Of a stretch of 64,000 bases of DNA, positions 1-64,000 are shown one piece after another (positions within the stretch are counted from its first letter, which is position 1; every line of letters starts with the position of its first letter). The translations under genes and the position numbers were made by a program. A model generated the notes under the pieces. The model had not been told where the DNA came from and made no database searches. It worked only from the letters and a program-made list of their open reading frames with translations. Source of the stretch: Actinomycetes bacterium (GTDB lineage: Bacteria > Actinomycetota > Acidimicrobiia > Acidimicrobiales > Poriferisodalaceae); assembly GCA_024228575.1 (NCBI GenBank), contig JAAETH010000072.1:1-64000 (forward strand), in the 5' to 3' direction.

Positions 1-790
1 AGGTTCGCACCGCATCGAGCGATGACAAATCGAGCTGGGCCGGCTCGACCTGGTTTCGGGATTCTCGGGTCAGTTGGCCGGCGGCGAGCTGGGCGGCTGC
101 GAGGGTCCGGGAGGTGATCGTGACACGGGCGCCGAGACGGGCAAGTTGGCTGGCGGTGGCTCTTCCGATGCCTGATGTGCCCCCCGTGATGAGGACGTGT
201 TTGCCGTCGATGTTCCAGGTCGTTGCAGGTCCTCGGTTCGGGGCGGTGATCGCTGCCAAGAGTGTGGTGATTGCGTCGTCGGCGATGGATGCCGGTCGTT
301 CGGGTGCTGCGGCGACCAGCTCCGAGACGCCATTCAGGGTGTGACGCAACAGGGTGGCGGTGGCATCGACGTCGAGGTCGGAGCGGAAGTCGCCAGAAGT
401 GATGCCGCTGGTGAGAATCGAGTGGATCTGGTGTTCGAGTTCGATGTCGAACGCGGATAGCTGGTGATGTTTGTCGGACGGGAAGAAGTGTTGGGCGATG
501 AGAGTGTGGTCCCGACTCGAGATCGAGGCAATGTAGCGGGCGAGTTGCTCGACAGCCCGGGGTGGAGTGGAGACAACGCCGAGGGCTCTTTGCAGGCCGT
601 CGATGGCGTGTTGATCGTGTACGTTCGCCGCGTCGGCCAGGATGCTTGGGATGTCGGGGTAGTGGTTGTAGAGGGTCGCTCTGGCCACGCCGGCAGTCTT
701 GGCGACGGCCACCATGGTGACGCCTGCCAAACCGTGCTGGTCGACGAGGGTGAGGGTGGCGTCGATGATGCGTTCGCGGGTCACGGTCAC
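1..790 (-). CDS. TetR-type regulator fused to a short-chain dehydrogenase (partial, runs off the left edge)
   Basis: The reading frame is open without a stop from a GTG at 790 (or 784) to the left edge, giving 263 visible codons. Residues 1-50 form a TetR helix-turn-helix: RERIIDATLTLVDQHG, then a recognition helix ending VARATLYNHYP. Residues 55-190 look like a TetR ligand-binding domain. At about residue 195 the frame passes directly into IDGKHVLITGGTSGIGRATA, the Rossmann start of a short-chain dehydrogenase with the TGxxxGIG cofactor motif, followed by RVTITSR at the end of beta-2. I checked the frame codon by codon across the junction. The pairing suggests a repressor that senses a substrate of its own oxidoreductase; that is inference. 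An inverted repeat at 840-854 lies just upstream. The SDR catalytic part lies outside the window. Confidence 0.8.
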   Translation of the reverse strand, partial: MTVTRERIIDATLTLVDQHGLAGVTMVAVAKTAGVARATLYNHYPDIPSILADAANVHDQHAIDGLQRALGVVSTPPRAVEQLARYIASISSRDHTLIAQHFFPSDKHHQLSAFDIELEHQIHSILTSGITSGDFRSDLDVDATATLLRHTLNGVSELVAAAPERPASIADDAITTLLAAITAPNRGPATTWNIDGKHVLITGGTSGIGRATASQLARLGARVTITSRTLAAAQLAAGQLTRESRNQVEPAQLDLSSLDAVRT

Positions 791-839
791 GCTGTGTCGT
801 CGGTGTCGGGAGCGAACTTGTCGGGACCGATTACGCCGA

Positions 840-854
840 TGGACATAGTGTCCA
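840..854. promoter_or_regulatory. Inverted repeat, likely TetR operator
   Basis: TGGACATAGTGTCCA is a perfect 6-bp inverted repeat with a 3-bp centre. It lies about 50 bp upstream of the GTG start of the TetR-SDR gene and between that gene and the divergent gene at 960. Size and position fit an autoregulatory TetR operator, but binding is inferred. Confidence 0.55.
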
Positions 855-959
855 ATCTAGCAGACATGATGCCTGTCGCCACCCGGCCGTGGGAGGCTTC
901 GGCTTCGGCGAGCAACCCCGGTTGCATGGTGGTTGTGGCCTTGCGCGAGACTCTTCGGC

Positions 960-1667
960 ATGGCCATCGAACGCTATTTGGAACCTGGCGTTCTGTATGA
1001 ACTCGAGCGAGTCGGGTTCTTGTCCCTGCTTCGGCTGCTGCCGGCGGAGCGACTGACGATCGAGGTCGTGGCGACGCCGGGATGGACGGTGCACGACGTG
1101 CTCGCCCACGTTGTGGGCATCGCGGCCGACCTCAATGCACAGCGGTTTGGTGATGGAGAAGACTTCGACGCGTGGACCGACGAACAGGTCGTCAGCCGCC
1201 GCGATGCCTCACTCGAGGAGCTTGCAGAAGAGTGGGGCCGCGAAGCGCCGGTGTTCGAGAGTGGGCTGAAGCTGTTCGGGTATCAGTTCGGGGCGCATTA
1301 CCTGGGAGACCTTCTACAACATGTCGCGGACGTGAGAGTTGCGCTCGGCCAAGTTGCGGATCGCGACGACGACGCTGTAGCGGTGGCTTTGGACTTCTAC
1401 CTCGAGTCGTTTGTTCAGACGTTGACCGAGGCGGGTGTTGGTGCCGTTGGTGTCGACGTTGGCGACGAGCGGCGGGTGCTCGGCCAGGGCGACGTGATCG
1501 CTTCTGTTCGGTCGTCGCGATACGGGCTCTTTCGCGCCCTCGGTGGCAGGCGTACTCTCGACGAGATCGCCGGCATGGACTGGTCCGGTGACACGGACGT
1601 GGTACTCGGTCTTGTCAGCAGCTACCCGGTTCCGGTGGTGTCGCTCGGCGAGACCACGAACCGCTGA
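960..1667 (+). CDS. DinB/maleylpyruvate isomerase-like protein
   Basis: This 235-residue protein resembles the mycothiol-dependent maleylpyruvate isomerase/DinB superfamily. The N-terminal helix MAIERYLEPGVLYELERVGF is followed by GWTVHDVLAHVVG near residue 40, the usual position of the first metal-binding His, and by GDLLQHVADVRVALG near residue 120, which matches the second His motif of the family. Family members are four-helix-bundle metalloproteins, many of which use mycothiol as thiol cofactor in actinobacteria. ATG 960 was chosen because it begins the conserved helix; an upstream in-frame ATG at 933 adds nine unlikely residues. The gene is divergent from the TetR-SDR gene and could be under the same operator. 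The substrate is unknown. Confidence 0.65.
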   Translation: MAIERYLEPGVLYELERVGFLSLLRLLPAERLTIEVVATPGWTVHDVLAHVVGIAADLNAQRFGDGEDFDAWTDEQVVSRRDASLEELAEEWGREAPVFESGLKLFGYQFGAHYLGDLLQHVADVRVALGQVADRDDDAVAVALDFYLESFVQTLTEAGVGAVGVDVGDERRVLGQGDVIASVRSSRYGLFRALGGRRTLDEIAGMDWSGDTDVVLGLVSSYPVPVVSLGETTNR

Positions 1668-1687
1668 TCGCTGACCGCATCAACTGG

Positions 1688-1717
1688 GGTTGGGTCGACC
1701 GGCATCGGGGTCCAACC
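1688..1717. terminator. Possible bidirectional hairpin between convergent genes
   Basis: GGTTGG at 1688-1693 pairs with CCAACC at 1712-1717, with a further short pairing inside the loop. It lies between the convergent ends of the DinB-like gene (1667) and the cupin gene (1742). There is no clear T-run, so this is weak. Confidence 0.3.
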
Positions 1718-1741
1718 GCGACAGACGAGACGGAGGAATCG

Positions 1742-2110
1742 TCATCCTTCGTTCGATCGGTAGTCGATCGGTTTCGCGGTCGATGGCGCGTTTGTGGCGG
1801 GAAGCACCGCGTAGAAGAACGTCACGCGTTCCTGCGCCTCATAGACGATGTCCGTGTCGCGCGGCACCCAGAGAACGTCACCGGCGGCGGCCTCAAATGT
1901 CTGCTCACCAACTCGCAGCGTGAACAGCCCGTCGAGTACGTAGATGACCTCGTCGTAGGTGATGCGCCAGGGGATCGAGCAATCCTCGAACACACCTATC
2001 CCGGCACCGAGTTGCTCGGAAATCGACACATTGACCAAACCGATGGTCTTCATGCCGTCGATGGGTTCAAGATCGAGGTCCTCCTTGCGGAAGAGTCGGG
2101 TTTCTGACAC
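1742..2110 (-). CDS. Single-domain cupin protein, EutQ-like
   Basis: The 122-residue product is a small cupin. After a short N-terminal part (SETRLFRKEDLDLEPIDG) come DEVIYVLDGLFTLRVGEQ, corresponding to cupin motif 1, and AAAGDVLWVPRDTDIVYEA, corresponding to motif 2, then a C-terminal strand with FFYAVLPA. The layout resembles EutQ-type cupins and other small sugar- or amine-related cupins. Motif 1 lacks the usual HxH pair, so metal binding is doubtful. The start is a GTG at 2110 preceded by a good GGGGA ribosome binding site; an upstream ATG at 2206 would add a low-complexity arginine-rich stretch. The gene converges on the DinB-like gene. Function is unknown. Confidence 0.65.
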   Translation of the reverse strand: MSETRLFRKEDLDLEPIDGMKTIGLVNVSISEQLGAGIGVFEDCSIPWRITYDEVIYVLDGLFTLRVGEQTFEAAAGDVLWVPRDTDIVYEAQERVTFFYAVLPATNAPSTAKPIDYRSNEG

Positions 2111-2343
2111 TGCAATCCCCTTGTTCGTGGCCGGCAGTTCCCTCGAACAACACGTCGGGCCTTCACATCTCCGTCGAGCCCGTGCGCCAGACATCTTGTC
2201 GATCACTGCCGGATCATTCTTTCCAGAAGTGTGTCACTCCCGTGTCATGGCGACCCGGGCACGGTGTTCTGAGGCCAATGGAGTACGCGGAACAGGCTGC
2301 GAACGGAGCGGGAGCCGCCGTGAGGTCGTCGAGCCCGCTTCGT

Positions 2344-2349
2344 TATGCT
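2344..2349 (+). promoter_or_regulatory. -10 box of a leaderless promoter
   Basis: TATGCT is followed by six bases (GGTTGG) and then the ATG at 2356. A -10 box at this distance places the transcription start at or next to the start codon, as in leaderless actinobacterial mRNAs. Confidence 0.6.
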
Positions 2350-2355
2350 GGTTGG

Positions 2356-3216
2356 ATGGCCGACCTCGAGACCTTGTTGGGAGAGGCTCGTCGCAAATCG
2401 GCAGCCGAAACCGACGCCGCCCAGCTGCGGAGCATGCTGAACCGCCTGGATTCCGAGCTCGTCGAGTTGAACGAGGTTCGTCAGCAGGTTTCGCGTCGGG
2501 CCGCAAGGTCCGGTGGCCTGATGGGGCGGTTCCGGCGCGATCGAGGCGACCCACAAGTCGATGAGATGGAGCTGATGCGAGTCGACGCATCGATTGCCGC
2601 CTTGGAGTCGCGGCGGGCATCTGGCCAGCATCGTCTGCGCACTGTCGAACAGGAGGCGCACGGAGCAGAGCTCGCCCGCGCGATGCTCGGCGCCGAGATG
2701 ACTCGGCGCACTTCGGCGTTGGCCGCCGATGACCCCTCGCTGGCGCGCCTTGCCGAGATCGACGAGCGGCGAGAAGGGTTGGTCCAACGTCGCGACCGGG
2801 CAACCTCGATGTCGGCATTGGCGGGGGAACTACTTCTCTGGGTGGACGGAGCGGAGCGCGCCGATGACGGTACCGATGTGTTGTATGTCGAGCTCAACAG
2901 CGCGTCGCGCAAGCGTGAGGAGCTGCAGCGGTTTGTGCGGCCAAACGCATTGATCGCGCGCACAAATCTGAAGGATCGGCTGGAGGGATTTCGCACGCTC
3001 GAGGGACCGAATCAGGACTGTCCACCGCTGGGCGAGATAGCGGCGCTTGTCGTAGACGATCACGTTGCGGACTACGAGGTGTGGCTTCATCGAGTTCGGG
3101 TTGCGTTGAGCGAGGCGCTCGAGTGGGGCGTCGGCAACGAAGAAGCGACACGAGGAGAGCTGACCGAAATCGACAAGGAACGTCTGGCGATACTGACGTC
3201 GACAGACACGAACTGA
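2356..3216 (+). CDS. Coiled-coil protein of unknown function
   Basis: I do not recognise this 286-residue protein. Residues 1-55 (MADLETLLGEARRKSAAETD onward) and 75-150 are Arg/Glu/Leu-rich heptad-type sequence consistent with coiled coils; in between lies a Gly/Arg-rich turn (GGLMGRFRRDRGDPQVDEME). The C-terminal third is more mixed and again charged. There is no signal peptide or membrane segment, so it is probably cytoplasmic. ATG 2356 is chosen because an excellent leaderless -10 box precedes it; the open frame upstream lacks coding character. It stands alone before the UxaA-family pair, separated from it by about 140 bp with a small hairpin. Confidence 0.6.
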   Translation: MADLETLLGEARRKSAAETDAAQLRSMLNRLDSELVELNEVRQQVSRRAARSGGLMGRFRRDRGDPQVDEMELMRVDASIAALESRRASGQHRLRTVEQEAHGAELARAMLGAEMTRRTSALAADDPSLARLAEIDERREGLVQRRDRATSMSALAGELLLWVDGAERADDGTDVLYVELNSASRKREELQRFVRPNALIARTNLKDRLEGFRTLEGPNQDCPPLGEIAALVVDDHVADYEVWLHRVRVALSEALEWGVGNEEATRGELTEIDKERLAILTSTDTN

Positions 3217-3236
3217 TCGAGACCTCGGTTGTTCGT

Positions 3237-3253
3237 CGGCGGGTGATCCGCCG
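3237..3253 (+). terminator. GC-rich hairpin after the coiled-coil gene
   Basis: CGGCGG at 3237-3242 and CCGCCG at 3248-3253 form a 6-bp stem with a 5-base loop about 20 bp after the stop codon. There is no T-run. Confidence 0.35.
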
Positions 3254-3355
3254 GCTGCGAGGGGATCGGGCACGGCACGACCGGAAGTGACCGAGTGCCC
3301 TACGTGACGCGTCGCGGACGTGTGACGGTGGGCGTGATCCCCCAGGAGGTTGGCG

Positions 3356-3679
3356 ATGAAGAAGGGAATCCTGCTGCACGAGGCCGACGACGATGTCGGT
3401 GTGGCAACGATGGACCTGAGAACGGGCGAGGTCATCGAGGCCTTGACCCTCGAAGGCGAACGTGTGACCGAGATAGAACTCGTCGACGACGTGCCTCTCG
3501 CACACAAGGTGGCAATGCAGCCGAAGGAAGCGCACCAGGATGTCGTCGAGTACGGGCGAGCGATCGGATCGTCCACGACGGCGATCGCCAGGGGCGCCCA
3601 CGTCCATACCCACAACCTTCACGGCAAACGATGGAGCGGAAGGTCTCAGATCGTCGAACATCACGGGGATGAATCATGA
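3356..3679 (+). CDS. UxaA-family small subunit with SAF domain (altronate dehydratase or sulfolactate sulfo-lyase type)
   Basis: The 107-residue protein begins MKKGILLHEADDDVGVATMD and contains GAHVHTHNLHGKRW near its C-terminus, the signature of the SAF-type small domain found at the N-terminus of altronate/galactarate dehydratases and as the separate subunit SuyA of (2R)-sulfolactate sulfo-lyase. ATG 3356 is preceded six bases upstream by a perfect AGGAGG (3344-3349), which decides the start. Its stop overlaps the start of the large subunit (ATGA at 3676-3679), so the two are translationally coupled and probably form one enzyme. Whether the substrate is a sugar acid or sulfolactate cannot be told from sequence alone. 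Confidence 0.8.
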   Translation: MKKGILLHEADDDVGVATMDLRTGEVIEALTLEGERVTEIELVDDVPLAHKVAMQPKEAHQDVVEYGRAIGSSTTAIARGAHVHTHNLHGKRWSGRSQIVEHHGDES

Positions 3680-4845
3680 GTGAATACCACGACATCTCGC
3701 TCACGGGCTACCGCCGCGAGAACGGGCGGGTTGGAATCCGCAACTTCGTTCTGCTGATCTCCGTCGACGACATCTCGAACGCGGCTGTTCTCGGTGTGCA
3801 GAACCTCGTTCGGGGCACACTCGCGCTCCCTCATCCGTACGGGCGACTCCAGTTCGGAGCCGACCTCGATCTCACCTTCGACACGCTCATCGGGTACGGC
3901 AAGAACCCCAACGTCGCTGCGGTGGTCGTGATCGGTATCGAGCCGAACTGGACCAACCACATCGTCGAGCAGATCGCCGAGACCGGCAAACCCGTCCGCG
4001 GGTTCAGCATCGAACGCACCGGCGACCTTCAGACCATCGCCGACGCCGCCCGCGTCGCCCAGCAGTTCGTCCAGTACGCGACGGAACTACAGCGGGTTCC
4101 CGTCGAGTGGAACGAGATCCTGGTCTCGACCAAGTGCGGCGAGTCCGACACCACGAGCGGCCTGGCCTCCAACCCGACGGTCGGCCGTGTCTACGACCGC
4201 CTCGAGGAAGGTGGCAGCACCCTGATCTTCGGCGAGACCACCGAGGTCACGGGAGCCGAGGACAAGGTGATGGAGAGGTGCTCCACACCCGAGGTCGCTG
4301 CACAGTTCAAGCAGGCCTTCGACGACTACCAGGACCTCGTTCAATCGCAGGGGGTCAACCTGTTGGGATCCCAGCCCACCGAGGGCAACATCCGCGGCGG
4401 CTTGACCACCATCGAGGAGAAGGCGCTCGGCAACGTCGAGAAGATGGGACGTTGCAGCGTCGTGGGCTACCTCGACCAGGCCGAGGCTCCGGGCGGGCCG
4501 CCAGGCCTGTACTTCATGGACTCCTCCAGCGCCGCGGCCGAGATGGTCACCCTGTGTTGCGCAGGTGGTGCTGTTCTTCACCTGTTCACGACCGGCCAGG
4601 GCAACATCATCGGCAACCCTGTCCTTCCGACGATCAAGATCACGGCGAACCCCCTGACGGTCGAGACGATGTCGGAACACGTCGATGTCGATGTCAGCGG
4701 ATTGCTTCGATTCGAGTACAACCTCGACGGAGCGGCGGATCTCACGATGGAGAACATGGCCCGCACCATCAATGGTCGACTGACCTGCGCCGAGACCCTG
4801 CGTCACGACGAGTTCGTACTGACCAAGCTGTACCGCAGTGCGTGA
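3676..4845 (+). CDS. UxaA-family large subunit (altronate dehydratase or sulfolactate sulfo-lyase type)
   Basis: The 389-residue product starts with GYRRENGRVGIRNFVLLISV, the typical entry of the altronate/galactarate dehydratase large domain (GYxRxdGRvGvRN). Further family features are STKCGESDTTSGLASNPTVG near residue 150, a Gly-rich ETTEVTGAED segment, and CCAGGAVLHLFTTGQGN with NPVLPTIKITANP toward the C-terminus. Family members eliminate water (UxaA, GarD) or sulfite (SuyB) from 2-hydroxy acids with a metal-assisted mechanism. The length, without a fused SAF domain, fits split enzymes such as SuyB. It overlaps its small subunit by four bases and is followed by a LarA-type racemase, so the substrate is probably an alpha-hydroxy acid whose stereochemistry matters. 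Confidence 0.85.
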   Translation: MSEYHDISLTGYRRENGRVGIRNFVLLISVDDISNAAVLGVQNLVRGTLALPHPYGRLQFGADLDLTFDTLIGYGKNPNVAAVVVIGIEPNWTNHIVEQIAETGKPVRGFSIERTGDLQTIADAARVAQQFVQYATELQRVPVEWNEILVSTKCGESDTTSGLASNPTVGRVYDRLEEGGSTLIFGETTEVTGAEDKVMERCSTPEVAAQFKQAFDDYQDLVQSQGVNLLGSQPTEGNIRGGLTTIEEKALGNVEKMGRCSVVGYLDQAEAPGGPPGLYFMDSSSAAAEMVTLCCAGGAVLHLFTTGQGNIIGNPVLPTIKITANPLTVETMSEHVDVDVSGLLRFEYNLDGAADLTMENMARTINGRLTCAETLRHDEFVLTKLYRSA

Positions 4846-4895
4846 ACCCGTGCGGCCTTCGGCCGGCGAAGCCTTTCACCCCCGCCGAGGGTTCG

Positions 4896-4948
4896 GGCGA
4901 AACGTTCCCGAAGGCACGGGATTGTGGAACCATGGCGGAACGTTCGCC
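4896..4948 (+). promoter_or_regulatory. Twin AACGTT operator-like sites before the racemase gene
   Basis: GGCGAAACGTTCC (4896-4908) and GGCGGAACGTTCGCC (4934-4948) share a palindromic AACGTT core. The cores are 38 bp apart and the second ends 23 bp before ATG 4972. The layout resembles paired operators of a LacI-type regulator, but no regulator gene is adjacent. Confidence 0.35.
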
Positions 4949-4971
4949 GTGACCGGAGTCTGAAGAACCAG

Positions 4972-6231
4972 ATGGAGATTTGTGTTCCATACGGGCACTC
5001 GGCCGTGTCAGCCCAGGTGCCCGACGGTCTTCATGTCGACATCGTCGAGCTCCCCGACACGCCGTCGGTTGCCACCCCTCTCGCCGAAGTGCAACGTGCT
5101 GTGGGTCAACCGGTCGGCGACTTCGACTGGGCGCGACACGAGCGGGTGTCGTCGGTCGCGATAGCGATCAATGACAAGACCCGGCCCGTGCCTCACCAGC
5201 ACCTGCTGCCACCGCTTCTCGATCGGCTGGCCCATCTGCGGATACCCGACGATGCGATCACGTTCTACATCGCGGTGGGCGGACATCCGCCGATGACCCC
5301 CGACGAATACCCGGCCGTCATCCCGCCCGAGATCCTCGATCGGTTCGAGGTCGTGTCACATGACGCTGAATGTGACGCCGATCTCGTCTTCCTCGGTGAC
5401 ACCACGGCCGGGACGCCGGTCTGGGCCAACAGAGCCTATGTCGAGGCCGATCTCAAGATTGTTGTCGGCACGATCGAACCCCACCAGTTCGTCGGCTTCT
5501 CAGGTGGTGTAAAAAGCGCGGCCATCGGTTTGGCCGGGCTGGCGACGATCACCGCCAACCACACCTTGATGACACATCCCGATTCTCAGATCGGCACCTA
5601 CACGACGAACCCGGCGCGCAGCGACGTCGAGGAGATCGGCGAGCTCATCGGTGTCGACGTCGCCCTGAACGCGATTCTCGATCAGGGACGCGAGATCGTG
5701 CGGGCGGTTGTTGGCGCTCCGGTTGCCGTGATGGAACAGGGTACTCCGCTGGCCCGCGAGCTCTGCCAGGTAGCGGTCGGACACGACTACGGACTGGTCG
5801 TCACCTCGCCGGGGGGTCACCCGAAGGACATCGACGTCTACCAGTCACAAAAGGCTGTGGCGTCGGCCGCTCGGATCGTCCGCCCCGGCGGGACGATCAT
5901 CTTGGTCGCGTCCTGCCCCGACGGTGCCGGCAGCGACCACTACGAGCGGTGGGTGTCGCAAAGACACTCACGCCAGGAGGTAGTCGATGTGTTTGCGAAC
6001 GAGGGTTTCCACATCGGCCCTCACAAGGCCTACCAGATCGCCCGCGACACCGAGTGGGCAACCCTGATCGTTTGCTCCGACATGTCGGACGAGACGGCGC
6101 GCCGACTGTTGCTGGATCCGGCCGACGATCTCCAGGCTGCGCTCGATCGGGCCCTTGCCCGTCTCGAACCGGGGGAACCCATTGCGGTCCTGCCCCATGC
6201 CGCAACAACAATTCCGTACCTCAACACCTGA
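4972..6231 (+). CDS. Nickel-pincer-dependent racemase, LarA family
   Basis: The 419-residue protein is a LarA-family (DUF2088) enzyme. His105 in AVGGHPPMT, His171 and Lys181 in EPHQFVGFSGGVK, and His197 in ANH reproduce, with a constant offset of three residues, the catalytic and nickel-binding positions I recall for lactate racemase LarA of Lactobacillus plantarum (His108, His174, Lys184, His200). Lys184 there carries the covalent Ni-pincer cofactor. The family racemizes or epimerizes various alpha-hydroxy acids, not only lactate. The cofactor genes larB, larC and larE are not in this window. Position after a UxaA/SuyAB-type pair suggests it supplies the enantiomer that the lyase accepts. 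ATG 4972 begins the conserved MEICVPYG strand. Confidence 0.85.
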   Translation: MEICVPYGHSAVSAQVPDGLHVDIVELPDTPSVATPLAEVQRAVGQPVGDFDWARHERVSSVAIAINDKTRPVPHQHLLPPLLDRLAHLRIPDDAITFYIAVGGHPPMTPDEYPAVIPPEILDRFEVVSHDAECDADLVFLGDTTAGTPVWANRAYVEADLKIVVGTIEPHQFVGFSGGVKSAAIGLAGLATITANHTLMTHPDSQIGTYTTNPARSDVEEIGELIGVDVALNAILDQGREIVRAVVGAPVAVMEQGTPLARELCQVAVGHDYGLVVTSPGGHPKDIDVYQSQKAVASAARIVRPGGTIILVASCPDGAGSDHYERWVSQRHSRQEVVDVFANEGFHIGPHKAYQIARDTEWATLIVCSDMSDETARRLLLDPADDLQAALDRALARLEPGEPIAVLPHAATTIPYLNT

Positions 6232-6275
6232 AGCGGCGGCGGTGCTGGACGGCAGAGGTTTGGCGAACATCGAGT

Positions 6276-6296
6276 AGCCGAGATTCTCGGGCGGCT
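6276..6296 (+). terminator. Possible hairpin after the racemase gene
   Basis: AGCCG (6276-6280) can pair with CGGCT (6292-6296), and CCGAG with CTCGG inside it, about 45 bp after the stop codon. There is no T-run; tentative. Confidence 0.25.
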
Positions 6297-6413
6297 TCTG
6301 TCGGCCGATCGTTTGGAGATGAATCCGGCTGACAACCGTGTTGTCGGCAAGGGGCCTTGCGGCCCGAGAGCGTGTGTGTCAACTGGTGACCGGACGATTT
6401 GTTGCGGTCGGCC

Positions 6414-6419
6414 TAGGCT
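6414..6419 (+). promoter_or_regulatory. -10 box of a probably leaderless promoter
   Basis: TAGGCT is followed by seven bases (CGGAGGC) and ATG 6427. The spacer also contains GGAGG, so the gene could be read with or without a leader. Confidence 0.55.
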
Positions 6420-6426
6420 CGGAGGC

Positions 6427-7173
6427 ATGCAACTCCGGGTACTGGCGCTGATCGTCGTCTTCGTGTTCGCTTCGGCGTGCAGTGCTGACTCCGACGGCGA
6501 CGGATCTGTGGACTCCGACGGGTCCGATGTACCTGCCCAAGCGCTCGAGGCCTCAGCCGACGTGCTGATAGCGACGGCAGCCGACGCCATCGCCGAAGTC
6601 ACGAGTGTTCACTTCGCCCTCGATCGCACCGGCGCCGCGGTCCACATCGATACTGCCGACCTCATCGCGCTCGAAGCGGTCGAGGGACGCTGGGTGGCTC
6701 CAGAGAGTGCCGACGCTCTGATGACCGTACGCATCAACGACGCCATCAACACCAAACTAGGAGCGGTGGCGATAGGTGAAGACGTGTGGCTGTCGAACCC
6801 GATCACCGGCACATTCGAACCCCTGCCCGATGGCTACAACGTCGATCCGACCGAGTTCTTCGATCCCGTCGGGGGATGGCGCCCCCTGTTGCTGGCGATG
6901 ACCGATGTCGAGTACGTCGGGGAAGATACCCGTGCGGGCGGTACGTACCATCTTCGAGGCATGGCCCAGGCCGACCACGTCGAGTACGTCACCGCACGGC
7001 TGGTGCGCAACCAGGACCTGATCATCGATATGTGGGTGGAAACCGACACAGCCCTGATTCGAAGCGTCGAGTTCTCGAACGACCACGCGGGCGGCACCAC
7101 CGATTGGAGTCTCGAACTCGACCAGTACGACGAAGAGATGACCGTCGAAGTCCCCGAAGACATCAGGGGCTGA
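6427..7173 (+). CDS. LppX/LprG-like lipoprotein
   Basis: The 248-residue product starts with a lipoprotein signal peptide (MQLRVLALIVVFVFASAC, lipobox ending at Cys18) and an acidic Ser/Asp linker. The mature part has the LppX_LprAFG family pattern: an N-terminal helix (LIATAADAIAEVTSVHFALD), then alternating strands including LEAVEGRWVAPESADALMTV and GEDVWLSNPITGTFEPLPDG, and TYHLRGMAQADHVEYVT. Mycobacterial LprG carries triacylated lipids in a hydrophobic cavity and works with the MFS transporter P55 encoded next to it. Here too an MFS gene follows 168 bp downstream in the same direction, which supports the assignment. It should be anchored on the outer face of the membrane. Confidence 0.8.
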   Translation: MQLRVLALIVVFVFASACSADSDGDGSVDSDGSDVPAQALEASADVLIATAADAIAEVTSVHFALDRTGAAVHIDTADLIALEAVEGRWVAPESADALMTVRINDAINTKLGAVAIGEDVWLSNPITGTFEPLPDGYNVDPTEFFDPVGGWRPLLLAMTDVEYVGEDTRAGGTYHLRGMAQADHVEYVTARLVRNQDLIIDMWVETDTALIRSVEFSNDHAGGTTDWSLELDQYDEEMTVEVPEDIRG

Positions 7174-7340
7174 CTTGTCGTTGGGGAGCCGCGCGAACAG
7201 CGGAGTGCGTAAGCGACAGCCAGGTCGGGGGCGGGGCCCGAACCCCCCGGTGAGCCCAGCGAACCGCGAGTGGGCAATGGTCCCTGACGCCCGTTCAGCG
7301 CTTCTATCCGCCGGGCCCTTGAGATCGCGTCGAGTGCCAA

Positions 7341-9581
7341 ATGAATGATGCCACCGTTGCGGACCGCAGGAGTCCGGCGTGGGTGATGTTCGCCGTGGGC
7401 TGGGCCGTGTTCGTCGCGGCCGACGACCTGACGGTCGTGTCGACGATGTTGCGGCCCATCGTCACCGACATGGGTCTGGTCCTGCCCGACGGGCTCGACG
7501 ACGCCGCGTGGGCGGTCAACGCCTACCTCATCGCATTTGTTGCCGTGATGCCCCTGTCGGGCCGACTGAGCGACGTCATCGGCCGTAGGGCCACCTTCGT
7601 CTGGGCCTACCTGGTCTTCCTGGTCGGCACCATCGTGATCCCGACGGCCGACTCGATGGGACCCTTCCTTGTCGGTCGTGTCCTCACCGCAATCGGCGGC
7701 GGGGCGATGCTGCCGGTCGCGATGGCGGTCATCGGCGACGTGCACTCCGAACCGAGGCGAGCCAGGGCGCTCGGCACGCTCGGAGCGATCGAAACTCTCG
7801 GCTGGGTCTGGGGCCCCCTTTACGGCGCCATGTTGGTCCGCTTCCTCACATGGAGATGGCAGTTCTGGTTGAACGTGCCGATGGCACTGTTCGGGATGGC
7901 GATCGTGTGGTGGGCGCTGGCCGATCACACCCGCCGATCGGCGACCGAACGCCCAGGATCGATCGATTGGATCGGCGCCGGCGCCCTCACGACGCTGCTG
8001 GTCTGCCTGAACCTCGCCCTGCTGGGCAACGCCGAGATCCAGAGTGTCAGCGGTCTCGAGGAACTGGCGCCATCGAATGGATTTGACTTCAGATGGCTGC
8101 TGATCCCCGCCCTCATCGCTGCGCTCATCGCGTGGAAACGACAGAGGGATGCCGAGTCACCCCTGCTGGCACGGGGCCTGTTCCGAGGCCGCCTCGTCAA
8201 GATCGCCCTGGCGGTGAACGCAGTTGTCGGCGCGGCGCTGGTGATCTCGATGGTCGACGTTCCGTTGTTCATCAACGCCGTCGAGGTCGACCTCGAAGAT
8301 TCTGCGGTCGCCTCGGGCTGGGTGCTGGCTGCGCTGACGTCCTCGATGGCCATCACCAGCTACATCGGTGGTCGTGTCACCGAGACCAGGGGATACCGAG
8401 CTGCCGTCGTGACGGGCCTCATCGCAGCCTTTTTTGCCTTTGTTGTCATGGGCCTCGTCTGGGAACCGGCGACCTCACACTGGACGATGGCACTTCACCT
8501 CGGCGTTCTCGGCGCCGGCGTGGGCATGGTTGTTGCGCCGACCTCGTCGGCGGTGGTCGACAGCGCAGATCCAGGCGATCGCGGTGCGGCCGCATCGCTG
8601 GTCATGGTCGCTCGCCTCATCGGCTTGAGTGTTGGTCTGTCGGCGCTGACCGCCTGGGGCCTGCACCGGTACGACACCCTCCGAAAACAGGTCGACCTCC
8701 CACCGATCACCGATCCGTCGTTCGCCGATGCTGCCCAGGAAGTCCAAGCCAGTTTGACCGCTGACGCAATGACCGAGACCTTCCTGGCCGCAGCCGTCGT
8801 CGTGTTCCTCGGCGTGATTGCCGGGATTGCGATGAACTCGCACCGATCACCCCCGAAATCTCAGGCTCCTTCAGAAGGAGGGCACGCCATGTCCGCTCCA
8901 AACGAACGTCTGCTGCGCATCGCAGTAGGTTCCCTGGCCGCAGCACTTCTGGTCTCGATCGTGGCCATCGCCGTGTTGTTCGGCCGCACGGGACGAACCG
9001 ACGAACGCATCGCAGAACTCGAAGCCAAGCTCTTGGCCTCCGAGGGCGAGAGTGCGATCCTCGAGGAGGATCTGCAACGAGTCGAGGCTGGTGCTGCCTT
9101 GTTCGCCGGCCAGGTGACGGCGTTCCAGGAGCGCATCGTTCAGCTCGAACCCCAGGTGTCGGAAGGCATCGATTCCGCAATCGCTGGTCTCGCGGAGTTC
9201 TCGTCTTCGACGCTGACCTTCGACGTGAAGATCGACGAGATGATCACGATCGACACCGAGGTGGTCCTCGACAGGACAATCTCCATCCCGATCGACGAGA
9301 CGATCCCCATCGACGAGACCATCGACACGACCATCAAGGTCGACACACCCTTGGGTGCCATCCCACTCGACATCAAGGTGCCGATCAACCTCGACGTTCC
9401 CATTGTGTTGGAGGTCGATATCCCGATCAACGAGACCGTTCCGGTCGCCGCGGAAGTCCCTGTCAACATCGACATCCCGATCACCATCGACGTCGCAGAG
9501 ACCGAGCTCGTCGAGTTGACCGAGTCGCTGAGCCAGGGCCTCGACGAGCTGAGAAATGTCTTGTCGGGCCTTGCAGGCTGA
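7341..9581 (+). CDS. P55-like MFS transporter with C-terminal coiled-coil and beta-repeat extension
   Basis: Residues 1-516 form a DHA2/P55-like MFS transporter, close to the length I recall for mycobacterial P55. It has the motif A-like loop GRLSDVIGRRATF, a long TM9-TM10 excursion (around QSVSGLEELAPSNGFDF) and many membrane helices. The frame then continues without a stop into a 230-residue extension: one membrane helix (LLRIAVGSLAAALLVSIVAI), a coiled coil (GRTDERIAELEAKLLASEG onward), and about 100 residues of repeating I-x-I strands such as SIPIDETIPIDETIDTTIKV. A strong ribosome binding site and ATG at 8889 lie in frame at the junction, so the extension may also be made alone. With the lipoprotein upstream this looks like an LprG/P55-type lipid exporter with an added external component. 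Confidence 0.8.
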   Translation: MNDATVADRRSPAWVMFAVGWAVFVAADDLTVVSTMLRPIVTDMGLVLPDGLDDAAWAVNAYLIAFVAVMPLSGRLSDVIGRRATFVWAYLVFLVGTIVIPTADSMGPFLVGRVLTAIGGGAMLPVAMAVIGDVHSEPRRARALGTLGAIETLGWVWGPLYGAMLVRFLTWRWQFWLNVPMALFGMAIVWWALADHTRRSATERPGSIDWIGAGALTTLLVCLNLALLGNAEIQSVSGLEELAPSNGFDFRWLLIPALIAALIAWKRQRDAESPLLARGLFRGRLVKIALAVNAVVGAALVISMVDVPLFINAVEVDLEDSAVASGWVLAALTSSMAITSYIGGRVTETRGYRAAVVTGLIAAFFAFVVMGLVWEPATSHWTMALHLGVLGAGVGMVVAPTSSAVVDSADPGDRGAAASLVMVARLIGLSVGLSALTAWGLHRYDTLRKQVDLPPITDPSFADAAQEVQASLTADAMTETFLAAAVVVFLGVIAGIAMNSHRSPPKSQAPSEGGHAMSAPNERLLRIAVGSLAAALLVSIVAIAVLFGRTGRTDERIAELEAKLLASEGESAILEEDLQRVEAGAALFAGQVTAFQERIVQLEPQVSEGIDSAIAGLAEFSSSTLTFDVKIDEMITIDTEVVLDRTISIPIDETIPIDETIDTTIKVDTPLGAIPLDIKVPINLDVPIVLEVDIPINETVPVAAEVPVNIDIPITIDVAETELVELTESLSQGLDELRNVLSGLAG
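8873..8891 (+). promoter_or_regulatory. Internal ribosome binding site and in-frame start within the MFS reading frame
   Basis: AGAAGGAGGG at 8873-8882 is a near-perfect Shine-Dalgarno sequence six bases before ATG 8889, which is in frame with the MFS gene. Initiation here would give a separate 230-residue protein (8889-9581) beginning MSAPNERLLRIAVG, with its own membrane anchor. It is the junction exactly where an ordinary MFS protein would end. Confidence 0.65.
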
Positions 9582-9692
9582 CGTCGAGGCGACGAGACGT
9601 GACCTAGGGCTCTATCTCAACCCGGAGGTCCAACATAGGTTCGGTGCAAGGCGTCGTGCAGTGAGTCTGAGACGTCGAGGAGCGGCGTCTCA

Positions 9693-10505
9693 GTGGTCGA
9701 TTCACGTGACCATGTCTTGTCAATCCAGAACCTCGAGGTCGTGTACAGCGACGTCATCCTCGCGCTGAGAGGAGTCAGCCTCGAGGTGCCGAGCGGCACC
9801 ATCGTCGCCCTGTTGGGTGCCAACGGTGCCGGCAAGACCACCGTGCTTCGCTCCATCAGCGGGCTTCTTCCGACCCACCGCGGCGAGATCACCAAGGGGG
9901 CCATCCGCCTCGACGGTGACGACGTCACGAACCGCACTGCGGCAAGCATCGTCGGTCACGGTCTGGCCCAGGTCATGGAGGGTCGCAGGATCTTCCCCGA
10001 TCTGAGTGTGCAGGAGAACCTGAGAGCCGGCGCGATTGTCAGACGACCAGGTCGCGAGGAACTTCAGGCGTCATATGAAGCCATGCTCGAGCTGTTTCCC
10101 GTCTTGAAGGACCGCTGGGAGAGTGCCGCGGGCTACCTGTCGGGCGGCGAACAGCAGATGGTCGCTATCGCCCAGGCGTTGATGGCCAAACCCAAGTTGC
10201 TCCTGATGGACGAGCCATCGCTGGGTTTGGCGCCACTTGTCATAGAGCAGATTCGAGATGCCATCGTCGACATCAACCGGCAGGGGACAGGGGTGTTGCT
10301 CATCGAGCAGAACGCCCAGATGGCACTCTCGATCGCCGATCATGCCTACATCCTCGAGAACGGCAAGGTTGCCAAGGCCGGACCCGCCGATCAACTCCGG
10401 GCCGACAAGGACATCCAGGAGTTCTACCTGGGTATGGGTGAGGGAGGCAGGACTCGCCTCAACGAGGTCAAGAGTTACCGGCGCCAGAAGCAGTGGAGTT
10501 CGTGA
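9693..10505 (+). CDS. livF: Branched-chain amino acid-type ABC importer ATPase, LivF
   Basis: The 270-residue protein is an ABC ATPase with Walker A GANGAGKTT near residue 47, the LivF-type signature YLSGGEQQMVAIAQALM, Walker B LLLMDEPSLGLAP and H-loop-region LLIEQNAQMALSIADH (Q/N replaces His, as in LivF proteins). The start is a GTG at 9693 with GAGGAG about ten bases upstream. It is the first gene of a six-gene operon (livF-livG-acyl-CoA synthetase-livH-livM-binding protein) whose members overlap or nearly overlap. The last about 25 residues are a basic tail beyond the usual LivF end. Substrate is probably not a plain branched-chain amino acid, given the embedded acyl-CoA synthetase. Confidence 0.88.
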   Translation: MVDSRDHVLSIQNLEVVYSDVILALRGVSLEVPSGTIVALLGANGAGKTTVLRSISGLLPTHRGEITKGAIRLDGDDVTNRTAASIVGHGLAQVMEGRRIFPDLSVQENLRAGAIVRRPGREELQASYEAMLELFPVLKDRWESAAGYLSGGEQQMVAIAQALMAKPKLLLMDEPSLGLAPLVIEQIRDAIVDINRQGTGVLLIEQNAQMALSIADHAYILENGKVAKAGPADQLRADKDIQEFYLGMGEGGRTRLNEVKSYRRQKQWSS

Positions 10506-11281
10506 TGGCCAACTCCAAGGTGCTGCTCGATGTGAAGGACGTATCGCTGTCGTTCGGAGGGCTCGATGCTCTCAAGAACGTCAGCTACCAGGTGACCGAG
10601 GGTGAACTATTCGCCGTCATCGGCCCCAACGGCGCCGGGAAGACCTCGATCTTCAACTGCCTCAACGCCGTCTACAAACCCCAGACAGGGTCGGCCAAGC
10701 TGGACGGCGTCGAGCTGCTCGACCTGAGACCCGCCGACACCGCCGAGCTCGGAATCGCCAGGACCTTCCAGAATCTCGCCTTGTTCACCAACCTGTCGGT
10801 CATCGACAACCTCATGCTCGGGCGGCATCACCTCCTTCGCTCAGGACCGATTTCGGGCCCGTTGTGGTGGGGCAAGGCAAGGCGTGAGGAGGAAGTCCAG
10901 CGCCGTCGCTGTGCCGAGATCGCCGACTTCCTCGATCTGGCCGATCACGGCAGCATGCCCGTCGGCGCCCTTCCGTACGGGGTCCAAAAGCGCATAGAGA
11001 TGGGCCGGGCACTGGCCATGGAGCCGCGGCTGTTGCTGCTCGACGAACCCGTCGCGGGAATGAATCAGGAGGAGACCGAGGAGACCGCTCATCACATCCT
11101 GCAGATCCGGCGAGAACTCGGCATAGCCACCCTGCTGGTCGAACATCAGATGGACCTGGTCATGGACCTCGCCGACCGGGTGATGGTCCTCGATTTCGGC
11201 CAGGTCGTCGCCATCGGCGAACCGGCCGAAATCCAGCGCAACGAGCGGGTGCACCAGGTGTATCTCGGGGGAGCATCATGA
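10505..11281 (+). CDS. livG: Branched-chain amino acid-type ABC importer ATPase, LivG
   Basis: This 258-residue ABC ATPase has Walker A GPNGAGKTS, the LivG-typical GIARTFQNLALFTNLSV, a signature region reading LPYGVQKRIEMGRALAM (the LSGGQ position is diverged to LPYGVQ, common in LivG), Walker B LLLLDEPVAGMN and the His switch LLVEHQMDLVMDLADR. ATG 10505 overlaps the preceding stop as TGATG; a GTG at 10493 is also in frame but ATG gives the normal N-terminus. The end overlaps the next gene by ATGA. It pairs with LivF as the cytoplasmic motor of the importer. Confidence 0.88.
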   Translation: MANSKVLLDVKDVSLSFGGLDALKNVSYQVTEGELFAVIGPNGAGKTSIFNCLNAVYKPQTGSAKLDGVELLDLRPADTAELGIARTFQNLALFTNLSVIDNLMLGRHHLLRSGPISGPLWWGKARREEEVQRRRCAEIADFLDLADHGSMPVGALPYGVQKRIEMGRALAMEPRLLLLDEPVAGMNQEETEETAHHILQIRRELGIATLLVEHQMDLVMDLADRVMVLDFGQVVAIGEPAEIQRNERVHQVYLGGAS

Positions 11282-13113
11282 CCGCGACCGAACCGCAGCC
11301 AGTTGTTTCGGCCGGTGAACCCGGCGCTGCTCTCAGCCTTCCCGCCATGCTCCTGGAGCGAGCGGGCAAGATGGGTGAACGCACGGCTCTGCGGCACCAT
11401 CTGCTGGGAGTGTGGGAACCGATCACCTGGAGCGACTACCTGTCGCGTTCGGCGCGTGTCGGCATGGCGCTGCTCGAGCTCGGGGTGGTTCCAGGCGACC
11501 GCATCGCCATCCACAGCGAGAACCGACCCGAGTGGCTCTACGCAGACATCGGTGGGCAGGGTGTTGGGGCTGTGCCCGTCGGCATCTACCCGACCTCGCC
11601 GGCCACGGAGGTCGAGTACCTGATCGGACACAGCGAGGCGGTCGTTCTCATCGCCGAGGACGAGGAACAGCTCGACAAGGTGCTGGAAGTTCGCGACCGG
11701 CTTCCAAAACTGCGCCACATCGTCGTCATCGAAGCGAACACCGTGCTCCAACACCTCGACGACCCCGAGATCATGACCTTCGAGCAGTTCGAGGCCCTCG
11801 GTGCGGGTTGTGAGCAACGTTGGCCGGAGAAGGTCACCCAGCTCGACCCCGAGGCGATGGCGCTCATCGTCTATACGTCGGGTACCACCGGACCACCAAA
11901 GGGAGCGATGCTGAGTCATCGCAATCTGGTGGCGGCTTCGGACACGTTCAGCCAGGCGTTCGAGTCCGACGAGAACGACGAGGTCTTGTCGTATCTACCT
12001 CTGTGCCACATCGCCGAACGGCTCAGTTCTGCCATCAACGCTCTGCGCGTCGGCTACGTCGTGAACTTCGGTCGTGGCGGGCCGTTCTTCGCCAAGGACC
12101 TGCGCAACGTCCAGCCGACGATCTTCCTCGGTGTGCCGCGTGTGTGGGAGAAGATGGCGGCGACCGTCGAGATTCGTATGAACGACGCGTCGCACATCAA
12201 GCGCTCGCTCTACAACTGGGCGATCCGCCGAGGTACGTCCCAGGCCAGGGATCGCATGGATGGCGAGGTTGGGCTCGCGAGTGCGGTGCTCGCGTGGCTG
12301 ACCTGGCTGCTGGTGTTCCGATCGTTGCGCGACAAGCTGGGTCTGCGGCGGGTCCGGGTCGCGCTGTCGGGTGCTGCACCTATCGCACCCCAGCTGCTCG
12401 AGTTCTTCTGGGCCATGGGTGTCGGTGTTCGCGAGGGATACGGCCAGACGGAGAACACGGCGGTCGCCACCTACACTCCGGCCGACAATGTTCGACTCGG
12501 CAAGGTCGGCAAGGCGTTGCCGGGCGTCGAGCTGCGCATCGAAGAGTCGGGTGAGATCTTGACCCGCTCGGCAGCCAATTTCCTCGGCTACTTGAACAAT
12601 CCCGAGGCGACGGCTGAGACCGTCGACGAGGACGGATGGTTGCACACGGGCGACGTTGGCGAGATCGATGCAGCCGGATTCCTGACCATCACCGACCGGG
12701 TCAAGGACCTCATCATCACCGCAGGCGGGAAGAACATCTCGCCGAGCGAGATCGAGAACCAGCTGAAGGTGTCGCCGTTCGTCCGCGAGGCCGTTCTCAT
12801 CGGCGACGCCGCGAAGTATCTGGTCGCCCTCATCGGTATCGAGTTCGAAACGGTCGGCGACTGGGCCACACGCCGCGAGCTCCCCTACACGACCTATGGC
12901 GACCTCTCGTCCAAACCCGAGGTTGTCGCGCTGATCGGCGAGTGGGTCGACCACGTCAATCGAGACCTCGCCAGGGTCGAACAGGTCAAGCGGTTCCGTC
13001 TGTTGCCCCGAGAACTCGATCACGAGAGTGGCGAGCTGACGGCCACACAGAAGGTAAAACGTAGGGCCGTCGCTGCCGAGTTCGATGAGCTCATCGGGGA
13101 GATGTATCGATGA
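11278..13113 (+). CDS. Long-chain-type acyl-CoA synthetase inside the Liv operon
   Basis: The 611-residue protein is an AMP-forming acyl-CoA synthetase of the FadD15/long-chain type. Visible motifs are the phosphate loop YTSGTTGPPKGAMLSHRNL near residue 200, VREGYGQTENT (the YGxTE adenine motif) near 385, GWLHTGDVGEIDAAGFLTI near 445 and the hinge/core DRVKDLIITAGGKNISPSEIE, followed by the C-terminal lid domain. It converts a carboxylic acid to its CoA thioester. ATGA overlaps on both sides (11278 and 13110) bind it translationally to livG and livH, so the acid activated is very probably the one imported: vectorial uptake. The exact acid, fatty, aromatic or branched, cannot be told. Confidence 0.88.
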   Translation: MTATEPQPVVSAGEPGAALSLPAMLLERAGKMGERTALRHHLLGVWEPITWSDYLSRSARVGMALLELGVVPGDRIAIHSENRPEWLYADIGGQGVGAVPVGIYPTSPATEVEYLIGHSEAVVLIAEDEEQLDKVLEVRDRLPKLRHIVVIEANTVLQHLDDPEIMTFEQFEALGAGCEQRWPEKVTQLDPEAMALIVYTSGTTGPPKGAMLSHRNLVAASDTFSQAFESDENDEVLSYLPLCHIAERLSSAINALRVGYVVNFGRGGPFFAKDLRNVQPTIFLGVPRVWEKMAATVEIRMNDASHIKRSLYNWAIRRGTSQARDRMDGEVGLASAVLAWLTWLLVFRSLRDKLGLRRVRVALSGAAPIAPQLLEFFWAMGVGVREGYGQTENTAVATYTPADNVRLGKVGKALPGVELRIEESGEILTRSAANFLGYLNNPEATAETVDEDGWLHTGDVGEIDAAGFLTITDRVKDLIITAGGKNISPSEIENQLKVSPFVREAVLIGDAAKYLVALIGIEFETVGDWATRRELPYTTYGDLSSKPEVVALIGEWVDHVNRDLARVEQVKRFRLLPRELDHESGELTATQKVKRRAVAAEFDELIGEMYR

Positions 13114-14006
13114 ACGACTTCCTTCAGCTCTGTTTCGCCGGTATGGCTCTCGGTGCGCGATACGCCCTTGTTGCCCTCGGTTTTGTTGTCATCCACAGGG
13201 CGACCGGTGTCATCAACTTCGCTCAAGGGTCGATCGTTGCCCTCGGTGCCTACTTTGCTTTCAACGCCCACCAGACATGGGGCCTGCCGTTCCTGCTCGC
13301 AGCCATCATCGCTGTCGCTGGTTGTGCGGTCGTTGGAATCATCGTCGAACGATTGCTTCTCCGGAAGATGTCGGGTCAGCCGGTCTTCTCGGTGATCATG
13401 ATCACCATCGGGTTGTTGTTCGTGATCGACCAGATCATCACCATGATCTGGGGCCAGGACGCCCAGAACCTCGGAGATCCGTGGGGCATCGACACCGTCG
13501 AGGCCGGGGAGATTGTGCTCGCGGTGGTCGACCTGTGGGCGATCGGTCTGGCTTTCCTCGTCGTGGGTGCTTTCTTCCTCTTCTTCCGCTACAGCAGCAC
13601 CGGACTCGCCATGCGGGCGGTTGCGATCGATGAAGAGGCGGCCATGGCCAGGGGCATCTCGGTGCGCCGGGTGGTCGCTACGGCGTGGGCCATCGCCGGC
13701 TCGGTGGCCGCCGTCGCCGGCATCACCCTTGCATCGGGTCCCGCAGCGCTGCGCCCATCGGTTGGGCTGATCGCCCTGGCGGCCTTCCCAGCGATGATCC
13801 TCGGTGGGCTCGATTCGCCGCTTGGGGCGGTTCTCGGCGGGTTCATCATCGGGATCACACAGACCCTCACGGCCGGATACCAACCTGCCCACGCCTCCTG
13901 GTTGGGTCAGGACTTCCAATCGGTCACGCCGTACGCGGTGATGATCCTGATCCTGTTGATCAGACCCCACGGACTGTTCGGCACCAAGGAGGTGGAGCGT
14001 CTATGA
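13110..14006 (+). CDS. livH: Liv-type ABC importer permease, LivH
   Basis: The 298-residue protein is a polytopic membrane protein with the LivH start FAGMALGARYALVALGFVVIHRATGVINFAQGS, in which the segment around INFAQG is diagnostic of the family, and the conserved cytoplasmic loop RAVAIDEEAAMARGISVRRV that docks on the ATPases. About eight membrane helices are apparent. It overlaps the acyl-CoA synthetase and livM by ATGA. Confidence 0.88.
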   Translation: MNDFLQLCFAGMALGARYALVALGFVVIHRATGVINFAQGSIVALGAYFAFNAHQTWGLPFLLAAIIAVAGCAVVGIIVERLLLRKMSGQPVFSVIMITIGLLFVIDQIITMIWGQDAQNLGDPWGIDTVEAGEIVLAVVDLWAIGLAFLVVGAFFLFFRYSSTGLAMRAVAIDEEAAMARGISVRRVVATAWAIAGSVAAVAGITLASGPAALRPSVGLIALAAFPAMILGGLDSPLGAVLGGFIIGITQTLTAGYQPAHASWLGQDFQSVTPYAVMILILLIRPHGLFGTKEVERL

Positions 14007-15115
14007 CCGCTCTCTTGCGTCGCAGCGACTCTGCCAACCCGGGAATGAGGCAGGGCCATCTCGACAGTGTTGCACTGTTCTCGACGGGCTGGAAGAAGTT
14101 CGGCCTGTTGCTCGGTCTGGCGATCTACCTGCTGGGCCCGCTGATGTTGTCCGACTTCCAGCTGTCGGTCATCGACTACGCGGGCATTGCGGCCATCGGC
14201 GCGATCGGCCTGAACGTGCTCACCGGCTACACGGGCCAGATCTCGCTCGGTCACGGGTTCTTCCTCGGCGCCGGGGCTTTCACGGCCGCCTACTTCGGCG
14301 GAAACCTCGACCTTCCCCTCCCGTTGTGGCTGGCGGCGGCCGCCGTGGTCGGCGCACTCATCGGGCTGGTGATCGGTCCGTTTGCCTTGCGACTCAAGGG
14401 CAGCTACCTGGCCATCATCACTCTCGGCCTGGTGTTTCTCGGCCAGCACATCTTCGAGAACTGGAAGTCGGTCACGGGCGGGCTTTCGGGCCGTGCGGTC
14501 ACGGCCCCGGTCAAGCTCGGGCCCGTCGACTTCGCGAACCTCGACATCGGCGGAAAGGAGTTCTCGCGTGAGGGTGGCTACTTCTACCTCATATGGGCGG
14601 TCGTCGCCCTTGTCGCCCTGCTCGTGAAGAACCTGATGCGGACCCGTCTCGGTCGTGCGTTCCAGGCGGTCCGGGACCGCGACGCAGCAGCAGAGGTCAT
14701 CGGTGTGCGGCTGGCTCGCACCAAGGTGATGTCGTTTGTTGTCTCCAGCTCGCTCGCCGCTGTCGCAGGTGCGTTGTACGGCTCTTTCCAGCGGTTCGTG
14801 AACCCAGAGGAGTTCGGACTGTTCCTGTCGATCGAGTTCGTCGCGATGATCGTCATCGGTGGCGCAGCCACGATCTACGGGCCCGTGCTCGGCGCCCTCT
14901 TTATCACAGCTGTTCCGTTCCTCATCGAGGAATGGAGCGACCGCATCCCCGGAGTCGCCACAGAGGCCGGCGAGACGGGGATCACCGTGTTTGCTCTCAA
15001 CCAGGCCCTATTCGGCCTGCTGATCATCGGGTTCCTGGTTCTCGAACCCCGTGGGCTGGCCGCTCTGTGGGCCCGCATCAAGGTGTATTTCCTCGCCTGG
15101 CCCTTCTCGTACTGA
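14003..15115 (+). CDS. livM: Liv-type ABC importer permease, LivM
   Basis: The 370-residue protein shows the LivM features GLNVLTGYTGQISLGHGFFLGAGAF near residue 75 and the EAA-like coupling loop FQAVRDRDAAAEVIGVRLARTKV near 225, with about ten membrane helices. ATG 14003 overlaps the livH stop; this start gives a normal short cytoplasmic N-terminus, whereas upstream in-frame sequence overlaps livH and lacks coding character. It forms the heterodimeric channel with LivH. Confidence 0.88.
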   Translation: MTALLRRSDSANPGMRQGHLDSVALFSTGWKKFGLLLGLAIYLLGPLMLSDFQLSVIDYAGIAAIGAIGLNVLTGYTGQISLGHGFFLGAGAFTAAYFGGNLDLPLPLWLAAAAVVGALIGLVIGPFALRLKGSYLAIITLGLVFLGQHIFENWKSVTGGLSGRAVTAPVKLGPVDFANLDIGGKEFSREGGYFYLIWAVVALVALLVKNLMRTRLGRAFQAVRDRDAAAEVIGVRLARTKVMSFVVSSSLAAVAGALYGSFQRFVNPEEFGLFLSIEFVAMIVIGGAATIYGPVLGALFITAVPFLIEEWSDRIPGVATEAGETGITVFALNQALFGLLIIGFLVLEPRGLAALWARIKVYFLAWPFSY

Positions 15116-15172
15116 CCCATGTCACCACCTACCTACAACCAAATACCGAATCGATCGGAAGGATCAATCAAA

Positions 15173-16585
15173 ATGATTGGAAGAAGAGTTCAACAGACGG
15201 GGCGAATCATCGCCCTACTGATGGCGTTCCTCCTCGTCGCCGCCTCGTGCGGCGACAGTGACACCAGCGATGGCTCCGACGACGCCGATGCTTCGACCGA
15301 AACCACGGCCAGCGAAACGTCCGACGACGATTCCGACGATGCCTCGACCGAAACCACGGCCGGCGAAACGTCTGACGACGATTCCGACGATGCCTCGACC
15401 GACGATTCAGCGTCGGAGTTGGCGACCGCTCCTGGATTCGACGGAGAGACCATCAGCGTCGGTGTGTTGTCTGCGATGAGCGGACCGACCGCCGTGATCG
15501 GTGTCCCGTTGGCCGCCGGGCAACAGGTCTACTTCGACTACCTCAACGCCGAGCTCGGCGGGGTAGCCGGGCAGTACCCGGTCGAGATCGTCCTCGAGGA
15601 TCACCTGTACGACACTGCGACCACGGTCCAGAAGTACGGCAAGATCAAGGACGACATCATCATGTTCTCGCAGATCATGGGGACACCTTCGACCTTTGCC
15701 ACACTGCCCCTGCTGGCCGAGGACAACATGGTCGCTTCGCCGGCATCTCAGGACGCCTTCTGGGTCCGTGAGCAGAATCTGTTCCCCGTCATCGAGCCTT
15801 ATCAGATCGATGTCATCAACGCCATGGACTACTACCTCGGTGATGGCGGCGGTTCGGTCGACGACACCATCTGTGCCGTCATCCAGAACGACCTGTACGG
15901 CGAAGCCGGGCTCCAGGGGCTCGAGTTCGCGGCTGAGTACATGGGCTTCGAGATCGCAACCGTGACACGTTATGGCGCAGGTGATCAGGACTTCACCGCC
16001 CAGGTGACCGAGCTGGTCAACACCGAGTGCAACATGGTGTGGGGAACCGCCCTGCCAACCGAGCTGGGTGGGATCCTCGGCACAGCTGCACAGTCCGGGT
16101 TCACCCCTCGCTGGATCGTTCAGTCGCCAGCGTGGATCGATGCCCTCGCCCTGACCCCGCTGAAGGACTACCTCCAGGCCTATGTTTGGGTCGCGGCCCT
16201 CGGCCAGGAATGGGGAGATCCCAACTCGACCGAGATGACCGCAATGGTCGAGCGGGTTGCCAAGTACAAGCCAGATCAGGCACCCAGCTACTACTTCACC
16301 TTCGGCTACATCCAGGCGTGGGCGACACATCAACTCCTGGAGAACGCAGTCGAGAACGGTGACATGAGCCGCCAGGGCATCATCGATGCCATGAACGGTC
16401 TTGCAGAGCTGGACTATGGCGATCTGGGAGCGGCCTACACCTATGGCGCTCCCAACGACCGCAACCCGTCCCGCTCGACCACAATCTTCGCGATCGACGT
16501 GGAGAAGCCGTTCGCTCTCGCCGCCCTGGCACCCGACGTCACGTCGGAGGGTGCGAAGGCATTCGAGTTCCCAGAAGCCGGCTAG
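15173..16585 (+). CDS. Liv-type periplasmic binding lipoprotein
   Basis: This 470-residue lipoprotein has a signal peptide (MIGRRVQQTGRIIALLMAFL, then LVAASC with the lipidated Cys near residue 24), an unusually long acidic linker of about 55 residues built from repeated Ser/Thr/Glu/Asp units, then a type I periplasmic binding fold starting GETISVGVLSAMSGPTAVIG. ATG 15173 has GGAAGGA eight bases upstream; a start at 15119 would place 18 residues before the signal peptide. It delivers the ligand to LivHM. It is the last gene of the operon and is followed by a strong hairpin at 16613-16654. Confidence 0.87.
   Translation: MIGRRVQQTGRIIALLMAFLLVAASCGDSDTSDGSDDADASTETTASETSDDDSDDASTETTAGETSDDDSDDASTDDSASELATAPGFDGETISVGVLSAMSGPTAVIGVPLAAGQQVYFDYLNAELGGVAGQYPVEIVLEDHLYDTATTVQKYGKIKDDIIMFSQIMGTPSTFATLPLLAEDNMVASPASQDAFWVREQNLFPVIEPYQIDVINAMDYYLGDGGGSVDDTICAVIQNDLYGEAGLQGLEFAAEYMGFEIATVTRYGAGDQDFTAQVTELVNTECNMVWGTALPTELGGILGTAAQSGFTPRWIVQSPAWIDALALTPLKDYLQAYVWVAALGQEWGDPNSTEMTAMVERVAKYKPDQAPSYYFTFGYIQAWATHQLLENAVENGDMSRQGIIDAMNGLAELDYGDLGAAYTYGAPNDRNPSRSTTIFAIDVEKPFALAALAPDVTSEGAKAFEFPEAG
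15290..15400 (+). repeat. 51-bp tandem repeat coding for the acidic linker of the binding lipoprotein
   Basis: Two 51-bp units (15290-15340 and 15341-15391) encode ASTETTA(S/G)ETSDDDSDD and differ at only a few bases; a third begins at 15392 and breaks off. The repeat keeps the frame, so unit number can change linker length without breaking the gene. Confidence 0.8.
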
Positions 16586-16612
16586 CCACAGAGCCCGAAA
16601 CACTTCATCGAT

Positions 16613-16654
16613 ATTGAGGCCGCCGGCGTGCAACCGCACACCGGCGGCCTCAAT
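16613..16654 (+). terminator. Strong hairpin closing the Liv operon
   Basis: A perfect 14-bp inverted repeat, ATTGAGGCCGCCGG (16613-16626) and CCGGCGGCCTCAAT (16641-16654), with a 14-base loop lies 28 bp after the stop of the binding-protein gene. No T-run follows, as is common in GC-rich actinobacteria. Confidence 0.75.
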
Positions 16655-16820
16655 CGTCGCGAGCGGCCGCTCGGTCGAGAGCCGCCGCGCATGCGAATCG
16701 GTGTCGACCGTCGGCTGAGTCTGGATCGTTTTGGATGAAGCGGATCGGCTTCTCCATCAGGGCGACAACACCCTCGACCAGTACCCGGAGGTAGCTCGTC
16801 GGGTCGATGTGCCAGCGCAC
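16650..16820 (-). CDS. Possible small protein of 56 residues downstream of the M48 protease
   Basis: A minus-strand frame from GTG 16820 to a TGA at 16650-16652 has strongly GC-rich third positions like its neighbours and reads VRWHIDPTSYLRVLVEGVV, then MEKPIRFIQNDPDSADGRHR. It begins 22 bp after the M48 stop, and its stop codon lies in the right arm of the 16613-16654 hairpin. I do not recognise the protein, and there is no clear ribosome binding site. The frame is also open further upstream inside the M48 gene, so the start is uncertain. Confidence 0.35.
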   Translation of the reverse strand: MRWHIDPTSYLRVLVEGVVALMEKPIRFIQNDPDSADGRHRFACAAALDRAAARDD

Positions 16821-16842
16821 GCCGTGGACTCGGTATCTGGGG

Positions 16843-18741
16843 TCAGGCGGGCAGCAGGGGAGGGACCGGGAGGCGCACCGCGTCTGCGACGACCCGCAGC
16901 AGTTCGGCTTCGTCGGCGCTGGCCATCTGGTCGTGCATCACGACGGCGGTGGCCGCCTCGACGAACGCACGACGACTGGCCAGTTCCATATTGCCGAGGT
17001 GCTCGAGAGCGGCGTCGAGGCGTTCGTAGGTGAGCTGGTCGTTCGGGGGCAATGGGCGGGCGGCGACCCCGATGGTCGCCAGCGCCGCCTCGAACGAGGC
17101 TTGTGTTTGGGTCGCTCCGGCGCTGTTGAAGTAGGCGAGGATGGCCAGCACCGTGGTCGCATCGTCGGCGAGCGTTTCAATTCTCACCTCGCGGCGGCGG
17201 GTGCCATCGTCTCTTTGATCCTCGAGATGGCGCAGCATCACGCGGCGCAGCACCCATCGGAACACGTCGCCTTCCGATTGTGAAGCCTCGAGTTCGCGTA
17301 TCGCTTCGGCCAGTCGCTCACGATAGGGCCCGGGTGTCTGGCGGATCGCCTGCAGCGCGATGTCGATGGCGGGCAACTGGAGGATGCGATCGAGGCTCGA
17401 TATGGTCGCCCCGGCGGCCGAGAGATCGGCCGGATACATCGAGAGGAACTGGCCCACGCGCGCAAGCTCGTCGTCGCGAGTGGCGGGATTGTCCGATACC
17501 AGCGACCCCATGACGGCAGCCACGGCTCCCTGATGGGTGCGGAGGTAGTGCTGGGTCTGGGGTGGGATCTGGGCGATGAGCGTGCGCGAGTGTTTTACGT
17601 GGGCGTCTGTTGGGCCGATCATCGACGGTGGCTGGTAGCGAGCGGCGGACGGCTGCGGTCGAGCAGGGGCGTGCGGCGGCGAGGACGGTGCAGCGGCAGC
17701 CGTTCCGGGAGCGAAGCCAGAAGCAGGCGAGTCGAGAACGGCTCCGTGGTCGGGGTCGAGTTCGACGAACTCACCGTTCCACTCGGGCATGAGGCGCTTG
17801 ATTCGCTGTTTCAGGGGTGGATGGGTGGCGAACGATGCGCTCAGAGCGGAGGAGAAGAACAGGTGGCTGGCCTCTGTGGCGTGGGCGGTTCGCACCTTGT
17901 TGTCGGACCCGACCGACGCGATCTTGATGAGGGCTTCGCCGATCGACGACGGGTCGCGCGTGTACTGAACGGCCGACGCATCGGCCAGGAACTCGCGCTG
18001 GCGAGACACGGCGGCCTGGATCATGCGGGCGAAAAGGGTTCCCAGTCCGCCCACGATCATCAGGGCGATTCCGATGCCGGCCATGACCAGTGCTGAGTTG
18101 TCCTTCGAGTCGCGCCGCCGCGGTGCCCACATGGTGTGCTGGAGCAAGAGGCGACCGAGCAAGGTCAACACCGTGATGCCGAAGATCCAGCCGATGATGC
18201 GTGTCTTGATGCGCGTATCACCGTTGGCGATGTGTGAGAACTCGTGGGCGATGACCCCCTGGAGTTCGCGCCTGTTCAGGTAGGTGAGGGCCCCGCGTGT
18301 GACCCCGATGGCTGCGGTGTCGGCGGTCCACCCTGCGGCGAACGCATTGATACCCGGCTCGTCGTCGAGGACGAAGACCGCCGGCACGGGCATGCCGGCG
18401 GCGATAGCCATCTCCTCTACAACGTTGCCGAGCTGGCGTTCGGCGGGGTCCATCGTGTTGAAGTCGATCTGGCGCCCACCGAGTGACGACGCAACGTAGG
18501 ACCCTCCACCCGAGCGCAGCTGGCTGGTCTTGACCAAGGACGCCCCACCGATGCCCACGAGGGTGATCGGTGTGGCGATTGCGACCGCCGTGAGCGGATC
18601 TCCGCTTCCCGAGTCGTAGTAGAACAGAGCGAAGAGCAACAACGAGACGACAGCGATGATCGCGATCACACCGGCGGTCAGCAACGCGACGAGTTTGAAG
18701 GTGTTCTGCTTGGCTTCTTCTTGGTGGCCCTGGAAGTCCAT
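16843..18741 (-). CDS. M48-family zinc metalloprotease, HtpX-like, with long C-terminal extension
   Basis: The 632-residue protein has two N-terminal membrane helices (about residues 17-42 and 50-68), an M48 domain with the zinc motif HEFSH at 166-170 followed by IANGDTRI, further hydrophobic helices (WIFGITVLTLLGRLLL and ALVMAGIGIALMIVGG), and SRQREFLADASAV which carries the third zinc-ligand Glu. The catalytic part ends near residue 310. The remaining about 320 residues, Ala/Pro-rich and then helical, are an extension beyond HtpX. Family members are membrane-bound quality-control proteases. The gene lies 38 bp downstream of lemA on the same strand, the usual LemA-M48 arrangement, suggesting joint action at the membrane. 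Confidence 0.85.
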   Translation of the reverse strand: MDFQGHQEEAKQNTFKLVALLTAGVIAIIAVVSLLLFALFYYDSGSGDPLTAVAIATPITLVGIGGASLVKTSQLRSGGGSYVASSLGGRQIDFNTMDPAERQLGNVVEEMAIAAGMPVPAVFVLDDEPGINAFAAGWTADTAAIGVTRGALTYLNRRELQGVIAHEFSHIANGDTRIKTRIIGWIFGITVLTLLGRLLLQHTMWAPRRRDSKDNSALVMAGIGIALMIVGGLGTLFARMIQAAVSRQREFLADASAVQYTRDPSSIGEALIKIASVGSDNKVRTAHATEASHLFFSSALSASFATHPPLKQRIKRLMPEWNGEFVELDPDHGAVLDSPASGFAPGTAAAAPSSPPHAPARPQPSAARYQPPSMIGPTDAHVKHSRTLIAQIPPQTQHYLRTHQGAVAAVMGSLVSDNPATRDDELARVGQFLSMYPADLSAAGATISSLDRILQLPAIDIALQAIRQTPGPYRERLAEAIRELEASQSEGDVFRWVLRRVMLRHLEDQRDDGTRRREVRIETLADDATTVLAILAYFNSAGATQTQASFEAALATIGVAARPLPPNDQLTYERLDAALEHLGNMELASRRAFVEAATAVVMHDQMASADEAELLRVVADAVRLPVPPLLPA

Positions 18742-18779
18742 ATCAGCGGCTCTCGGCTGCTGGAACGGTGGGGTGGCTC

Positions 18780-19406
18780 TCAGGCACCGCTGTCCTGGGG
18801 TGGGTTGTCATCGAAGGACACCTCGATGTTCTCGCGCTTGTGTTCCTTGCCCTCGTCCTCGAGGTTCAGGTAGGCACTGTCGGAGAAACCGAACATGTTT
18901 GCCAGCAGGACCGGTGGGAACGATGCCTTGTAAGTCTGGTAGCCGTTGACCTGATCGTTGTAGTTCTGCCGGGAGTAGGCGATCTTGTTCTCGGTTGTGG
19001 TGAGCTCTTCGGTGAGCTGCATCATGTTCTGGTTGGCCTTGAGGTCGGGGTAGGCCTCTGCGACGGCCAGGAGGCGACCCAACGAGGCGCCGAGGGCACC
19101 CTCGGACTGGGCCATCTTCTGCATCGCCTGAAGGTTCTCGGGATCGCCAGACACCTCGATGCGGGCCTGGGTAGCCGAGGCGCGGGCGGCGACGACTGCT
19201 TCGAGTGTTTCGCGCTCGTGGCTCATGTAGCCCTTCGCCACCTCGACGAGATTGGGGATCAGGTCGTGGCGACGTTCGAGCTGTACGTCTATCTGGGCGA
19301 ATGCGTTGCGCACTCTTTCGCGGAACTTCACCAGCTTGTTGTAGACGGTCATCAAGAAGAAGCCGACGACCACGATCACGACGATGAGAACGAGCACGAT
19401 TACCAT
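18780..19406 (-). CDS. lemA: LemA family membrane protein
   Basis: The 208-residue protein starts with one membrane helix (MVIVLVLIVVIVVVGFFLMT), followed by the diagnostic LemA stretch YNKLVKFRERVRNAFAQIDV and QLERRHDLIPNLVEVAKGYM, then a long helical bundle with YPDLKANQNMMQLTEELT and NKIAYSRQNYNDQVNGYQ. An acidic C-terminal tail ends the protein. The function of LemA proteins is poorly known; gene pairing with an M48 protease is recurrent and is present here. A TAGGCT box six bases before ATG 19406 indicates a leaderless promoter for the lemA-M48 pair. Confidence 0.9.
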   Translation of the reverse strand: MVIVLVLIVVIVVVGFFLMTVYNKLVKFRERVRNAFAQIDVQLERRHDLIPNLVEVAKGYMSHERETLEAVVAARASATQARIEVSGDPENLQAMQKMAQSEGALGASLGRLLAVAEAYPDLKANQNMMQLTEELTTTENKIAYSRQNYNDQVNGYQTYKASFPPVLLANMFGFSDSAYLNLEDEGKEHKRENIEVSFDDNPPQDSGA

Positions 19407-19412
19407 GTCTTG

Positions 19413-19418
19413 AGCCTA
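19413..19418 (-). promoter_or_regulatory. -10 box of a leaderless promoter for lemA
   Basis: On the minus strand TAGGCT is followed by six bases (CAAGAC) and ATG 19406. Confidence 0.6.
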
Positions 19419-19443
19419 TTCGGCCCGGCGGCTCGATGTTGGG

Positions 19444-20346
19444 TCAAAAGAGGCTGGCTTGAACCTCGACCGGGTCGGGATCGTGTTCACCCACCTGTAT
19501 CTCGACCCCGGTGAGCTCGCCCAGATCGGCCACGTAGCGGTCTGGTGTTCCGTCGCGCACGAGCGAGGCGAATCGCCCACACATGTCGTCGACCGTGAAC
19601 TCGTGAGCCCCCGAATCGAGACGATTTGGGTATGCGGCCAGACCTCGCCATGGCGGGGTGTCGATGCCGCCGAAGTACCAATCGTCGGCGAGCGTCTCAC
19701 ATCGCGGCGCCAGGCCCGGTTCGGAGTCGATGAGCTGGTGTACGCGGGTACGGGCCGAGGCAACCAGCGCAGCCACCTCGTCGGTCGGTTTGGGCGCGAG
19801 CATGCCTGCGCGTTTTTGATGGGCCGAAACCGCTTGTGCTACGGCAAGGCGTTCGGTGATGGCGTCTTCGACATCTCGCACCACATACCCGTCGGGGGCG
19901 AGAAGAACGTACGACGCCACCCATGCGGCCTGCTCGGCCAATCTGACACCACCCGACACACCGGCCGTGGTGCCTACCTTGATGGAGCCATCGGCGAACC
20001 CTGCGATGTACAGGCGATGAGGCTGGTCGAGGTGTTCGGCGAGACGGTGATCGACATAGGTGCGCCCGAGTTTGTGGGCCCGATGCAGGTTCGAGGCAAA
20101 TACCGCCTCGACGGTCGAGCAACGCTCGCACCTGGTTCGTTTCGTGACTTGGGCCTGACAATCGACGAACTCGCGCGACCCATCGGTGCGCGTCGCGTGA
20201 TGTCCTGGACACACGCGCACTCCCGTGCACCGGTAGTTCCATGTAGTGCCGATCAGATCGACCAGCTGCGAAGTGTTCGATGTGTCGTCGCGAACCCGCA
20301 GCCGAGGCCCGACCTGCGACCACTCGACGCCGAGGGTGATCCTCAC
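19444..20346 (-). CDS. DUF2797 family protein, Cys-rich with GIY-YIG-like core
   Basis: The 300-residue protein matches the DUF2797 layout: GTTWNYRCTGVRVCPGHH near residue 30, DCQAQVTKRTRCERC near 62 (paired Cys typical of a metal site), then HRLYIAGFADGSIKVGTT near 105, which resembles the two-strand start of a GIY-YIG fold, with EQAAWVASYVLLAPDGYVVRDVEDAI after it. Function in the family is unknown to me. GTG 20346 overlaps the stop of the upstream binding-protein gene as GTGA, which fixes both the start and the operon link; open frame upstream of that GTG is the shadow of the neighbour. The product has no signal peptide and so is cytoplasmic, unlike its two exported operon partners. Confidence 0.75.
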   Translation of the reverse strand: MRITLGVEWSQVGPRLRVRDDTSNTSQLVDLIGTTWNYRCTGVRVCPGHHATRTDGSREFVDCQAQVTKRTRCERCSTVEAVFASNLHRAHKLGRTYVDHRLAEHLDQPHRLYIAGFADGSIKVGTTAGVSGGVRLAEQAAWVASYVLLAPDGYVVRDVEDAITERLAVAQAVSAHQKRAGMLAPKPTDEVAALVASARTRVHQLIDSEPGLAPRCETLADDWYFGGIDTPPWRGLAAYPNRLDSGAHEFTVDDMCGRFASLVRDGTPDRYVADLGELTGVEIQVGEHDPDPVEVQASLF

Positions 20347-21962
20347 GGCTTGGTGCGGATGGCGGTCAGGTCGATACGGGCGGCACCGCCCGAGATCGCC
20401 TCGAGATCGAACCTCCCGTCGTGCACGACGGTCCGTTGGATGATCCCGAGGGGAACGTACGGAAGCACCTCGTTCAACTCGAGACCGAGTTCGTTCATGG
20501 TCAACAACCGCTGGGTGTCGTCGACCGACGTGGACGACACGCTGGCGAACAACGACACGAGGCTGCTGTTGTTGTAGCGGACGAAATCGTCGCTGCCGGC
20601 CGGATCGAGGAGTGGCTCGATGAATGCGTCGGCACCACGATGATCTGCATACCACGGAACGAGGAACGGCCCGCTGGGAACACCGCTCTGGAGGTAGCCG
20701 ATGAGGCCTTGGACCGAAGGGTGTGTGGCCACTTCGACAGGCCACCCGAGCACGTCGCGCCAATCGGCAGCGATCGAGTGGGCCCATGGCTCGACGGGCG
20801 AACCCTCGACGACGTGGATACTGAACGGCTCCTCCGGTGGCTCGATTTCGTTCTCCTCGGCCAGTGCGGTGGCGCGCTCCGGGTTGAAGCGACACCATGT
20901 ACAAACAACCGTCGAGCCGTGAATGCTCGACCGCGGTGCAAACGACCGCGAGTGAACGATCGTGTCGATGGCGAGATCGGATTCGAACGCGGAACGGTCG
21001 ATGGCCGACGACAACACCTGACGGGGTTCCGGTGAAGACGCAGGACCCCTGGGTGTGGGAAACCCCAGGTACCACACCCCGTTCGAATCGTGGCGGGTCA
21101 CCTCGACACCCTCCGGCGGAACGGCCTCGTCGGCGAGAGCCAGGTCGGCCGATCCTGCGACCACCGCTTGTGATGCTGCCTGATCAGATTCGAAGAACCG
21201 CAGAAGTACGCGACCGACCTCGCCGGAGCGAGCCGCGGTCCGTTTGACGAGATCGACACCGTCGCCAGGACGGACGCCGCCCTCGACTTCGTAGGGTCCG
21301 CTCGACACCAACACAGCGTTGGATGTCCCGTCCTCGGCCGTGGTCGACAACATCGACTCGGGCACAGGGGCGAATGCCGGATGGGCCACGTATTCTGGCA
21401 ACCACGAGTTGGCGTGGGCCAGCTGCACCTCGAAGGTCAACTCGTCGAGTGCCCTGACCCCGATCTGGCGTTCGTCGTTTCCCGCCAGAACCTCTGCCCA
21501 GTTCGCTATCGAGGCCTCGATGCCCAGGTACGCGGAACGTGCTCGTGTCGACTGCGACGCAAGAGCCTGCCACGACGAGGCGAACGTGGTCGCTGTTATC
21601 GGCGTGCCGTCGGAGAACGTGGATCCAGGTTTGAGGACGAACGTCCAGGTGATCAGGTCGTCCGATGTCCACGACTCGGCCAAACCCGGGGCCGCTCTGC
21701 CGTCGGTGCCCACGACCGTAAGCCCTTGGTGAAGCAATCCGGCAAGGTCGATCGCGCGGGTGGAGATCACGTGGTGGGCATCGAAGGACTCTGGTTCGGT
21801 GGTGGCGATGGTGATGCTGGTCGACGACGGCTCGAACGTAGCGATGGTCGTGTCGACGGCCGAGGTGGGAGCCGGCGCCTCGTCACCGCTGGGCGTGCAA
21901 GCCCCCGAGAGCATTGCAGTCGACAACAATATGGCCAGCAGGTGCGGCATCGGCCTCTTCAT
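20343..21962 (-). CDS. Oligopeptide-type ABC substrate-binding lipoprotein without its own permease
   Basis: The 539-residue protein has a lipoprotein signal (MKRPMPHLLAILLSTAMLSG then ACT, Cys22) and the family 5 binding-protein pattern: SITIATTEPESFDAHHVIST, GLTVVGTDGRAAPGLAESWT, and LKPGSTFSDGTPITATTF, the characteristic F-x-DG-P-(I/V) motif. Such proteins bind peptides, nickel or sugars for Dpp/Opp importers. No permease or ATPase lies nearby; the gene starts immediately after the stop of an exported hydrolase gene (TGAATG) and overlaps a DUF2797 gene. It may serve transporters encoded elsewhere or bind hydrolysis products. Confidence 0.82.
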   Translation of the reverse strand: MKRPMPHLLAILLSTAMLSGACTPSGDEAPAPTSAVDTTIATFEPSSTSITIATTEPESFDAHHVISTRAIDLAGLLHQGLTVVGTDGRAAPGLAESWTSDDLITWTFVLKPGSTFSDGTPITATTFASSWQALASQSTRARSAYLGIEASIANWAEVLAGNDERQIGVRALDELTFEVQLAHANSWLPEYVAHPAFAPVPESMLSTTAEDGTSNAVLVSSGPYEVEGGVRPGDGVDLVKRTAARSGEVGRVLLRFFESDQAASQAVVAGSADLALADEAVPPEGVEVTRHDSNGVWYLGFPTPRGPASSPEPRQVLSSAIDRSAFESDLAIDTIVHSRSFAPRSSIHGSTVVCTWCRFNPERATALAEENEIEPPEEPFSIHVVEGSPVEPWAHSIAADWRDVLGWPVEVATHPSVQGLIGYLQSGVPSGPFLVPWYADHRGADAFIEPLLDPAGSDDFVRYNNSSLVSLFASVSSTSVDDTQRLLTMNELGLELNEVLPYVPLGIIQRTVVHDGRFDLEAISGGAARIDLTAIRTKP

Positions 21963-23981
21963 TCAGCCCACGCTCCCCGCAGTGTCCGCCGCCTTCGTGA
22001 TGATGGCTGCCGCGAGCTGGTCGTGATCGTCGGGCCGGCCAAACACCGAGATGACCACGAGTGTTCCGTCGATGTCTGCGGCTGCAACAGTCACGCGCGT
22101 CTCCATCGGGACGGAGATCGGTGAACTGTCGATCGATCCGGCGAACAACGTCCATTGTCGACCGCCCGCCGTCAACGAGCCGGTCTCACGCAGGGAACGG
22201 ATGGTCGCGTCGAATACCTCGTTGGCGACACGGTCCAGCGCGGAATCGACATCGGGGACATCGTCGGAACGTGGATATGCGTCGACCGACAGGCCCGTCA
22301 TGTCGAGGAGGTGCTGATCTCTCAGGGCGATCCCGTCGAACTGCATCGGTGTGTAGCCGACCCAGCCGACGGGAAGTTCGACGTCGATGCTGACGCCGCT
22401 CCGATGATCGACGCGCACAACGGCAAATTCGCCGGGGATCTCGGGCACCAACTTGTGTGCAACGGACGAGGCACACTCGGGTGCCACGCGATCAAGGGTG
22501 CGAGTGAACTCGGCGGCCAGCGCTGCCGCACACTCGGAGTTTCCCAGCTGGCCGTGTCCGGTCCCCCCGAACACGACATGTTGTGCGTCGAGCAGGTTCG
22601 AAAGCGCAGCGGCCTCAGAAGCAGGGGTGATCGGGTCGAGCGGTCCGGACATCACGAGGGTAGGGACGTCGACCTTCGCGAACCGATTCTCGACCTCGGG
22701 CGCCGGATCGAGATCGAGTTCGTCGCACATCTGACCCCAGTACAGATGGGTGCTCATCTGGATGTCGGCGAACAAGCCGGATGGACTGGCGACCCCTTCG
22801 ACGAAGGCCCACTCGTCCATACACTGGACGGCCAGGTACGCACCGAGGTCGTCTCCGCTGCGACTGAAATCCGCTGGTTGGCTGAGCATGCCGAGGCTCC
22901 AAGTGACACCGGCCTCGAGATCCGACAGAACCACCGGAATCGATGCAGCCGTGTAGTGCGAAAAGAGCGCTCCGTAGAACGTCGACAAGATGTCTGAGCC
23001 CGTCATCGTGTAGGTATCGGTGAGGCCCGTGCCGGGGTCTTCGAAAACGATGTCGAATGGTTCGGAGTCGGCACTGGTGACCAGCGACTCGAGACGGTCG
23101 AGAAGATCGGGAAAGCGGGCGGCACAGGTCGGTTGAGACTCACAGAGATCTGCCAGTGCCCTGAGTGCTTCCTCGCCGCCGGTCACATAGTCGTCGTCGG
23201 GTGAGTCGGCGATCGAATAGGCACCATCGAGGACCATCGACCGGACGTTGGGTTCGAACTCGCGGACATACGTCTGAGCGAGCCGAGTGCCATACGATTG
23301 GCCCCAGATGTCCCACGCTTCGACCTGTAGCGAGCGCCGTAGAGCCTCGAGGTCACGTGCCGCCGAGAGCGTTCCGAAGTGCTGAAGGTCGACGCCGTCG
23401 AGACCCAGACGCCAACTGCACTCTCCGGCGAGGGAGATCTCGTCCGAGAGGGAGACGGAACCCTGTTCGAACGCCTCGTCGATTTCGGGACAGTCGAGGG
23501 AAGGGCGCGAAAAGCCGGTACCCCGGGGGTCGTAGACGACGACGTTGTGGGTTTGGACGATGTCGGAAAACGCGAGGTTGAACCACCCCGGAATGCCTTC
23601 CAGCGGTCCCGCACCGGGCCCTCCCTCCACCCACAACACCGAGCCGGCGGGTGGCTGTTGCTCCGCGGCAAAGACGGCGACCTCGACGGACACGTCGCCC
23701 AAGACCGGGTCGGACCAATCGATGGGAACCACGAGTCGGTAACACTTGGCGTCGGCCCGCGAAGGTGCTTCGAACGGGCACCGGTCGCTCATCAATTCGC
23801 CGTGGAGGCTGTCGGCGGTGACACCGTCGTCGGCGAGCGTGCCCGAAGGTGCGGTGGTGGTGGGCGGAAGTGAAACCGATTCGGACCTCTGTGCGGTGAC
23901 GCCGTCGTCGAGTCCGCACGCGGCGAGGGCAAGACACGCCGCGGTCAGGCAGCCGACGAGTTTGCGCATGGCCAGCATCAT
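21963..23981 (-). CDS. Exported alpha/beta hydrolase, tripeptidyl aminopeptidase-like lipoprotein
   Basis: The 672-residue protein begins with a lipoprotein signal peptide (MRKLVGCLTAACLALAAC) and a Thr/Ser-rich linker. It has the alpha/beta hydrolase pattern of secreted actinobacterial aminopeptidases (SlpD/TAP type): LVVPIDWSDP, VLWVEGGPGAGPLEG (oxyanion region), VYDPRGTGFSRPSLDCPE, the nucleophile elbow WGQSYGTRLAQTYV with Ser in GQSYG, DPITPASEAAAL carrying the catalytic Asp, and FGGTGHGQLG with the His. A TAP-like C-terminal domain follows, then an extra about 140-residue domain that I do not recognise. ATG 23981 is the longest start; MRKL at 23969 would put the signal peptide directly at the N-terminus and is equally likely. 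First gene of a three-gene operon. Confidence 0.82.
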   Translation of the reverse strand: MMLAMRKLVGCLTAACLALAACGLDDGVTAQRSESVSLPPTTTAPSGTLADDGVTADSLHGELMSDRCPFEAPSRADAKCYRLVVPIDWSDPVLGDVSVEVAVFAAEQQPPAGSVLWVEGGPGAGPLEGIPGWFNLAFSDIVQTHNVVVYDPRGTGFSRPSLDCPEIDEAFEQGSVSLSDEISLAGECSWRLGLDGVDLQHFGTLSAARDLEALRRSLQVEAWDIWGQSYGTRLAQTYVREFEPNVRSMVLDGAYSIADSPDDDYVTGGEEALRALADLCESQPTCAARFPDLLDRLESLVTSADSEPFDIVFEDPGTGLTDTYTMTGSDILSTFYGALFSHYTAASIPVVLSDLEAGVTWSLGMLSQPADFSRSGDDLGAYLAVQCMDEWAFVEGVASPSGLFADIQMSTHLYWGQMCDELDLDPAPEVENRFAKVDVPTLVMSGPLDPITPASEAAALSNLLDAQHVVFGGTGHGQLGNSECAAALAAEFTRTLDRVAPECASSVAHKLVPEIPGEFAVVRVDHRSGVSIDVELPVGWVGYTPMQFDGIALRDQHLLDMTGLSVDAYPRSDDVPDVDSALDRVANEVFDATIRSLRETGSLTAGGRQWTLFAGSIDSSPISVPMETRVTVAAADIDGTLVVISVFGRPDDHDQLAAAIITKAADTAGSVG

Positions 23982-24052
23982 TGCACGTAGTCAATCGGCT
24001 GCCGGTCACCTCGCGACCACCAAATCGGGTACGCGGTGTTGGGTGGCCGGGG

Positions 24053-24790
24053 TCAGGCCACGTCGAGGCGGCGGAAGACCCTGATGCTGGCGACCGCACA
24101 GAGGACGGCGACGACCAGAAGAACAACGATCGAAGTCGTGACCGAGTGGCGGGCCAGATCGAGGTCGACATCCCTTTCGCCGCCGAGAATCGAGATCGTG
24201 TACGACCGAAGGGCCAGGCGGGCTGCCCCCTCGGCGCCGGCGGCGACAAACCCTTCCCATACGAGGATGTAGGCAAGGCCCCAGATCAGCACCCGGCTCA
24301 ACAACAGGCTGGCCAGGACGAACACGGCGGAGTAGGCCATCGAGCCAAAAAGGGCCGAGGCTGCCGAATAGGCCAGCGCCTCGGTGTCGCCTCCGGCGGC
24401 GAGCGCAGCTGCCGACACGATGACCACCGTGGCGGGCACGACGATGGTCCAGACCGCTGCGAGCGCAGCCGTGGGAACCACCCATGGTTTCATCGGGCGC
24501 AACCACAGGTAGACCATGGTGGAATCGTCGCGGTGGTCGCCCAACATGGCCGAGGCGAAGACCAGCGAGACGACCGGCACGACGATGGCCAACCCCAGCC
24601 CCTGAACCATTTGAGCCACACGTGTCTGGGTCTGATCGGCCGAGGAGCCGATGGCGAACGCAACGGCCAGCACGAGCGCACCGAGACCTGCGACCATGAG
24701 AATGCGGGCGACGCTGAGAGACGTCTTCACCATGAACCGATGCAGCACTGCTACGGGAGCGACGGTGGCGGGAGGAGTGTTTGTGGTCAT
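24053..24790 (-). CDS. ABC-2 type permease (second pair)
   Basis: The 245-residue protein is polytopic with about six membrane helices, for example ILMVAGLGALVLAVAFAIG, GLAIVVPVVSLVFASAMLGD and VVTAVVLL-type helices to the C-terminus. The segment RDDSTMVYLWLRPMKPW after the second helix resembles the cytoplasmic coupling helix of NosY/ABC-2 exporters. ATG 24790 overlaps the stop of its ATPase gene. It ends the four-gene operon. Cargo is unknown. Confidence 0.75.
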   Translation of the reverse strand: MTTNTPPATVAPVAVLHRFMVKTSLSVARILMVAGLGALVLAVAFAIGSSADQTQTRVAQMVQGLGLAIVVPVVSLVFASAMLGDHRDDSTMVYLWLRPMKPWVVPTAALAAVWTIVVPATVVIVSAAALAAGGDTEALAYSAASALFGSMAYSAVFVLASLLLSRVLIWGLAYILVWEGFVAAGAEGAARLALRSYTISILGGERDVDLDLARHSVTTSIVVLLVVAVLCAVASIRVFRRLDVA

Positions 24791-25707
24791 CGTTGCACCA
24801 GGTATCGAAAGACCGACTCGAGGTCGTCGTCGAGGGGTTCGATCGCATCGAGGTGCACGCCGGCCTCGATGGCCAGGGGGGCGATCGAGCGACCGAACGT
24901 GTCGATGTCGACGGTGTCGACCAGCAGGCGATCGGCTCCTTCGAGGGTCACGCTCGTGGTTGAAGCGAGACCGACCAGCGACGGGGCGAGGCGCCTGGCG
25001 TCCTGGCAGTCGACCCTGATCCTGTGAGGGCGGTCGTCCATCATTTCGCGCAGCCGACGGTAGTCGCCCGTCGCTGCGAGCCGGCCTTGGGTGATGACCA
25101 GAACGCTGCTTCCGATCTTGGCGACTTCATCGAGCACATGGCTGGACACGATCACACACTTGCCAGATTCGCCCAGGTGGCGGAATACGTCGATGAGGCC
25201 GCGGCGCTGGACCGGATCGAGTCCTGTCAGGGGTTCGTCGAGTAGCAACACGTCGGGATCGTGCACGATCGCCTGCGCGATCTTGACACGCTGGCGCATA
25301 CCCTTCGAGTAGGTGCGACAAGCTCGGGGGTCGTCGGGATCGAGGTTCACCACAGCGAGAGCGCGTGCGGCGGCAACGGAGGGGTCGACAAGACCGTGGG
25401 TCGAGGCTGCGACGGTGACAAAATCGCGGGCGGAAAGGCGTTCGAACAATCCGTCCTGCTGGGGGACCAGGCCCATGCGGCGACGGACCGCGGGGCTTTG
25501 TCGTGGATCCACGCCAAATATCTTCACCTCTCCAGACGAGGGTGCCGTCAGACCAGCGAGTATGCGCAACAGGGTCGACTTGCCGGCACCGTTTGGCCCC
25601 AACAGGGCGGTGACTCCGGCGCCGAGGTCGAAGCTGACATCGGAGACCGCCACCACACTGCCGAACCACTTCGAGACCGACGAAGCGGTCAATACGGGTG
25701 AGGTCAT
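24787..25707 (-). CDS. ABC-2 exporter ATPase (second pair)
   Basis: The 306-residue ATPase has Walker A GPNGAGKST near residue 37, Q-loop VPQQDGLF, signature YSKGMRQRVKIAQAIV (SKGM variant of LSGGQ, typical for CcmA/NatA-like ATPases), Walker B VLLLDEPLTGLDP and the His switch IVSSHVLDEVAKI. A C-terminal regulatory part of about 90 residues follows. ATG 25707 overlaps the stop of the upstream permease gene, and the end overlaps the downstream permease gene. Confidence 0.85.
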   Translation of the reverse strand: MTSPVLTASSVSKWFGSVVAVSDVSFDLGAGVTALLGPNGAGKSTLLRILAGLTAPSSGEVKIFGVDPRQSPAVRRRMGLVPQQDGLFERLSARDFVTVAASTHGLVDPSVAAARALAVVNLDPDDPRACRTYSKGMRQRVKIAQAIVHDPDVLLLDEPLTGLDPVQRRGLIDVFRHLGESGKCVIVSSHVLDEVAKIGSSVLVITQGRLAATGDYRRLREMMDDRPHRIRVDCQDARRLAPSLVGLASTTSVTLEGADRLLVDTVDIDTFGRSIAPLAIEAGVHLDAIEPLDDDLESVFRYLVQR

Positions 25708-26597
25708 CGGGCTCCTCCGATGCGGTGGTAGCGCACGATGGCCACGGCCATGCCTGCGACGATCCAAGCCGAACAGGCGAGAGCCAGCGACGATGTGGCC
25801 AACTCGGGGAACTCTGGCTGGTCGCCATAGATGCGCACGACCAGTTCGAGGGGTGCGACAAGAAGGTTCAGAAGTTGCAGTTTCTCGGACATGTCGGCGG
25901 TCTCGACGAGGATCGTCGGCACCACCGAGCTGAGGATCATGACGACCACAATTCCCGTCGATGCCCACGCGCGTCGGTCGGTCAGCGACGACACACCGAT
26001 CGACAGTGACGTGTAGACCGCCGACACCAACAGTCCGGCCAAGAGCATGCGGCCCAGCAGTTCGACGGTGTCGAGAATCCCGCCGGGCCCGAGGCTCTCG
26101 AGGCTGTAGCCGATCAGGTTCAACAGCAGTGGTCCGATCGTGACGATCGACAAGATGATGAACACGGCTGCCGTCTTGGCGAGCACGTATCCGAGTCGCG
26201 AGGTGGGTGTGGTGAGGTAGAGGGTGAGCATGCCCGACCTTCGGTCGCCGGTCAGTGCCTCCGGGGCGACGAAGGCAGTGAACAGGACGAGAGCGAGCAC
26301 GATGACGCCGTAGTAGCCCGAGTAATCGGCAATTTCGGCGACATCGAGGAACTCGCTTGGAAGAAGGGCGGCCAGCCCGACGAATATGACCGCAGGAAGG
26401 AAGGCGATGACAACACAGACGACGGGAATCGCTTTGGAGCGCGCCCTTCGGCCCAGCCCGAGAACCGCTCTCATACCAGCGACTGCGATGGTGACCGCGG
26501 CGGCGATCGAACCTCCTCGTTCGCCCTCGTAGGTCCGGTAGCCGCGGTCGAGGATGTGTGCATCGTCGACAGGTTGTGGGTGGGTCGGCTCGGTCAC
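25704..26597 (-). CDS. ABC-2 type permease (first pair)
   Basis: The 297-residue protein starts with a cytoplasmic segment containing DRGYRTYEGERGG, a motif I associate with NosY-like ABC-2 permeases, then about six membrane helices including IPVVCVVIAFLPAVIFVGL and YYGVIVLALVLFTAFVAPEA, followed by the coupling segment GDRRSGMLTLYLTTPTSRLG. GTG 26597 overlaps the stop of the upstream ATPase as GTGA. Confidence 0.8.
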   Translation of the reverse strand: MTEPTHPQPVDDAHILDRGYRTYEGERGGSIAAAVTIAVAGMRAVLGLGRRARSKAIPVVCVVIAFLPAVIFVGLAALLPSEFLDVAEIADYSGYYGVIVLALVLFTAFVAPEALTGDRRSGMLTLYLTTPTSRLGYVLAKTAAVFIILSIVTIGPLLLNLIGYSLESLGPGGILDTVELLGRMLLAGLLVSAVYTSLSIGVSSLTDRRAWASTGIVVVMILSSVVPTILVETADMSEKLQLLNLLVAPLELVVRIYGDQPEFPELATSSLALACSAWIVAGMAVAIVRYHRIGGAR

Positions 26598-27550
26598 GAG
26601 CTCACCCCCTGATCCACGAAGACATCCTCGAGGCGGCGGCGCCTGCGGCCCAGGCGCTGTACTCGTGCGCCGCTGCTCGCAGCGGCGGCGGTGAACTCGT
26701 CGAGGGCGAGCCGTTCGTCGCCCGCCATGCGCAGGGTGAGGCCTTCGACGGTCACATCGAGGTCGAAGGCGCTGAGGTGCTCGACGATCGAGGCGATGAC
26801 TTGTGCATCGAGGCTTGCCCGGTCGCCTTCGGCGAGTTCGGCGAAAACCTCTGGCGATGCGGTTCCGACCACCTCGTCGATGGGCCCCGCGGCGATGAGG
26901 CGGCCGGCGTCGAGGATGACGACGTGGTCACAGATCCGTTCGACCTCCTCGAGCAGGTGTGAGCTCACGACGACGTCGATGCCGACCGTGGCTCTGATCG
27001 ATGCGATGAGCTCGAGCATCTCGTCGCGTTGGAACGGATCGAGACCGTCGGTTGGTTCGTCCAGCAAGATGAGCGATGGATCGGACGCGAGAGCCTGGGC
27101 GAGCTTGACCCGCTGGCGTTGGCCTGTCGACATCGTTCCGAGGGGACGGAAACGTTCCTCACCCAAGCCGACCAGCCAAAGGGCGTCCGACGCCCTGCCC
27201 CTCGCCTCGGAACGGGGCAGGCCTCTGACCTGGGCCATGTGCCTGACGAACTCGTCTGCGGGCATCTCGTCGGGGAGGATGTGATGCTCTGGGGAAAATC
27301 CGATGGTCGATCTGACGGCGGGACCATCGGAGGTGGGGTCGAGCCCGTGGACGGTCAGGTGGCCTTCGCTTGGTTTGATCAACCCGAGGATGAGGTTGAA
27401 AAGGGTCGTCTTGCCCGCTCCGTTTGCGCCGACGAGGCCGGTGACGCCTGCCCCGATCGATGCGTCGAGAGCGTTGAGTGCGATGTGACCAGAAAAGGAC
27501 ATCGTGAGCATCTGGGTGTCGACGATGGCCGACGCGGCGGTGTTCTCCAC
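26594..27550 (-). CDS. ABC-2 exporter ATPase (first pair)
   Basis: The 318-residue ATPase has Walker A GANGAGKTT near residue 38, FSPEHHILPDEMPADEFV as Q-loop region, signature STGQRQRVKLAQALA, Walker B LILLDEPTDGLDP and VVSSHLLEEVERI with the switch His, then a C-terminal regulatory domain. GTG 27550 is preceded by CAGACT and seven bases, a -10-like leaderless arrangement; the frame upstream is arginine-rich without coding character. It heads a fully overlapping four-gene operon encoding two complete ABC-2 ATPase/permease pairs. Confidence 0.83.
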   Translation of the reverse strand: MENTAASAIVDTQMLTMSFSGHIALNALDASIGAGVTGLVGANGAGKTTLFNLILGLIKPSEGHLTVHGLDPTSDGPAVRSTIGFSPEHHILPDEMPADEFVRHMAQVRGLPRSEARGRASDALWLVGLGEERFRPLGTMSTGQRQRVKLAQALASDPSLILLDEPTDGLDPFQRDEMLELIASIRATVGIDVVVSSHLLEEVERICDHVVILDAGRLIAAGPIDEVVGTASPEVFAELAEGDRASLDAQVIASIVEHLSAFDLDVTVEGLTLRMAGDERLALDEFTAAAASSGARVQRLGRRRRRLEDVFVDQGVSS

Positions 27551-27966
27551 ATCGAGCAGTCTGACACAAGACGGGCGAAGAAATTTCTCAAGGAATCTCG
27601 AACCATCTCGACGGGATCGGCCATGCGATTGTGGGTTCACGCTGCGTCGAGGTGCGGCACATGGGTACGCGCGAGTGCCGCTGCCCGCCCGTCGAGATCG
27701 CGCCACGGAGGCCGCGCGTCGCGTGAGCTTGTGTGGGTATCGACGCGGCCTCGATCTCACGAGAGCGCAGACCTACGGAGGCACGAGCGGGCGACAACCG
27801 CCGCCATGTCACCGCGCGTGGCGAGGGAGCCCGGACCACACAAAACCCTCATTGACTCACGCGCGGCGGTGTTGCAGTCGCGGCTAGCGGCTTTCGACTC
27901 TGGAGGGTGGCCGGAACCACCCCGGCGGGAATGCCCGCGATGGGCTGTGTGCACTGGTACCAATGC

Positions 27967-27996
27967 TTGACATCGTTGAAATTTCACGGATGTAAT
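27967..27996 (+). promoter_or_regulatory. Promoter of nrdAB
   Basis: A consensus -35 box TTGACA (27967-27972) is followed after 18 bp by TGTAAT (27991-27996) as -10. It lies about 100 bp before the nrdA start, giving a leader of roughly 90 bases. Confidence 0.65.
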
Positions 27997-28019
27997 GACG
28001 GCCCCCACGAGACGTATGG

Positions 28020-28041
28020 CGGTATCGACGGACGGTATCGA
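28020..28041 (+). repeat. Direct repeat in the nrdA leader
   Basis: CGGTATCGA occurs at 28020-28028 and again at 28033-28041, between the predicted promoter and the nrdA ribosome binding site. The 13-bp periodicity is compatible with tandem binding of a regulator, but this is unproven. Confidence 0.4.
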
Positions 28042-28095
28042 AATCGCATCGAATGACGGGTGTCGGGGCGAAGAGGCAGCGAGGAAGGGGCGAAC

Positions 28096-30543
28096 GTGAC
28101 GATCACCGAAAGCGACCGCACGGGTACCGAAACAGCAGGAGACGGTGCTGCGAGCACCATGCGAGTTCAGAAGCGGGACGGCCGATTCGAGGCCGTCGAT
28201 CTGGACAAGATCGTCAAGGCGGTTCAGCGCTGTGCGGATGGTCTGTCCGGCGTCGACCCGATGCGTGTGGCCACCCGCACCATCTCGGGCTTGTCCGACG
28301 GAGCGACCACGACCGAACTCGACGAGCTGTCGATCCGCACCGCCGCGGCGCTGATCGTCTCCGAACCGAACTACTCCAGGTTGGCGGCGAGACTGCTGTC
28401 TACGTTCATCGACAAGGAGGTTCAGAACCAGAACGTCTACTCCTTCAGCCAATCGATCGAACTCGGTCACCAGCAGGGCCTCATCGGCGACCGGGTCCTC
28501 GAGTTTGTGCACACCCATGCTCGCAAGCTGAACGACGCCATCGACCACGAACAGAACAACCTCTTCGAGTTCTTCGGCCTGCGCACGGTCTACGACCGCT
28601 ACCTGTTGCGCCACCCAGAGCTGCGCCACGTCATCGAGACACCTCAGTACTTCCTCATGCGTGTCGCATGTGGCCTGTCGACCTCACCAGAAGAAGCCAT
28701 CGGCTTCTACCAGCTGATGTCGAGCCTCCAGTACCTGCCGTCGAGCCCGACACTGTTCAACAGCGGCACCATCCACCCTCAGATGTCGTCGTGTTACCTG
28801 CTCGACAGCCCCGAAGACGACCTCATCGCTATCTACGACAGGTACACCGATGTCGCCCGCCTGTCGAAACACGCTGGTGGCATCGGTCTCGCCTACCACC
28901 GGGTTCGCAGCCGCGGCTCGCTCATCCGTGGCACAAATGGCCTGTCGAATGGCATCATCCCGTGGCTGAAGACACTCGACTCGTCCGTGTCGGCTGTGAA
29001 TCAAGGCGGCAAGCGCAAGGGTGCCGCCTGTGTGTATCTCGAGACCTGGCACGCCGACATCGAGGATTTCCTCGAGTTGCGCGACAACACCGGTGACGAG
29101 TCCCGCCGTGCCCACAACCTGAACATCGCCAACTGGGTTCCCGACCTGTTCATGGAGCGCGTCGAGAAGGACTGGCAGTGGAGCCTGTTCGACCCCAAGA
29201 AGGTCCCTCACCTCACCGACCTGTTCGGCGACGACTTCCGGCGGGCATATGAAGAGGCCGAGGCCCAGGGGCTCTTCGAGCGCCAGATTCCTGCCCGAAC
29301 CCTCTACAGCCGCATGATGCGCACCCTGGCCCAGACCGGCAACGGCTGGATGACGTGGAAGGACGCATCGAACAACAAGTCGAACCAGACCGGCCAGCCG
29401 GGGAATGTCATCCACCTGTCCAACCTGTGCACCGAGATCCTCGAGGTCACCAGCAACGACGAGACGGCGGTGTGCAACCTGGGCTCGGTCAACCTGGGCC
29501 GCCTGGTGCGCGTTGCCGACGACGGCTCGCGCCATTTCGACTTCGAGCGTCTCGGAGAGGTTGTTCGTACCGCTGTGCCGTACCTCGACACCGTTGTCGA
29601 CAACAACTTCTACCCGACGCCAGAAGCAGCGGCGTCGAACGCTCGATGGCGCCCGGTCGGCCTGGGCCTGATGGGCCTTCAGGACGTGTTCTTCCAGCTG
29701 GGTATGCCCTTCGATTCCGAAGAGGCACGCACCCTTTCGACGCGTATCTCAGAAGAGATCTACTACTGGGCCCTGTCGACCAGCTGTGATCTTTCAATGA
29801 AACATGGGGCTCACGCGGCCTTCGGCGAAACCAAGGCAGCACAGGGCATCCTGCAGTTCGATCTGTGGGAGGGCGCCCAGGTCTCCGATGTCGAGCGCTG
29901 GGAGATGCTCAAGGACCGGATTCGACAGCACGGCTTGCGAAACTCGCTGATGATCGCGATCGCACCGACGGCCACCATCGCTTCGATCGCCGGCTGCCAC
30001 GAGTGCATCGAACCCCAGGTCTCGAACCTCTTCAAGCGCGAGACACTCTCCGGCGAGTTCCTGCAGATCAACCGCTACCTGGTGCGCGAGCTCCAGACAC
30101 TTGGGCTGTGGGACGACGACATGGCGAACGCAGTCAAGCGGGCCGAGGGATCGATCCAGAACATCGCCGGCATCCCAGAGGACCTCAAGTTGTTGTACCG
30201 CACGGCGTGGGAGGTCCCGATGCGATCGCTCATCGACATGGCCGCGGGTCGTGGTGCCTTCATCGACCAGAGCCAGTCGCTGAACCTCTTCATGGAGAGC
30301 CCGACCATCGGCAAGCTCAGCTCGATGTACGTGCATGCATGGAAGGCCGGCCTCAAGACCACCTACTACCTGAGGTCTCGTCCCGCGACGCGCATCAACC
30401 AGGCCACGACCGGTACCCAAACACGGCCTGGTTCACCTTCTCCGTCGCCAACACCAGAGCCGACACCGACGAAGTCCTTCAGCGATGCCGAGACCCTCGC
30501 TTGTTCGCTCGAGAACCCAGACGCCTGCGAGGCCTGCGACTGA
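28096..30543 (+). CDS. nrdA: Class Ia ribonucleoside-diphosphate reductase, alpha subunit
   Basis: The 815-residue protein reduces ribonucleoside diphosphates. It starts with an ATP-cone (VQKRDGRFEAVDLDKIVKAV), the allosteric activity domain. Active-site residues are present: SSCYLLDSPEDD and TAVCNLGSVNLG supply the redox Cys pair, and SNLCTEILEV the N-x-C-x-E radical Cys triad. TTYYLRSRP holds the paired Tyr of the radical pathway. After a Pro/Ser/Thr-rich linker the tail ends DACEACD, the shuttle Cys pair. GTG 28096 has GGAAGGGG five bases upstream; an in-frame GTG at 28060 is less likely. nrdB follows 98 bp downstream. Confidence 0.92.
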   Translation: MTITESDRTGTETAGDGAASTMRVQKRDGRFEAVDLDKIVKAVQRCADGLSGVDPMRVATRTISGLSDGATTTELDELSIRTAAALIVSEPNYSRLAARLLSTFIDKEVQNQNVYSFSQSIELGHQQGLIGDRVLEFVHTHARKLNDAIDHEQNNLFEFFGLRTVYDRYLLRHPELRHVIETPQYFLMRVACGLSTSPEEAIGFYQLMSSLQYLPSSPTLFNSGTIHPQMSSCYLLDSPEDDLIAIYDRYTDVARLSKHAGGIGLAYHRVRSRGSLIRGTNGLSNGIIPWLKTLDSSVSAVNQGGKRKGAACVYLETWHADIEDFLELRDNTGDESRRAHNLNIANWVPDLFMERVEKDWQWSLFDPKKVPHLTDLFGDDFRRAYEEAEAQGLFERQIPARTLYSRMMRTLAQTGNGWMTWKDASNNKSNQTGQPGNVIHLSNLCTEILEVTSNDETAVCNLGSVNLGRLVRVADDGSRHFDFERLGEVVRTAVPYLDTVVDNNFYPTPEAAASNARWRPVGLGLMGLQDVFFQLGMPFDSEEARTLSTRISEEIYYWALSTSCDLSMKHGAHAAFGETKAAQGILQFDLWEGAQVSDVERWEMLKDRIRQHGLRNSLMIAIAPTATIASIAGCHECIEPQVSNLFKRETLSGEFLQINRYLVRELQTLGLWDDDMANAVKRAEGSIQNIAGIPEDLKLLYRTAWEVPMRSLIDMAAGRGAFIDQSQSLNLFMESPTIGKLSSMYVHAWKAGLKTTYYLRSRPATRINQATTGTQTRPGSPSPSPTPEPTPTKSFSDAETLACSLENPDACEACD

Positions 30544-30641
30544 ACCTCTGGGCGAGGGTGTCCCACCCCCTCGCCATGCTCTGAGCCACGTCGTACCCGT
30601 CCCAGCCAAGATTCCCCCAACCCGCTCCGAAAGGCCACGCA

Positions 30642-31745
30642 ATGGCACTCGCCGAAGACCACAACCTCTTCGAATCCGACGCAACAACATCGGTTCCCCT
30701 CGCCGACGAGGCCCCCGTCGATACGAGTTATGCCGGTCACGCCAAACACATCCTCGATCCGGGTTTCCACCTGACGTTGCGCCCGATGCGTTATCCGGTC
30801 TTCTACGAGATGTATCGCGACGCGATCAAGAACACCTGGACCGTCGAAGAGATCGATTTCTCCGACGACCTCATCGATCTCGATCGCAAGATCACACCCG
30901 CCGAGCGTCACCTCATCAACCGTCTGGTCGCGTTCTTCGCCACGGGTGACTCGATCGTCTCCAACAACCTGGTCCTGAACCTGTATCAGCACATCAACGC
31001 CCCCGAGGCGCGTATGTACCTGTCGCGCCAGCTCTACGAAGAGGCACTTCACGTCCAGTTCTATCTGACCTTGCTCGACAATTACATCCCCGACGTCGAC
31101 GAACGCGAGCAGGCTTTTGCGGCCATCGACAACATCCCGTCCATCGCCCAGAAGGGCGACTTCTTGTTCAAGTGGATGAACTCGATAGGCCATCTCGACC
31201 AGCTGCGCACTCGCGACCACCGCCGCAAGTTCATCCTGAACATGATCTGCTTCGCGGCCTGCATCGAAGGCCTGTTCTTCTACGGTGCCTTTGCCTATGT
31301 GTATTTCCTGCGCAGCAAGGGCCTGCTGAACGGCCTCGCCGCAGGCACAAACTGGGTGTTTCGCGACGAAAGCGCCCACATGAACTTCGCTTTTGAGGTC
31401 ATCGAGACCGCCCGTGTCGAAGAGCCTGAGCTGTTCGACGAGACCATGGCCGACTCGATCCGCTTGATGATCGAGGAGGCGGTCGACTGCGAGTACGCGT
31501 TCGCAGAAGACGTCCTGAAAGAGGGTGTGGCAGGTATGTCGCTTCGCGACATGCGTCAGTACCTCGAGTTCGTTGCCGACCAGCGTTTCAGCCAGCTTGG
31601 TCTCCAGCCGATCTTTGGTTCGAAGAACCCCTTCGACTTCATGGAGCTGCAGGACGTTCAGGAACTGGCGAACTTCTTCGAGCGCACCGTCAGCGCATAC
31701 CAGGTCGGGGTCTCGGGCGAGGTCGCCTTCGACGAGGATTTCTGA
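30642..31745 (+). CDS. nrdB: Class Ia ribonucleotide reductase, beta subunit
   Basis: The 367-residue protein houses the metal-tyrosyl radical centre. All ligands are visible: Asp103 in FFATGDSIV, Glu134 and His137 in EEALHVQFY, Glu209 in AACIEGLFF, and Glu243 and His246 in RDESAHMNF. Tyr141, four residues after His137, corresponds to the radical tyrosine Tyr122 of the E. coli enzyme, so this is a Tyr-radical enzyme and not a class Ic form. ATG 30642 follows GAAAGG. It is cotranscribed with nrdA. Confidence 0.93.
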   Translation: MALAEDHNLFESDATTSVPLADEAPVDTSYAGHAKHILDPGFHLTLRPMRYPVFYEMYRDAIKNTWTVEEIDFSDDLIDLDRKITPAERHLINRLVAFFATGDSIVSNNLVLNLYQHINAPEARMYLSRQLYEEALHVQFYLTLLDNYIPDVDEREQAFAAIDNIPSIAQKGDFLFKWMNSIGHLDQLRTRDHRRKFILNMICFAACIEGLFFYGAFAYVYFLRSKGLLNGLAAGTNWVFRDESAHMNFAFEVIETARVEEPELFDETMADSIRLMIEEAVDCEYAFAEDVLKEGVAGMSLRDMRQYLEFVADQRFSQLGLQPIFGSKNPFDFMELQDVQELANFFERTVSAYQVGVSGEVAFDEDF

Positions 31746-31832
31746 ACGCGGCAGGCATAGTCCTCAAGGTTGGTGCCGACTGGCCGACTGAAACACAGGG
31801 GGGGGACATCCGTCGACCCCCGCGAGGCCCCA

Positions 31833-33905
31833 ATGACCGCCAGACTCTCCATCAGGGTACGGCTCGCCTGTGTGTTGTGCCTCCCACTGCTCGGAATGAG
31901 CGTATTCGCGGTGACGGGGGCTCTCGACCTTCGGGCCGAGGCCGCCGAGACCGAAGACCTGCGTGTTCTGGTGGGCCTCTCGGTCAAGACCGGGAATCTC
32001 CTGCACGAAACCCAGAAGGAGCGCGGCGCGACCGCCGTGTTCATGGGGTCTGGAGGCGAGCGGTTCGGCGAGGAGTTGAAGCAACAGCGTCTCAGCACCG
32101 ACACCGTCAGCGCGGAATTCGTCGCGTACGTCGAAACGCATCGATCCGTGATCGCGGGAGACGTCCTGTCGAGCCTCGATACAGCGTTGGTCAGTCTTGA
32201 GCAGCTCGATGCCCGTCGAAGGGACGCTTCAGCGCTGAGTAGGCCGACCGGCGAGATAATCAGCTACTACACGGGATTGAATGCAGCCTTTCTCGATGGA
32301 GTCGCCAATCTCGGCTCGGCCAGTTCGAACGCCCAGCTGAGGGGCAACAGCGTCGCGTACCTCGTCTTCCTGAGTGCCAAGGAGAAGGCCGGCATCGAAC
32401 GGGCTCAACTCGCGGGCGCCTTTGCGGCCGACGAATTCAGCGAGGGCCAGCTGGAGACGGTGATATCGCTCATCGCTGCCCAAGATGCGTTTCTGAGCGT
32501 GTTCGAACGTATCGCCAACCCAGAGGTGCTCGAGTTCTTCCATCAGCGCCAGAGCGATCCCACCGTCACCGAAGTAGCGCGGCTCGAGTCCGTTGCCGTC
32601 GATAACGGGATCGGCGGATTTGGTGTCGATGGTGGTGAATGGTTCGACACGATGACGGCCCGAATCAACCTCCTCAAGGAGATTGAGAACGCCCAGGCCG
32701 ACGCGATTGCCGAGAACGCTTTGGGCATCGCGGCAGATGCAAGGTCGGCTGCGAATCGCCAGATGTTGGTCGCCGCGGCGATCTTCTTGATTTCGGCGAT
32801 CCTGGGTTTGATGACCATAGTGGCACTTGTCCGCCAGCTGAGGGCGATTGCCGATCGAGGAGATCAGCTGGCAGCCGGAGACACGAGTGGTGAACCCTTG
32901 CCGGCGCGAACCTCGGACGAGGTTGGAAGGGTTGCCGAGTCGTTCAACGCGGTCTCAGAGCATCTCGCACTGCTGGAGACACTTGGGGCCCAGGCGAGTG
33001 CGGTCGCGAACGGAAGGCTTGGTGACCAGGTCCTCGACGCGAAGGTTCCGGGCGAGATCGGCGAGTCGTTTTCAACGATGGTCGGTTCGCTGCGCGAGAT
33101 GGTCAAGAATCTCCAGGACAGCGCTACCCAACTCGGCGGCGCCGCTTCCAACCTGAGTCACGTGTCGGGCTCTCTGGGCGACAATGCCGCCGAAGCATCG
33201 AGCACAGCCCGACTGGCTGATGGAACAAGCAATGACGTCACCGCCGAAGTAGCGACCGTCGCCGCTGCCATCGAGGAGATGAACGCCACAATCGCCGAGG
33301 TGGCGGAGAGCACTGCCCAGGCGTCGATGATGGCCGCTGAGGCTGTTGAGGCAGCCGAGGATACATCGTCTGTTATCGAGAAACTGGGCGCGTCGAGCGA
33401 ACGAATCGGCCAGGTGGTAGGTGTTATCAGCTCGATTGCCGAGCAGACGAATCTTCTCGCACTCAATGCGACGATCGAGGCTGCTCGGGCCGGAGTGGCT
33501 GGCAAGGGATTTGCTGTGGTGGCGAGCGAGGTAAAGGAACTCGCCAACGACACCGCATCGGCAACCACCGAGATCGCCGCCAGCATCGACGGCATACAGC
33601 AGGACATGGTCCGAGCTGTGGAGGCAAACGCTCGGATCGGCGACATGATCCAATCGATGAGCGAGGTCACCACCTCAATCGCCTCCGCTGTCGAGGAGCA
33701 GTCGGTCACAACGTCGGAGATTGGACGGAGCGTGGAGACCGCATCCAACGGGACGATCAGCATCCGAGACAGCATCCGTGCGGTATCGGAGAGTGCACAG
33801 AAGAACGAGGCGACCACGTCGGAAGTCGAGGAAGCGGCTACGGAGCTGAACGCGGTGGCTGGCGTCTTGGCCTCGGTTGCCGAAGGCTACACGCTCACTC
33901 GCTAG
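31833..33905 (+). CDS. Methyl-accepting chemotaxis-type receptor with NIT sensor domain
   Basis: The 690-residue protein has a membrane helix near residues 8-32, an extracytoplasmic all-helical domain with [20 protein letters not shown], the hallmark of NIT (nitrate/nitrite sensing) domains, a second membrane helix ([20 protein letters not shown]) near 310, a HAMP region ([15 protein letters not shown] onward) and the signalling domain with the conserved hairpin [18 protein letters not shown] and [15 protein letters not shown]. It should sense a small ligand outside and signal to CheA. No other chemotaxis or flagellar gene is in the window. A conserved NWETF-type CheR docking tail is absent. 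ATG 31833 is chosen so that the first membrane helix lies at the N-terminus. Confidence 0.85.
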
Positions 33906-33913
33906 GCATGGAT

Positions 33914-33928
33914 CCACCGATTTGGTGG
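33914..33928. terminator. Small hairpin between convergent genes
   Basis: CCACC (33914-33918) and GGTGG (33924-33928) form a 5-bp stem with loop GATTT, nine bases after the receptor stop and before the convergent acetyltransferase end. Confidence 0.4.
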
Positions 33929-33977
33929 CGGCTAATGGGATCGCGTCGGCGGGTCCCGACCGGGTCGCGAGGTTCGA

Positions 33978-34565
33978 TCAAGCGCGGTCTGCGGACCTCG
34001 ATGACAAACGGGCCTGGGTCTCGAATCTCACACGGCTCAAGGCGTAGATCGCACTATCGCCTCCACGCGGGTACTCGTCCTGGAGCGGGCGTTGCTCGAC
34101 CAGGTGCAGACCAGCGCTCTCGCAGGTCGCCCGCGAGGCAGCGTTGGCAGCCTTGGGCACAACGACGGCTTTGTCGGCCGTGCAGTGTTCTGCAAACCCT
34201 GCGCTGATCAATAGGGTCACGAGCCTCCGTCCGTGGCCCCGACCCCGCTCTGCCGGTTCGCCGATTGCGTAGTCGACGCCGATGGCGTTCGACGTCGCGA
34301 GTCGTTCTGCGTACTCGGTGTGATGATCGATCAAGTAGCTCTCGCCAAATCCGATCGGAACGCCACCTACCTCGTAGATCCATAGTCGGGCGGGGGCGTC
34401 CTCATCGGACCAGCGCTCGTCGATCGTGTTGCCATGGTCGTGCTCGAGCTGGGTCTCGTCGACGGGTGGTCCCCACCATGCGATCATCTGACGATCGCGC
34501 CTCCACCGTGCGAGGGTTGGGAAGTCGAGGCGTGTCAGCGGGCGTATGGAGCCTGCGCGGCTCAT
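33978..34565 (-). CDS. GNAT acetyltransferase related to AAC(6')
   Basis: The 195-residue protein is a GNAT enzyme of the aminoglycoside 6'-N-acetyltransferase/Acetyltransf_8 group. IRPLTRLDFPTLARWRRD and MIAWWGPPVDETQLE resemble the N-terminus of AAC(6')-Ib-like proteins, GVPIGFGESYLID follows, and ERGRGHGRRLVTLLISAGF is the acetyl-CoA-binding R/Q-x-x-G-x-G/A motif. ATG 34565 was picked because it starts just before the first conserved strand; two more in-frame starts lie upstream to 34634. Similarity alone does not show antibiotic resistance; many chromosomal homologues have other or unknown substrates. Confidence 0.72.
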   Translation of the reverse strand: MSRAGSIRPLTRLDFPTLARWRRDRQMIAWWGPPVDETQLEHDHGNTIDERWSDEDAPARLWIYEVGGVPIGFGESYLIDHHTEYAERLATSNAIGVDYAIGEPAERGRGHGRRLVTLLISAGFAEHCTADKAVVVPKAANAASRATCESAGLHLVEQRPLQDEYPRGGDSAIYALSRVRFETQARLSSRSADRA

Positions 34566-34651
34566 GGGAGCACGGACGGGTCCGGCACGAGGTCGCGAGC
34601 CAGTCACTGGGAAGTCCTCCATCCGGCTGGTCATGCGCAGAGGCTATTCCC

Positions 34652-34701
34652 GATCTGGGTACCTCAAACTCTCATGCATGAGAGTTTGCAGTACCCAGAT
34701 C
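34652..34701. terminator. 50-bp near-perfect palindrome, possible terminator of the phosphoribosyltransferase gene
   Basis: Two arms of 25 bp, each built from an 11-bp match, a 3-bp mismatch (CTC against GCA) and another 11-bp match, meet without a loop at a central CATG/CATG. The outer part is GATCTGGGTAC (34652-34662) against GTACCCAGATC (34691-34701); the inner part is AAACTCTCATG against CATGAGAGTTT. It starts 11 bp after the end of the apt gene and lies upstream of the acetyltransferase gene, both on the minus strand. It is AT-richer than its surroundings. It could be a terminator or a larger regulatory or mobile palindrome. Confidence 0.55.
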
Positions 34702-34712
34702 CGCGAAGGGGC

Positions 34713-35237
34713 TCAGATGTCGTCGAAGTCGACGAGCGTATGAGCCTTTAGCTCGGCGATGGTCTCTGGTGTCGCCTTGTTGACGATGGCGGTGCAGCCG
34801 ACGTATTCACCTCCTGCTTGCACGACCGGGTCGCGCATTGCCCTGGCCGAATGACCGGTCGTGATCCAGTCGTCGACAACGGCGAACCGTCCGGCCGACT
34901 CGATGTCCTCGCTGCGCAGAACGAACTCGACCGGTGTGCCTCTCCACGTGACACCAGACGTGACCGTCATGTCGGCCCCAGGATGGTTGTTCCCGGCCTT
35001 GCGTGCCAGCACAAGGCCAACACCCAGCTCGGCGGCCACCAGTGTTCCCAGTGCGAACCCGCGAGCCTCGGGAGCGATGATGACGTTCACATCGAGTTCG
35101 ACGAGTGGAGCAGCGAGGGCAGGGCCCAACATCTGGAGGACCCCGGCATCGAGAAAGAGCCCGGCTATATCTGGATGATCGTTCACTTTCGGCATCGACC
35201 GAGCCAGCCGGGCGGAAAGGGCTTCGCGGGTGTTCAT
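34713..35237 (-). CDS. apt: Adenine phosphoribosyltransferase-like enzyme
   Basis: The 174-residue protein has the type I phosphoribosyltransferase fold: VNVIIAPEARGFALGTLVA corresponds to the APRT EARGFxxG substrate segment, LVLARKAGNNHPGADMTV to the flexible-loop region, and RFAVVDDWITTGHSARAM to the PRPP motif (VVDDxxTTG). It would convert adenine and PRPP to AMP in purine salvage. The N-terminal part and the loop (NNHPGA) depart from the standard APRT sequence, so another purine cannot be excluded. ATG 35237 starts the usual N-terminal helix. It is divergent from the amidase gene. Confidence 0.72.
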   Translation of the reverse strand: MNTREALSARLARSMPKVNDHPDIAGLFLDAGVLQMLGPALAAPLVELDVNVIIAPEARGFALGTLVAAELGVGLVLARKAGNNHPGADMTVTSGVTWRGTPVEFVLRSEDIESAGRFAVVDDWITTGHSARAMRDPVVQAGGEYVGCTAIVNKATPETIAELKAHTLVDFDDI

Positions 35238-35323
35238 GGCGTCGCCGAGGCTACCGGGAGGCCAGGGTCCAAGACGACGCCTGCCGCTACTGTGGAAACC
35301 ACGCCGGGAGTCAGGAGATCGGC

Positions 35324-36703
35324 ATGTCTCAAACCTGGAAGGGCGACGCAGTGTCGCTCGTCGATGCATTCAGAAGCGGTGAACGTTTGCCCGTTGAAGA
35401 GCTCGAGGCGACGTGGGACGCGATCGACGCCTCTGAGCTGAACGCTGTTTGTTTCGAGGACCGAGACGCTTCGCTCGCCGCGGCCAGGACCGCCGATGTG
35501 AGCTTGCCCTTCGGAGGGGTGCCGATCGGCGTCAAGGAGCTCGATCCCGTCCAGGACTGGCCGGACACCGACGCATCGCTCATGTGGGCCGATCGCCGGT
35601 CCTCGTACACGTGTACGGCCGTGGAGCGCCTGAGCGCAGCCGGTGGCCTTCTGGCGGCCCAGACCACGGCCAGCGAGTTCGGAGGGCTCAACCAGACCTG
35701 GACACGACTGCACGGAGCGACCGGCAACCCCTGGGCACCCGATCGCACTCCTGGCGGTTCGTCTGGTGGCAGCGCTGCCGGTGTGGCGGGTGGCTTGTTC
35801 CCGATCGCCACGGGCGGCGACGGGGGAGGGTCGATCCGGATCCCGGCGGGCTTCTGTGGCCTGGTAGGGCTGAAGGCCACATACGGGCGCATTCCGCGGG
35901 GGCCGCAGACAACCGTCGGCAACCTGACCGTCGTGAAGGGATGTGTGTCGCGATCTGTGCGTGACACCGCTCGCTGGTTCGATGTCAGCAACGGCTACGA
36001 CGGGCGTGACCCTCACTCGCTGCCTCGTGTCTCGGGTTGGGAGCAGGGGCTCGGCACCCGGGTAGGCGAGCTGCGCGGGGCAAGGGTCATCGTCGATCCG
36101 ACACTGGGCGGAGCGGTGGTAGCCGACGACACCATGACCCTGGTCGACGAGGCTGCGCGTTTTCTGTCCGAGATCGCCGGGATGCGAATCATCGCGACGT
36201 CGGTGCTCCTGCCCAAGGCGGGTGCGGCGTGGGCGCTGTCCGGTGCGATCGGGTTGGTGATGAGCGTCGAAGATCGCTGGGACGACCGCGCCGCAGAGCT
36301 GACCCCTCCGATGGCTGCGGGGGTCAGACGGGCCAAGGAGCTACTGAACGTCGACACGATGGTGCGTTTCGAGCGCCGCCGTACCGAGATCTTCGAGGCG
36401 ATGGCCTTGTTGTTCGACCAGGCCGACTTCGTGATGTCGGCTACCAATCCCGACGTCGCGTTCGCAGCGAGCGGTGGGATTCCGACATCGTTCGGAGGCA
36501 AGGAGTCAGACGCTGGGAACAATGGCGCCCTCACCATCGCGTCGAACATCTACGGCAACCCGGCCATTTCGATACCGATCGGAACCGATGCCGCCGGACT
36601 ACCGATCGGCATGCAGGTGTCGGGGCCTCATCACAGCGAGCCCATGCTGCTCGAGTTGGCGGCGATGATCGAACGCGAACGACCGTGGCCCCTCGTCGCG
36701 TGA
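35324..36703 (+). CDS. Amidase signature family hydrolase
   Basis: The 459-residue protein is an amidase-signature enzyme. The catalytic triad is visible: Lys in LPFGGVPIGVKELDP, the cis-Ser in TPGGSSGGSAAGVAGG and the nucleophilic Ser in GGDGGGSIRIPAGFCGLVG, followed by KATYGRIPRGP. ATG 35324 is preceded by AGGAG with six-base spacing, which fixes the start. Family members hydrolyse carboxamides, nitrile-derived amides, carbamates or Glu-tRNA mischarge products; absence of gatB/gatC neighbours and the variable C-terminal half argue against GatA. Substrate unknown. Confidence 0.83.
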   Translation: MSQTWKGDAVSLVDAFRSGERLPVEELEATWDAIDASELNAVCFEDRDASLAAARTADVSLPFGGVPIGVKELDPVQDWPDTDASLMWADRRSSYTCTAVERLSAAGGLLAAQTTASEFGGLNQTWTRLHGATGNPWAPDRTPGGSSGGSAAGVAGGLFPIATGGDGGGSIRIPAGFCGLVGLKATYGRIPRGPQTTVGNLTVVKGCVSRSVRDTARWFDVSNGYDGRDPHSLPRVSGWEQGLGTRVGELRGARVIVDPTLGGAVVADDTMTLVDEAARFLSEIAGMRIIATSVLLPKAGAAWALSGAIGLVMSVEDRWDDRAAELTPPMAAGVRRAKELLNVDTMVRFERRRTEIFEAMALLFDQADFVMSATNPDVAFAASGGIPTSFGGKESDAGNNGALTIASNIYGNPAISIPIGTDAAGLPIGMQVSGPHHSEPMLLELAAMIERERPWPLVA

Positions 36704-36725
36704 TTGCGAGATCGTGAGGAGCCGC

Positions 36726-37022
36726 TCAGAGGTCGGTGACGCCCGAGATGCCGTAGATCTTGATATCGCGTCCGGTGAACATGCCCTTCGTCGCTCGACC
36801 AAATGCCTTCATGTGATCGGCGACTCGGTGAGCGGCGAGATTCTCCTCGGCTTCCCAGATTTCGAACAGGCGGATCAGAGAGCCGACGTTTGGGTCGGCC
36901 GACATGACATATTCGTGGTTGCCCTCCTCGGCACGGGTGCCCGCCATACAATCCTTCGCTGCTGCGAGCACGGCGTCGCGATCGTCTTCGTTCACGCTGA
37001 GAGTGCCGGCAATGATGATCAT
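36726..37022 (-). CDS. Antibiotic biosynthesis monooxygenase (ABM) domain protein
   Basis: The 98-residue protein is a single ABM/YgiN-type ferredoxin-like domain: MIIIAGTLSVNEDDRDAVLA, TRAEEGNHEYVMSADPN and LIRLFEIWEAEENLAAHR, then VADHMKAFGRA. Such proteins form dimers and act as cofactor-less quinol monooxygenases or have unknown roles. An AAGGA precedes ATG 37022. It converges on the amidase with 22 bp between stops and lies downstream of meaB on the same strand, 71 bp apart. Confidence 0.78.
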   Translation of the reverse strand: MIIIAGTLSVNEDDRDAVLAAAKDCMAGTRAEEGNHEYVMSADPNVGSLIRLFEIWEAEENLAAHRVADHMKAFGRATKGMFTGRDIKIYGISGVTDL

Positions 37023-37106
37023 GTGATCGATTCCTTGGGTTTGTCTGGTGCTCTCGAACCGTAGTCGCGGTCGTCCCGTCTCGCCCAGCCGAAGGGTGGC
37101 GGACGA

Positions 37107-38093
37107 TCAGTTGCCGAAGAAGGTGTCGAGCAGGCGTGACGCAGCTCGACCCGGGGGCTCGGATCCCTCGAGCACGGCGGCCTCGACCTCGGAGACGAGA
37201 GAGCCGACGCGCTCGTCGCCGAGCGCTCGTTCGACGAGTTCGTCCTTGAAGGCGTCCCACATCCATCGAACGCGTTGACCCTTGCGCCTTTGTGCGAACT
37301 CGCCTGACTCTGTCGACTTGGCTCGATGAAGCTGGAGTTGCTGCCAGAGCTCGGCCACACCGTCGCCGGTGAGGCCAGAACAGGTCACGACGTTGGGGTT
37401 CCAGTTCGGCGAGGCGGGTTCGAGCAGGCGTAGTGCCGACGAGTAGTCGCGTGCGGCTGAGCGGGCCCGCTCGACGTTGTCGCCGTCGGACTTGTTCACG
37501 GCGATGAGATCGGCGATCTCGAGGATGCCCTTCTTGATGCCCTGCAATTCGTCGCCGGCCCCGGGCAACATGAGCACGAGGAACACATCGACCATGCCGG
37601 CGACGACGGTCTCGCTCTGGCCCACACCCACCGTCTCGACGAGGACCACGTCGTAGCCGGCGGCCTCGACCACCACGATCGACTCGCGGGTGCGGCGGGC
37701 CACACCGCCGAGGGTGCCCGCTGTCGGCGACGGCCGGATGAAGGCATCGCGGTCGACGGCGAGCCGGGTCATGCGTGTCTTGTCGCCGAGGATCGAACCG
37801 CCGGTACGGCTGCTGGTCGGATCTACGGCCAGGACCGCTACACGGTGATCGAGATCGGTGAGGTGGCTCCCGAGCTCGTCGATGAACGTCGACTTACCCA
37901 CACCGGGAACGCCGGTGATGCCTACTCGGTGTGTGTTGTCTCGTGGACCGAGGGTTGCGAGGAGTTCCTGAGCTCTGGAACGATCGCCGGCCCTCGTCGA
38001 CTCGACGAGGGTGATGCTGCGTCCGAGCATCGCCCTGTCGCCGCCGACGACTCCCGCGGCCAGGTCGGCGATGGATGGTTGAACGGGTGGCAT
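37107..38093 (-). CDS. meaB: Methylmalonyl-CoA mutase-associated G-protein chaperone
   Basis: The 328-residue GTPase has P-loop GVPGVGKSTFIDEL, AVLAVDPTSSRTGGSILGDKTRM (switch region typical of MeaB/ArgK), FIRPSPTAGTLGGVA, VETVGVGQSE and the guanine motif VNKSDGDN. MeaB protects and reloads the B12 cofactor of methylmalonyl-CoA mutase, and the mutase genes lie about 1.8 kb upstream on the same strand. I start it at ATG 38093 because TAACTT with a seven-base spacer lies before it; a GTG six bases upstream is the alternative. The C-terminal dimerization arm ends near the stop. Confidence 0.9.
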   Translation of the reverse strand: MPPVQPSIADLAAGVVGGDRAMLGRSITLVESTRAGDRSRAQELLATLGPRDNTHRVGITGVPGVGKSTFIDELGSHLTDLDHRVAVLAVDPTSSRTGGSILGDKTRMTRLAVDRDAFIRPSPTAGTLGGVARRTRESIVVVEAAGYDVVLVETVGVGQSETVVAGMVDVFLVLMLPGAGDELQGIKKGILEIADLIAVNKSDGDNVERARSAARDYSSALRLLEPASPNWNPNVVTCSGLTGDGVAELWQQLQLHRAKSTESGEFAQRRKGQRVRWMWDAFKDELVERALGDERVGSLVSEVEAAVLEGSEPPGRAASRLLDTFFGN

Positions 38094-38100
38094 CGCCACG

Positions 38101-38106
38101 AAGTTA
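38101..38106 (-). promoter_or_regulatory. -10 box of a leaderless promoter for meaB
   Basis: TAACTT on the minus strand is followed by seven bases and ATG 38093. It lies between meaB and the stop of the surface-protein gene, so meaB probably has its own promoter. Confidence 0.5.
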
Positions 38107-38109
38107 GCG

Positions 38110-39816
38110 TCAACGACGCCATTGATCGGACGACATCGAGATGACCGTCATGCCGGCGCGCAACACCCTGGTTCGAAGGTCTAGCATGTGAGCCAGGTAC
38201 AACAACGCCAAGCCGGCTGCGACGAGCGACGAGCCGAGCGAGATCCCGGACCTCGTTTCCAGCCCGGTCCCAGGCAACCCGGCCGCCACGGTGTCGAGAA
38301 AGGCGACGGTGTTGTTCGCCAGATGGACATCGGCGCCGACACCTGCGGCCACCGCTGTTGCGTTGGCAGTATCGCCCACGATTCCACCGACGGTGGTGAG
38401 CACCGTCAAAACAGGGGTGATGTCTCCTGGGCCGAGTGGATTCAGGTAGAAGCAGGCGATCGAATGGGTGCTGTTCGAGCAGGACCAGCCCAGACCACTG
38501 CCACCCAACGAGGTGTACGTGGGGGAGAAACTGATGTCGACGGACACCGGGCCCTGTTCGCCCAATGCGTCGATGTTCGACACCGTCGATTCCCACACCA
38601 CATCACTGCCGAGGGCCGGATCGTCGATGGTGGTGAAGTCGAGAGACAGGTCGAGCCCTGCGCCGATCGTCATCGAATGGTTCGTGTCGGGGGAGCCGTC
38701 GCACAGGGCGTCGCCCGCTTCGATGATGCCGGGCGCGCCAACGATGTCCCAGCTGGCCAGCTCGTCTGGGTCGATGTTTGTGTCGACGAGATCGATCGGG
38801 ATCTGGAGGTACGCCGATCGCTGGTTCGGCCAATAGGACCCGGCTGGGACCGTGACGTGGATCGCTCCTGTGGCATCGACGGTGGCCGAAGCGCCCGGGA
38901 ACGGGTTTCCGTCGCCGTCGGCGATGGTCCCAAGCCCGATGTCGCCGCCGTCGATCTCGTTGGCGGCGGTTGGAGTCAGAACTATCGGAGTGTCGGCGCT
39001 GAGCTCGCCGTTGAGCACCAGCGACAAGATGGCCCCGCCGGCTTCGGTCGTGAGCGTCGGGTTGGTTGCCGGTTGGTCGTAGAACTCGACCAGGGCGGGC
39101 AGATCGACGCTGACGTCCTCGAGGAGGTTGCCGATATCGTCGGTCGGTGCACCCTGCAACACGTCGAAGGCAAATCGGTATGGGCCCGCTGCTGTGGGGC
39201 CTGGAATCCAGGTTCCCGTCCACGTCCGCCAACCGTCTGGTCGGCGCGTCGCCAACGGGTCGGAGGTGTAGTCGGGTGAGGCGGAAGGTGTGATCCCGAC
39301 CCAATCACCTGGCCGCGAGATCGTCACCTGGATCGTCTCGTTGTAGCTGCCCGTGCGGGCATGATGGTGCGCCGTCCAGGTGACCGGTTCGTCGGTCTGG
39401 AGACACAAGTCCTGGTAGACGGCCGATCCGACCTCGGCGTTCAACTCGATGAACGTGTCACCGGTCAGGGCTGAGATGCCGAACGAGGGGCTTGGGAACA
39501 CCTCGATCGGATGGTCGAATCCGCCGTCGGTGGCTGTCGGCGGATGCGACGATTGCCAGCCAAGGATCTGGGGTGACCGGGACCCGTTGACCGCGTCGAA
39601 CAATGTGCTGGAGCTGATGGGGGTCGCCACGTCGAAGGAGCCATTGATGATGGCGCGTACCGGGGTCAGGGACGACGGTGTGACGATCACGGGTGACGAG
39701 GGTGGCGACATCGCCACCGCTTGGCCCCGGGCAGGGGCGTCCGAAGCGAACGTGCAGGCGATGACAACACACGCCACGACGGCGGTGCGCACCAGTGCAG
39801 ATCGCGGCGAGATCAC
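38110..39816 (-). CDS. Sortase-anchored surface protein with DUF11-like domain and LPGTG motif
   Basis: The 568-residue protein starts with a Sec signal peptide (LVRTAVVACVVIACTFASDAPARG). The N-terminal half contains NGSFDVATPISSSTLFDAVN and LTGDTFIELNAEVGSAVYQD, reminiscent of beta-sandwich carbohydrate-binding or DUF642-like domains. From about residue 390 a DUF11-like domain follows (DFTTIDDPALGSDVVWESTV and THSIACFYLNPLGPGDITPV). The end has LPGTG, a hydrophobic helix (SLGSSLVAAGLALLYLAHML) and a basic tail that is longer than usual. This is a class-type sortase signal. GTG 39816 is the start. The gene sits between mutB and meaB, an odd place for a wall protein; a hairpin at 39842-39874 separates it from mutB. 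Confidence 0.75.
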   Translation of the reverse strand: MISPRSALVRTAVVACVVIACTFASDAPARGQAVAMSPPSSPVIVTPSSLTPVRAIINGSFDVATPISSSTLFDAVNGSRSPQILGWQSSHPPTATDGGFDHPIEVFPSPSFGISALTGDTFIELNAEVGSAVYQDLCLQTDEPVTWTAHHHARTGSYNETIQVTISRPGDWVGITPSASPDYTSDPLATRRPDGWRTWTGTWIPGPTAAGPYRFAFDVLQGAPTDDIGNLLEDVSVDLPALVEFYDQPATNPTLTTEAGGAILSLVLNGELSADTPIVLTPTAANEIDGGDIGLGTIADGDGNPFPGASATVDATGAIHVTVPAGSYWPNQRSAYLQIPIDLVDTNIDPDELASWDIVGAPGIIEAGDALCDGSPDTNHSMTIGAGLDLSLDFTTIDDPALGSDVVWESTVSNIDALGEQGPVSVDISFSPTYTSLGGSGLGWSCSNSTHSIACFYLNPLGPGDITPVLTVLTTVGGIVGDTANATAVAAGVGADVHLANNTVAFLDTVAAGLPGTGLETRSGISLGSSLVAAGLALLYLAHMLDLRTRVLRAGMTVISMSSDQWRR

Positions 39817-39841
39817 ACAACGTCAGTCGACCACAGTGTGT

Positions 39842-39874
39842 GTCGCACAATCGGTATTGGGACGATTGTGCGAC
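39842..39874. terminator. Strong hairpin between mutB and the surface-protein gene
   Basis: A perfect 12-bp inverted repeat, GTCGCACAATCG (39842-39853) and CGATTGTGCGAC (39863-39874), with a nine-base loop lies 22 bp after the mutB stop. It could end the mutAB transcript and so give the surface protein its own control. No T-run. Confidence 0.6.
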
Positions 39875-39895
39875 CCGGCACGGGCCCAGGTGGGG

Positions 39896-42058
39896 TCAGG
39901 CGAGCTGGTCGAGCAACTCGAGTGCAGCCTCGGCGATGACGGTGCCAGGCGGGAAGATGGCGGCAGCTCCCGCCTCGCGCAAGGCGTCGAAGTCCTGGGG
40001 TGGGATCACACCACCGACCACGACGAGGATGTCGTCTCGCCCCAGAGCAGCGAGCTCGTGTTTCAGTTCGGGCACCAGGGTCAGGTGGCCGGCCGCCAGC
40101 GAGGATGCGCCGACGATGTGTACGTCGTTTTCGACGGCTTGGACGGCGACCTCGGCCGGCGTCGAGAACAGGGGGCCGATGTCGACATCGAAGCCGAGGT
40201 CGGCGAACGCGGTGGCGATGACTTTCTGGCCGCGGTCGTGGCCGTCCTGGCCCATCTTTGCCACCAGGATGCGGGGCCGGCGCCCATGCTCGGACTCGAA
40301 CTGGTCGATTCGAAAACGTGTGTCGGACACTTCGGCTGAACCACCCATCTCGGAGCTGTAGACGCCGGAAATCGTGCGTACTTCGGCGACGTGGCGGCCA
40401 TAGGCCGACTCGATGGCGTCACTGATCTCGCCGACGGTTGCCTTGGCCCTGGCAGCGTCGATCGAGAGTGCCAGCAGGTTGCCCTCGCCCGATGAAGCGG
40501 CACTGGTGAGCGCATCCAAAGCGAGCGCGACGTCGGCGTCGTTGCGTTCTGCCTTGAGCCGTTCGAGCTTGACGATCTGGGATGCCCTGACCTCGGCATT
40601 GTCGACCTTGAGCACCGATATGTCCTCGTTGCCGTCGAGGCGGTACTTGTTCACACCGACCACGGTCTGACGGGCGGAGTCGATGCGGGCCTGGGTGCGG
40701 GCGGCCGCCTCCTCGATGCGCAGCTTGGGGATGCCGGCCTCGATGGCCTTGGCCATGCCGCCCTGTTCCTCGACCTCGCGGATGTGCTCCATCGCCCTGG
40801 CGGCGAGCTTGTGGGTCAGCGCCTCGACGTAGTAGCTGCCGCCCCATGGATCGATCGTGCGGGTCGTCCCCGACTCGTGTTGCAGGACGAGTTGTGTGTT
40901 GCGTGCGATGCGCGCACTGAAGTCGGTCGGCAACGCCAACGCTTCGTCGAACGCATTGGTGTGAAGGCTCTGGGTATGTCCCTGGGTGGCCGCCATCGCT
41001 TCGACACAAGTGCGTACGGCATTGTTGTAGACGTCTTGTGCGGTGAGGCTCCAGCCCGAGGTCTGGCTGTGTGTGCGCAGCGACATCGACTTGGGGTTCG
41101 ATGGATTGAACCCGGCGACCAGGTTCGCCCACAGAAGGCGGGCGGCTCGCAGCTTTGCGACCTCCATGAAGAAGTTCATTCCGATGGCCCAGAAGAAGCT
41201 GAGCCGAGGAGCGAAGTCGTCGACGCTGAGGCCCGCATCGAGTCCGGCCCTGAGGTATTCGACACCGTCGGCGAGGGTGTAGGCGAGCTCGAGATCGGCC
41301 GTCGCCCCGGCCTCTTGCATGTGGTACCCCGAGATCGAGATCGAGTTGAACCTGGGCATGTTCTGGCTGGTGTACTCGAAGATGTCGCCGATGATCCGCA
41401 TGCTGGGGGTGGGCGGATAGATGTAGGTGTTGCGGACCATGAACTCCTTGAGGATGTCGTTCTGGATGGTCCCGGTCAGCTGCTCGGGTTTGACCCCTTG
41501 CTCCTCGGCAGCGACGACGTAGAGGGCCAGAATCGGCAGAACCGCACCGTTCATGGTCATCGACACGCTCATCTTGTCGAGGGGAATTCCCTTGAACAGG
41601 GTGCGCATGTCGTAGATCGAGTCGATGGCTACGCCCGCCATCCCGACGTCGCCGCCCACCCGCGGATGGTCGGAGTCGTAGCCGCGGTGTGTAGCGAGGT
41701 CGAAGGCGACGGACAGACCCTTCTGACCGGCCGCCAGGTTGCGCCGGTAGAAGGCGTTGGAGTCCTCGGCGGTCGAGAACCCGGCGTATTGGCGCACCGT
41801 CCAAGGCTGGTTTGTGTACATCGTGGGATACGGACCGCGCAGGAACGGAGCAAATCCGGGCAGGGTGTCGAGGTGGTCGAGCTCGCCGAGGTCTGCGGCG
41901 GTGTACAACGGTGCCACGTCGATGCCCTCGGGGGTATGGGTGAATACGTCATCGGTGCCGATCTGGGCTTCGGCCAGCAACAGCCAGTGGTCGAAGTCGC
42001 CGCCGCTAGCGCCGTGCTCGGACTCGAGGTCGATCTGGGTGAAATCGGGGATGTTCAT
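39896..42058 (-). CDS. mutB: Methylmalonyl-CoA mutase, large (B12-binding) subunit
   Basis: The 720-residue protein interconverts succinyl-CoA and (R)-methylmalonyl-CoA. The N-terminal TIM barrel shows [20 protein letters not shown] and [17 protein letters not shown], and the C-terminal cobalamin domain begins [20 protein letters not shown] with the DxHxxG motif whose His ligates cobalt, followed by [14 protein letters not shown] and [12 protein letters not shown]. This is the catalytic subunit. ATG 42058 overlaps the mutA stop (ATGA). Together with meaB this serves propionyl-CoA or branched-chain metabolism. Confidence 0.95.
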
Positions 42059-43860
42059 CGGCGTGCCCCCCGATTGTTGTGTGTTCGCAACAGCACATCG
42101 AGTATGTCGACGCCGACATGGATGAAGTCGTCGATTCCAGCCTCGCGGTAGGCCGACTCCGAGTCTCCGGGAGCACCCGCAAGAAACACGTGCCCCGCCC
42201 CCGCTGCCTTCAGGGCCGCCGCTGTCTCAGCGGCAAGATCGGCGTACTGGGCGTCGGATCCACAGATCACCACCAGGCGGCAACCGCTGGCCTCGAATGC
42301 TTTGGCGAGTGCGTCGGTCGTGTCGAAACCGTCGTTGGTCGTGGTCTCGATGCCGCCTACTGCGAACAGGTTCGAGGCGAACGCGGCCCTGGCAGTGTGT
42401 GAGGCGATCGCTCCGAGGTTGGCAGAGAAGACGGTCAGCGGGTCATCGGCGGCGGCCTCGCGCAGTGCCTCAAAAGGGGCCGAGGGCCTGAATTGGAGCA
42501 GAGGGTCACACGTCTCGCCGGACTCGGGTTTGTCGTCGATGGCCAAAGGGGTGCGACGCTCGAGTGCCTCCTCGTCGAGGTGGGGGAACTCGGTGACCCC
42601 GGTGATCGGCAGCTTGCGCCGCGCCACCTGTGACTCGGCGGCCTTGACCATCGCTGCGATGTCGGCCTGGAGGGTTCCGCCGAGCAAGGCCTTGGCGATG
42701 CCCCCACTTTTCTCGAGTTGTTGGAATCTCGCCCAGGCTCTGGTGGCGAGCTGGTCTGTGAGCGATTCGACAAAATACGAGCCGCCCGCTGGATCGATGA
42801 CCGACGCGAGGGCCGATTCCTCGGCCAGAACCAGCTGGATGTTCCTTGCGATCCGCAACCCGAGATCGTCGGGGTCGCCCACAGCGGCATCGAACGGTGT
42901 GACCGTGATGGCCTTGGCGCCACCGGCAGCCGCAGCAAAAGTAGCGATGGTCGTGCGAAGTATGTTGACCCATGGATCGACCACGGTGAGCATCGACGCC
43001 GAGGTTTGGGCATGGATACGCATGCCACGTTCGGCGCCCCCACATTTCTCGACCACCCGCGCCCAGCAGACGCGCGCAGCCCTCAGTTTTGCGATCGAGG
43101 TGAATTGATCTGTGTCGACGGTCATCGAGAACGACAGATCGTGGACCGCCTCGTCGACCGTACGGCCCTCTTCGATCATCTTGCCCAGGTAGGCGACTGC
43201 GGTCGACAACATGCAGGCGATCTCTGTGGGCGCGTCCGCTCCGGCTTGACCGTAGGGGCGACCATCGACCCGGATCGGGATGACCATCGGCATGTCGGTC
43301 ACCTCGTAGGCGACCTCTGACATGTTGTGCAGCGCTGTGTCGAAGTCGGTGGGCAGGCTTCCGGTGACGGCGAGTCGACCGATGGGGTCAACCCCGAGCG
43401 ACCCGATCGGGAGCTGACCCAGATCCCGAGATCTCCACAACTCGACGAGCGCCATGGGGTTGCGGCCTTCCAGGTGGATACCCGCCATGTCGAGGAGAAC
43501 GCCGTCGAGGACTCGTTCGAGCTCCGACATCTCCGAGGGCACATTGATGAGCGCTATCGAGGTCGCTCCGCGTTCGAGGGCGTGCAGGATGCGATCGTTC
43601 ACGTCGTCGCGGTGTGCGTCGTGTTGTTGGCGGATGTCCCATCCGGCTCTTGTCGAAGCAGCAGTGGCACCGCGACGGTGGTCGCCCGTGCCGGGCAGGG
43701 TCGTCGCGCGGTTGTGCTGCTCGTCGGTGTAGAGCGGTTCGATCGTCGTATTGCCGACGAGTTCCACCGTCAAGGAATCGAGGCTCCTTCCGCGCAATGC
43801 GGCCTTGGCCGCCGAGCGCCAGGTTTCGAGGCTTGGTCGTTCGAAGGTGATGTCAGACAC
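42055..43860 (-). CDS. mutA: Methylmalonyl-CoA mutase, small subunit
   Basis: The 601-residue protein matches the non-catalytic partner of heterodimeric methylmalonyl-CoA mutase. The barrel-derived part includes [30 protein letters not shown] and [20 protein letters not shown]. The C-terminal domain resembles a B12 domain but lacks the DxHxxG cobalt-ligand motif, as expected for MutA. The start is GTG 43860, seven bases after a TATTCT box on the minus strand, so the mutAB mRNA is probably leaderless. Confidence 0.93.
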
Positions 43861-43867
43861 ACTCCAG

Positions 43868-43873
43868 AGAATA
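43868..43873 (-). promoter_or_regulatory. -10 box of a leaderless promoter for mutAB
   Basis: TATTCT on the minus strand is followed by seven bases (CTGGAGT) and GTG 43860. I saw no cobalamin riboswitch upstream. Confidence 0.6.
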
Positions 43874-43986
43874 CGACGTACTCCGCGTTCCCCGGACCCG
43901 CAGCCGGTTCGTTGTACACATGCGGTGACACTCGGTGCCCGACGCCCACATGAGAGTGGCTTCGAGATCGCTTCGCGGGGGCCGGG

Positions 43987-44799
43987 TCAGCCGGAGATGT
44001 GGACCGGCTTGCCGATCTCGAGGGTCTTCACGTGGGCGTCTGCGGCTTCGGTTGGCAGCGCTGCTGCGACGTGGTCGGCATCGGGGCGCAGGCAAAGAGC
44101 TGCCGCACAAGGCCCACTCCCCGAGAGGAACGCAGTCAGCGCGCCGGCAGCGAGCGCCGCATCGACGGCCGCAGCTGTATCGGGAAGTGCCGAGAGACGA
44201 TACGGCTCGTGGAGCCTGTCGCGGCAGCGGGCGAGTCGCTCGAAGTGACCGGTGGCGACTGCCGCCACCAGCTGGGCTGCGTGGCCGACGTTGTAGGTTG
44301 CGTCGACGTGGCTGATCATCTCGGGCAATGTCGACCGGGACGAGTTTGTTGATACCTGGCCTGCCGGAATCCAGACCACGGCGACCAGATCACCGGCGAT
44401 CGGAACCTCGATGGTGGTGTCGCCGGCCGACACTGTGAAGCCGCCGTAGGTGGAAGGTGCAGCGTTGTCCGGATGCCCTTCGAGTTCGGTCGCCTGGGCC
44501 CAGATCTCGTCGCGGACGTCGTCAATATCGGCACCCTGTTGCGCATAGGCGGCAGCGACTCCGGCGACGTACGATGCGCCGGAGAAGCCCATCCCCTTGC
44601 CCGGCGGGATCTTCGACTGCCAGCCGAGCGGTCCCGTGCCACCCGCGGTGCGAAATCCCACCAGCGCTGGGTGCCGTTCGGTGGCCGGTTCGAGGGTTTC
44701 GGCTCCCGGTTCGACGTTCATCATGATGCCGAATGCGAGACCGAGAGAGTCGAATCCCGGTCCCAAGTTGCCACTGCTCGCTGGTGCTGAGACGATCAC
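43987..44799 (-). CDS. thrB: Homoserine kinase-like GHMP kinase
   Basis: The 270-residue protein begins VIVSAPASSGNLGPGFDSLG, the N-terminus characteristic of homoserine kinase, with the ATP-binding GHMP motif at IPPGKGMGFSGASYVAG, slightly different from the common PxxxGLGSSAA, and TAFLSGSGPCAAALC near the C-terminus. It would phosphorylate homoserine for threonine synthesis. I start at GTG 44799 because it gives the typical homoserine-kinase N-terminus; GTG 44817 and an ATG at 44865 (overlapping the divergent gene) are alternatives. Neither thrC nor hom is adjacent, so another GHMP substrate is possible. Confidence 0.7.
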   Translation of the reverse strand: MIVSAPASSGNLGPGFDSLGLAFGIMMNVEPGAETLEPATERHPALVGFRTAGGTGPLGWQSKIPPGKGMGFSGASYVAGVAAAYAQQGADIDDVRDEIWAQATELEGHPDNAAPSTYGGFTVSAGDTTIEVPIAGDLVAVVWIPAGQVSTNSSRSTLPEMISHVDATYNVGHAAQLVAAVATGHFERLARCRDRLHEPYRLSALPDTAAAVDAALAAGALTAFLSGSGPCAAALCLRPDADHVAAALPTEAADAHVKTLEIGKPVHISG

Positions 44800-44854
44800 G
44801 GCAGCCAATTCAACCACATCGCGGCCGCGTTCTCGCGTGCCGGACGGGAGAGTT

Positions 44855-46504
44855 ATGACCGACATGTCTCACGGAGGCCGCCTCGCGGCAAGGGCGCTGA
44901 AGGCCGCGGGGGTCGATTGCATCTTCACGCTGTCGGGTGGTCATGTCATGGGAATCTACGACGGGTGCCTCGATGAGGGCATCGATGTCGTCGACGTTCG
45001 CCACGAACAAGCGGCCGTGCATGCCGCCGACGCCTGGGCTCGGCTGAACCCAGGCAAGGTCGGCGTCGCCGTTCTGACCGCGGGTCCGGGTGTGACCGAC
45101 GGGGTCACCGGGGTAGCAAACGCATGGCGGGCCAATTCGCCGATCGTTGTCATCGGCGGCCAGGGCCCGTTCGACAACTTGCGACGCGGATCACTCCAGG
45201 AAATGGATCACGTGTCGCTCATGCGGCCCATTTCGAAATGGAGCGACGCGTGTTACGAGACCTCACGCATCGCCGAGTACATCGAGTTGGCGGTTCGAAA
45301 CGCACTGGCAGGTGTGCCTGGGCCGAGTTTCCTCGAGATACCGATAGATGTGCTGCACGGTCCTGTCGATCTCGATGCCGTCGCGATGCCGACGTTTCGC
45401 GACTATCGGGTGGCGGGGTGTGCTCCGGCTGGGCTCATCGACGAAGCGGTCGACCTGATAGCAGCCTCCGAGCGCCCGATGATCATGGCGGGCACGTCGC
45501 TGAAGTGGAGCGAGGGTGGCCAGGCCCTGGTCGACTTCATCGACTCGACGGGAATCCCCTGCTATGTCAACGGGATGGGTAGGGGACAGGTGCCCTGGGA
45601 CAACCCCCAATTCTTCATTCGCACCAGGCGAAAGGCCCTCGACGGTGCCGACCTCGTCGTGCTCGCGGGAACGTTGCTCGACTTTCGCATGAAATACGGG
45701 GGCAGCATTCCACCCGATGCGAAGATCGTGCAGCTCGATCTCGACGAAACCCTGATCGGGCAGAATCGTTCGGCCGACGTGGGCCTGGTCGGCAATCTCG
45801 GAGCAAACTTCGCGGCCATCGCCGAGCGGGCAGCGCAGCGTGGCCTCGACATCGATCACAGCAGCTATCGCGATGAACTGAGGACTGCAGAGGACGAGCT
45901 CGAGGCCGGGGTTGCCTCTCAACTCAACAGCGACGAGGTCCCGATCGACCCCCAGAGGTTGTGTCGAGAGATAGCCGACGCCATCACCGACGACATGATC
46001 GTCATCGGCGATGGTGGCGACATCGTCGCCCAGGCCAGCAAGGTCGTCAGGGTGCCAAGGAATGGTCTGTGGATGGACCCGGGACCGCTGGGAACCCTTG
46101 GTGTGGGCATGCCGTTTGCTCTTGCCGCACAGAAGGCTCACCCCGACAAACGTGTGGTGATCATCTACGGCGACGGATCGTTCGGCTTGAACGGGTTCGA
46201 GTACGACACCGCCGTGCGATTCGGCCTTCCGATCGTCGGCGTCGTCGGAAACGATGCGGCCTGGGGCCAGATGATGCGGCCCCAGGCGATGATCTACGGG
46301 GAGGACCGCTTGGTCGCAACCGAGCTGAACACGACACGCTACGACCAGGTTGTCGAGGCTCTGGGTGGGCACGGCGAGTTCGTGACCGAACCCGACCAGA
46401 TCGGACCTGCCATCCAGCGGGCGCTCGATAGCGGCAAACCGGCGCTTGTGAACGTGGTCATGCGCACCGACAAGGGCGGACCGAAGGGATCGACCTACGT
46501 CTGA
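44855..46504 (+). CDS. ThDP-dependent enzyme of the acetolactate synthase/2-hydroxyacyl-CoA lyase type
   Basis: The 549-residue protein has the three-domain layout of the acetolactate synthase superfamily: the Pyr domain with GVDCIFTLSGGHVMGIYDG and VRHEQAAVHAADA (catalytic Glu), a central domain (ERPMIMAGTSLKWSEGG), and the PP domain with DPGPLGTLGVGMPFALAAQ and the ThDP/Mg motif GDGSFGLNGFEY...NDAAWGQ. The GDGGD and DPGPLGxLG stretches resemble mycobacterial IlvG and oxalyl-CoA decarboxylase/2-hydroxyacyl-CoA lyase more than biosynthetic IlvB, and no ilvN follows. ATG 44855 follows GGGAG; ATG 44864 is an alternative. Divergent from thrB. Substrate unknown. Confidence 0.78.
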   Translation: MTDMSHGGRLAARALKAAGVDCIFTLSGGHVMGIYDGCLDEGIDVVDVRHEQAAVHAADAWARLNPGKVGVAVLTAGPGVTDGVTGVANAWRANSPIVVIGGQGPFDNLRRGSLQEMDHVSLMRPISKWSDACYETSRIAEYIELAVRNALAGVPGPSFLEIPIDVLHGPVDLDAVAMPTFRDYRVAGCAPAGLIDEAVDLIAASERPMIMAGTSLKWSEGGQALVDFIDSTGIPCYVNGMGRGQVPWDNPQFFIRTRRKALDGADLVVLAGTLLDFRMKYGGSIPPDAKIVQLDLDETLIGQNRSADVGLVGNLGANFAAIAERAAQRGLDIDHSSYRDELRTAEDELEAGVASQLNSDEVPIDPQRLCREIADAITDDMIVIGDGGDIVAQASKVVRVPRNGLWMDPGPLGTLGVGMPFALAAQKAHPDKRVVIIYGDGSFGLNGFEYDTAVRFGLPIVGVVGNDAAWGQMMRPQAMIYGEDRLVATELNTTRYDQVVEALGGHGEFVTEPDQIGPAIQRALDSGKPALVNVVMRTDKGGPKGSTYV

Positions 46505-46531
46505 GCGCCAGGGCGGCTGGCCCGACCGGCA

Positions 46532-46551
46532 GGTGTGGTCTTGTTCACACC
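46532..46551. promoter_or_regulatory. 20-bp inverted repeat, candidate operator of the phasin-like operon
   Basis: GGTGTG (46532-46537) and CACACC (46546-46551) form an inverted repeat with an 8-bp spacer just upstream of the -35 box. Position fits autoregulation by the XRE protein encoded in the operon. Confidence 0.45.
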
Positions 46552-46559
46552 AATGGTTG

Positions 46560-46588
46560 TTGAGTTCTTCAAGGATCGTGCGTAGTGT
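46560..46588 (+). promoter_or_regulatory. Promoter of the phasin-like operon
   Basis: TTGAGT (46560-46565) and TAGTGT (46583-46588) are spaced by 17 bp and lie about 55 bp before ATG 46645, leaving room for a short leader with GGGAG. Confidence 0.5.
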
Positions 46589-46644
46589 ACTTAGCAAAGG
46601 CCTTCACCCGCCTTTGAGTCCCCATACGAGACAGGGAGAACACA

Positions 46645-46932
46645 ATGACCATCCTCGATACCGTCAAGGAAGCTCAGACCCGCTCGCTCGACACCGTCAA
46701 GTCGGTTCAGGACCAGGTCGCCTCGCTCAACGAGCGCGTCGCCGACTCCGTTCACGAGACGGTCCCCAGCTTCGATGCCCCGTTCGCCGAGTACCTGCCA
46801 AAGCCCGCCGAAGTAGTCGAGAACTACTTCTCGTTCATGAGCATGGTTCACGAGGCAAACCGCGACTTTGCGACACGCCTGGTCGGCATCTGGAACCGCG
46901 AGATCGAAGACGAGGTCGCCGAAGAGAAGTGA
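46645..46932 (+). CDS. Small helical phasin-like protein
   Basis: The 95-residue protein is almost entirely amphipathic helix: ILDTVKEAQTRSLDTVKSVQ, then VASLNERVADSVHETV, a break at FDAPFAEYLPKPAEVV, and a second helix ENYFSFMSMVHEANRDFATR. The size and pattern resemble phasins, which coat polyhydroxyalkanoate granules, and the lipid-droplet or HbhA-type proteins of actinobacteria. The GTGA overlap with an XRE regulator gene matches the hbhA-Rv0474 and MLDS-MLDSR gene pairs that I recall from mycobacteria and rhodococci. The surface of a storage body is its probable site. A preceding GGGAG seven bases upstream supports ATG 46645. Confidence 0.6.
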   Translation: MTILDTVKEAQTRSLDTVKSVQDQVASLNERVADSVHETVPSFDAPFAEYLPKPAEVVENYFSFMSMVHEANRDFATRLVGIWNREIEDEVAEEK

Positions 46933-47303
46933 GCGACACCGCCGGCAAAACCGGATCCTCTTCGAGTTCGGGCTTGCAGACCCTTGGCGAGTTCATCAAG
47001 GCTCAGCGCAAGCTGCTCGAGCTGAGTCAACGCGAACTGGCCAAGCGGACGCGATTGTCCGACCCCTACGTGAGCCAGTTGGAACGCGGCCTCCACGAAC
47101 CCTCGATCCGGGTGTTGAAGGCTCTCGCCAAGGCCCTCAACGTCAGGGCCGAGACGCTGCTTTCCTACGCCGGGCTGCTCGAGGACGATGACGAGGCCAA
47201 GGTGACCGTCATCGAAGCGATCCAGGCCGACGAACATCTCACCGACGACCAAAAGGTCGCCCTGCTGGCCGTCTATCGAAGTTTCCGGAACGACGATCTG
47301 TGA
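46929..47303 (+). CDS. XRE-type regulator, Rv0474/MLDSR-like
   Basis: The 124-residue protein has an XRE helix-turn-helix: LGEFIKAQRKLLELSQRELA, KRTRLSDPYVSQLERGLHEP and SIRVLKALAKALNVRAETLL. The C-terminal part (VIEAIQADEHLTDDQKVALL, then VYRSFRNDDL) matches the tail I associate with regulators next to hbhA or lipid-droplet genes. Its start is GTG 46929, overlapping the stop of the phasin-like gene as GTGA. It likely represses or adjusts the operon via the inverted repeat at 46532-46551. Its own end overlaps the next gene. Confidence 0.8.
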   Translation: MSDTAGKTGSSSSSGLQTLGEFIKAQRKLLELSQRELAKRTRLSDPYVSQLERGLHEPSIRVLKALAKALNVRAETLLSYAGLLEDDDEAKVTVIEAIQADEHLTDDQKVALLAVYRSFRNDDL

Positions 47304-48958
47304 GCGAGAAACCCACATCGTTGCTCCACGGCTTGGCCAGTCGGCTGGCCGGCTCGGTCGGCGATGTGGCCGGCCTGGTTTCTGCCGGGCATCGTCTCGG
47401 AGCATTTGACCCCTTCTACAACGGGGCTCGGGCCCTCGGCGTCATTCGTTGGGGCCCGAACCTCTCCGCGATGGTCGCCGCGTCGGCCACACGTTTCGGT
47501 AGCCGGGTTGCCATCGACGACTGCTTTGGCCAGATCGACTACTCGACGTTCGACAGCTCGGCGGCCAACATCGCCGCACACCTTCGCAACGACTCGCGCG
47601 ACGGCGCCGTGGGCATCCTGTGTCGAAACCATCGCTGGTTCCTGATGACCCAGGTCGCGGTCGAACGCGCAGGACGTGACGTCGTGATGCTGAGCACCGC
47701 CCTGCCGCCCTCTGGTCTCGCCGAAGTGGTGAAGCGCGAACGGGTCGGAGTATTGGTTGCGGACTCCGAGTTCGAATCGGTCATCGTCGAGGCTGATCTG
47801 GGAGAGGTCGAGGTGTTGCGGGCCGACGGTGTTGTCGGCGCCGCCGCGATCGGCGATGGCCTCGACTCGTGGACGAGCCTCGCCAACATCGCCGCAACCC
47901 GTCGTTTCTGTCCGCCACCTCGTCGTCGCGGACGCCTTGTGATGTTGACCTCGGGCACGACCGGACCCCCGAAGGGCGCTCGCCGCGACAACCGACCGGC
48001 CGGCGTCGAATCGCTGACCATGTTCGCCGACATCTCGTTTCGTGCATGTGGACGTGTCCTGATCGCCCCACCGCTGTTCCATGCCTGGGGTCTCAGCCAG
48101 GCCTCGCTGGCAATTGCAACATCGTCGACCGTGTTCTTGCGGCCCAGATTTGACCCGGCAGAGACCGCCGATCTGATGAGCCGAAACAAGATCGACTCAC
48201 TGGTGGTCGTCCCTCTGATGTTGCGTCGCCTGTTGCGCACAGCGAACATCGACTCGATTCATCCGCCAGGCCTCGTGCTCAGCAGTGGCAACGTACTGTC
48301 GGGGGACCTCGCACTCGAATGGATGGACCGCTTCGGCGATCACCTCTACAACTTCTACGGTTCGACCGAGGCTGCGCTCGGCACCATCGCAGCGCCCGAT
48401 GATCTGCGCAAGGCTCCAGGCACGGTTGGGCGTGCACCGAGGGGTGTGACCATCGGTATCTTCGACGAAGATGGAGGTCCCGTACCCTCTGGGGAACGCG
48501 GGCGCGTACACCTCGGCAGTTCACTTCGATTCTCGGGCTACACCGATGGATCGGACGCAGAGTCACGGAACGGGTTGATGGCGACCGGCGATCTCGGTTA
48601 CCTCGATCCCGATGGGTTGCTGCATGTCGAGGGTCGCGTCAATGACATGATCGTCACCGGAGGCGAGAACGTCTTCCCATGTCGTGTCGAGGAGGCGTTC
48701 GAGCGCCAGCCGGGCATCGACGCAGTGGCGGTAGTTGGTGTCCCCGACGACGACTACGGACAACGCGTGGTGGCGTTCGTTGTGTCGGCGTTCGGTCACA
48801 CCGTCGACGTCGATGCCCTTCTCGCCGAGGTGAGGTCCGAACTGCAGGCCTTCATGGTTCCGCGCGAGATCAGGATCGTCGAAACGTTGCCGATGACCAC
48901 GACTGGCAAGGTCATCCGTCACCGCCTCGCGGTCCTGGGCGACCCCGACCGCGTCTAG
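47300..48958 (+). CDS. Acyl-CoA synthetase, AMP-binding
   Basis: The 552-residue protein is an AMP-forming acyl-CoA synthetase of the FadD2/FadD12 type: LTSGTTGPPKGARRDNRPAG is the phosphate loop (near residue 216), PPLFHAWGLSQ and NFYGSTEAALGTI follow, and MATGDLGYLDPDGLLHVEGR with VNDMIVTGGENVFPCRVEE forms the adenylate-hinge region; MTTTGKVIRHRL near the C-terminus contains the catalytic Lys. GTG 47300 overlaps the XRE stop. Third gene of the phasin-like operon, so it probably activates fatty acids for storage lipid synthesis or reuse. Its stop overlaps the stop of the convergent hydrolase. Confidence 0.85.
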   Translation: MSEKPTSLLHGLASRLAGSVGDVAGLVSAGHRLGAFDPFYNGARALGVIRWGPNLSAMVAASATRFGSRVAIDDCFGQIDYSTFDSSAANIAAHLRNDSRDGAVGILCRNHRWFLMTQVAVERAGRDVVMLSTALPPSGLAEVVKRERVGVLVADSEFESVIVEADLGEVEVLRADGVVGAAAIGDGLDSWTSLANIAATRRFCPPPRRRGRLVMLTSGTTGPPKGARRDNRPAGVESLTMFADISFRACGRVLIAPPLFHAWGLSQASLAIATSSTVFLRPRFDPAETADLMSRNKIDSLVVVPLMLRRLLRTANIDSIHPPGLVLSSGNVLSGDLALEWMDRFGDHLYNFYGSTEAALGTIAAPDDLRKAPGTVGRAPRGVTIGIFDEDGGPVPSGERGRVHLGSSLRFSGYTDGSDAESRNGLMATGDLGYLDPDGLLHVEGRVNDMIVTGGENVFPCRVEEAFERQPGIDAVAVVGVPDDDYGQRVVAFVVSAFGHTVDVDALLAEVRSELQAFMVPREIRIVETLPMTTTGKVIRHRLAVLGDPDRV

Positions 48959-50112
48959 AACTTCCCGAACGACTCTTCGACAGCGTCGTCGACGTAACGA
49001 TGTACCGACTTCTCGAACACAAACGACATGTGTGAACCCTGATACCAGTGGATGCTGGGTTCGTCCCAGTGTTTCCAGAGTGTGTGAACGTTGCCCGGAC
49101 GTACCCACCGGTCGAGGAGGCCCGCGTATATGTATCGCCTGTCGTGTGGGACCTTGCAGTCGAAGCTCAGGGGTGAGACGACGCCGAGCGCTTGGCCGAG
49201 GGAGTCCCAAGACAGGCCCCACTGCTCGTAGAACGGGGGGAGCAGGGGAGCCATCTGGCGGCGCAGACCCCGGACCAGATCGCTCTCGGGTACGCCGGCG
49301 ATGACACACGCCAGACCGTCCTCGAGGCCCGCGACCATCGATGCCATGTAGCCGCCAAGGGAGATGCCCGATATCCCGACGGAGGGCGCGTCGTGTTCGA
49401 CGCGCAACCAGTTGATGATCTTGCGGATGTCCCACGTTCCGTGGGCGAGGGTGTGGATCGTGTTCAACGCCCCGGCGTGTAACACGCGACTACCGCTGCG
49501 TCCGATGGCTCGTGGACCGTGCAGCGGCAGAACCACCGTGATGACGTTCAGACCGTGGTGTTCGTGCAGGTGTTTGGCCCGGAAGCTGGCGAAGTCGATT
49601 GCGGGATTGCCCGTGCGGTAGCCGTTCACCAGGACCATCCACGGTCGCGGCCGCCCATGGTGGCGCATCATGTAGCAGTGGCCGGTCTGGATCGGCTTGT
49701 ATTGTGCCCAACGATCGGCGCCGGGTTCACCCTTCCACGGCTTGTACGTGCTCGTGAAAGTGACGTGTTCGAAGTCGTAGCTCATCGATCGGGCAGGTGT
49801 GATCGACAGGTCCTTGACGACCGCGTCGGGTTTGCCGTGATACGAACGCGGATTGTCGAACCAGCCGCGCTCGGCAAACATGTCGATCGTCTCGCTCAAC
49901 TCGCTGCGAAGGCGGCGGCGGAACGATCCGTCTGGGACACGCATTCGGCTCGATGCCATCTCGACCTGGAGCAGGTACTCGTCGGACCACCACTTCAGCG
50001 CCGCTGCGGGAGAGGTGCGGGCACGTGGGAGGCCTTCGACCGAGTGCCCCCTGACCCATCTGGCCACCGCGCCAATGGCGGGGAGCGGCCCTCGTAGAAG
50101 GGTGTCGGTCAT
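48955..50112 (-). CDS. Alpha/beta hydrolase, possible lipase or storage-polymer hydrolase
   Basis: The 385-residue protein has an alpha/beta hydrolase core after a helical N-terminal region: PWMVLVNGYRTGNPAIDF, GLNVITVVLPLHGPRAIGR, the nucleophile elbow SVGISGISLGGYMASMVAG with Ser in GISLG, YIYAGLLDRWVRPGNVH (acid residue region) and HWYQGSHMSF with the His. No signal peptide, so intracellular. It converges on the acyl-CoA synthetase with overlapping stops (48955-48958) and may release acids that the synthetase then activates; that link is inference. ATG 50112 is preceded by GAGGA with suitable spacing. Confidence 0.75.
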   Translation of the reverse strand: MTDTLLRGPLPAIGAVARWVRGHSVEGLPRARTSPAAALKWWSDEYLLQVEMASSRMRVPDGSFRRRLRSELSETIDMFAERGWFDNPRSYHGKPDAVVKDLSITPARSMSYDFEHVTFTSTYKPWKGEPGADRWAQYKPIQTGHCYMMRHHGRPRPWMVLVNGYRTGNPAIDFASFRAKHLHEHHGLNVITVVLPLHGPRAIGRSGSRVLHAGALNTIHTLAHGTWDIRKIINWLRVEHDAPSVGISGISLGGYMASMVAGLEDGLACVIAGVPESDLVRGLRRQMAPLLPPFYEQWGLSWDSLGQALGVVSPLSFDCKVPHDRRYIYAGLLDRWVRPGNVHTLWKHWDEPSIHWYQGSHMSFVFEKSVHRYVDDAVEESFGKF

Positions 50113-50312
50113 CGTTTGTCCTCGGATCTGGCTGTCGCCCGGCCGATCGGACCACTCCTGTGTGGCAGATCCGGTGGGCCCAGTGTGTTGTTCGTCGGCC
50201 TGGCCATGCACTTCAGAAGGTCTGTGAGGACGATCCTCTCGTCGGTGGTAAACACATCGAAGGTTGTGTTGTGGCTCCGCTCGACACAGTATGTGAACGG
50301 AACCCGCCCCGC

Positions 50313-50318
50313 TACATT
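50313..50318 (+). promoter_or_regulatory. -10 box of a leaderless promoter
   Basis: TACATT is followed by six bases (GGGCGC) and ATG 50325. Confidence 0.55.
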
Positions 50319-50324
50319 GGGCGC

Positions 50325-50654
50325 ATGGCAGTCGTGCGTATCAATGCGATCGAGGTTCCCGAAGGTATGGGCGAGCGCATCGAGCAGATGTTCGCCAAAC
50401 GTCTCGGCACCGTCGACCAGGAGCCCGGATTCCTGGGCTTCGAACTACTGCGTCCGAGTGGCGAAAACGAGCGCCGGTACTACGTCGTGACCCGTTGGGA
50501 GACCGATGAAGCGTTCGACAACTGGGTGAACAGCGAGAACTTCCAGCACGGCCACCGTGGCGCTGAAGGAGCCGGCCAGCAGGGGCCTCCGGTCTCCTCG
50601 GGTGCCGAGTTGCTCTCGTTCGACGTGGTCTTGTCTTCGCAACCACATGGCTGA
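50325..50654 (+). CDS. MhuD-like heme-degrading monooxygenase
   Basis: The 109-residue protein is an ABM-fold protein close to mycobacterial MhuD: MAVVRINAIEVPEGMGERIE contains Asn7 at the position of the functional Asn of MhuD/IsdG, and PGFLGFELLRPSGENERRYY, VVTRWETDEAFDNWVNSENF and QHGHRGAEGA follow, with a His in the segment where MhuD has its heme-ligating His75. MhuD opens heme and releases iron, giving mycobilins. No iron-uptake gene or obvious iron box is nearby. The leaderless -10 box decides the ATG 50325 start. Confidence 0.8.
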   Translation: MAVVRINAIEVPEGMGERIEQMFAKRLGTVDQEPGFLGFELLRPSGENERRYYVVTRWETDEAFDNWVNSENFQHGHRGAEGAGQQGPPVSSGAELLSFDVVLSSQPHG

Positions 50655-50730
50655 TCCCGGCCGGCGTCGGGTGTTGGGCCGCGCCGTATCGGTCCCACCT
50701 CAGGGAAGTGTTGTACGGACAATCGGACGT

Positions 50731-50736
50731 TAGGCT
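50731..50736 (+). promoter_or_regulatory. -10 box of a leaderless promoter
   Basis: TAGGCT is followed by seven bases (GGTTGGC) and ATG 50744. Confidence 0.6.
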
Positions 50737-50743
50737 GGTTGGC

Positions 50744-50905
50744 ATGTGCCGAAGGACAACGTGTAGAAGCTGTGGGCGTCCGTCGTGGGCCGGTTGTGGT
50801 GCCCACGTCGAGCAGGTGCTCGCCGACGTGCCCGCCGACGAACGTTGTGATTGTGGACCAGGCCAAGGCGGCGGAGGTTTCCTCAGCCGATTCCTCGGTC
50901 GATAG
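50744..50905 (+). CDS. Small Cys-rich zinc-ribbon-like protein
   Basis: The 53-residue protein begins MCRRTTCRSCGRPSWAGCGA and continues HVEQVLADVPADERCDCG, with six Cys and one His arranged as CxxC and CxC pairs, typical of a small zinc-binding fold. Proteins with this Cys-W-A-G-C-G-x-H pattern are widespread and uncharacterised. A Gly-rich turn and FLSRFLGR end it. The leaderless -10 box at 50731 fixes the start at ATG 50744 rather than an upstream in-frame start. Confidence 0.7.
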   Translation: MCRRTTCRSCGRPSWAGCGAHVEQVLADVPADERCDCGPGQGGGGFLSRFLGR

Positions 50906-50995
50906 GGGATACCCTTCTCGAGCCCCTTGGGTTCGCCGCTGGTTGGGTTCTGCCACACACCCGACAGGTGTGCACGCGCTGATCCTCTGATCCGC

Positions 50996-51001
50996 TAACT
51001 T
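50996..51001 (+). promoter_or_regulatory. -10 box of a leaderless promoter
   Basis: TAACTT is followed by seven bases (CTGGCGG) and ATG 51009. Confidence 0.55.
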
Positions 51002-51008
51002 CTGGCGG

Positions 51009-52190
51009 ATGTCTCTGCGAAACGGTCCCCTGCTGGTACCGATCCCCGGCCCGTCCATCGTGCCAGAACGTGTCCGTCTTGCGATGGATCGAGCGATGCC
51101 CAATATCTATGCAGGCGAGCTCGTCGACGTGAGCGCCGAGGTTCTCGCCGAGCTGCCCTCGATCGCCCGAACTTCCGGCCATGCGTTCTGCACGATCGGA
51201 AATGGCCACTCGGCGTGGCAGATGGCCATCTGCAACACCCTGTCGCGTGGCGAGAAGGTCCTGGTGCTTGATTGTGGCCGGTTTGCGGCTATCTGGGGAT
51301 ACCTCGCCGAGGCGTCTGGAGTCGAGGTCGAGGTGCTCGACTCCGAGGCCGGTCGCGGAGTCGACCCTGCGGCAGTCACCGAACGACTCTCAGCCGATGC
51401 CCAACACAAGATCAAGGCCATCTTGATGGTTCACGCAGACACCGCATCGTCTGCGGTGAACGATCTGCCGGCGATTCGTCGTGCCATCGACGACGCGGGC
51501 CACCCGACCCTGTTGATGGTCGACTGCATCGCGTCCCTCGGCTGTATGCCTTACGAGATGGATGAATGGGGTATCGATCTGACGGTGGGCGCCAGCCAGA
51601 AGGGACTGATGGTCCCACCGGGCCTCGGTTTTGTGTGGGCGGGTCAGCGCGCTGTTGATGCCTACGAGACCGCCGGCCTACGTGTCGGCTACTTCGATTG
51701 GACCGCGCGCATGGCCGATGGACCCGTCTATTCAAAATATGGGGGTACACCTCCGGTTTCTCACTTGTTCGGCATGCAGGAATCTCTGCGCATGATCGCC
51801 GAAGAGGGGATCGAGAACGTCTGGAGCCGGCACGCGGTGCTGGCCGGCACCGTGCACGCCGCCGTGGCCACATGGTCAGCTCCCGGCGGCATCGACTTCT
51901 ACGTCACAGAACCATCCGAGCGTGCCCACTCGGTCACCACCGTGCTCACCAACAACATCGATGCCGACGAACTGAGACACCGCTGCGAACACGGAGCCGG
52001 TGTTGTCCTCGGGGTGGGCATCGGAGATCGTGCGAGCCATTCGTTTCGCATCGGGCACATGGGTCACACGAACCCGCCGGTCGTTCTGGGCGCACTCGCA
52101 ACAATCGAGGCCGCGCTCAAGTCGATGGACGCACCGCTCGGTGGTTCGGGTGTTGCCTCTGCAGCCGAAGCCATCGCACAACACCTCTGA
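51009..52190 (+). CDS. Class V aminotransferase, serine/alanine-glyoxylate type
   Basis: The 393-residue PLP enzyme has the class V layout of alanine- or serine-glyoxylate aminotransferases: MSLRNGPLLVPIPGPSIVPE, IGNGHSAWQMAICNTLSRGE, VHADTASSAVNDLPAIRR, LMVDCIASLGCMPYEMDEWG with the PLP Asp, and DLTVGASQKGLMVPPGLGFV with the Schiff-base Lys in SQKG. FRIGHMGHTN near the C-terminus is also typical. It would link glyoxylate to glycine with Ala or Ser as donor. Alone in its transcription unit with a leaderless promoter. Confidence 0.85.
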   Translation: MSLRNGPLLVPIPGPSIVPERVRLAMDRAMPNIYAGELVDVSAEVLAELPSIARTSGHAFCTIGNGHSAWQMAICNTLSRGEKVLVLDCGRFAAIWGYLAEASGVEVEVLDSEAGRGVDPAAVTERLSADAQHKIKAILMVHADTASSAVNDLPAIRRAIDDAGHPTLLMVDCIASLGCMPYEMDEWGIDLTVGASQKGLMVPPGLGFVWAGQRAVDAYETAGLRVGYFDWTARMADGPVYSKYGGTPPVSHLFGMQESLRMIAEEGIENVWSRHAVLAGTVHAAVATWSAPGGIDFYVTEPSERAHSVTTVLTNNIDADELRHRCEHGAGVVLGVGIGDRASHSFRIGHMGHTNPPVVLGALATIEAALKSMDAPLGGSGVASAAEAIAQHL

Positions 52191-52574
52191 TACACCTCGT
52201 CTACCTATTGCACGCTCGCGGAAGTTGTACATCGCCGAACCGGGTCCAGCACGTGCCGAAGTTTGAGCGGCCCACGCGTCAGCGGAGGTGTGAAGGTCAC
52301 CCACCGCAGGGCTGTCACCGCCGACAGTGGTGCAGAGCTCGGTCCGTGTCCGCCGCGGTCGGTACGGTTGCCCCATCGCCTGAGTAGGCTTTCGCACACA
52401 GCCCGAAGAGGCGGTGAATCGAACGCCCAGAGCGCTCGTCGGCCGATGGGGGATCGTGCAAGCAGGCCCGGCTCATCGTTGCCAAGCCTGCAGCCGAGGA
52501 ACCCCTCAGCACCCACCACCGGTGTTCCTTCACCGCACCCGAACCCGACAGCCACACGACTTCCGCGCGTGCAC
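52191..52574. other. Intergenic stretch between convergent genes
   Basis: These 384 bp lie between the convergent aminotransferase and SDR genes. I find no convincing gene, RNA or strong hairpin; open frames here have no consistent third-position GC bias. Confidence 0.5.
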
Positions 52575-53468
52575 CTAGGGCTGTGGATTTCGTGGATCTG
52601 CCAGAAGGTTCCCCATGGCGCCGGCTTCGAACACCTGCACGAGGAACCCGGCCTCGTATGCGTCCTCGGGAGCTGCCCTGACCATCTCGTCGAGCGTCTC
52701 GGCGTCTTCACCGACGAGGATTCGCCAGTGCCGTGACTGCACGCCATCGAGGATGATGCGTGCAGCCTCCTCGCTGGTGGTCGGCGCGTGGTCGACGAAA
52801 TAGTTCGAGAGTGCGTGAACATCGTCGCTGATCGCGTGGCCGAGCACCTTCGTCGAGTTGTGGGTGATGGCGGTACCGATATGGCCGGGCATGACCACGG
52901 AAGCCTTCACATGGGGCGCGTTCTTGGCAAAGTCGCTGATGAGCGCCTCGGTGAACCCCTTCACCGCGAACTTCGCTGCGCTGTAGGCGGTGTGGGGCCG
53001 CGACGCCCCGAGCGATGCCCAGAAACCGTTCACGCTGCTCGTGTTGATCAGGTGGCCCTCCTCGGAAGCCACCAGGAGCGGCACGAAGGCACGCGAGCAG
53101 TAGTAGACACCGAACCAGCACACACCAAAGGTGCGATCCCAGTCCTCTCGTGGGTGTTCGATGAAGCTGCCGCCACCACCGATGCCGGCGTTGTTGAACA
53201 CCAGGTTGACGTGGTCGGTGGCGTGTTCGCCGATGACGTCGTCTCGCCACCCCAGGACCGAGGTTTCGTCCGAGACATCGCATGTATGGGCGGTGACGGT
53301 GAGCTCGCCATCGATGGAGCGACACTGTTTTGCGGTCGCCTCGACCGATGCGGCGTCGATGTCGGCCAGCGCCAGATGACATCCGGCGGAGGCCAACAAC
53401 AGGGCCATGTCGCGGCCCATCCCGCTGCCCGCTCCGGTGATGACCGCGATCTTGCCGTTGAAGTCCAT
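52575..53468 (-). CDS. Short-chain dehydrogenase/reductase
   Basis: The 297-residue protein is a classical SDR: MDFNGKIAVITGAGSGMGRD contains the TGxxxGxG cofactor motif, FNNAGIGGGGSFIE the NAG motif, LINTSSVNGFWASLG the catalytic Ser, and YSAAKFAVKGFTEAL the YxxxK pair. ADIDAASVEATAKQ after beta-2 begins with Asp, suggesting NAD preference. Substrate unknown. ATG 53468 leaves 43 bp to the divergent glpD start. Confidence 0.85.
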   Translation of the reverse strand: MDFNGKIAVITGAGSGMGRDMALLLASAGCHLALADIDAASVEATAKQCRSIDGELTVTAHTCDVSDETSVLGWRDDVIGEHATDHVNLVFNNAGIGGGGSFIEHPREDWDRTFGVCWFGVYYCSRAFVPLLVASEEGHLINTSSVNGFWASLGASRPHTAYSAAKFAVKGFTEALISDFAKNAPHVKASVVMPGHIGTAITHNSTKVLGHAISDDVHALSNYFVDHAPTTSEEAARIILDGVQSRHWRILVGEDAETLDEMVRAAPEDAYEAGFLVQVFEAGAMGNLLADPRNPQP

Positions 53469-53498
53469 CGCACCAGTCAAGCATGTGGTCGACGTCGG

Positions 53499-53504
53499 TA
53501 CAGT
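53499..53504 (+). promoter_or_regulatory. -10 box of a leaderless promoter for glpD
   Basis: TACAGT is followed by seven bases (TGGGGAG) and GTG 53512. Confidence 0.55.
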
Positions 53505-53511
53505 TGGGGAG

Positions 53512-55191
53512 GTGTCAGCCCCCGATGCCAGACAGTCCGTGGCCCCGAGACCGATGTCGCTACGGAGGCGGAACCTCGATCGAATCGACGGTGGGCATTT
53601 CGACGTACTGATCGTGGGCGGAGGTATCAACGGTGCTGTCTCGGCCGCCGTGCTGGCGGGTAGGGGAGCGTCGGTCGCCGTCGTCGACAGGGGCGACTTC
53701 GGGGCGTTCACGAGCCAGGAGTCCTCCAACCTGGTGTGGGGCGGCTTCAAGTATCTCGAGAGCTACGAGATGATCCTGGTCCGCAAGTTGTGTATGTCGC
53801 GGAACCGGTTGTTGAAGGCCTACCCAGACAATGTGAAACCCATCGGATTCCTCGCCTCGCTCGAGAACGAGGGCAAGTACTCGCCGAAATTCGCCTTCAT
53901 GGGCGCGCTCGGCTACTGGGCGATCGGGAGTTTCCGAACACCGCGACCAAGGCTGCTCAGCTCGAGGCGCATCGAGACGACAGAACCCGTCGTCGACACG
54001 ACCGAACTATCGGGCGGCATCGAATACTTCGACGCATACCTCGCCGACAACGACTCGCGATTTGTGTTCAGCTTCGTCCGGTCTGCCATGGACGTGGGGG
54101 CGGCGGCAGCGAACTACGTCGAGCTGGTCGACGCTCACTTCGACGGGTCTCGATGGCAGGCGACATTCCACGACCTCGACAATCTCGACGAAGACGGCCG
54201 CCCCGCCGTGCTGGGTTGCACGGCGAACACCATCGTCAACGCGGCCGGACCGTTCGTCGACGAGTTGAACGCCCGCTGGGACGTGGAGACCAGGCACCGC
54301 ATCGTGTACTCGAAGGGCATACACCTGATCGTTCCGAAGTTGACGAACGGCAACCGGGTTCTGGCCTTCTTCGACGACACGGGGCGGCTGTTCTACGTCA
54401 TCCCGATGGGCCGGTGTTCGGTTATTGGTACCACCGACACTCGGGTCGACTCGGCGTTCACCGAGGTGACCCCAGATGATCGCCAGTTCCTTCTCGACCA
54501 GATCAATGCGCGTCTCGACCTCGAATCGCCACTGACCGCGTCGGATGTCATCGCCGAACGCTGCGGTGTGCGGCCGTTGGTGGTCAAGGCGGGAGGTGGC
54601 GATCGCAGGCAGGTCGACTGGACCAAACTTTCGCGCAAACACGAGGTCGAGGTCAGCCGCAAGCGCAAGGTTGTCACCGTCTTGGGCGGCAAGCTGACCG
54701 ATTGCCTGAACGTCGGCGAGGAGGTCGCCAAGGCTGTCGAACGCCTCGGCCTTCCCCTCGAAAAGGACCGGCAGCACTGGTACGGCGAACCGGCAGCCGC
54801 TACCAGAGAAGAATACTTCCGGCGGGCTCGCCTGATGCAGCTCGACGACCTGCGCCCCAAGCCCGATATCGAGCCGCTGTCCGAGAGGTTGTGGCGGCGT
54901 TATGGTCGTCGAGCGTTCCAGATGCTCGACCTGATCGAGCAGGACCCGAACATGGGGGTCGACGTCATGGACAACGCCGATTATCTGCGTGTCGAGCTGC
55001 ACCTGGCCGCCCGCAACGAGATGGTGACGAAACTCGAGGACTTCATGCGGCGCAGATCAAAGATCGATCTCGTGGTTCGCGACTCCGAGATTCGTGGTTC
55101 GGAAGGGCTCGCCGAAGTCAGCACGATGTTGTTCGGCGACAGGGCGGACGAGAAGCTGGCCGAGTACCTCGAGATTGCGCCACTGTCGTGA
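53512..55191 (+). CDS. glpD: FAD-dependent glycerol-3-phosphate dehydrogenase
   Basis: The 559-residue flavoprotein starts its Rossmann fold at HFDVLIVGGGINGAVSAAVL (GxGxxG) with DRGDFGAFTSQESSNLVWGG immediately after, as in GlpD. INAAGPFVDELN-like sequence, SKGIHLIVPK, FYVIPMGRCSVIGTTDT and CGVRPLV are further GlpD features, and a C-terminal helical domain follows (LHLAARNEMVTKLEDFMRRR). It oxidises glycerol-3-phosphate to dihydroxyacetone phosphate at the membrane, reducing quinone. I start at GTG 53512, supported by a leaderless -10 box and by avoidance of overlap with the divergent SDR; ATG 53554 is an alternative. glpF and glpK are not in the window. Confidence 0.88.
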   Translation: MSAPDARQSVAPRPMSLRRRNLDRIDGGHFDVLIVGGGINGAVSAAVLAGRGASVAVVDRGDFGAFTSQESSNLVWGGFKYLESYEMILVRKLCMSRNRLLKAYPDNVKPIGFLASLENEGKYSPKFAFMGALGYWAIGSFRTPRPRLLSSRRIETTEPVVDTTELSGGIEYFDAYLADNDSRFVFSFVRSAMDVGAAAANYVELVDAHFDGSRWQATFHDLDNLDEDGRPAVLGCTANTIVNAAGPFVDELNARWDVETRHRIVYSKGIHLIVPKLTNGNRVLAFFDDTGRLFYVIPMGRCSVIGTTDTRVDSAFTEVTPDDRQFLLDQINARLDLESPLTASDVIAERCGVRPLVVKAGGGDRRQVDWTKLSRKHEVEVSRKRKVVTVLGGKLTDCLNVGEEVAKAVERLGLPLEKDRQHWYGEPAAATREEYFRRARLMQLDDLRPKPDIEPLSERLWRRYGRRAFQMLDLIEQDPNMGVDVMDNADYLRVELHLAARNEMVTKLEDFMRRRSKIDLVVRDSEIRGSEGLAEVSTMLFGDRADEKLAEYLEIAPLS

Positions 55192-55198
55192 CGCAGTC

Positions 55199-55609
55199 TC
55201 AGGACGGTTCTGCCCCGCCCGAGTAGACCCAGCGCCCTTCGTGGCGCACGAACTGTCCGGCCTCGTGTACGGGATGGTCGTGGTCGGCGTGGATGTAGGC
55301 GGTACGAAACTCGACGACCCCGACCTCGTCGTCTGGGCCACCATCTATTGTGGAGAGAATCTCGAGCGGTGCCCAACCCTCCATGGGCAGCTCCCCGACG
55401 TCGGGTGGTTGGGTTTCGGGGAGCCACGAGTAGACGAGGTAGGCCGCGTTGCGTTTCACGAACGCCGCGTACCGTGAGCGCATGAGCTGCTCGGCGGTCT
55501 CGGGTTCCTTCTGTCGGCGCAGCAAGGGGCCGCAGCACGAGTTGAACGTTTCACCGGTGCCACACGGGCACGACGAACTCGGCTTGCGCCTGGGTGATTT
55601 CCTCGACAA
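55199..55609 (-). CDS. YchJ-like SEC-C motif protein (UPF0225)
   Basis: The 136-residue protein has an N-terminal Cys-rich SEC-C motif (SSSCPCGTGETFNSCCGPLL) and the NTF2-like YchJ domain: AEQLMRSRYAAFVKRNAAYL, YSWLPETQPPDV, and VEFRTAYIHADHDHPVHE with RHEGRWVYSGG at the end. Function unknown. It begins with TTG 55609, supported by GGGAGG eight bases upstream. It lies 27 bp after the C45 peptidase gene on the same strand and ends seven bases from glpD. Confidence 0.82.
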   Translation of the reverse strand: MSRKSPRRKPSSSCPCGTGETFNSCCGPLLRRQKEPETAEQLMRSRYAAFVKRNAAYLVYSWLPETQPPDVGELPMEGWAPLEILSTIDGGPDDEVGVVEFRTAYIHADHDHPVHEAGQFVRHEGRWVYSGGAEPS

Positions 55610-55636
55610 TTTGGTGTGCCTCCCTGTACCTGATTC

Positions 55637-56674
55637 CTAGTGCTGGGTCGCCGTCACGGTCTGCCAGGTGCCTGCGGGGTCGGGGCCGCGGCGGATATCC
55701 ATCTCGCCGTCGCCCACCCGCATGATGATCGCACACACGGTGCCGACGTTGGCCCCAGGGAGACCCGCAGATGGGGCATACACACGACAGATCGGGAACT
55801 CGCTGCCGTCGCAGTCGTCCAACAACGCCGTGACCGCGGCGAGGTCGTCGACGCCGTCGCGGTCGAGGATGGCCGAAGCGCGCTTGTGACGCGTCCGGCT
55901 GTTGGGGCCAACGGTGCCCGGATCGATATCGGTACGCAGGAAGTGATTTGTGTGTAGCAACGGTGCGGTGTCGGAGTCGGCTCTGAGGGTTTGGGCGCCG
56001 GTGTATTCGATGCTCGAACCCATGCCGGACGCTGTGCCGTAGAACACGTGGGCGGATCGGCCCGAACCGACCGTTGCCAGCAATAGTTCGGCGTCATCGG
56101 GCGAACGGGCGTCGAGCAGTGCCCGCAGGAGGACGTGCACGGGGACACCATCGAGAGACTCGGGCGAGTAGAGGAAGTTGAGGCCGACAGCGACGCCGGC
56201 GCTCGACTGTCCGACCTTGCCCACAATTCCGGGTTCGGTGACGGTGACGAGGTGATGCCCGTCCTCGTGCACGGCGTCGAGAATGACGGTGAGGGGTTCG
56301 AGCGACTCCATCCAGTCCCAATTCTGGGCGAGGGTGCTGAGTGAGGGACTCCAGACAGAAGTGCACTCGCAGGCCTCGGCTCCCGTGTACGACATGATCT
56401 CGCTGCGCGCGTTGAGGGCCCATATCCAGTAGCCGGGCTGGCCCGCACCCTCTGCGATGGCGTCGATCTCTGAAGCGAGTTCGGGGTGCCAGGATCGGGT
56501 CACACCCTCGAAATGGGCCGACCTGAGCTCTACTTCGGCGTCTGGCAGGCCGAAGGCGCTGCGGTAGATGTCGACACACGAGCGGATCTGCTCGCCCAGT
56601 TGGCGACCGTGCTGGAGGCCTCGCGCTCTTGCGTCTCCGGACACCGAAACGATTGGGAAGATCGGGCTGCTCAT
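55637..56674 (-). CDS. C45-family peptidase (penicillin acyltransferase-like Ntn hydrolase)
   Basis: The 345-residue protein resembles acyl-CoA:6-aminopenicillanate acyltransferase-like hydrolases. RGLQHGRQLGEQIRSCVDIY is the typical N-terminal helix, EACECTSVWSPSLSTLAQNW carries the Cys-Thr expected at the autoprocessing site (near residue 104), NWDW and TEPGIVGKVGQSSAGVAVGL are further family motifs, and LLHTNHFLRTD occurs near residue 240. Members cut amide bonds in peptides or N-acyl compounds after self-cleavage before Cys. No signal peptide. It is divergent from an amino acid binding-protein gene 88 bp away, which hints at amide hydrolysis linked to amino acid uptake. Confidence 0.78.
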   Translation of the reverse strand: MSSPIFPIVSVSGDARARGLQHGRQLGEQIRSCVDIYRSAFGLPDAEVELRSAHFEGVTRSWHPELASEIDAIAEGAGQPGYWIWALNARSEIMSYTGAEACECTSVWSPSLSTLAQNWDWMESLEPLTVILDAVHEDGHHLVTVTEPGIVGKVGQSSAGVAVGLNFLYSPESLDGVPVHVLLRALLDARSPDDAELLLATVGSGRSAHVFYGTASGMGSSIEYTGAQTLRADSDTAPLLHTNHFLRTDIDPGTVGPNSRTRHKRASAILDRDGVDDLAAVTALLDDCDGSEFPICRVYAPSAGLPGANVGTVCAIIMRVGDGEMDIRRGPDPAGTWQTVTATQH

Positions 56675-56761
56675 GGGAAGTGGAGCGTAGCGAAGCAGGG
56701 CCGTCTACACTCCCACGGTCCGCCTTGAGCAACTCGGCGAGATCTGATGGAGGGAAACATC

Positions 56762-57634
56762 ATGAAGACAAGAGGCTTCTTGAAGCTGCTGGCGCTGCTG
56801 TTGGCGCTGGGAATGGTCGCTGCGGCTTGTGGCGACAGCGATTCGGAATCGTCGGAGACCACCGTTGCCGCCGCCGCTGCAGACGCGGACGCAGATGCAG
56901 ACGACTCCGGGTTGCCCGACCTCGGCGGGCGCGCAGTCAGCGTCGGTGTCGAGAACGCATACCTGCCGTTCAACTATGTGCCTGCGGGCGAGACCGAGGG
57001 TCAGGGCTGGGACTACGATGCGTGGCGCGAGATCTGCCGCCTGCTGAACTGTGAAGTCGAGTTTGTCGTCGCCGGCTGGCCCGACGTGCTCGACCAGGTA
57101 GCGCAGGGCGAGATCGACACCGCCGCAGACGGCATCTCGATCACCGACGATCGCAAGGAAGTCCTCGACTTCTCGAACGCCTACATGACCGTGCAGCAGA
57201 AGTTCATCGTCGGCCTCGACGACGACCGGTTCGCATCGGTCGACGATGTCGTCAATGGCGACGCCATCGTCGGGACCCAGGTCGGAACGACCAACTTCGA
57301 GCTCGCCGAAGAGCTTCTGGGCGGCGACGACCGCATCGATGCATACGACCAGTTCGGGCTTGCCGTGCAGGCTCTCATCGCCGGCGATGTCGACGCGGTC
57401 ATCATCGACGACGCAGCCGGTCTGGGCTACATCGGCGAGAACGCCGACAAGGTCACCACCATCGACGAGGGACTCCAGAGCGATCCGCTTGGTTTCATCT
57501 TCGAGCTGGGCAGCGACCTGGTCGAGCCGGTCAATGCCGCGCTCGCCGAGATGGCCACTTCTGGTTTCCTCGACGAGATCGGGCGCAAGTTCTTCGGAAC
57601 CAGCTTCACCGTCACCTCCGACGACATCGAATAG
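56762..57634 (+). CDS. Polar amino acid ABC transporter binding lipoprotein
   Basis: The 290-residue protein has a lipoprotein signal (MKTRGFLKLLALLLALGMVA, then AAC), an Ala/Asp linker, and a family 3 binding-protein fold: RAVSVGVENAYLPFNYV, GWDYDAWREICRLLNCEVEF, and EIDTAADGISITDDRKEVLDFSNAYM, the classic amino acid-binding signature. The ligand is probably a polar amino acid. ATG 56762 has GGAGGGAA at proper spacing. The permease gene follows 52 bp downstream, with a strong hairpin in its first codons. Confidence 0.87.
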   Translation: MKTRGFLKLLALLLALGMVAAACGDSDSESSETTVAAAAADADADADDSGLPDLGGRAVSVGVENAYLPFNYVPAGETEGQGWDYDAWREICRLLNCEVEFVVAGWPDVLDQVAQGEIDTAADGISITDDRKEVLDFSNAYMTVQQKFIVGLDDDRFASVDDVVNGDAIVGTQVGTTNFELAEELLGGDDRIDAYDQFGLAVQALIAGDVDAVIIDDAAGLGYIGENADKVTTIDEGLQSDPLGFIFELGSDLVEPVNAALAEMATSGFLDEIGRKFFGTSFTVTSDDIE

Positions 57635-57686
57635 GCCATCGGCGGTGTCTGAACCCGGTGGGTTCACCTAGATAGGCAACAAACCA

Positions 57687-58532
57687 ATGCCCGACCCGAT
57701 CCCGATCCCGATCGCTGAAGACACACCCGACGGAGGTGTGTCTTCGCGGTCGGGATTCGACGTCCAGACCTTCCCATGGTGGCTCCTCGGCATGGGGGCC
57801 ATCATCGGATGGATGGCTCTCAGCGTCGTGTTCAGCGAGGCGTACCAGGAAGCACTGGTCGAGATCCTCCCCGGGCTCAAGCTGACCTTGTTGCTCACGG
57901 TCGGCGCGTTCGTGGTGTCGATGGTGCTCGGGGTACTGATCGGGCTCGCCAGGGTCAGCAAGAACGTCGCCTTCTCGTCAGCGGCTCAGGTCTACATAGA
58001 ACTGATCCGTGGCATCCCGATGCTGGTGTTCATCTTCCTGATCGCCTTCGTTTTGGCGCCGTGGTTCGTGGACTTGTTCAACTGGGTGTTCGGCACCGAC
58101 CACCGCACCCGAGATCTGGCTCCGAATGCCTGGCGCGGTGGTGTGGCTCTGTCGCTGTTCTACGCCGCGTTCATCGCCGAGGTGGTCAGGGCCGGGGTTC
58201 AGTCGGTGCCAAAGGGTCAGATCGAGGCAGGTATGGCCCTGGGGCTCAGACGCAGAACGGTTCTGAGGCAGGTCACCTTGCCTCAAGCGTTCCGCAATAC
58301 CTTTCCTGCGTTGGGCAACGACCTCATCTCGCTGATGAAGGACACCTCGCTTGTGTCGGTCATCGCCGCAGCCGAGATGACCTACGAGGCCCGTATCTAT
58401 CAGGGTTCGTCGTTCAGGGTGCGCGAGACATTCTTCATCCTGGCTGTGCTGTACGTCATCTTGACGCTCCTGCTCAGCCTCGCCTTGAGAACGATCGAGA
58501 GTCATATCCAGATCCCCGGTACCGACCACTGA
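57687..58532 (+). CDS. Polar amino acid ABC transporter permease
   Basis: The 281-residue membrane protein of the HisM/GlnP family has LPGLKLTLLLTVGAFVVSMV, VYIELIRGIPMLVFIFLIAF (the family RGxPxLV motif) and the EAA loop VPKGQIEAGMALGLRRRTVL followed by QVTLPQAFRNTFPALGND. About five to six membrane helices. The N-terminal 30 residues are hydrophilic with a PIPIPIAED stretch and contain the hairpin at 57717-57745. No ATPase gene follows; the convergent coaA gene begins instead, so the motor subunit must come from elsewhere. Confidence 0.87.
   Translation: MPDPIPIPIAEDTPDGGVSSRSGFDVQTFPWWLLGMGAIIGWMALSVVFSEAYQEALVEILPGLKLTLLLTVGAFVVSMVLGVLIGLARVSKNVAFSSAAQVYIELIRGIPMLVFIFLIAFVLAPWFVDLFNWVFGTDHRTRDLAPNAWRGGVALSLFYAAFIAEVVRAGVQSVPKGQIEAGMALGLRRRTVLRQVTLPQAFRNTFPALGNDLISLMKDTSLVSVIAAAEMTYEARIYQGSSFRVRETFFILAVLYVILTLLLSLALRTIESHIQIPGTDH
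57717..57745 (+). repeat. 11-bp inverted repeat inside the 5' end of the permease gene
   Basis: GAAGACACACC (57717-57727) and GGTGTGTCTTC (57735-57745) form a perfect stem with a seven-base loop, 30 bases after the permease start codon. It could stabilise or truncate the upstream binding-protein mRNA and lower permease translation. Confidence 0.6.
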
Positions 58533-58544
58533 TAGTGCGTTCCC

Positions 58545-58559
58545 CGGCCACGCAGGCCG
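58545..58559 (+). terminator. Small hairpin with short T-run after the permease gene
   Basis: CGGCC (58545-58549) and GGCCG (58555-58559) form a 5-bp stem followed by TTT, between the convergent permease and coaA genes. Confidence 0.4.
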
Positions 58560-58595
58560 TTTGCCGCGCGTTTCTCTGGCGGGTACCGGAAGGGT

Positions 58596-59516
58596 TCACC
58601 GGCGCAGCAGGTTGACCTCGTCGATGCGGTGGTCGGCCGCCTTGTGCAGGATCAACGACGCCCGTTCGCGTGTGGGGGCGATGTGGTCGCGAAGGTTGAT
58701 GCCGTTGATCCGATCCCAGATCGACGTGGCCGTCGCTCGCGCCTCGTCGTCGTTCAGGTGGGCGTACTTGGCAAAGTAGCTCTGCGGATCGCGAAACACG
58801 GTCTCGCGAAGGGCGAGGAACCGGTCGACATACCAACGCTCGATATCTTCCACGTCGGCGTCCAGGTAGATGGAGAAATCGAAGTAGTCGCTGACGAAGT
58901 CGGCCGCCTCGGTACCGACCTGCAGCACGTTGAGGCCCTCGACGATGACTATGTCGGGCTGCTTGATGATGCTCTTCACGTCGTCGACGACGTCGTAGAC
59001 CACATGGCTGTAGGTGGGAACCTCGATGTGCCCGACCCCGCTCTTGACCAGCTGAAGGAACTCGAGCAGGGCGGCGGTGTCGTAGCTCTCGGGGAACCCT
59101 TTGCGTTCCATCAGGCCGCGCTGCTCGAGTGTGGCGTTGGGGTGCAGGAAGCCGTCGGTGGTGACCAGCTCGACGCGTGGGTGTTCTGGCCAGCGAGCCA
59201 ACAGGGCCCGCAAGATTCGCGCGAACGTGCTCTTGCCGGCGGCGACGGACCCGGCGACGCCGATGACATAGGGCACGGCGGGTACCGGTGCGCCTAGGAA
59301 CTGAGACGTCGAGTGGCGCAGTGCCGCGTTGGCCGAGTGTTCGAGGTTGAGCAGCCGGCCGATGGGCAGATGGACCATCTCGACCTCCTCGAGGTCGACC
59401 GGATCGTTCAGCCCTGACAGCCGATCGAGGTCGTCCTCTGCGAGGGTCAGGGGTGTGTTCGCCCTCAACTCGGCCCACTCGGCACGGGTGAACGTCAGGT
59501 ATCGATCCGAGGCCAC
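58596..59516 (-). CDS. coaA: Type I pantothenate kinase
   Basis: The 306-residue protein is Coa[21 protein letters not shown] near the N-terminus, P-loop [69 protein letters not shown] and IVEGLNVLQ are all type I pantothenate kinase motifs. It performs the first step of coenzyme A synthesis. The start is GTG 59516, six bases after a TATCAT box on the minus strand, so the mRNA is probably leaderless. Confidence 0.93.
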
Positions 59517-59522
59517 GGGGGA

Positions 59523-59528
59523 ATGATA
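59523..59528 (-). promoter_or_regulatory. -10 box of a leaderless promoter for coaA
   Basis: TATCAT on the minus strand is followed by six bases (TCCCCC) and GTG 59516. Confidence 0.6.
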
Positions 59529-59578
59529 CCCACGTGAATATGGTCACCAATACAGGAGCGATACGGGTAGCCCGGTAC

Positions 59579-59593
59579 GTTAGAGAATCTAAC
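59579..59593. promoter_or_regulatory. Palindrome directly before the MFS exporter start
   Basis: GTTAGAGAATCTAAC is a perfect 6-bp inverted repeat with a 3-bp centre that ends one base before ATG 59595. Its size and AT-rich arms resemble MarR-type operators; occupancy would block transcription or initiation. No MarR gene is adjacent. Confidence 0.5.
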
Positions 59594-59594
59594 T

Positions 59595-60932
59595 ATGTCG
59601 TCAGATGCAGCAGAGGACGAGGTGAGCGCTGGGCCGACCGGCTCGTTCGCGTCGCTGTCGATACCTGCGTTCCGTCTGTTGTGGATCGGCAGCATCTTCT
59701 CGTACATGTCGGTGCAGATGCAGTTCCTGCTGCGGGGCCTGCTGGCCTGGGACCTCACCGAGCGCGAGGGTGCACTGGGCATCGTCTACCTCGCCTTTGG
59801 TTTCGCGATGCTCATCGCCACACCCCTTGGCGGGGTCGCATCGGACCGAATGCGCAAGCGAACCTTGCTGCTGTTCGGCCAGGCTGTCCTGACCCTGGTG
59901 GCGGTGTTCATGGGTGTCGTGGTTCTGCTCGATGTGGTCGAGTTCTGGATGCTGCCGCTGTCGAGCCTGGTCCAGGGCATCATGTTCGGGCTCACCGGGC
60001 CCGCACGAGTAACTTTCGCGGCCCAGCTGGTCGGCCGCGAACGGATCGGCAACGCCGTGTCGTTGTCGATGCTTGGCATGAATTCGTCGCGCGTGGTTGC
60101 GCCCTCGTTCGCTGGTGCCCTCGCTGGTGTGGCGCTGATCGGCATCGGTGGTGCCTACCTCGTGGGTGCGCTCTTCGCGGTGTGCAGCTTCGTGTTGGTG
60201 TTGCGCCTGCCCGACCCCGATCCGACAGGCAACTCGCGCAAGAACCCATTCCAGGACATCGCCGAGGGGGTTCGATATGTGGCGTCGGTGCCCAGCCTGA
60301 GGCGACTGCTGCTGACCATGTTTGTGGTCGTCATGGTCGCATTCAACTATGTGTCGTTCATGCCTGCACTGGTCGAGGGCGAGTTTGGCAAGGACGACAC
60401 GTGGGTTGGGTACATGAGCTCCGCAAGCTCGATCGGGGCCGTTGCAGCAGCGATCCCCATCGCTGGCATCGCCGATTCTCCAAAGGCTCGACGGTGGTTC
60501 ATCCTCTGCGGGTTCGGCTTCGGTGCAACCGTGGCATTGCTTGGCGTTGCACCGAACCTCGGCGTGGCCATGTTTGTCACCGTCCTGATCGGAGCGGCAG
60601 CTACCGGCTTCCAGTCTCTGGCCGGGGGCATTGCGCTCGGCGACTCGCTCGAGACACACCACGGGCGTGTCCAATCGCTGATGCAGCTCTCGTTCGCTGC
60701 GTTTGGCATGGCGGCCGCCCCGCTGGGCTTGCTCGCAGAAGCCTTCGGTCTGCGGCCGGTCCTGTTCCTCATGGGCATTATCGCCCTCGCAGCGATGACG
60801 CTGACCGGCTTCTTCGAGTGGTCGGCGAACCGTCGATCCGCAGAGGATCATCTCGCAACGGCATTGTTCAGCCCCGGTGAGCCGCTTGCTGCACAGGGCC
60901 CGAGGAACCCGACAACGTCGCGCCTGGGTTGA
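59595..60932 (+). CDS. MFS transporter, EntS-like exporter
   Basis: The 445-residue protein has about twelve membrane helices and the MFS_3 (EntS-type) pattern: SIPAFRLLWIGSIFSYMSVQ at the first helix, TPLGGVASDRMRKRTLLLFG as motif A, SSLVQGIMFGLTGPARVTF, and GNAVSLSMLGMNSSRVVAPS. Proteins of this group export siderophores, drugs or unknown metabolites. The C-terminal 35 residues are hydrophilic. The gene stands alone; its only obvious control element is the palindrome at 59579-59593. Confidence 0.83.
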   Translation: MSSDAAEDEVSAGPTGSFASLSIPAFRLLWIGSIFSYMSVQMQFLLRGLLAWDLTEREGALGIVYLAFGFAMLIATPLGGVASDRMRKRTLLLFGQAVLTLVAVFMGVVVLLDVVEFWMLPLSSLVQGIMFGLTGPARVTFAAQLVGRERIGNAVSLSMLGMNSSRVVAPSFAGALAGVALIGIGGAYLVGALFAVCSFVLVLRLPDPDPTGNSRKNPFQDIAEGVRYVASVPSLRRLLLTMFVVVMVAFNYVSFMPALVEGEFGKDDTWVGYMSSASSIGAVAAAIPIAGIADSPKARRWFILCGFGFGATVALLGVAPNLGVAMFVTVLIGAAATGFQSLAGGIALGDSLETHHGRVQSLMQLSFAAFGMAAAPLGLLAEAFGLRPVLFLMGIIALAAMTLTGFFEWSANRRSAEDHLATALFSPGEPLAAQGPRNPTTSRLG

Positions 60933-60940
60933 AGTGAGAT

Positions 60941-60956
60941 GCCGAGACGTGTCGGC
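60941..60956 (+). terminator. Weak hairpin after the MFS gene
   Basis: GCCGA (60941-60945) and TCGGC (60952-60956) form a 5-bp stem with a six-base loop, eight bases after the stop codon. No T-run follows directly. Confidence 0.3.
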
Positions 60957-61129
60957 GAGCGCTCAGGCACTCCTTTTGTCACGATGTGGTGTCACCGCGA
61001 CCGGTCTGATGCGTTGGTCCGATGGCACCTGTCATCGTTCCCCCGGTGGCGGACAACCAAGATCTTTGCGAGTGATCCACGCGATGCCTAATCAGGGGGT
61101 ACACATTTGACGACTGAGGAAGAGTGATG

Positions 61130-62074
61130 ATGGCTGACACCACCAAAGACGCTCCCGACGCGACCATTGCGCCCGAGCGATTGACCCACCTGAAACAACT
61201 CGAAGCCGAGTCGATCCACGTGATGCGTGAGGTCGTCGCCCAGTTCGAGAACCCTGTGATGATGTACAGCATCGGCAAGGACTCGTCGGTGATGTTGCAT
61301 CTGGCCCGAAAGGCCTTTGCTCCTGGACCACTTCCCTTCCCGCTCCTTCACGTCAACACGACGTGGAAGTTCCACGAGATGATCGAGTTCCGCGATCGTA
61401 TGGCCGAGGAGGTCGGCTTCAAGCTGATCAGTCATACGAACCCGGAGGGAATCGAGCTGGGCATCAATCCCTTCGATCACGGTTCGAAGAACTACACCGA
61501 CATCATGAAGACCCAGGCGCTCAAGCAGGCTCTGGATGCCGGCGGCTACGACGCGGCGTTCGGGGGTGCTCGTCGCGACGAGGAGAAGAGCCGCGCCAAG
61601 GAGCGTGTCTTCAGCTTCCGCGACAAGTTCCACCGCTGGGACCCCAAGAACCAACGCCCCGAACTCTGGAACCAGTACAACGGTCGGGTTCACAAGGGCG
61701 AGTCGATCCGTGTATTCCCGCTCAGCAACTGGACCGAGCTCGACATCTGGCAGTACATCCTGCTCGAGGACATCGAGATCGTTCCGCTCTACTATTCGAA
61801 GATGCGGCCGGTGGTCGAGCGCGATGGTGTCATCATCATGGTCGACGACGATCGTTTCGTCTTCGAAGAGGGTGAGGTGCCAGAGATGCGGTCCATCCGC
61901 TTCCGCACCCTTGGCTGTTATCCGCTGTCCGGTGCGGTCGAATCGACCGCGGACAACCTGCCAGAGATCATCCAGGAGATGCTCCTGGCAACCCGCTCCG
62001 AACGCGAGGGCCGTGTGATCGACTACGACCAATCGGGATCGATGGAAGAGAAGAAGCGCGAGGGGTATTTCTAA
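61130..62074 (+). CDS. cysD: Sulfate adenylyltransferase subunit 2
   Basis: The 314-residue protein is Cys[41 protein letters not shown] with the SxGKDS PP-loop, [38 protein letters not shown] and [20 protein letters not shown]. With CysN it forms adenylylsulfate from sulfate and ATP. GAGGAAGAG precedes a run of two ATG codons; I take 61130 (MADTT), with 61127 equally possible. The stop overlaps the cysN start (TAATG). Confidence 0.93.
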
Positions 62075-64000
62075 TGAGTCATCAGTCCGATCTCATCGCA
62101 ACCGATATCGACGCCTACCTGGCCGAACACGAGCGCAAGGATCTCCTCCGGTTCCTGACCTGTGGTTCGGTCGACGACGGGAAATCGACGCTCATCGGGC
62201 GGCTCCTCCACGATTCGAAGATGGTCTACGAGGACCAGCTTGCCGCCCTGCACAAGGACAACGATTCCGTTGGCAACGCCGGCGACCACCTCGACCTGGC
62301 ACTTCTCACCGACGGCTTGAAGGCCGAGCGCGAGCAGGGCATCACCATCGATGTTGCATACCGCTACTTCTCGACGGCGAAGCGCAAGTTCATCATCGCC
62401 GACACTCCGGGCCACGAGCAGTACACCCGAAACATGGTCACGGGTGCGTCGACTTGTGACCTCGCCATCATCTTGATCGACGCGCGCCACGGGGTCCTCG
62501 CCCAGACCAAGCGGCACAGCTACATCGCATCACTTCTCGGCATCGACAACGTGGCCGTTGCGATCAACAAGATGGATCTCGCCGACTACTCGCAGGATCG
62601 TTTCGACGAGATCGTCGCCGACTACACGGCGATTGCCGACCAGCTCGGCATCCACGATCCGACCTTCATGCCCATGTCGGCACTTCTCGGCGACAATGTG
62701 GTCGACAAGGGCGACAACCTCGACTGGTATGACGGCCCGACGATGATGCAGTTCCTCGAGACCGTCGACGTCGAGTCGGGCCGAGATCTCGACCGTTTCC
62801 GGTTCCCCGTCCAGATGGTCTCTCGTCCGAACCTCAATTTCCGTGGGTTTGCCGGCACCATTTCTGCCGGCCTGATCCATCCCGGCGACGAGGTCCGCGT
62901 TCAACCGTCGGGCATCAGGACCACGGTCGAGCGCATCTTCACCTTCGACGGCGATCTCGACGTCGCCGGTCCAGGCCAGGCGGTCACCATCACCACAGCA
63001 GAAGAGGTCGATATCTCTCGTGGTGATGTTCTCGTGTCGCCGGCCGACCCGCTGCAGCGGTCCAATGAGGTCGACGCCATGGTGGTGTGGATGTCGGAGA
63101 GTGGACTCGATTTCACCAAGGAGTACATAGTCCAGCAGGGGAATCGGCGTGTGAACGCCAGGATCTCGGCCATCCACGAGAGGGTCGATATCAACACCCT
63201 CGCCAAGGCGCCTGCAACGTCGCTCGACCTGAACGACATCGCCAGGGTGACGCTGAGCGCTGACACCGAACTGCTCTTCGATCCGTACACGGTCAATCGT
63301 CAGACCGGCTCTTTCATCGTCATCGATCGCCTGACCAATGCCACGGTGGGTGCGGGCATGATCCGTTCTGCAGCCGGCGCTTGGGAGAGCAAGGTCGACG
63401 CTCGAGTGATCCGTGCGGTCTCCGAAGTTCAGGACGCCGAGCGCTCTATTCGCTACGGACAACGTCCGTGCACGATCTTCATCACCGGCCTCACCGGTGC
63501 AGGCAAGTCGACGCTTGGAAAGGCGCTCGAACGAACCATGTTCGACCGGGGTAGGGCGATCGTTCGTCTCGATGGTTCCAACATGCGCCTCGGGATCTCT
63601 CGCGACCTCGGTTTCGCCACCCAGGAGCGCTCCGAGAACGTTCGCCGTACCGCAGAGGTCGCCCGCCTGGTGAACAGCCAGGGTCTGATCGCCATCGCTT
63701 CGCTCGTCGCACCGAAGTCCGAGGCACGCGAGCGGGCCAAGGAGCTCATCGGAGACGACCGTTTCGTCGAGGTGTTCCTCGACACACCCGTCGACGTCTG
63801 TCGCGAACGCGACGACGCCGGGTTGTACGAGGCCGCCGACCGCGGCGAGATTCCCATGTTCCCCGGTGTGTCGGCCTCCTACGACCGACCCACCGACGCC
63901 GACCTCGTGCTCGACAACAGTGTCGAGAGCCTCGAGTCGTGTGTGAAACGAATCTTCGCCATTCTCGACGGACGAGGCCTTCTGTCGGCGGCGCCGTTGT
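62074..64000 (+). CDS. cysNC: Bifunctional sulfate adenylyltransferase subunit 1/adenylylsulfate kinase (partial, runs off the right edge)
   Basis: 642 codons are visible. Residues 1-460 form CysN, an EF-Tu-like GTPase: FLTCGSVDDGKSTLIGRLLH (P-loop), AEREQGITIDVAYRYFSTAK, IADTPGHEQYTRNMVTGAST and AINKMDLADYS (NKxD), then two beta-barrel domains. From about residue 468 the APS kinase CysC follows: CTIFITGLTGAGKSTLGKAL (P-loop), IVRLDGSNMRLGISRDLGFA and RSENVRRTAEVARLVNSQG, IAIASLVAPKSEARERAKEL. It drives sulfate activation to PAPS, as CysNC does in mycobacteria. ATG 62074 overlaps the cysD stop. The C-terminal end of CysC lies outside the window. Confidence 0.93.
   Translation, partial: MSHQSDLIATDIDAYLAEHERKDLLRFLTCGSVDDGKSTLIGRLLHDSKMVYEDQLAALHKDNDSVGNAGDHLDLALLTDGLKAEREQGITIDVAYRYFSTAKRKFIIADTPGHEQYTRNMVTGASTCDLAIILIDARHGVLAQTKRHSYIASLLGIDNVAVAINKMDLADYSQDRFDEIVADYTAIADQLGIHDPTFMPMSALLGDNVVDKGDNLDWYDGPTMMQFLETVDVESGRDLDRFRFPVQMVSRPNLNFRGFAGTISAGLIHPGDEVRVQPSGIRTTVERIFTFDGDLDVAGPGQAVTITTAEEVDISRGDVLVSPADPLQRSNEVDAMVVWMSESGLDFTKEYIVQQGNRRVNARISAIHERVDINTLAKAPATSLDLNDIARVTLSADTELLFDPYTVNRQTGSFIVIDRLTNATVGAGMIRSAAGAWESKVDARVIRAVSEVQDAERSIRYGQRPCTIFITGLTGAGKSTLGKALERTMFDRGRAIVRLDGSNMRLGISRDLGFATQERSENVRRTAEVARLVNSQGLIAIASLVAPKSEARERAKELIGDDRFVEVFLDTPVDVCRERDDAGLYEAADRGEIPMFPGVSASYDRPTDADLVLDNSVESLESCVKRIFAILDGRGLLSAAPL

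Follow-up and report, generated by a model that had tools for sequence, protein, structure and literature searches.

The window, by which we mean the whole stretch of 64,000 nucleotides analysed here, contains a gene for a lipoprotein followed on the same strand by a single open frame of 746 amino acids, in which a transporter of the major facilitator superfamily (MFS) runs on into a third component of 230 residues (Table 1). The coordinates given in an earlier sequence-only reading, 6427-9581 for the whole and 8889-9581 for the third component, hold: the lipoprotein gene lies at 6427-7173, and the transporter and its extension occupy one frame at 7341-9581.

Table 1. Features of the lipoprotein-transporter locus, with positions in the window
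Feature	Position	Strand	Evidence
LprG-like lipoprotein (LppX_LprAFG family)	6427..7173	+	PF07161, E 3.2e-15
P55/Rv1410-like DHA2 MFS transporter domain and start of cytoplasmic linker	7341..8888	+	MFS_1; best PDB hit 8PNL
Internal ribosome-binding site AAGGAGG and ATG 8889, in the frame of the transporter	8874..8891	+	Sequence; junction enrichment
Third component: TM helix, coiled coil, 46+46-residue β-hairpin, C-terminal helix	8889..9581	+	Relatives; AlphaFold2
β-hairpin, third-component residues 108-201 (I-x-I region)	9210..9491	+	Alternation; model strands; paired deletions in L049

The lipoprotein gene starts with ATG and encodes 248 residues with an ASAC lipobox. Its product scores 56.9 bits with the LppX_LprAFG model (PF07161; cut-off 24) and is the sole member of this family found in the genome of the window. 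A gap of 167 bases separates the gene from the transporter frame, and this gap (7174-7340) contains a dispersed repeat, about 130 nt long, that recurs at seven further genomic sites (70–82 %). Upstream of the trio lie dehydratase and racemase genes, downstream those of a branched-chain ABC transporter and an acyl-CoA ligase. The upstream stretch 3676-6231 comprises a galactarate/altronate dehydratase-like gene and then a gene for a LarAH5-type nickel-dependent malate racemase (518.6 bits against a cut-off of 462). At a second locus, L004, the gene after the third component is unrelated to the downstream gene of the window; a larger fixed operon was rejected on the differing flanks of these two loci, a comparison of one pair. 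A scan for promoters and terminators gave no signal above chance.

The transporter domain occupies residues 1 to about 500 of the frame, ending near 8880, and matches MFS_1 with an E-value of 7e-41. The nearest subfamily model is EmrB/DHA2, with a score under that model's cut-off, and 14 TM helices are predicted in the transporter part of a model of the whole frame. Its best match in the PDB is MHAS2168 (8PNL, E 4.4e-49), the next being EfpA at 1.6e-15. MHAS2168 is a mycobacterial triacylglyceride transporter and a homologue of Rv1410/P55; the residues important in Rv1410 were taken from the same work, in which D35/R118 and the ion lock E157-R426 follow MHAS2168 numbering (PMC10576003). The TM1 aspartate and TM4 arginine (D29 and R113 here, D35 and R118 in MHAS2168) are kept in 26 of 26 relatives, and so is the cavity arginine R425, the equivalent of the ion-lock partner R426. 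In contrast, the ion-lock glutamate E157 of MHAS2168 faces T152 here, with a glutamate or aspartate one residue earlier in all 26 relatives. Judged by helix ranges only, the predicted helices 411-448 and 461-496 would be long enough to form the periplasmic extension of TM11 and TM12. Since MHAS2168 is clearly the best solved relative and the key residues of Rv1410 are mostly kept, the interpretation of lipoprotein and transporter as an LprG/P55-type pair, already proposed in the sequence-only reading, is well founded; the ion lock is the one point of difference.

After the transporter follow a linker, one TM segment (hydropathy peak at frame residues 531-544), a long helix and an alternating isoleucine/valine/leucine stretch of about 94 residues. 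The membrane-anchored coiled coil that had been read from the letters is thus borne out, the TM segment by hydropathy and the long helix by the model described below. No significant match to 8889-9581 was found in Pfam, NCBIfam or the PDB, and it falls into no family that the searched libraries describe. A sequence-profile search of the PDB returned viral fusion glycoproteins only, weakly (E 0.013 or worse), which we read as helix/coiled-coil similarity. Pfam DUF948 appears in 4 of 25 third-component members (best E 1.3e-4), a match that presumably reflects the coiled coil.

For the 230-residue third component AlphaFold2, supplied with 17 sequences, predicts a helix (4-105), two strands (108-153 and 156-201) and a terminal helix (207-229), with a pLDDT of 80.5 and a pTM of 0.33. 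The model of the whole frame gives the same elements, but the pLDDT of its hairpin is only about 50. Both strands are strongly two-faced: the faces of strand 2 are 91 % and 13 % hydrophobic, a split reached in 0 of 20,000 shuffles, and those of strand 1 are 70 % and 9 % hydrophobic (1 of 20,000), with one aliphatic face per strand in 25 of 25 relatives. Moreover, in the relative L049 each strand is shorter by 20 residues; the gaps fit best at 112-133 and 174-194, and under the predicted strand pairing the two deletions lie opposite each other within about 2 residues. Equal and facing, these deletions support the hairpin independently of the model, at one locus on a short contig. They also indicate that the length of the hairpin can evolve with its pairing kept. 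The alternation that had been described as repeating I-x-I strands is therefore real and shared by 25 relatives, but in prediction it takes the shape of a single, very long hairpin. Within one chain, a multi-strand groove or a tube, forms for which structure prediction had been suggested as a check, is not predicted, both models giving one hairpin. Foldseek found no significant fold, its top matches being phage tail proteins, β-pore toxin stems and flagellar ring proteins (best E 0.09), and VIA Z scores of at most 6.3 are within chance for such shapes, so that the resemblance to other long-hairpin proteins is only an analogy. At L048, the end of the contig (6638-6743) repeats the hairpin region in inverted orientation, which probably reflects faulty assembly.

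The lipoprotein, the transporter and the third component occur in this order on one strand at 35 loci including the window, a common gene order that gives good support to a third component. It lies in the frame of the transporter at 29 loci and forms a separate gene at 6, several of the latter with its start overlapping the transporter stop. Its relatives escaped a single-sequence contig search and were found by an alignment-based one. They are present in 16 of 200 genomes of one family, in 32 of 395 genomes of the class, a few of them weak, and in 3 of 396 genomes of a thin sample across the phylum, to which the whole-genome profile searches were confined. The named records among the relatives are of Acidimicrobiia type, Ilumatobacteraceae above all, and the class to which the 35 loci belong is apparently Acidimicrobiia, its name being taken from these records. 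In the literature library searched, no paper mentions both LprG and Acidimicrobi-. In a tree of the transporter, fused and separate states fall into several clusters and require several changes; as its support is rough and some branches are very long, no order of events is claimed.

The junction in the window carries a strong ribosome-binding site before ATG 8889. At fused junctions a ribosome-binding site with a start is found in 22 of 26 cases, as against 11.6 % of control windows; when ATG alone is counted, 21 of 26 junctions compare with a codon-shuffle mean of 5.0 and a maximum of 11 in 1,000, both controls ignoring the kinship of the loci. With start sites kept at most fused junctions, a free copy is probably made alongside the fusion. 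Codon-position GC continues its coding pattern across the junction, and L034, where the internal start is lost, must rely on the fusion. Taken together, these DNA-level findings suggest that the frame yields two products. The third component can accordingly be called built-in, the term of the sequence-only reading, at 29 loci, but it is separate at 6, and where it is fused a start of its own is over-represented at the junction.

Pair and module also occur apart. Four close LprG/P55-like pairs (L144, L146, L147 and L148) are without an adjacent third component and none was found elsewhere in those genomes; a further eight pairs, from family f16 and less closely related, likewise have none adjacent. 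The genomes G1046 and G1045 possess the pair and an unlinked third-component copy, which in G1046 sits after another MFS gene. Among ten genomes with a solitary copy, seven gave no LppX-family match and one more gave a match only under the cut-off. No close P55 was found in 7 of these 8 genomes (G1094 left out), in a search run without an internal positive control; in known carriers, the same transporter query gives alignments of about 60 % identity. The expected linkage of homologues to LprG/P55 genes was thus found at 35 loci, but there are also solitary copies without an LppX match over the cut-off or a close P55, which partly bears out what the sequence-only reading had named as a refuting result, an extension that is widespread without this linkage. 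Given these solitary and unlinked copies and the pairs lacking it, the module is a general one, which much of the class has joined to its P55-like pump, and the third component is not exclusive to the LprG/P55-type pump.

Two proteins make up the mycobacterial LprG-Rv1410 model (PMC10576003). As there, an LppX_LprAFG lipoprotein gene directly precedes a DHA2 MFS gene, long predicted helices flank the TM11-TM12 loop, and the aspartate-arginine pair and the cavity arginine are kept. By analogy, the pair in the window would export triacylglyceride or a similar lipid. It differs from the mycobacterial system in the displacement of the ion-lock acid by one residue and in the addition of the third component, fused or following, which lies outside the two-protein model. 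The closest working parallel for the latter is the solved EmrAB-TolC pump, in which the membrane-anchored adaptor EmrA sits on the DHA2 transporter EmrB, with six EmrA per EmrB (PMC13139468). Both systems combine a DHA2 transporter with a membrane-anchored partner in which a single N-terminal TM helix leads into a long rod, extracytoplasmic in EmrA and probably so here, and the surplus of adaptor over transporter seen there may exist here too. However, the rod of the window is predicted to consist of one helix and a β-hairpin, whereas in EmrA an α-hairpin is combined with lipoyl and β-barrel domains, and the third component is usually fused to its transporter. An HlyD/lipoyl profile found nothing in the window's third component at E up to 1, and the listing for 25 third-component members, which comprises 25 families, includes neither HlyD nor biotin-lipoyl. 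MmpS5-MmpL5 likewise joins an exporter bearing a long extracytoplasmic element to a membrane-anchored accessory protein, but it is an RND and not an MFS system, and its tube is an α-helical coiled coil of the transporter itself (PMC12501195). As for the β-groove lipid bridges of the AsmA/TamB type, no such family is among the Pfam hits listed, and the single long hairpin predicted here is a different form.

DHA2 transporters have both ends in the cytoplasm. As the fold thus places the C-terminus of the transporter there, the added helix would cross the membrane outwards and bring the coiled coil and the hairpin, that is the whole rod, to the side of the lipoprotein. The third component is best read as a periplasmic adaptor belonging to this exporter, which would work as EmrA does on EmrB, but no match found relates the two. 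Driven by protons, the transporter would bring its substrate, triacylglyceride or a similar lipid, to the outer face of the membrane, where the third subunit, tethered to the transporter and assumed to oligomerise via its coiled coil, would stand over the exit. The hydrophobic faces of its hairpin would then receive or shield the lipid, or else position the lipoprotein for hand-off, and the fused and free forms together would supply the adaptor in excess of the transporter, as in EmrAB-TolC. We hold such an LprG-P55-type exporter with an adaptor-like third subunit to be the likeliest arrangement, at a little short of even chances. It is supported by the PF07161 match, the relation to MHAS2168 and the conservation of D29, R113 and R425; by 35 loci in one order, 29 of them fused, with start sites at 21 of 26 junctions; and by the amphipathic hairpin, the L049 deletions and the EmrAB-TolC precedent of a DHA2 transporter with a membrane-anchored adaptor. 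Against it stand the solitary modules for which no LppX match over the cut-off and no close P55 was found, the four close pairs without any copy, the mycobacterial pairs that work as two proteins, and the shifted ion-lock glutamate.

Even for mycobacteria, the path of lipids between the inner membrane and the cell surface, once they have passed LprG-P55, is to our knowledge not yet settled. For environmental bacteria, a third partner that is conserved and in most relatives lies in the frame of the transporter offers a direct handle on this step, and the fused-plus-free arrangement leads to a testable prediction of stoichiometry. In a group of environmental actinobacteria, a pump of the LprG-P55 type, with which mycobacteria export fats, carries a third, conserved part, which may help to carry lipid, or hand it on, outside the membrane. 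This might involve a lipid groove or tube. That the hairpins of several subunits, one fused and the rest from the internal start, form a hydrophobic-lined β tube or groove that takes lipid from the transporter outwards through the cell wall seems quite improbable to us; if true, such a conduit would differ from the α-helical tubes of MmpL and EmrA and would take its stoichiometry from one gene with two products.

Second in likelihood to the adaptor, though rather doubtful, is a spacer or anchor that never touches lipid: the coiled coil would oligomerise the transporter, and hairpins packed face to face would build a rigid stalk, by which the pump is held in the cell wall or which spans it. Amphipathic hairpins with a long helix leading in can bury their faces mutually, and the solitary relatives in genomes without detectable LprG/P55 require no lipid partner. 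However, a shared frame or adjacency with a P55-like transporter at 35 loci points to a role linked with the pump. Third comes the unlikely case of an independent protein, anchored in the membrane, exposed at the surface and co-transcribed with the pump, the fusion being a tolerated read-through of abutting genes. Its own start sites at most junctions, the separate gene at 6 loci, the solitary relatives and the unlinked copies that G1046 and G1045 keep despite having the pair all fit this explanation. Yet the frame is open at 29 loci from several families, whereas chance leaves another frame of the junction open in no more than 3 or 17 of 26 cases; L034 is left with the fusion only, and the order persists at 35 loci despite differences among those flanking genes that were checked. 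Finally, the loss of a stop codon through an error of assembly or sequencing, conceivable in an assembly of 960 contigs, can practically be dismissed, as the fused frame recurs in 29 loci, two of them in the single-contig genomes G172 and G464.

Some of the solitary relatives have features of their own. Those at L127, L128, L129 and L130 are shorter and have no coiled-coil stretch; the start of a gene near them reads like fumarase FumC, which we presume it to encode. At L122, L123 and L124 (family f132), an ABC exporter gene, Pfam-checked for L122, lies downstream on the same strand, beyond a small gene in the opposite orientation.
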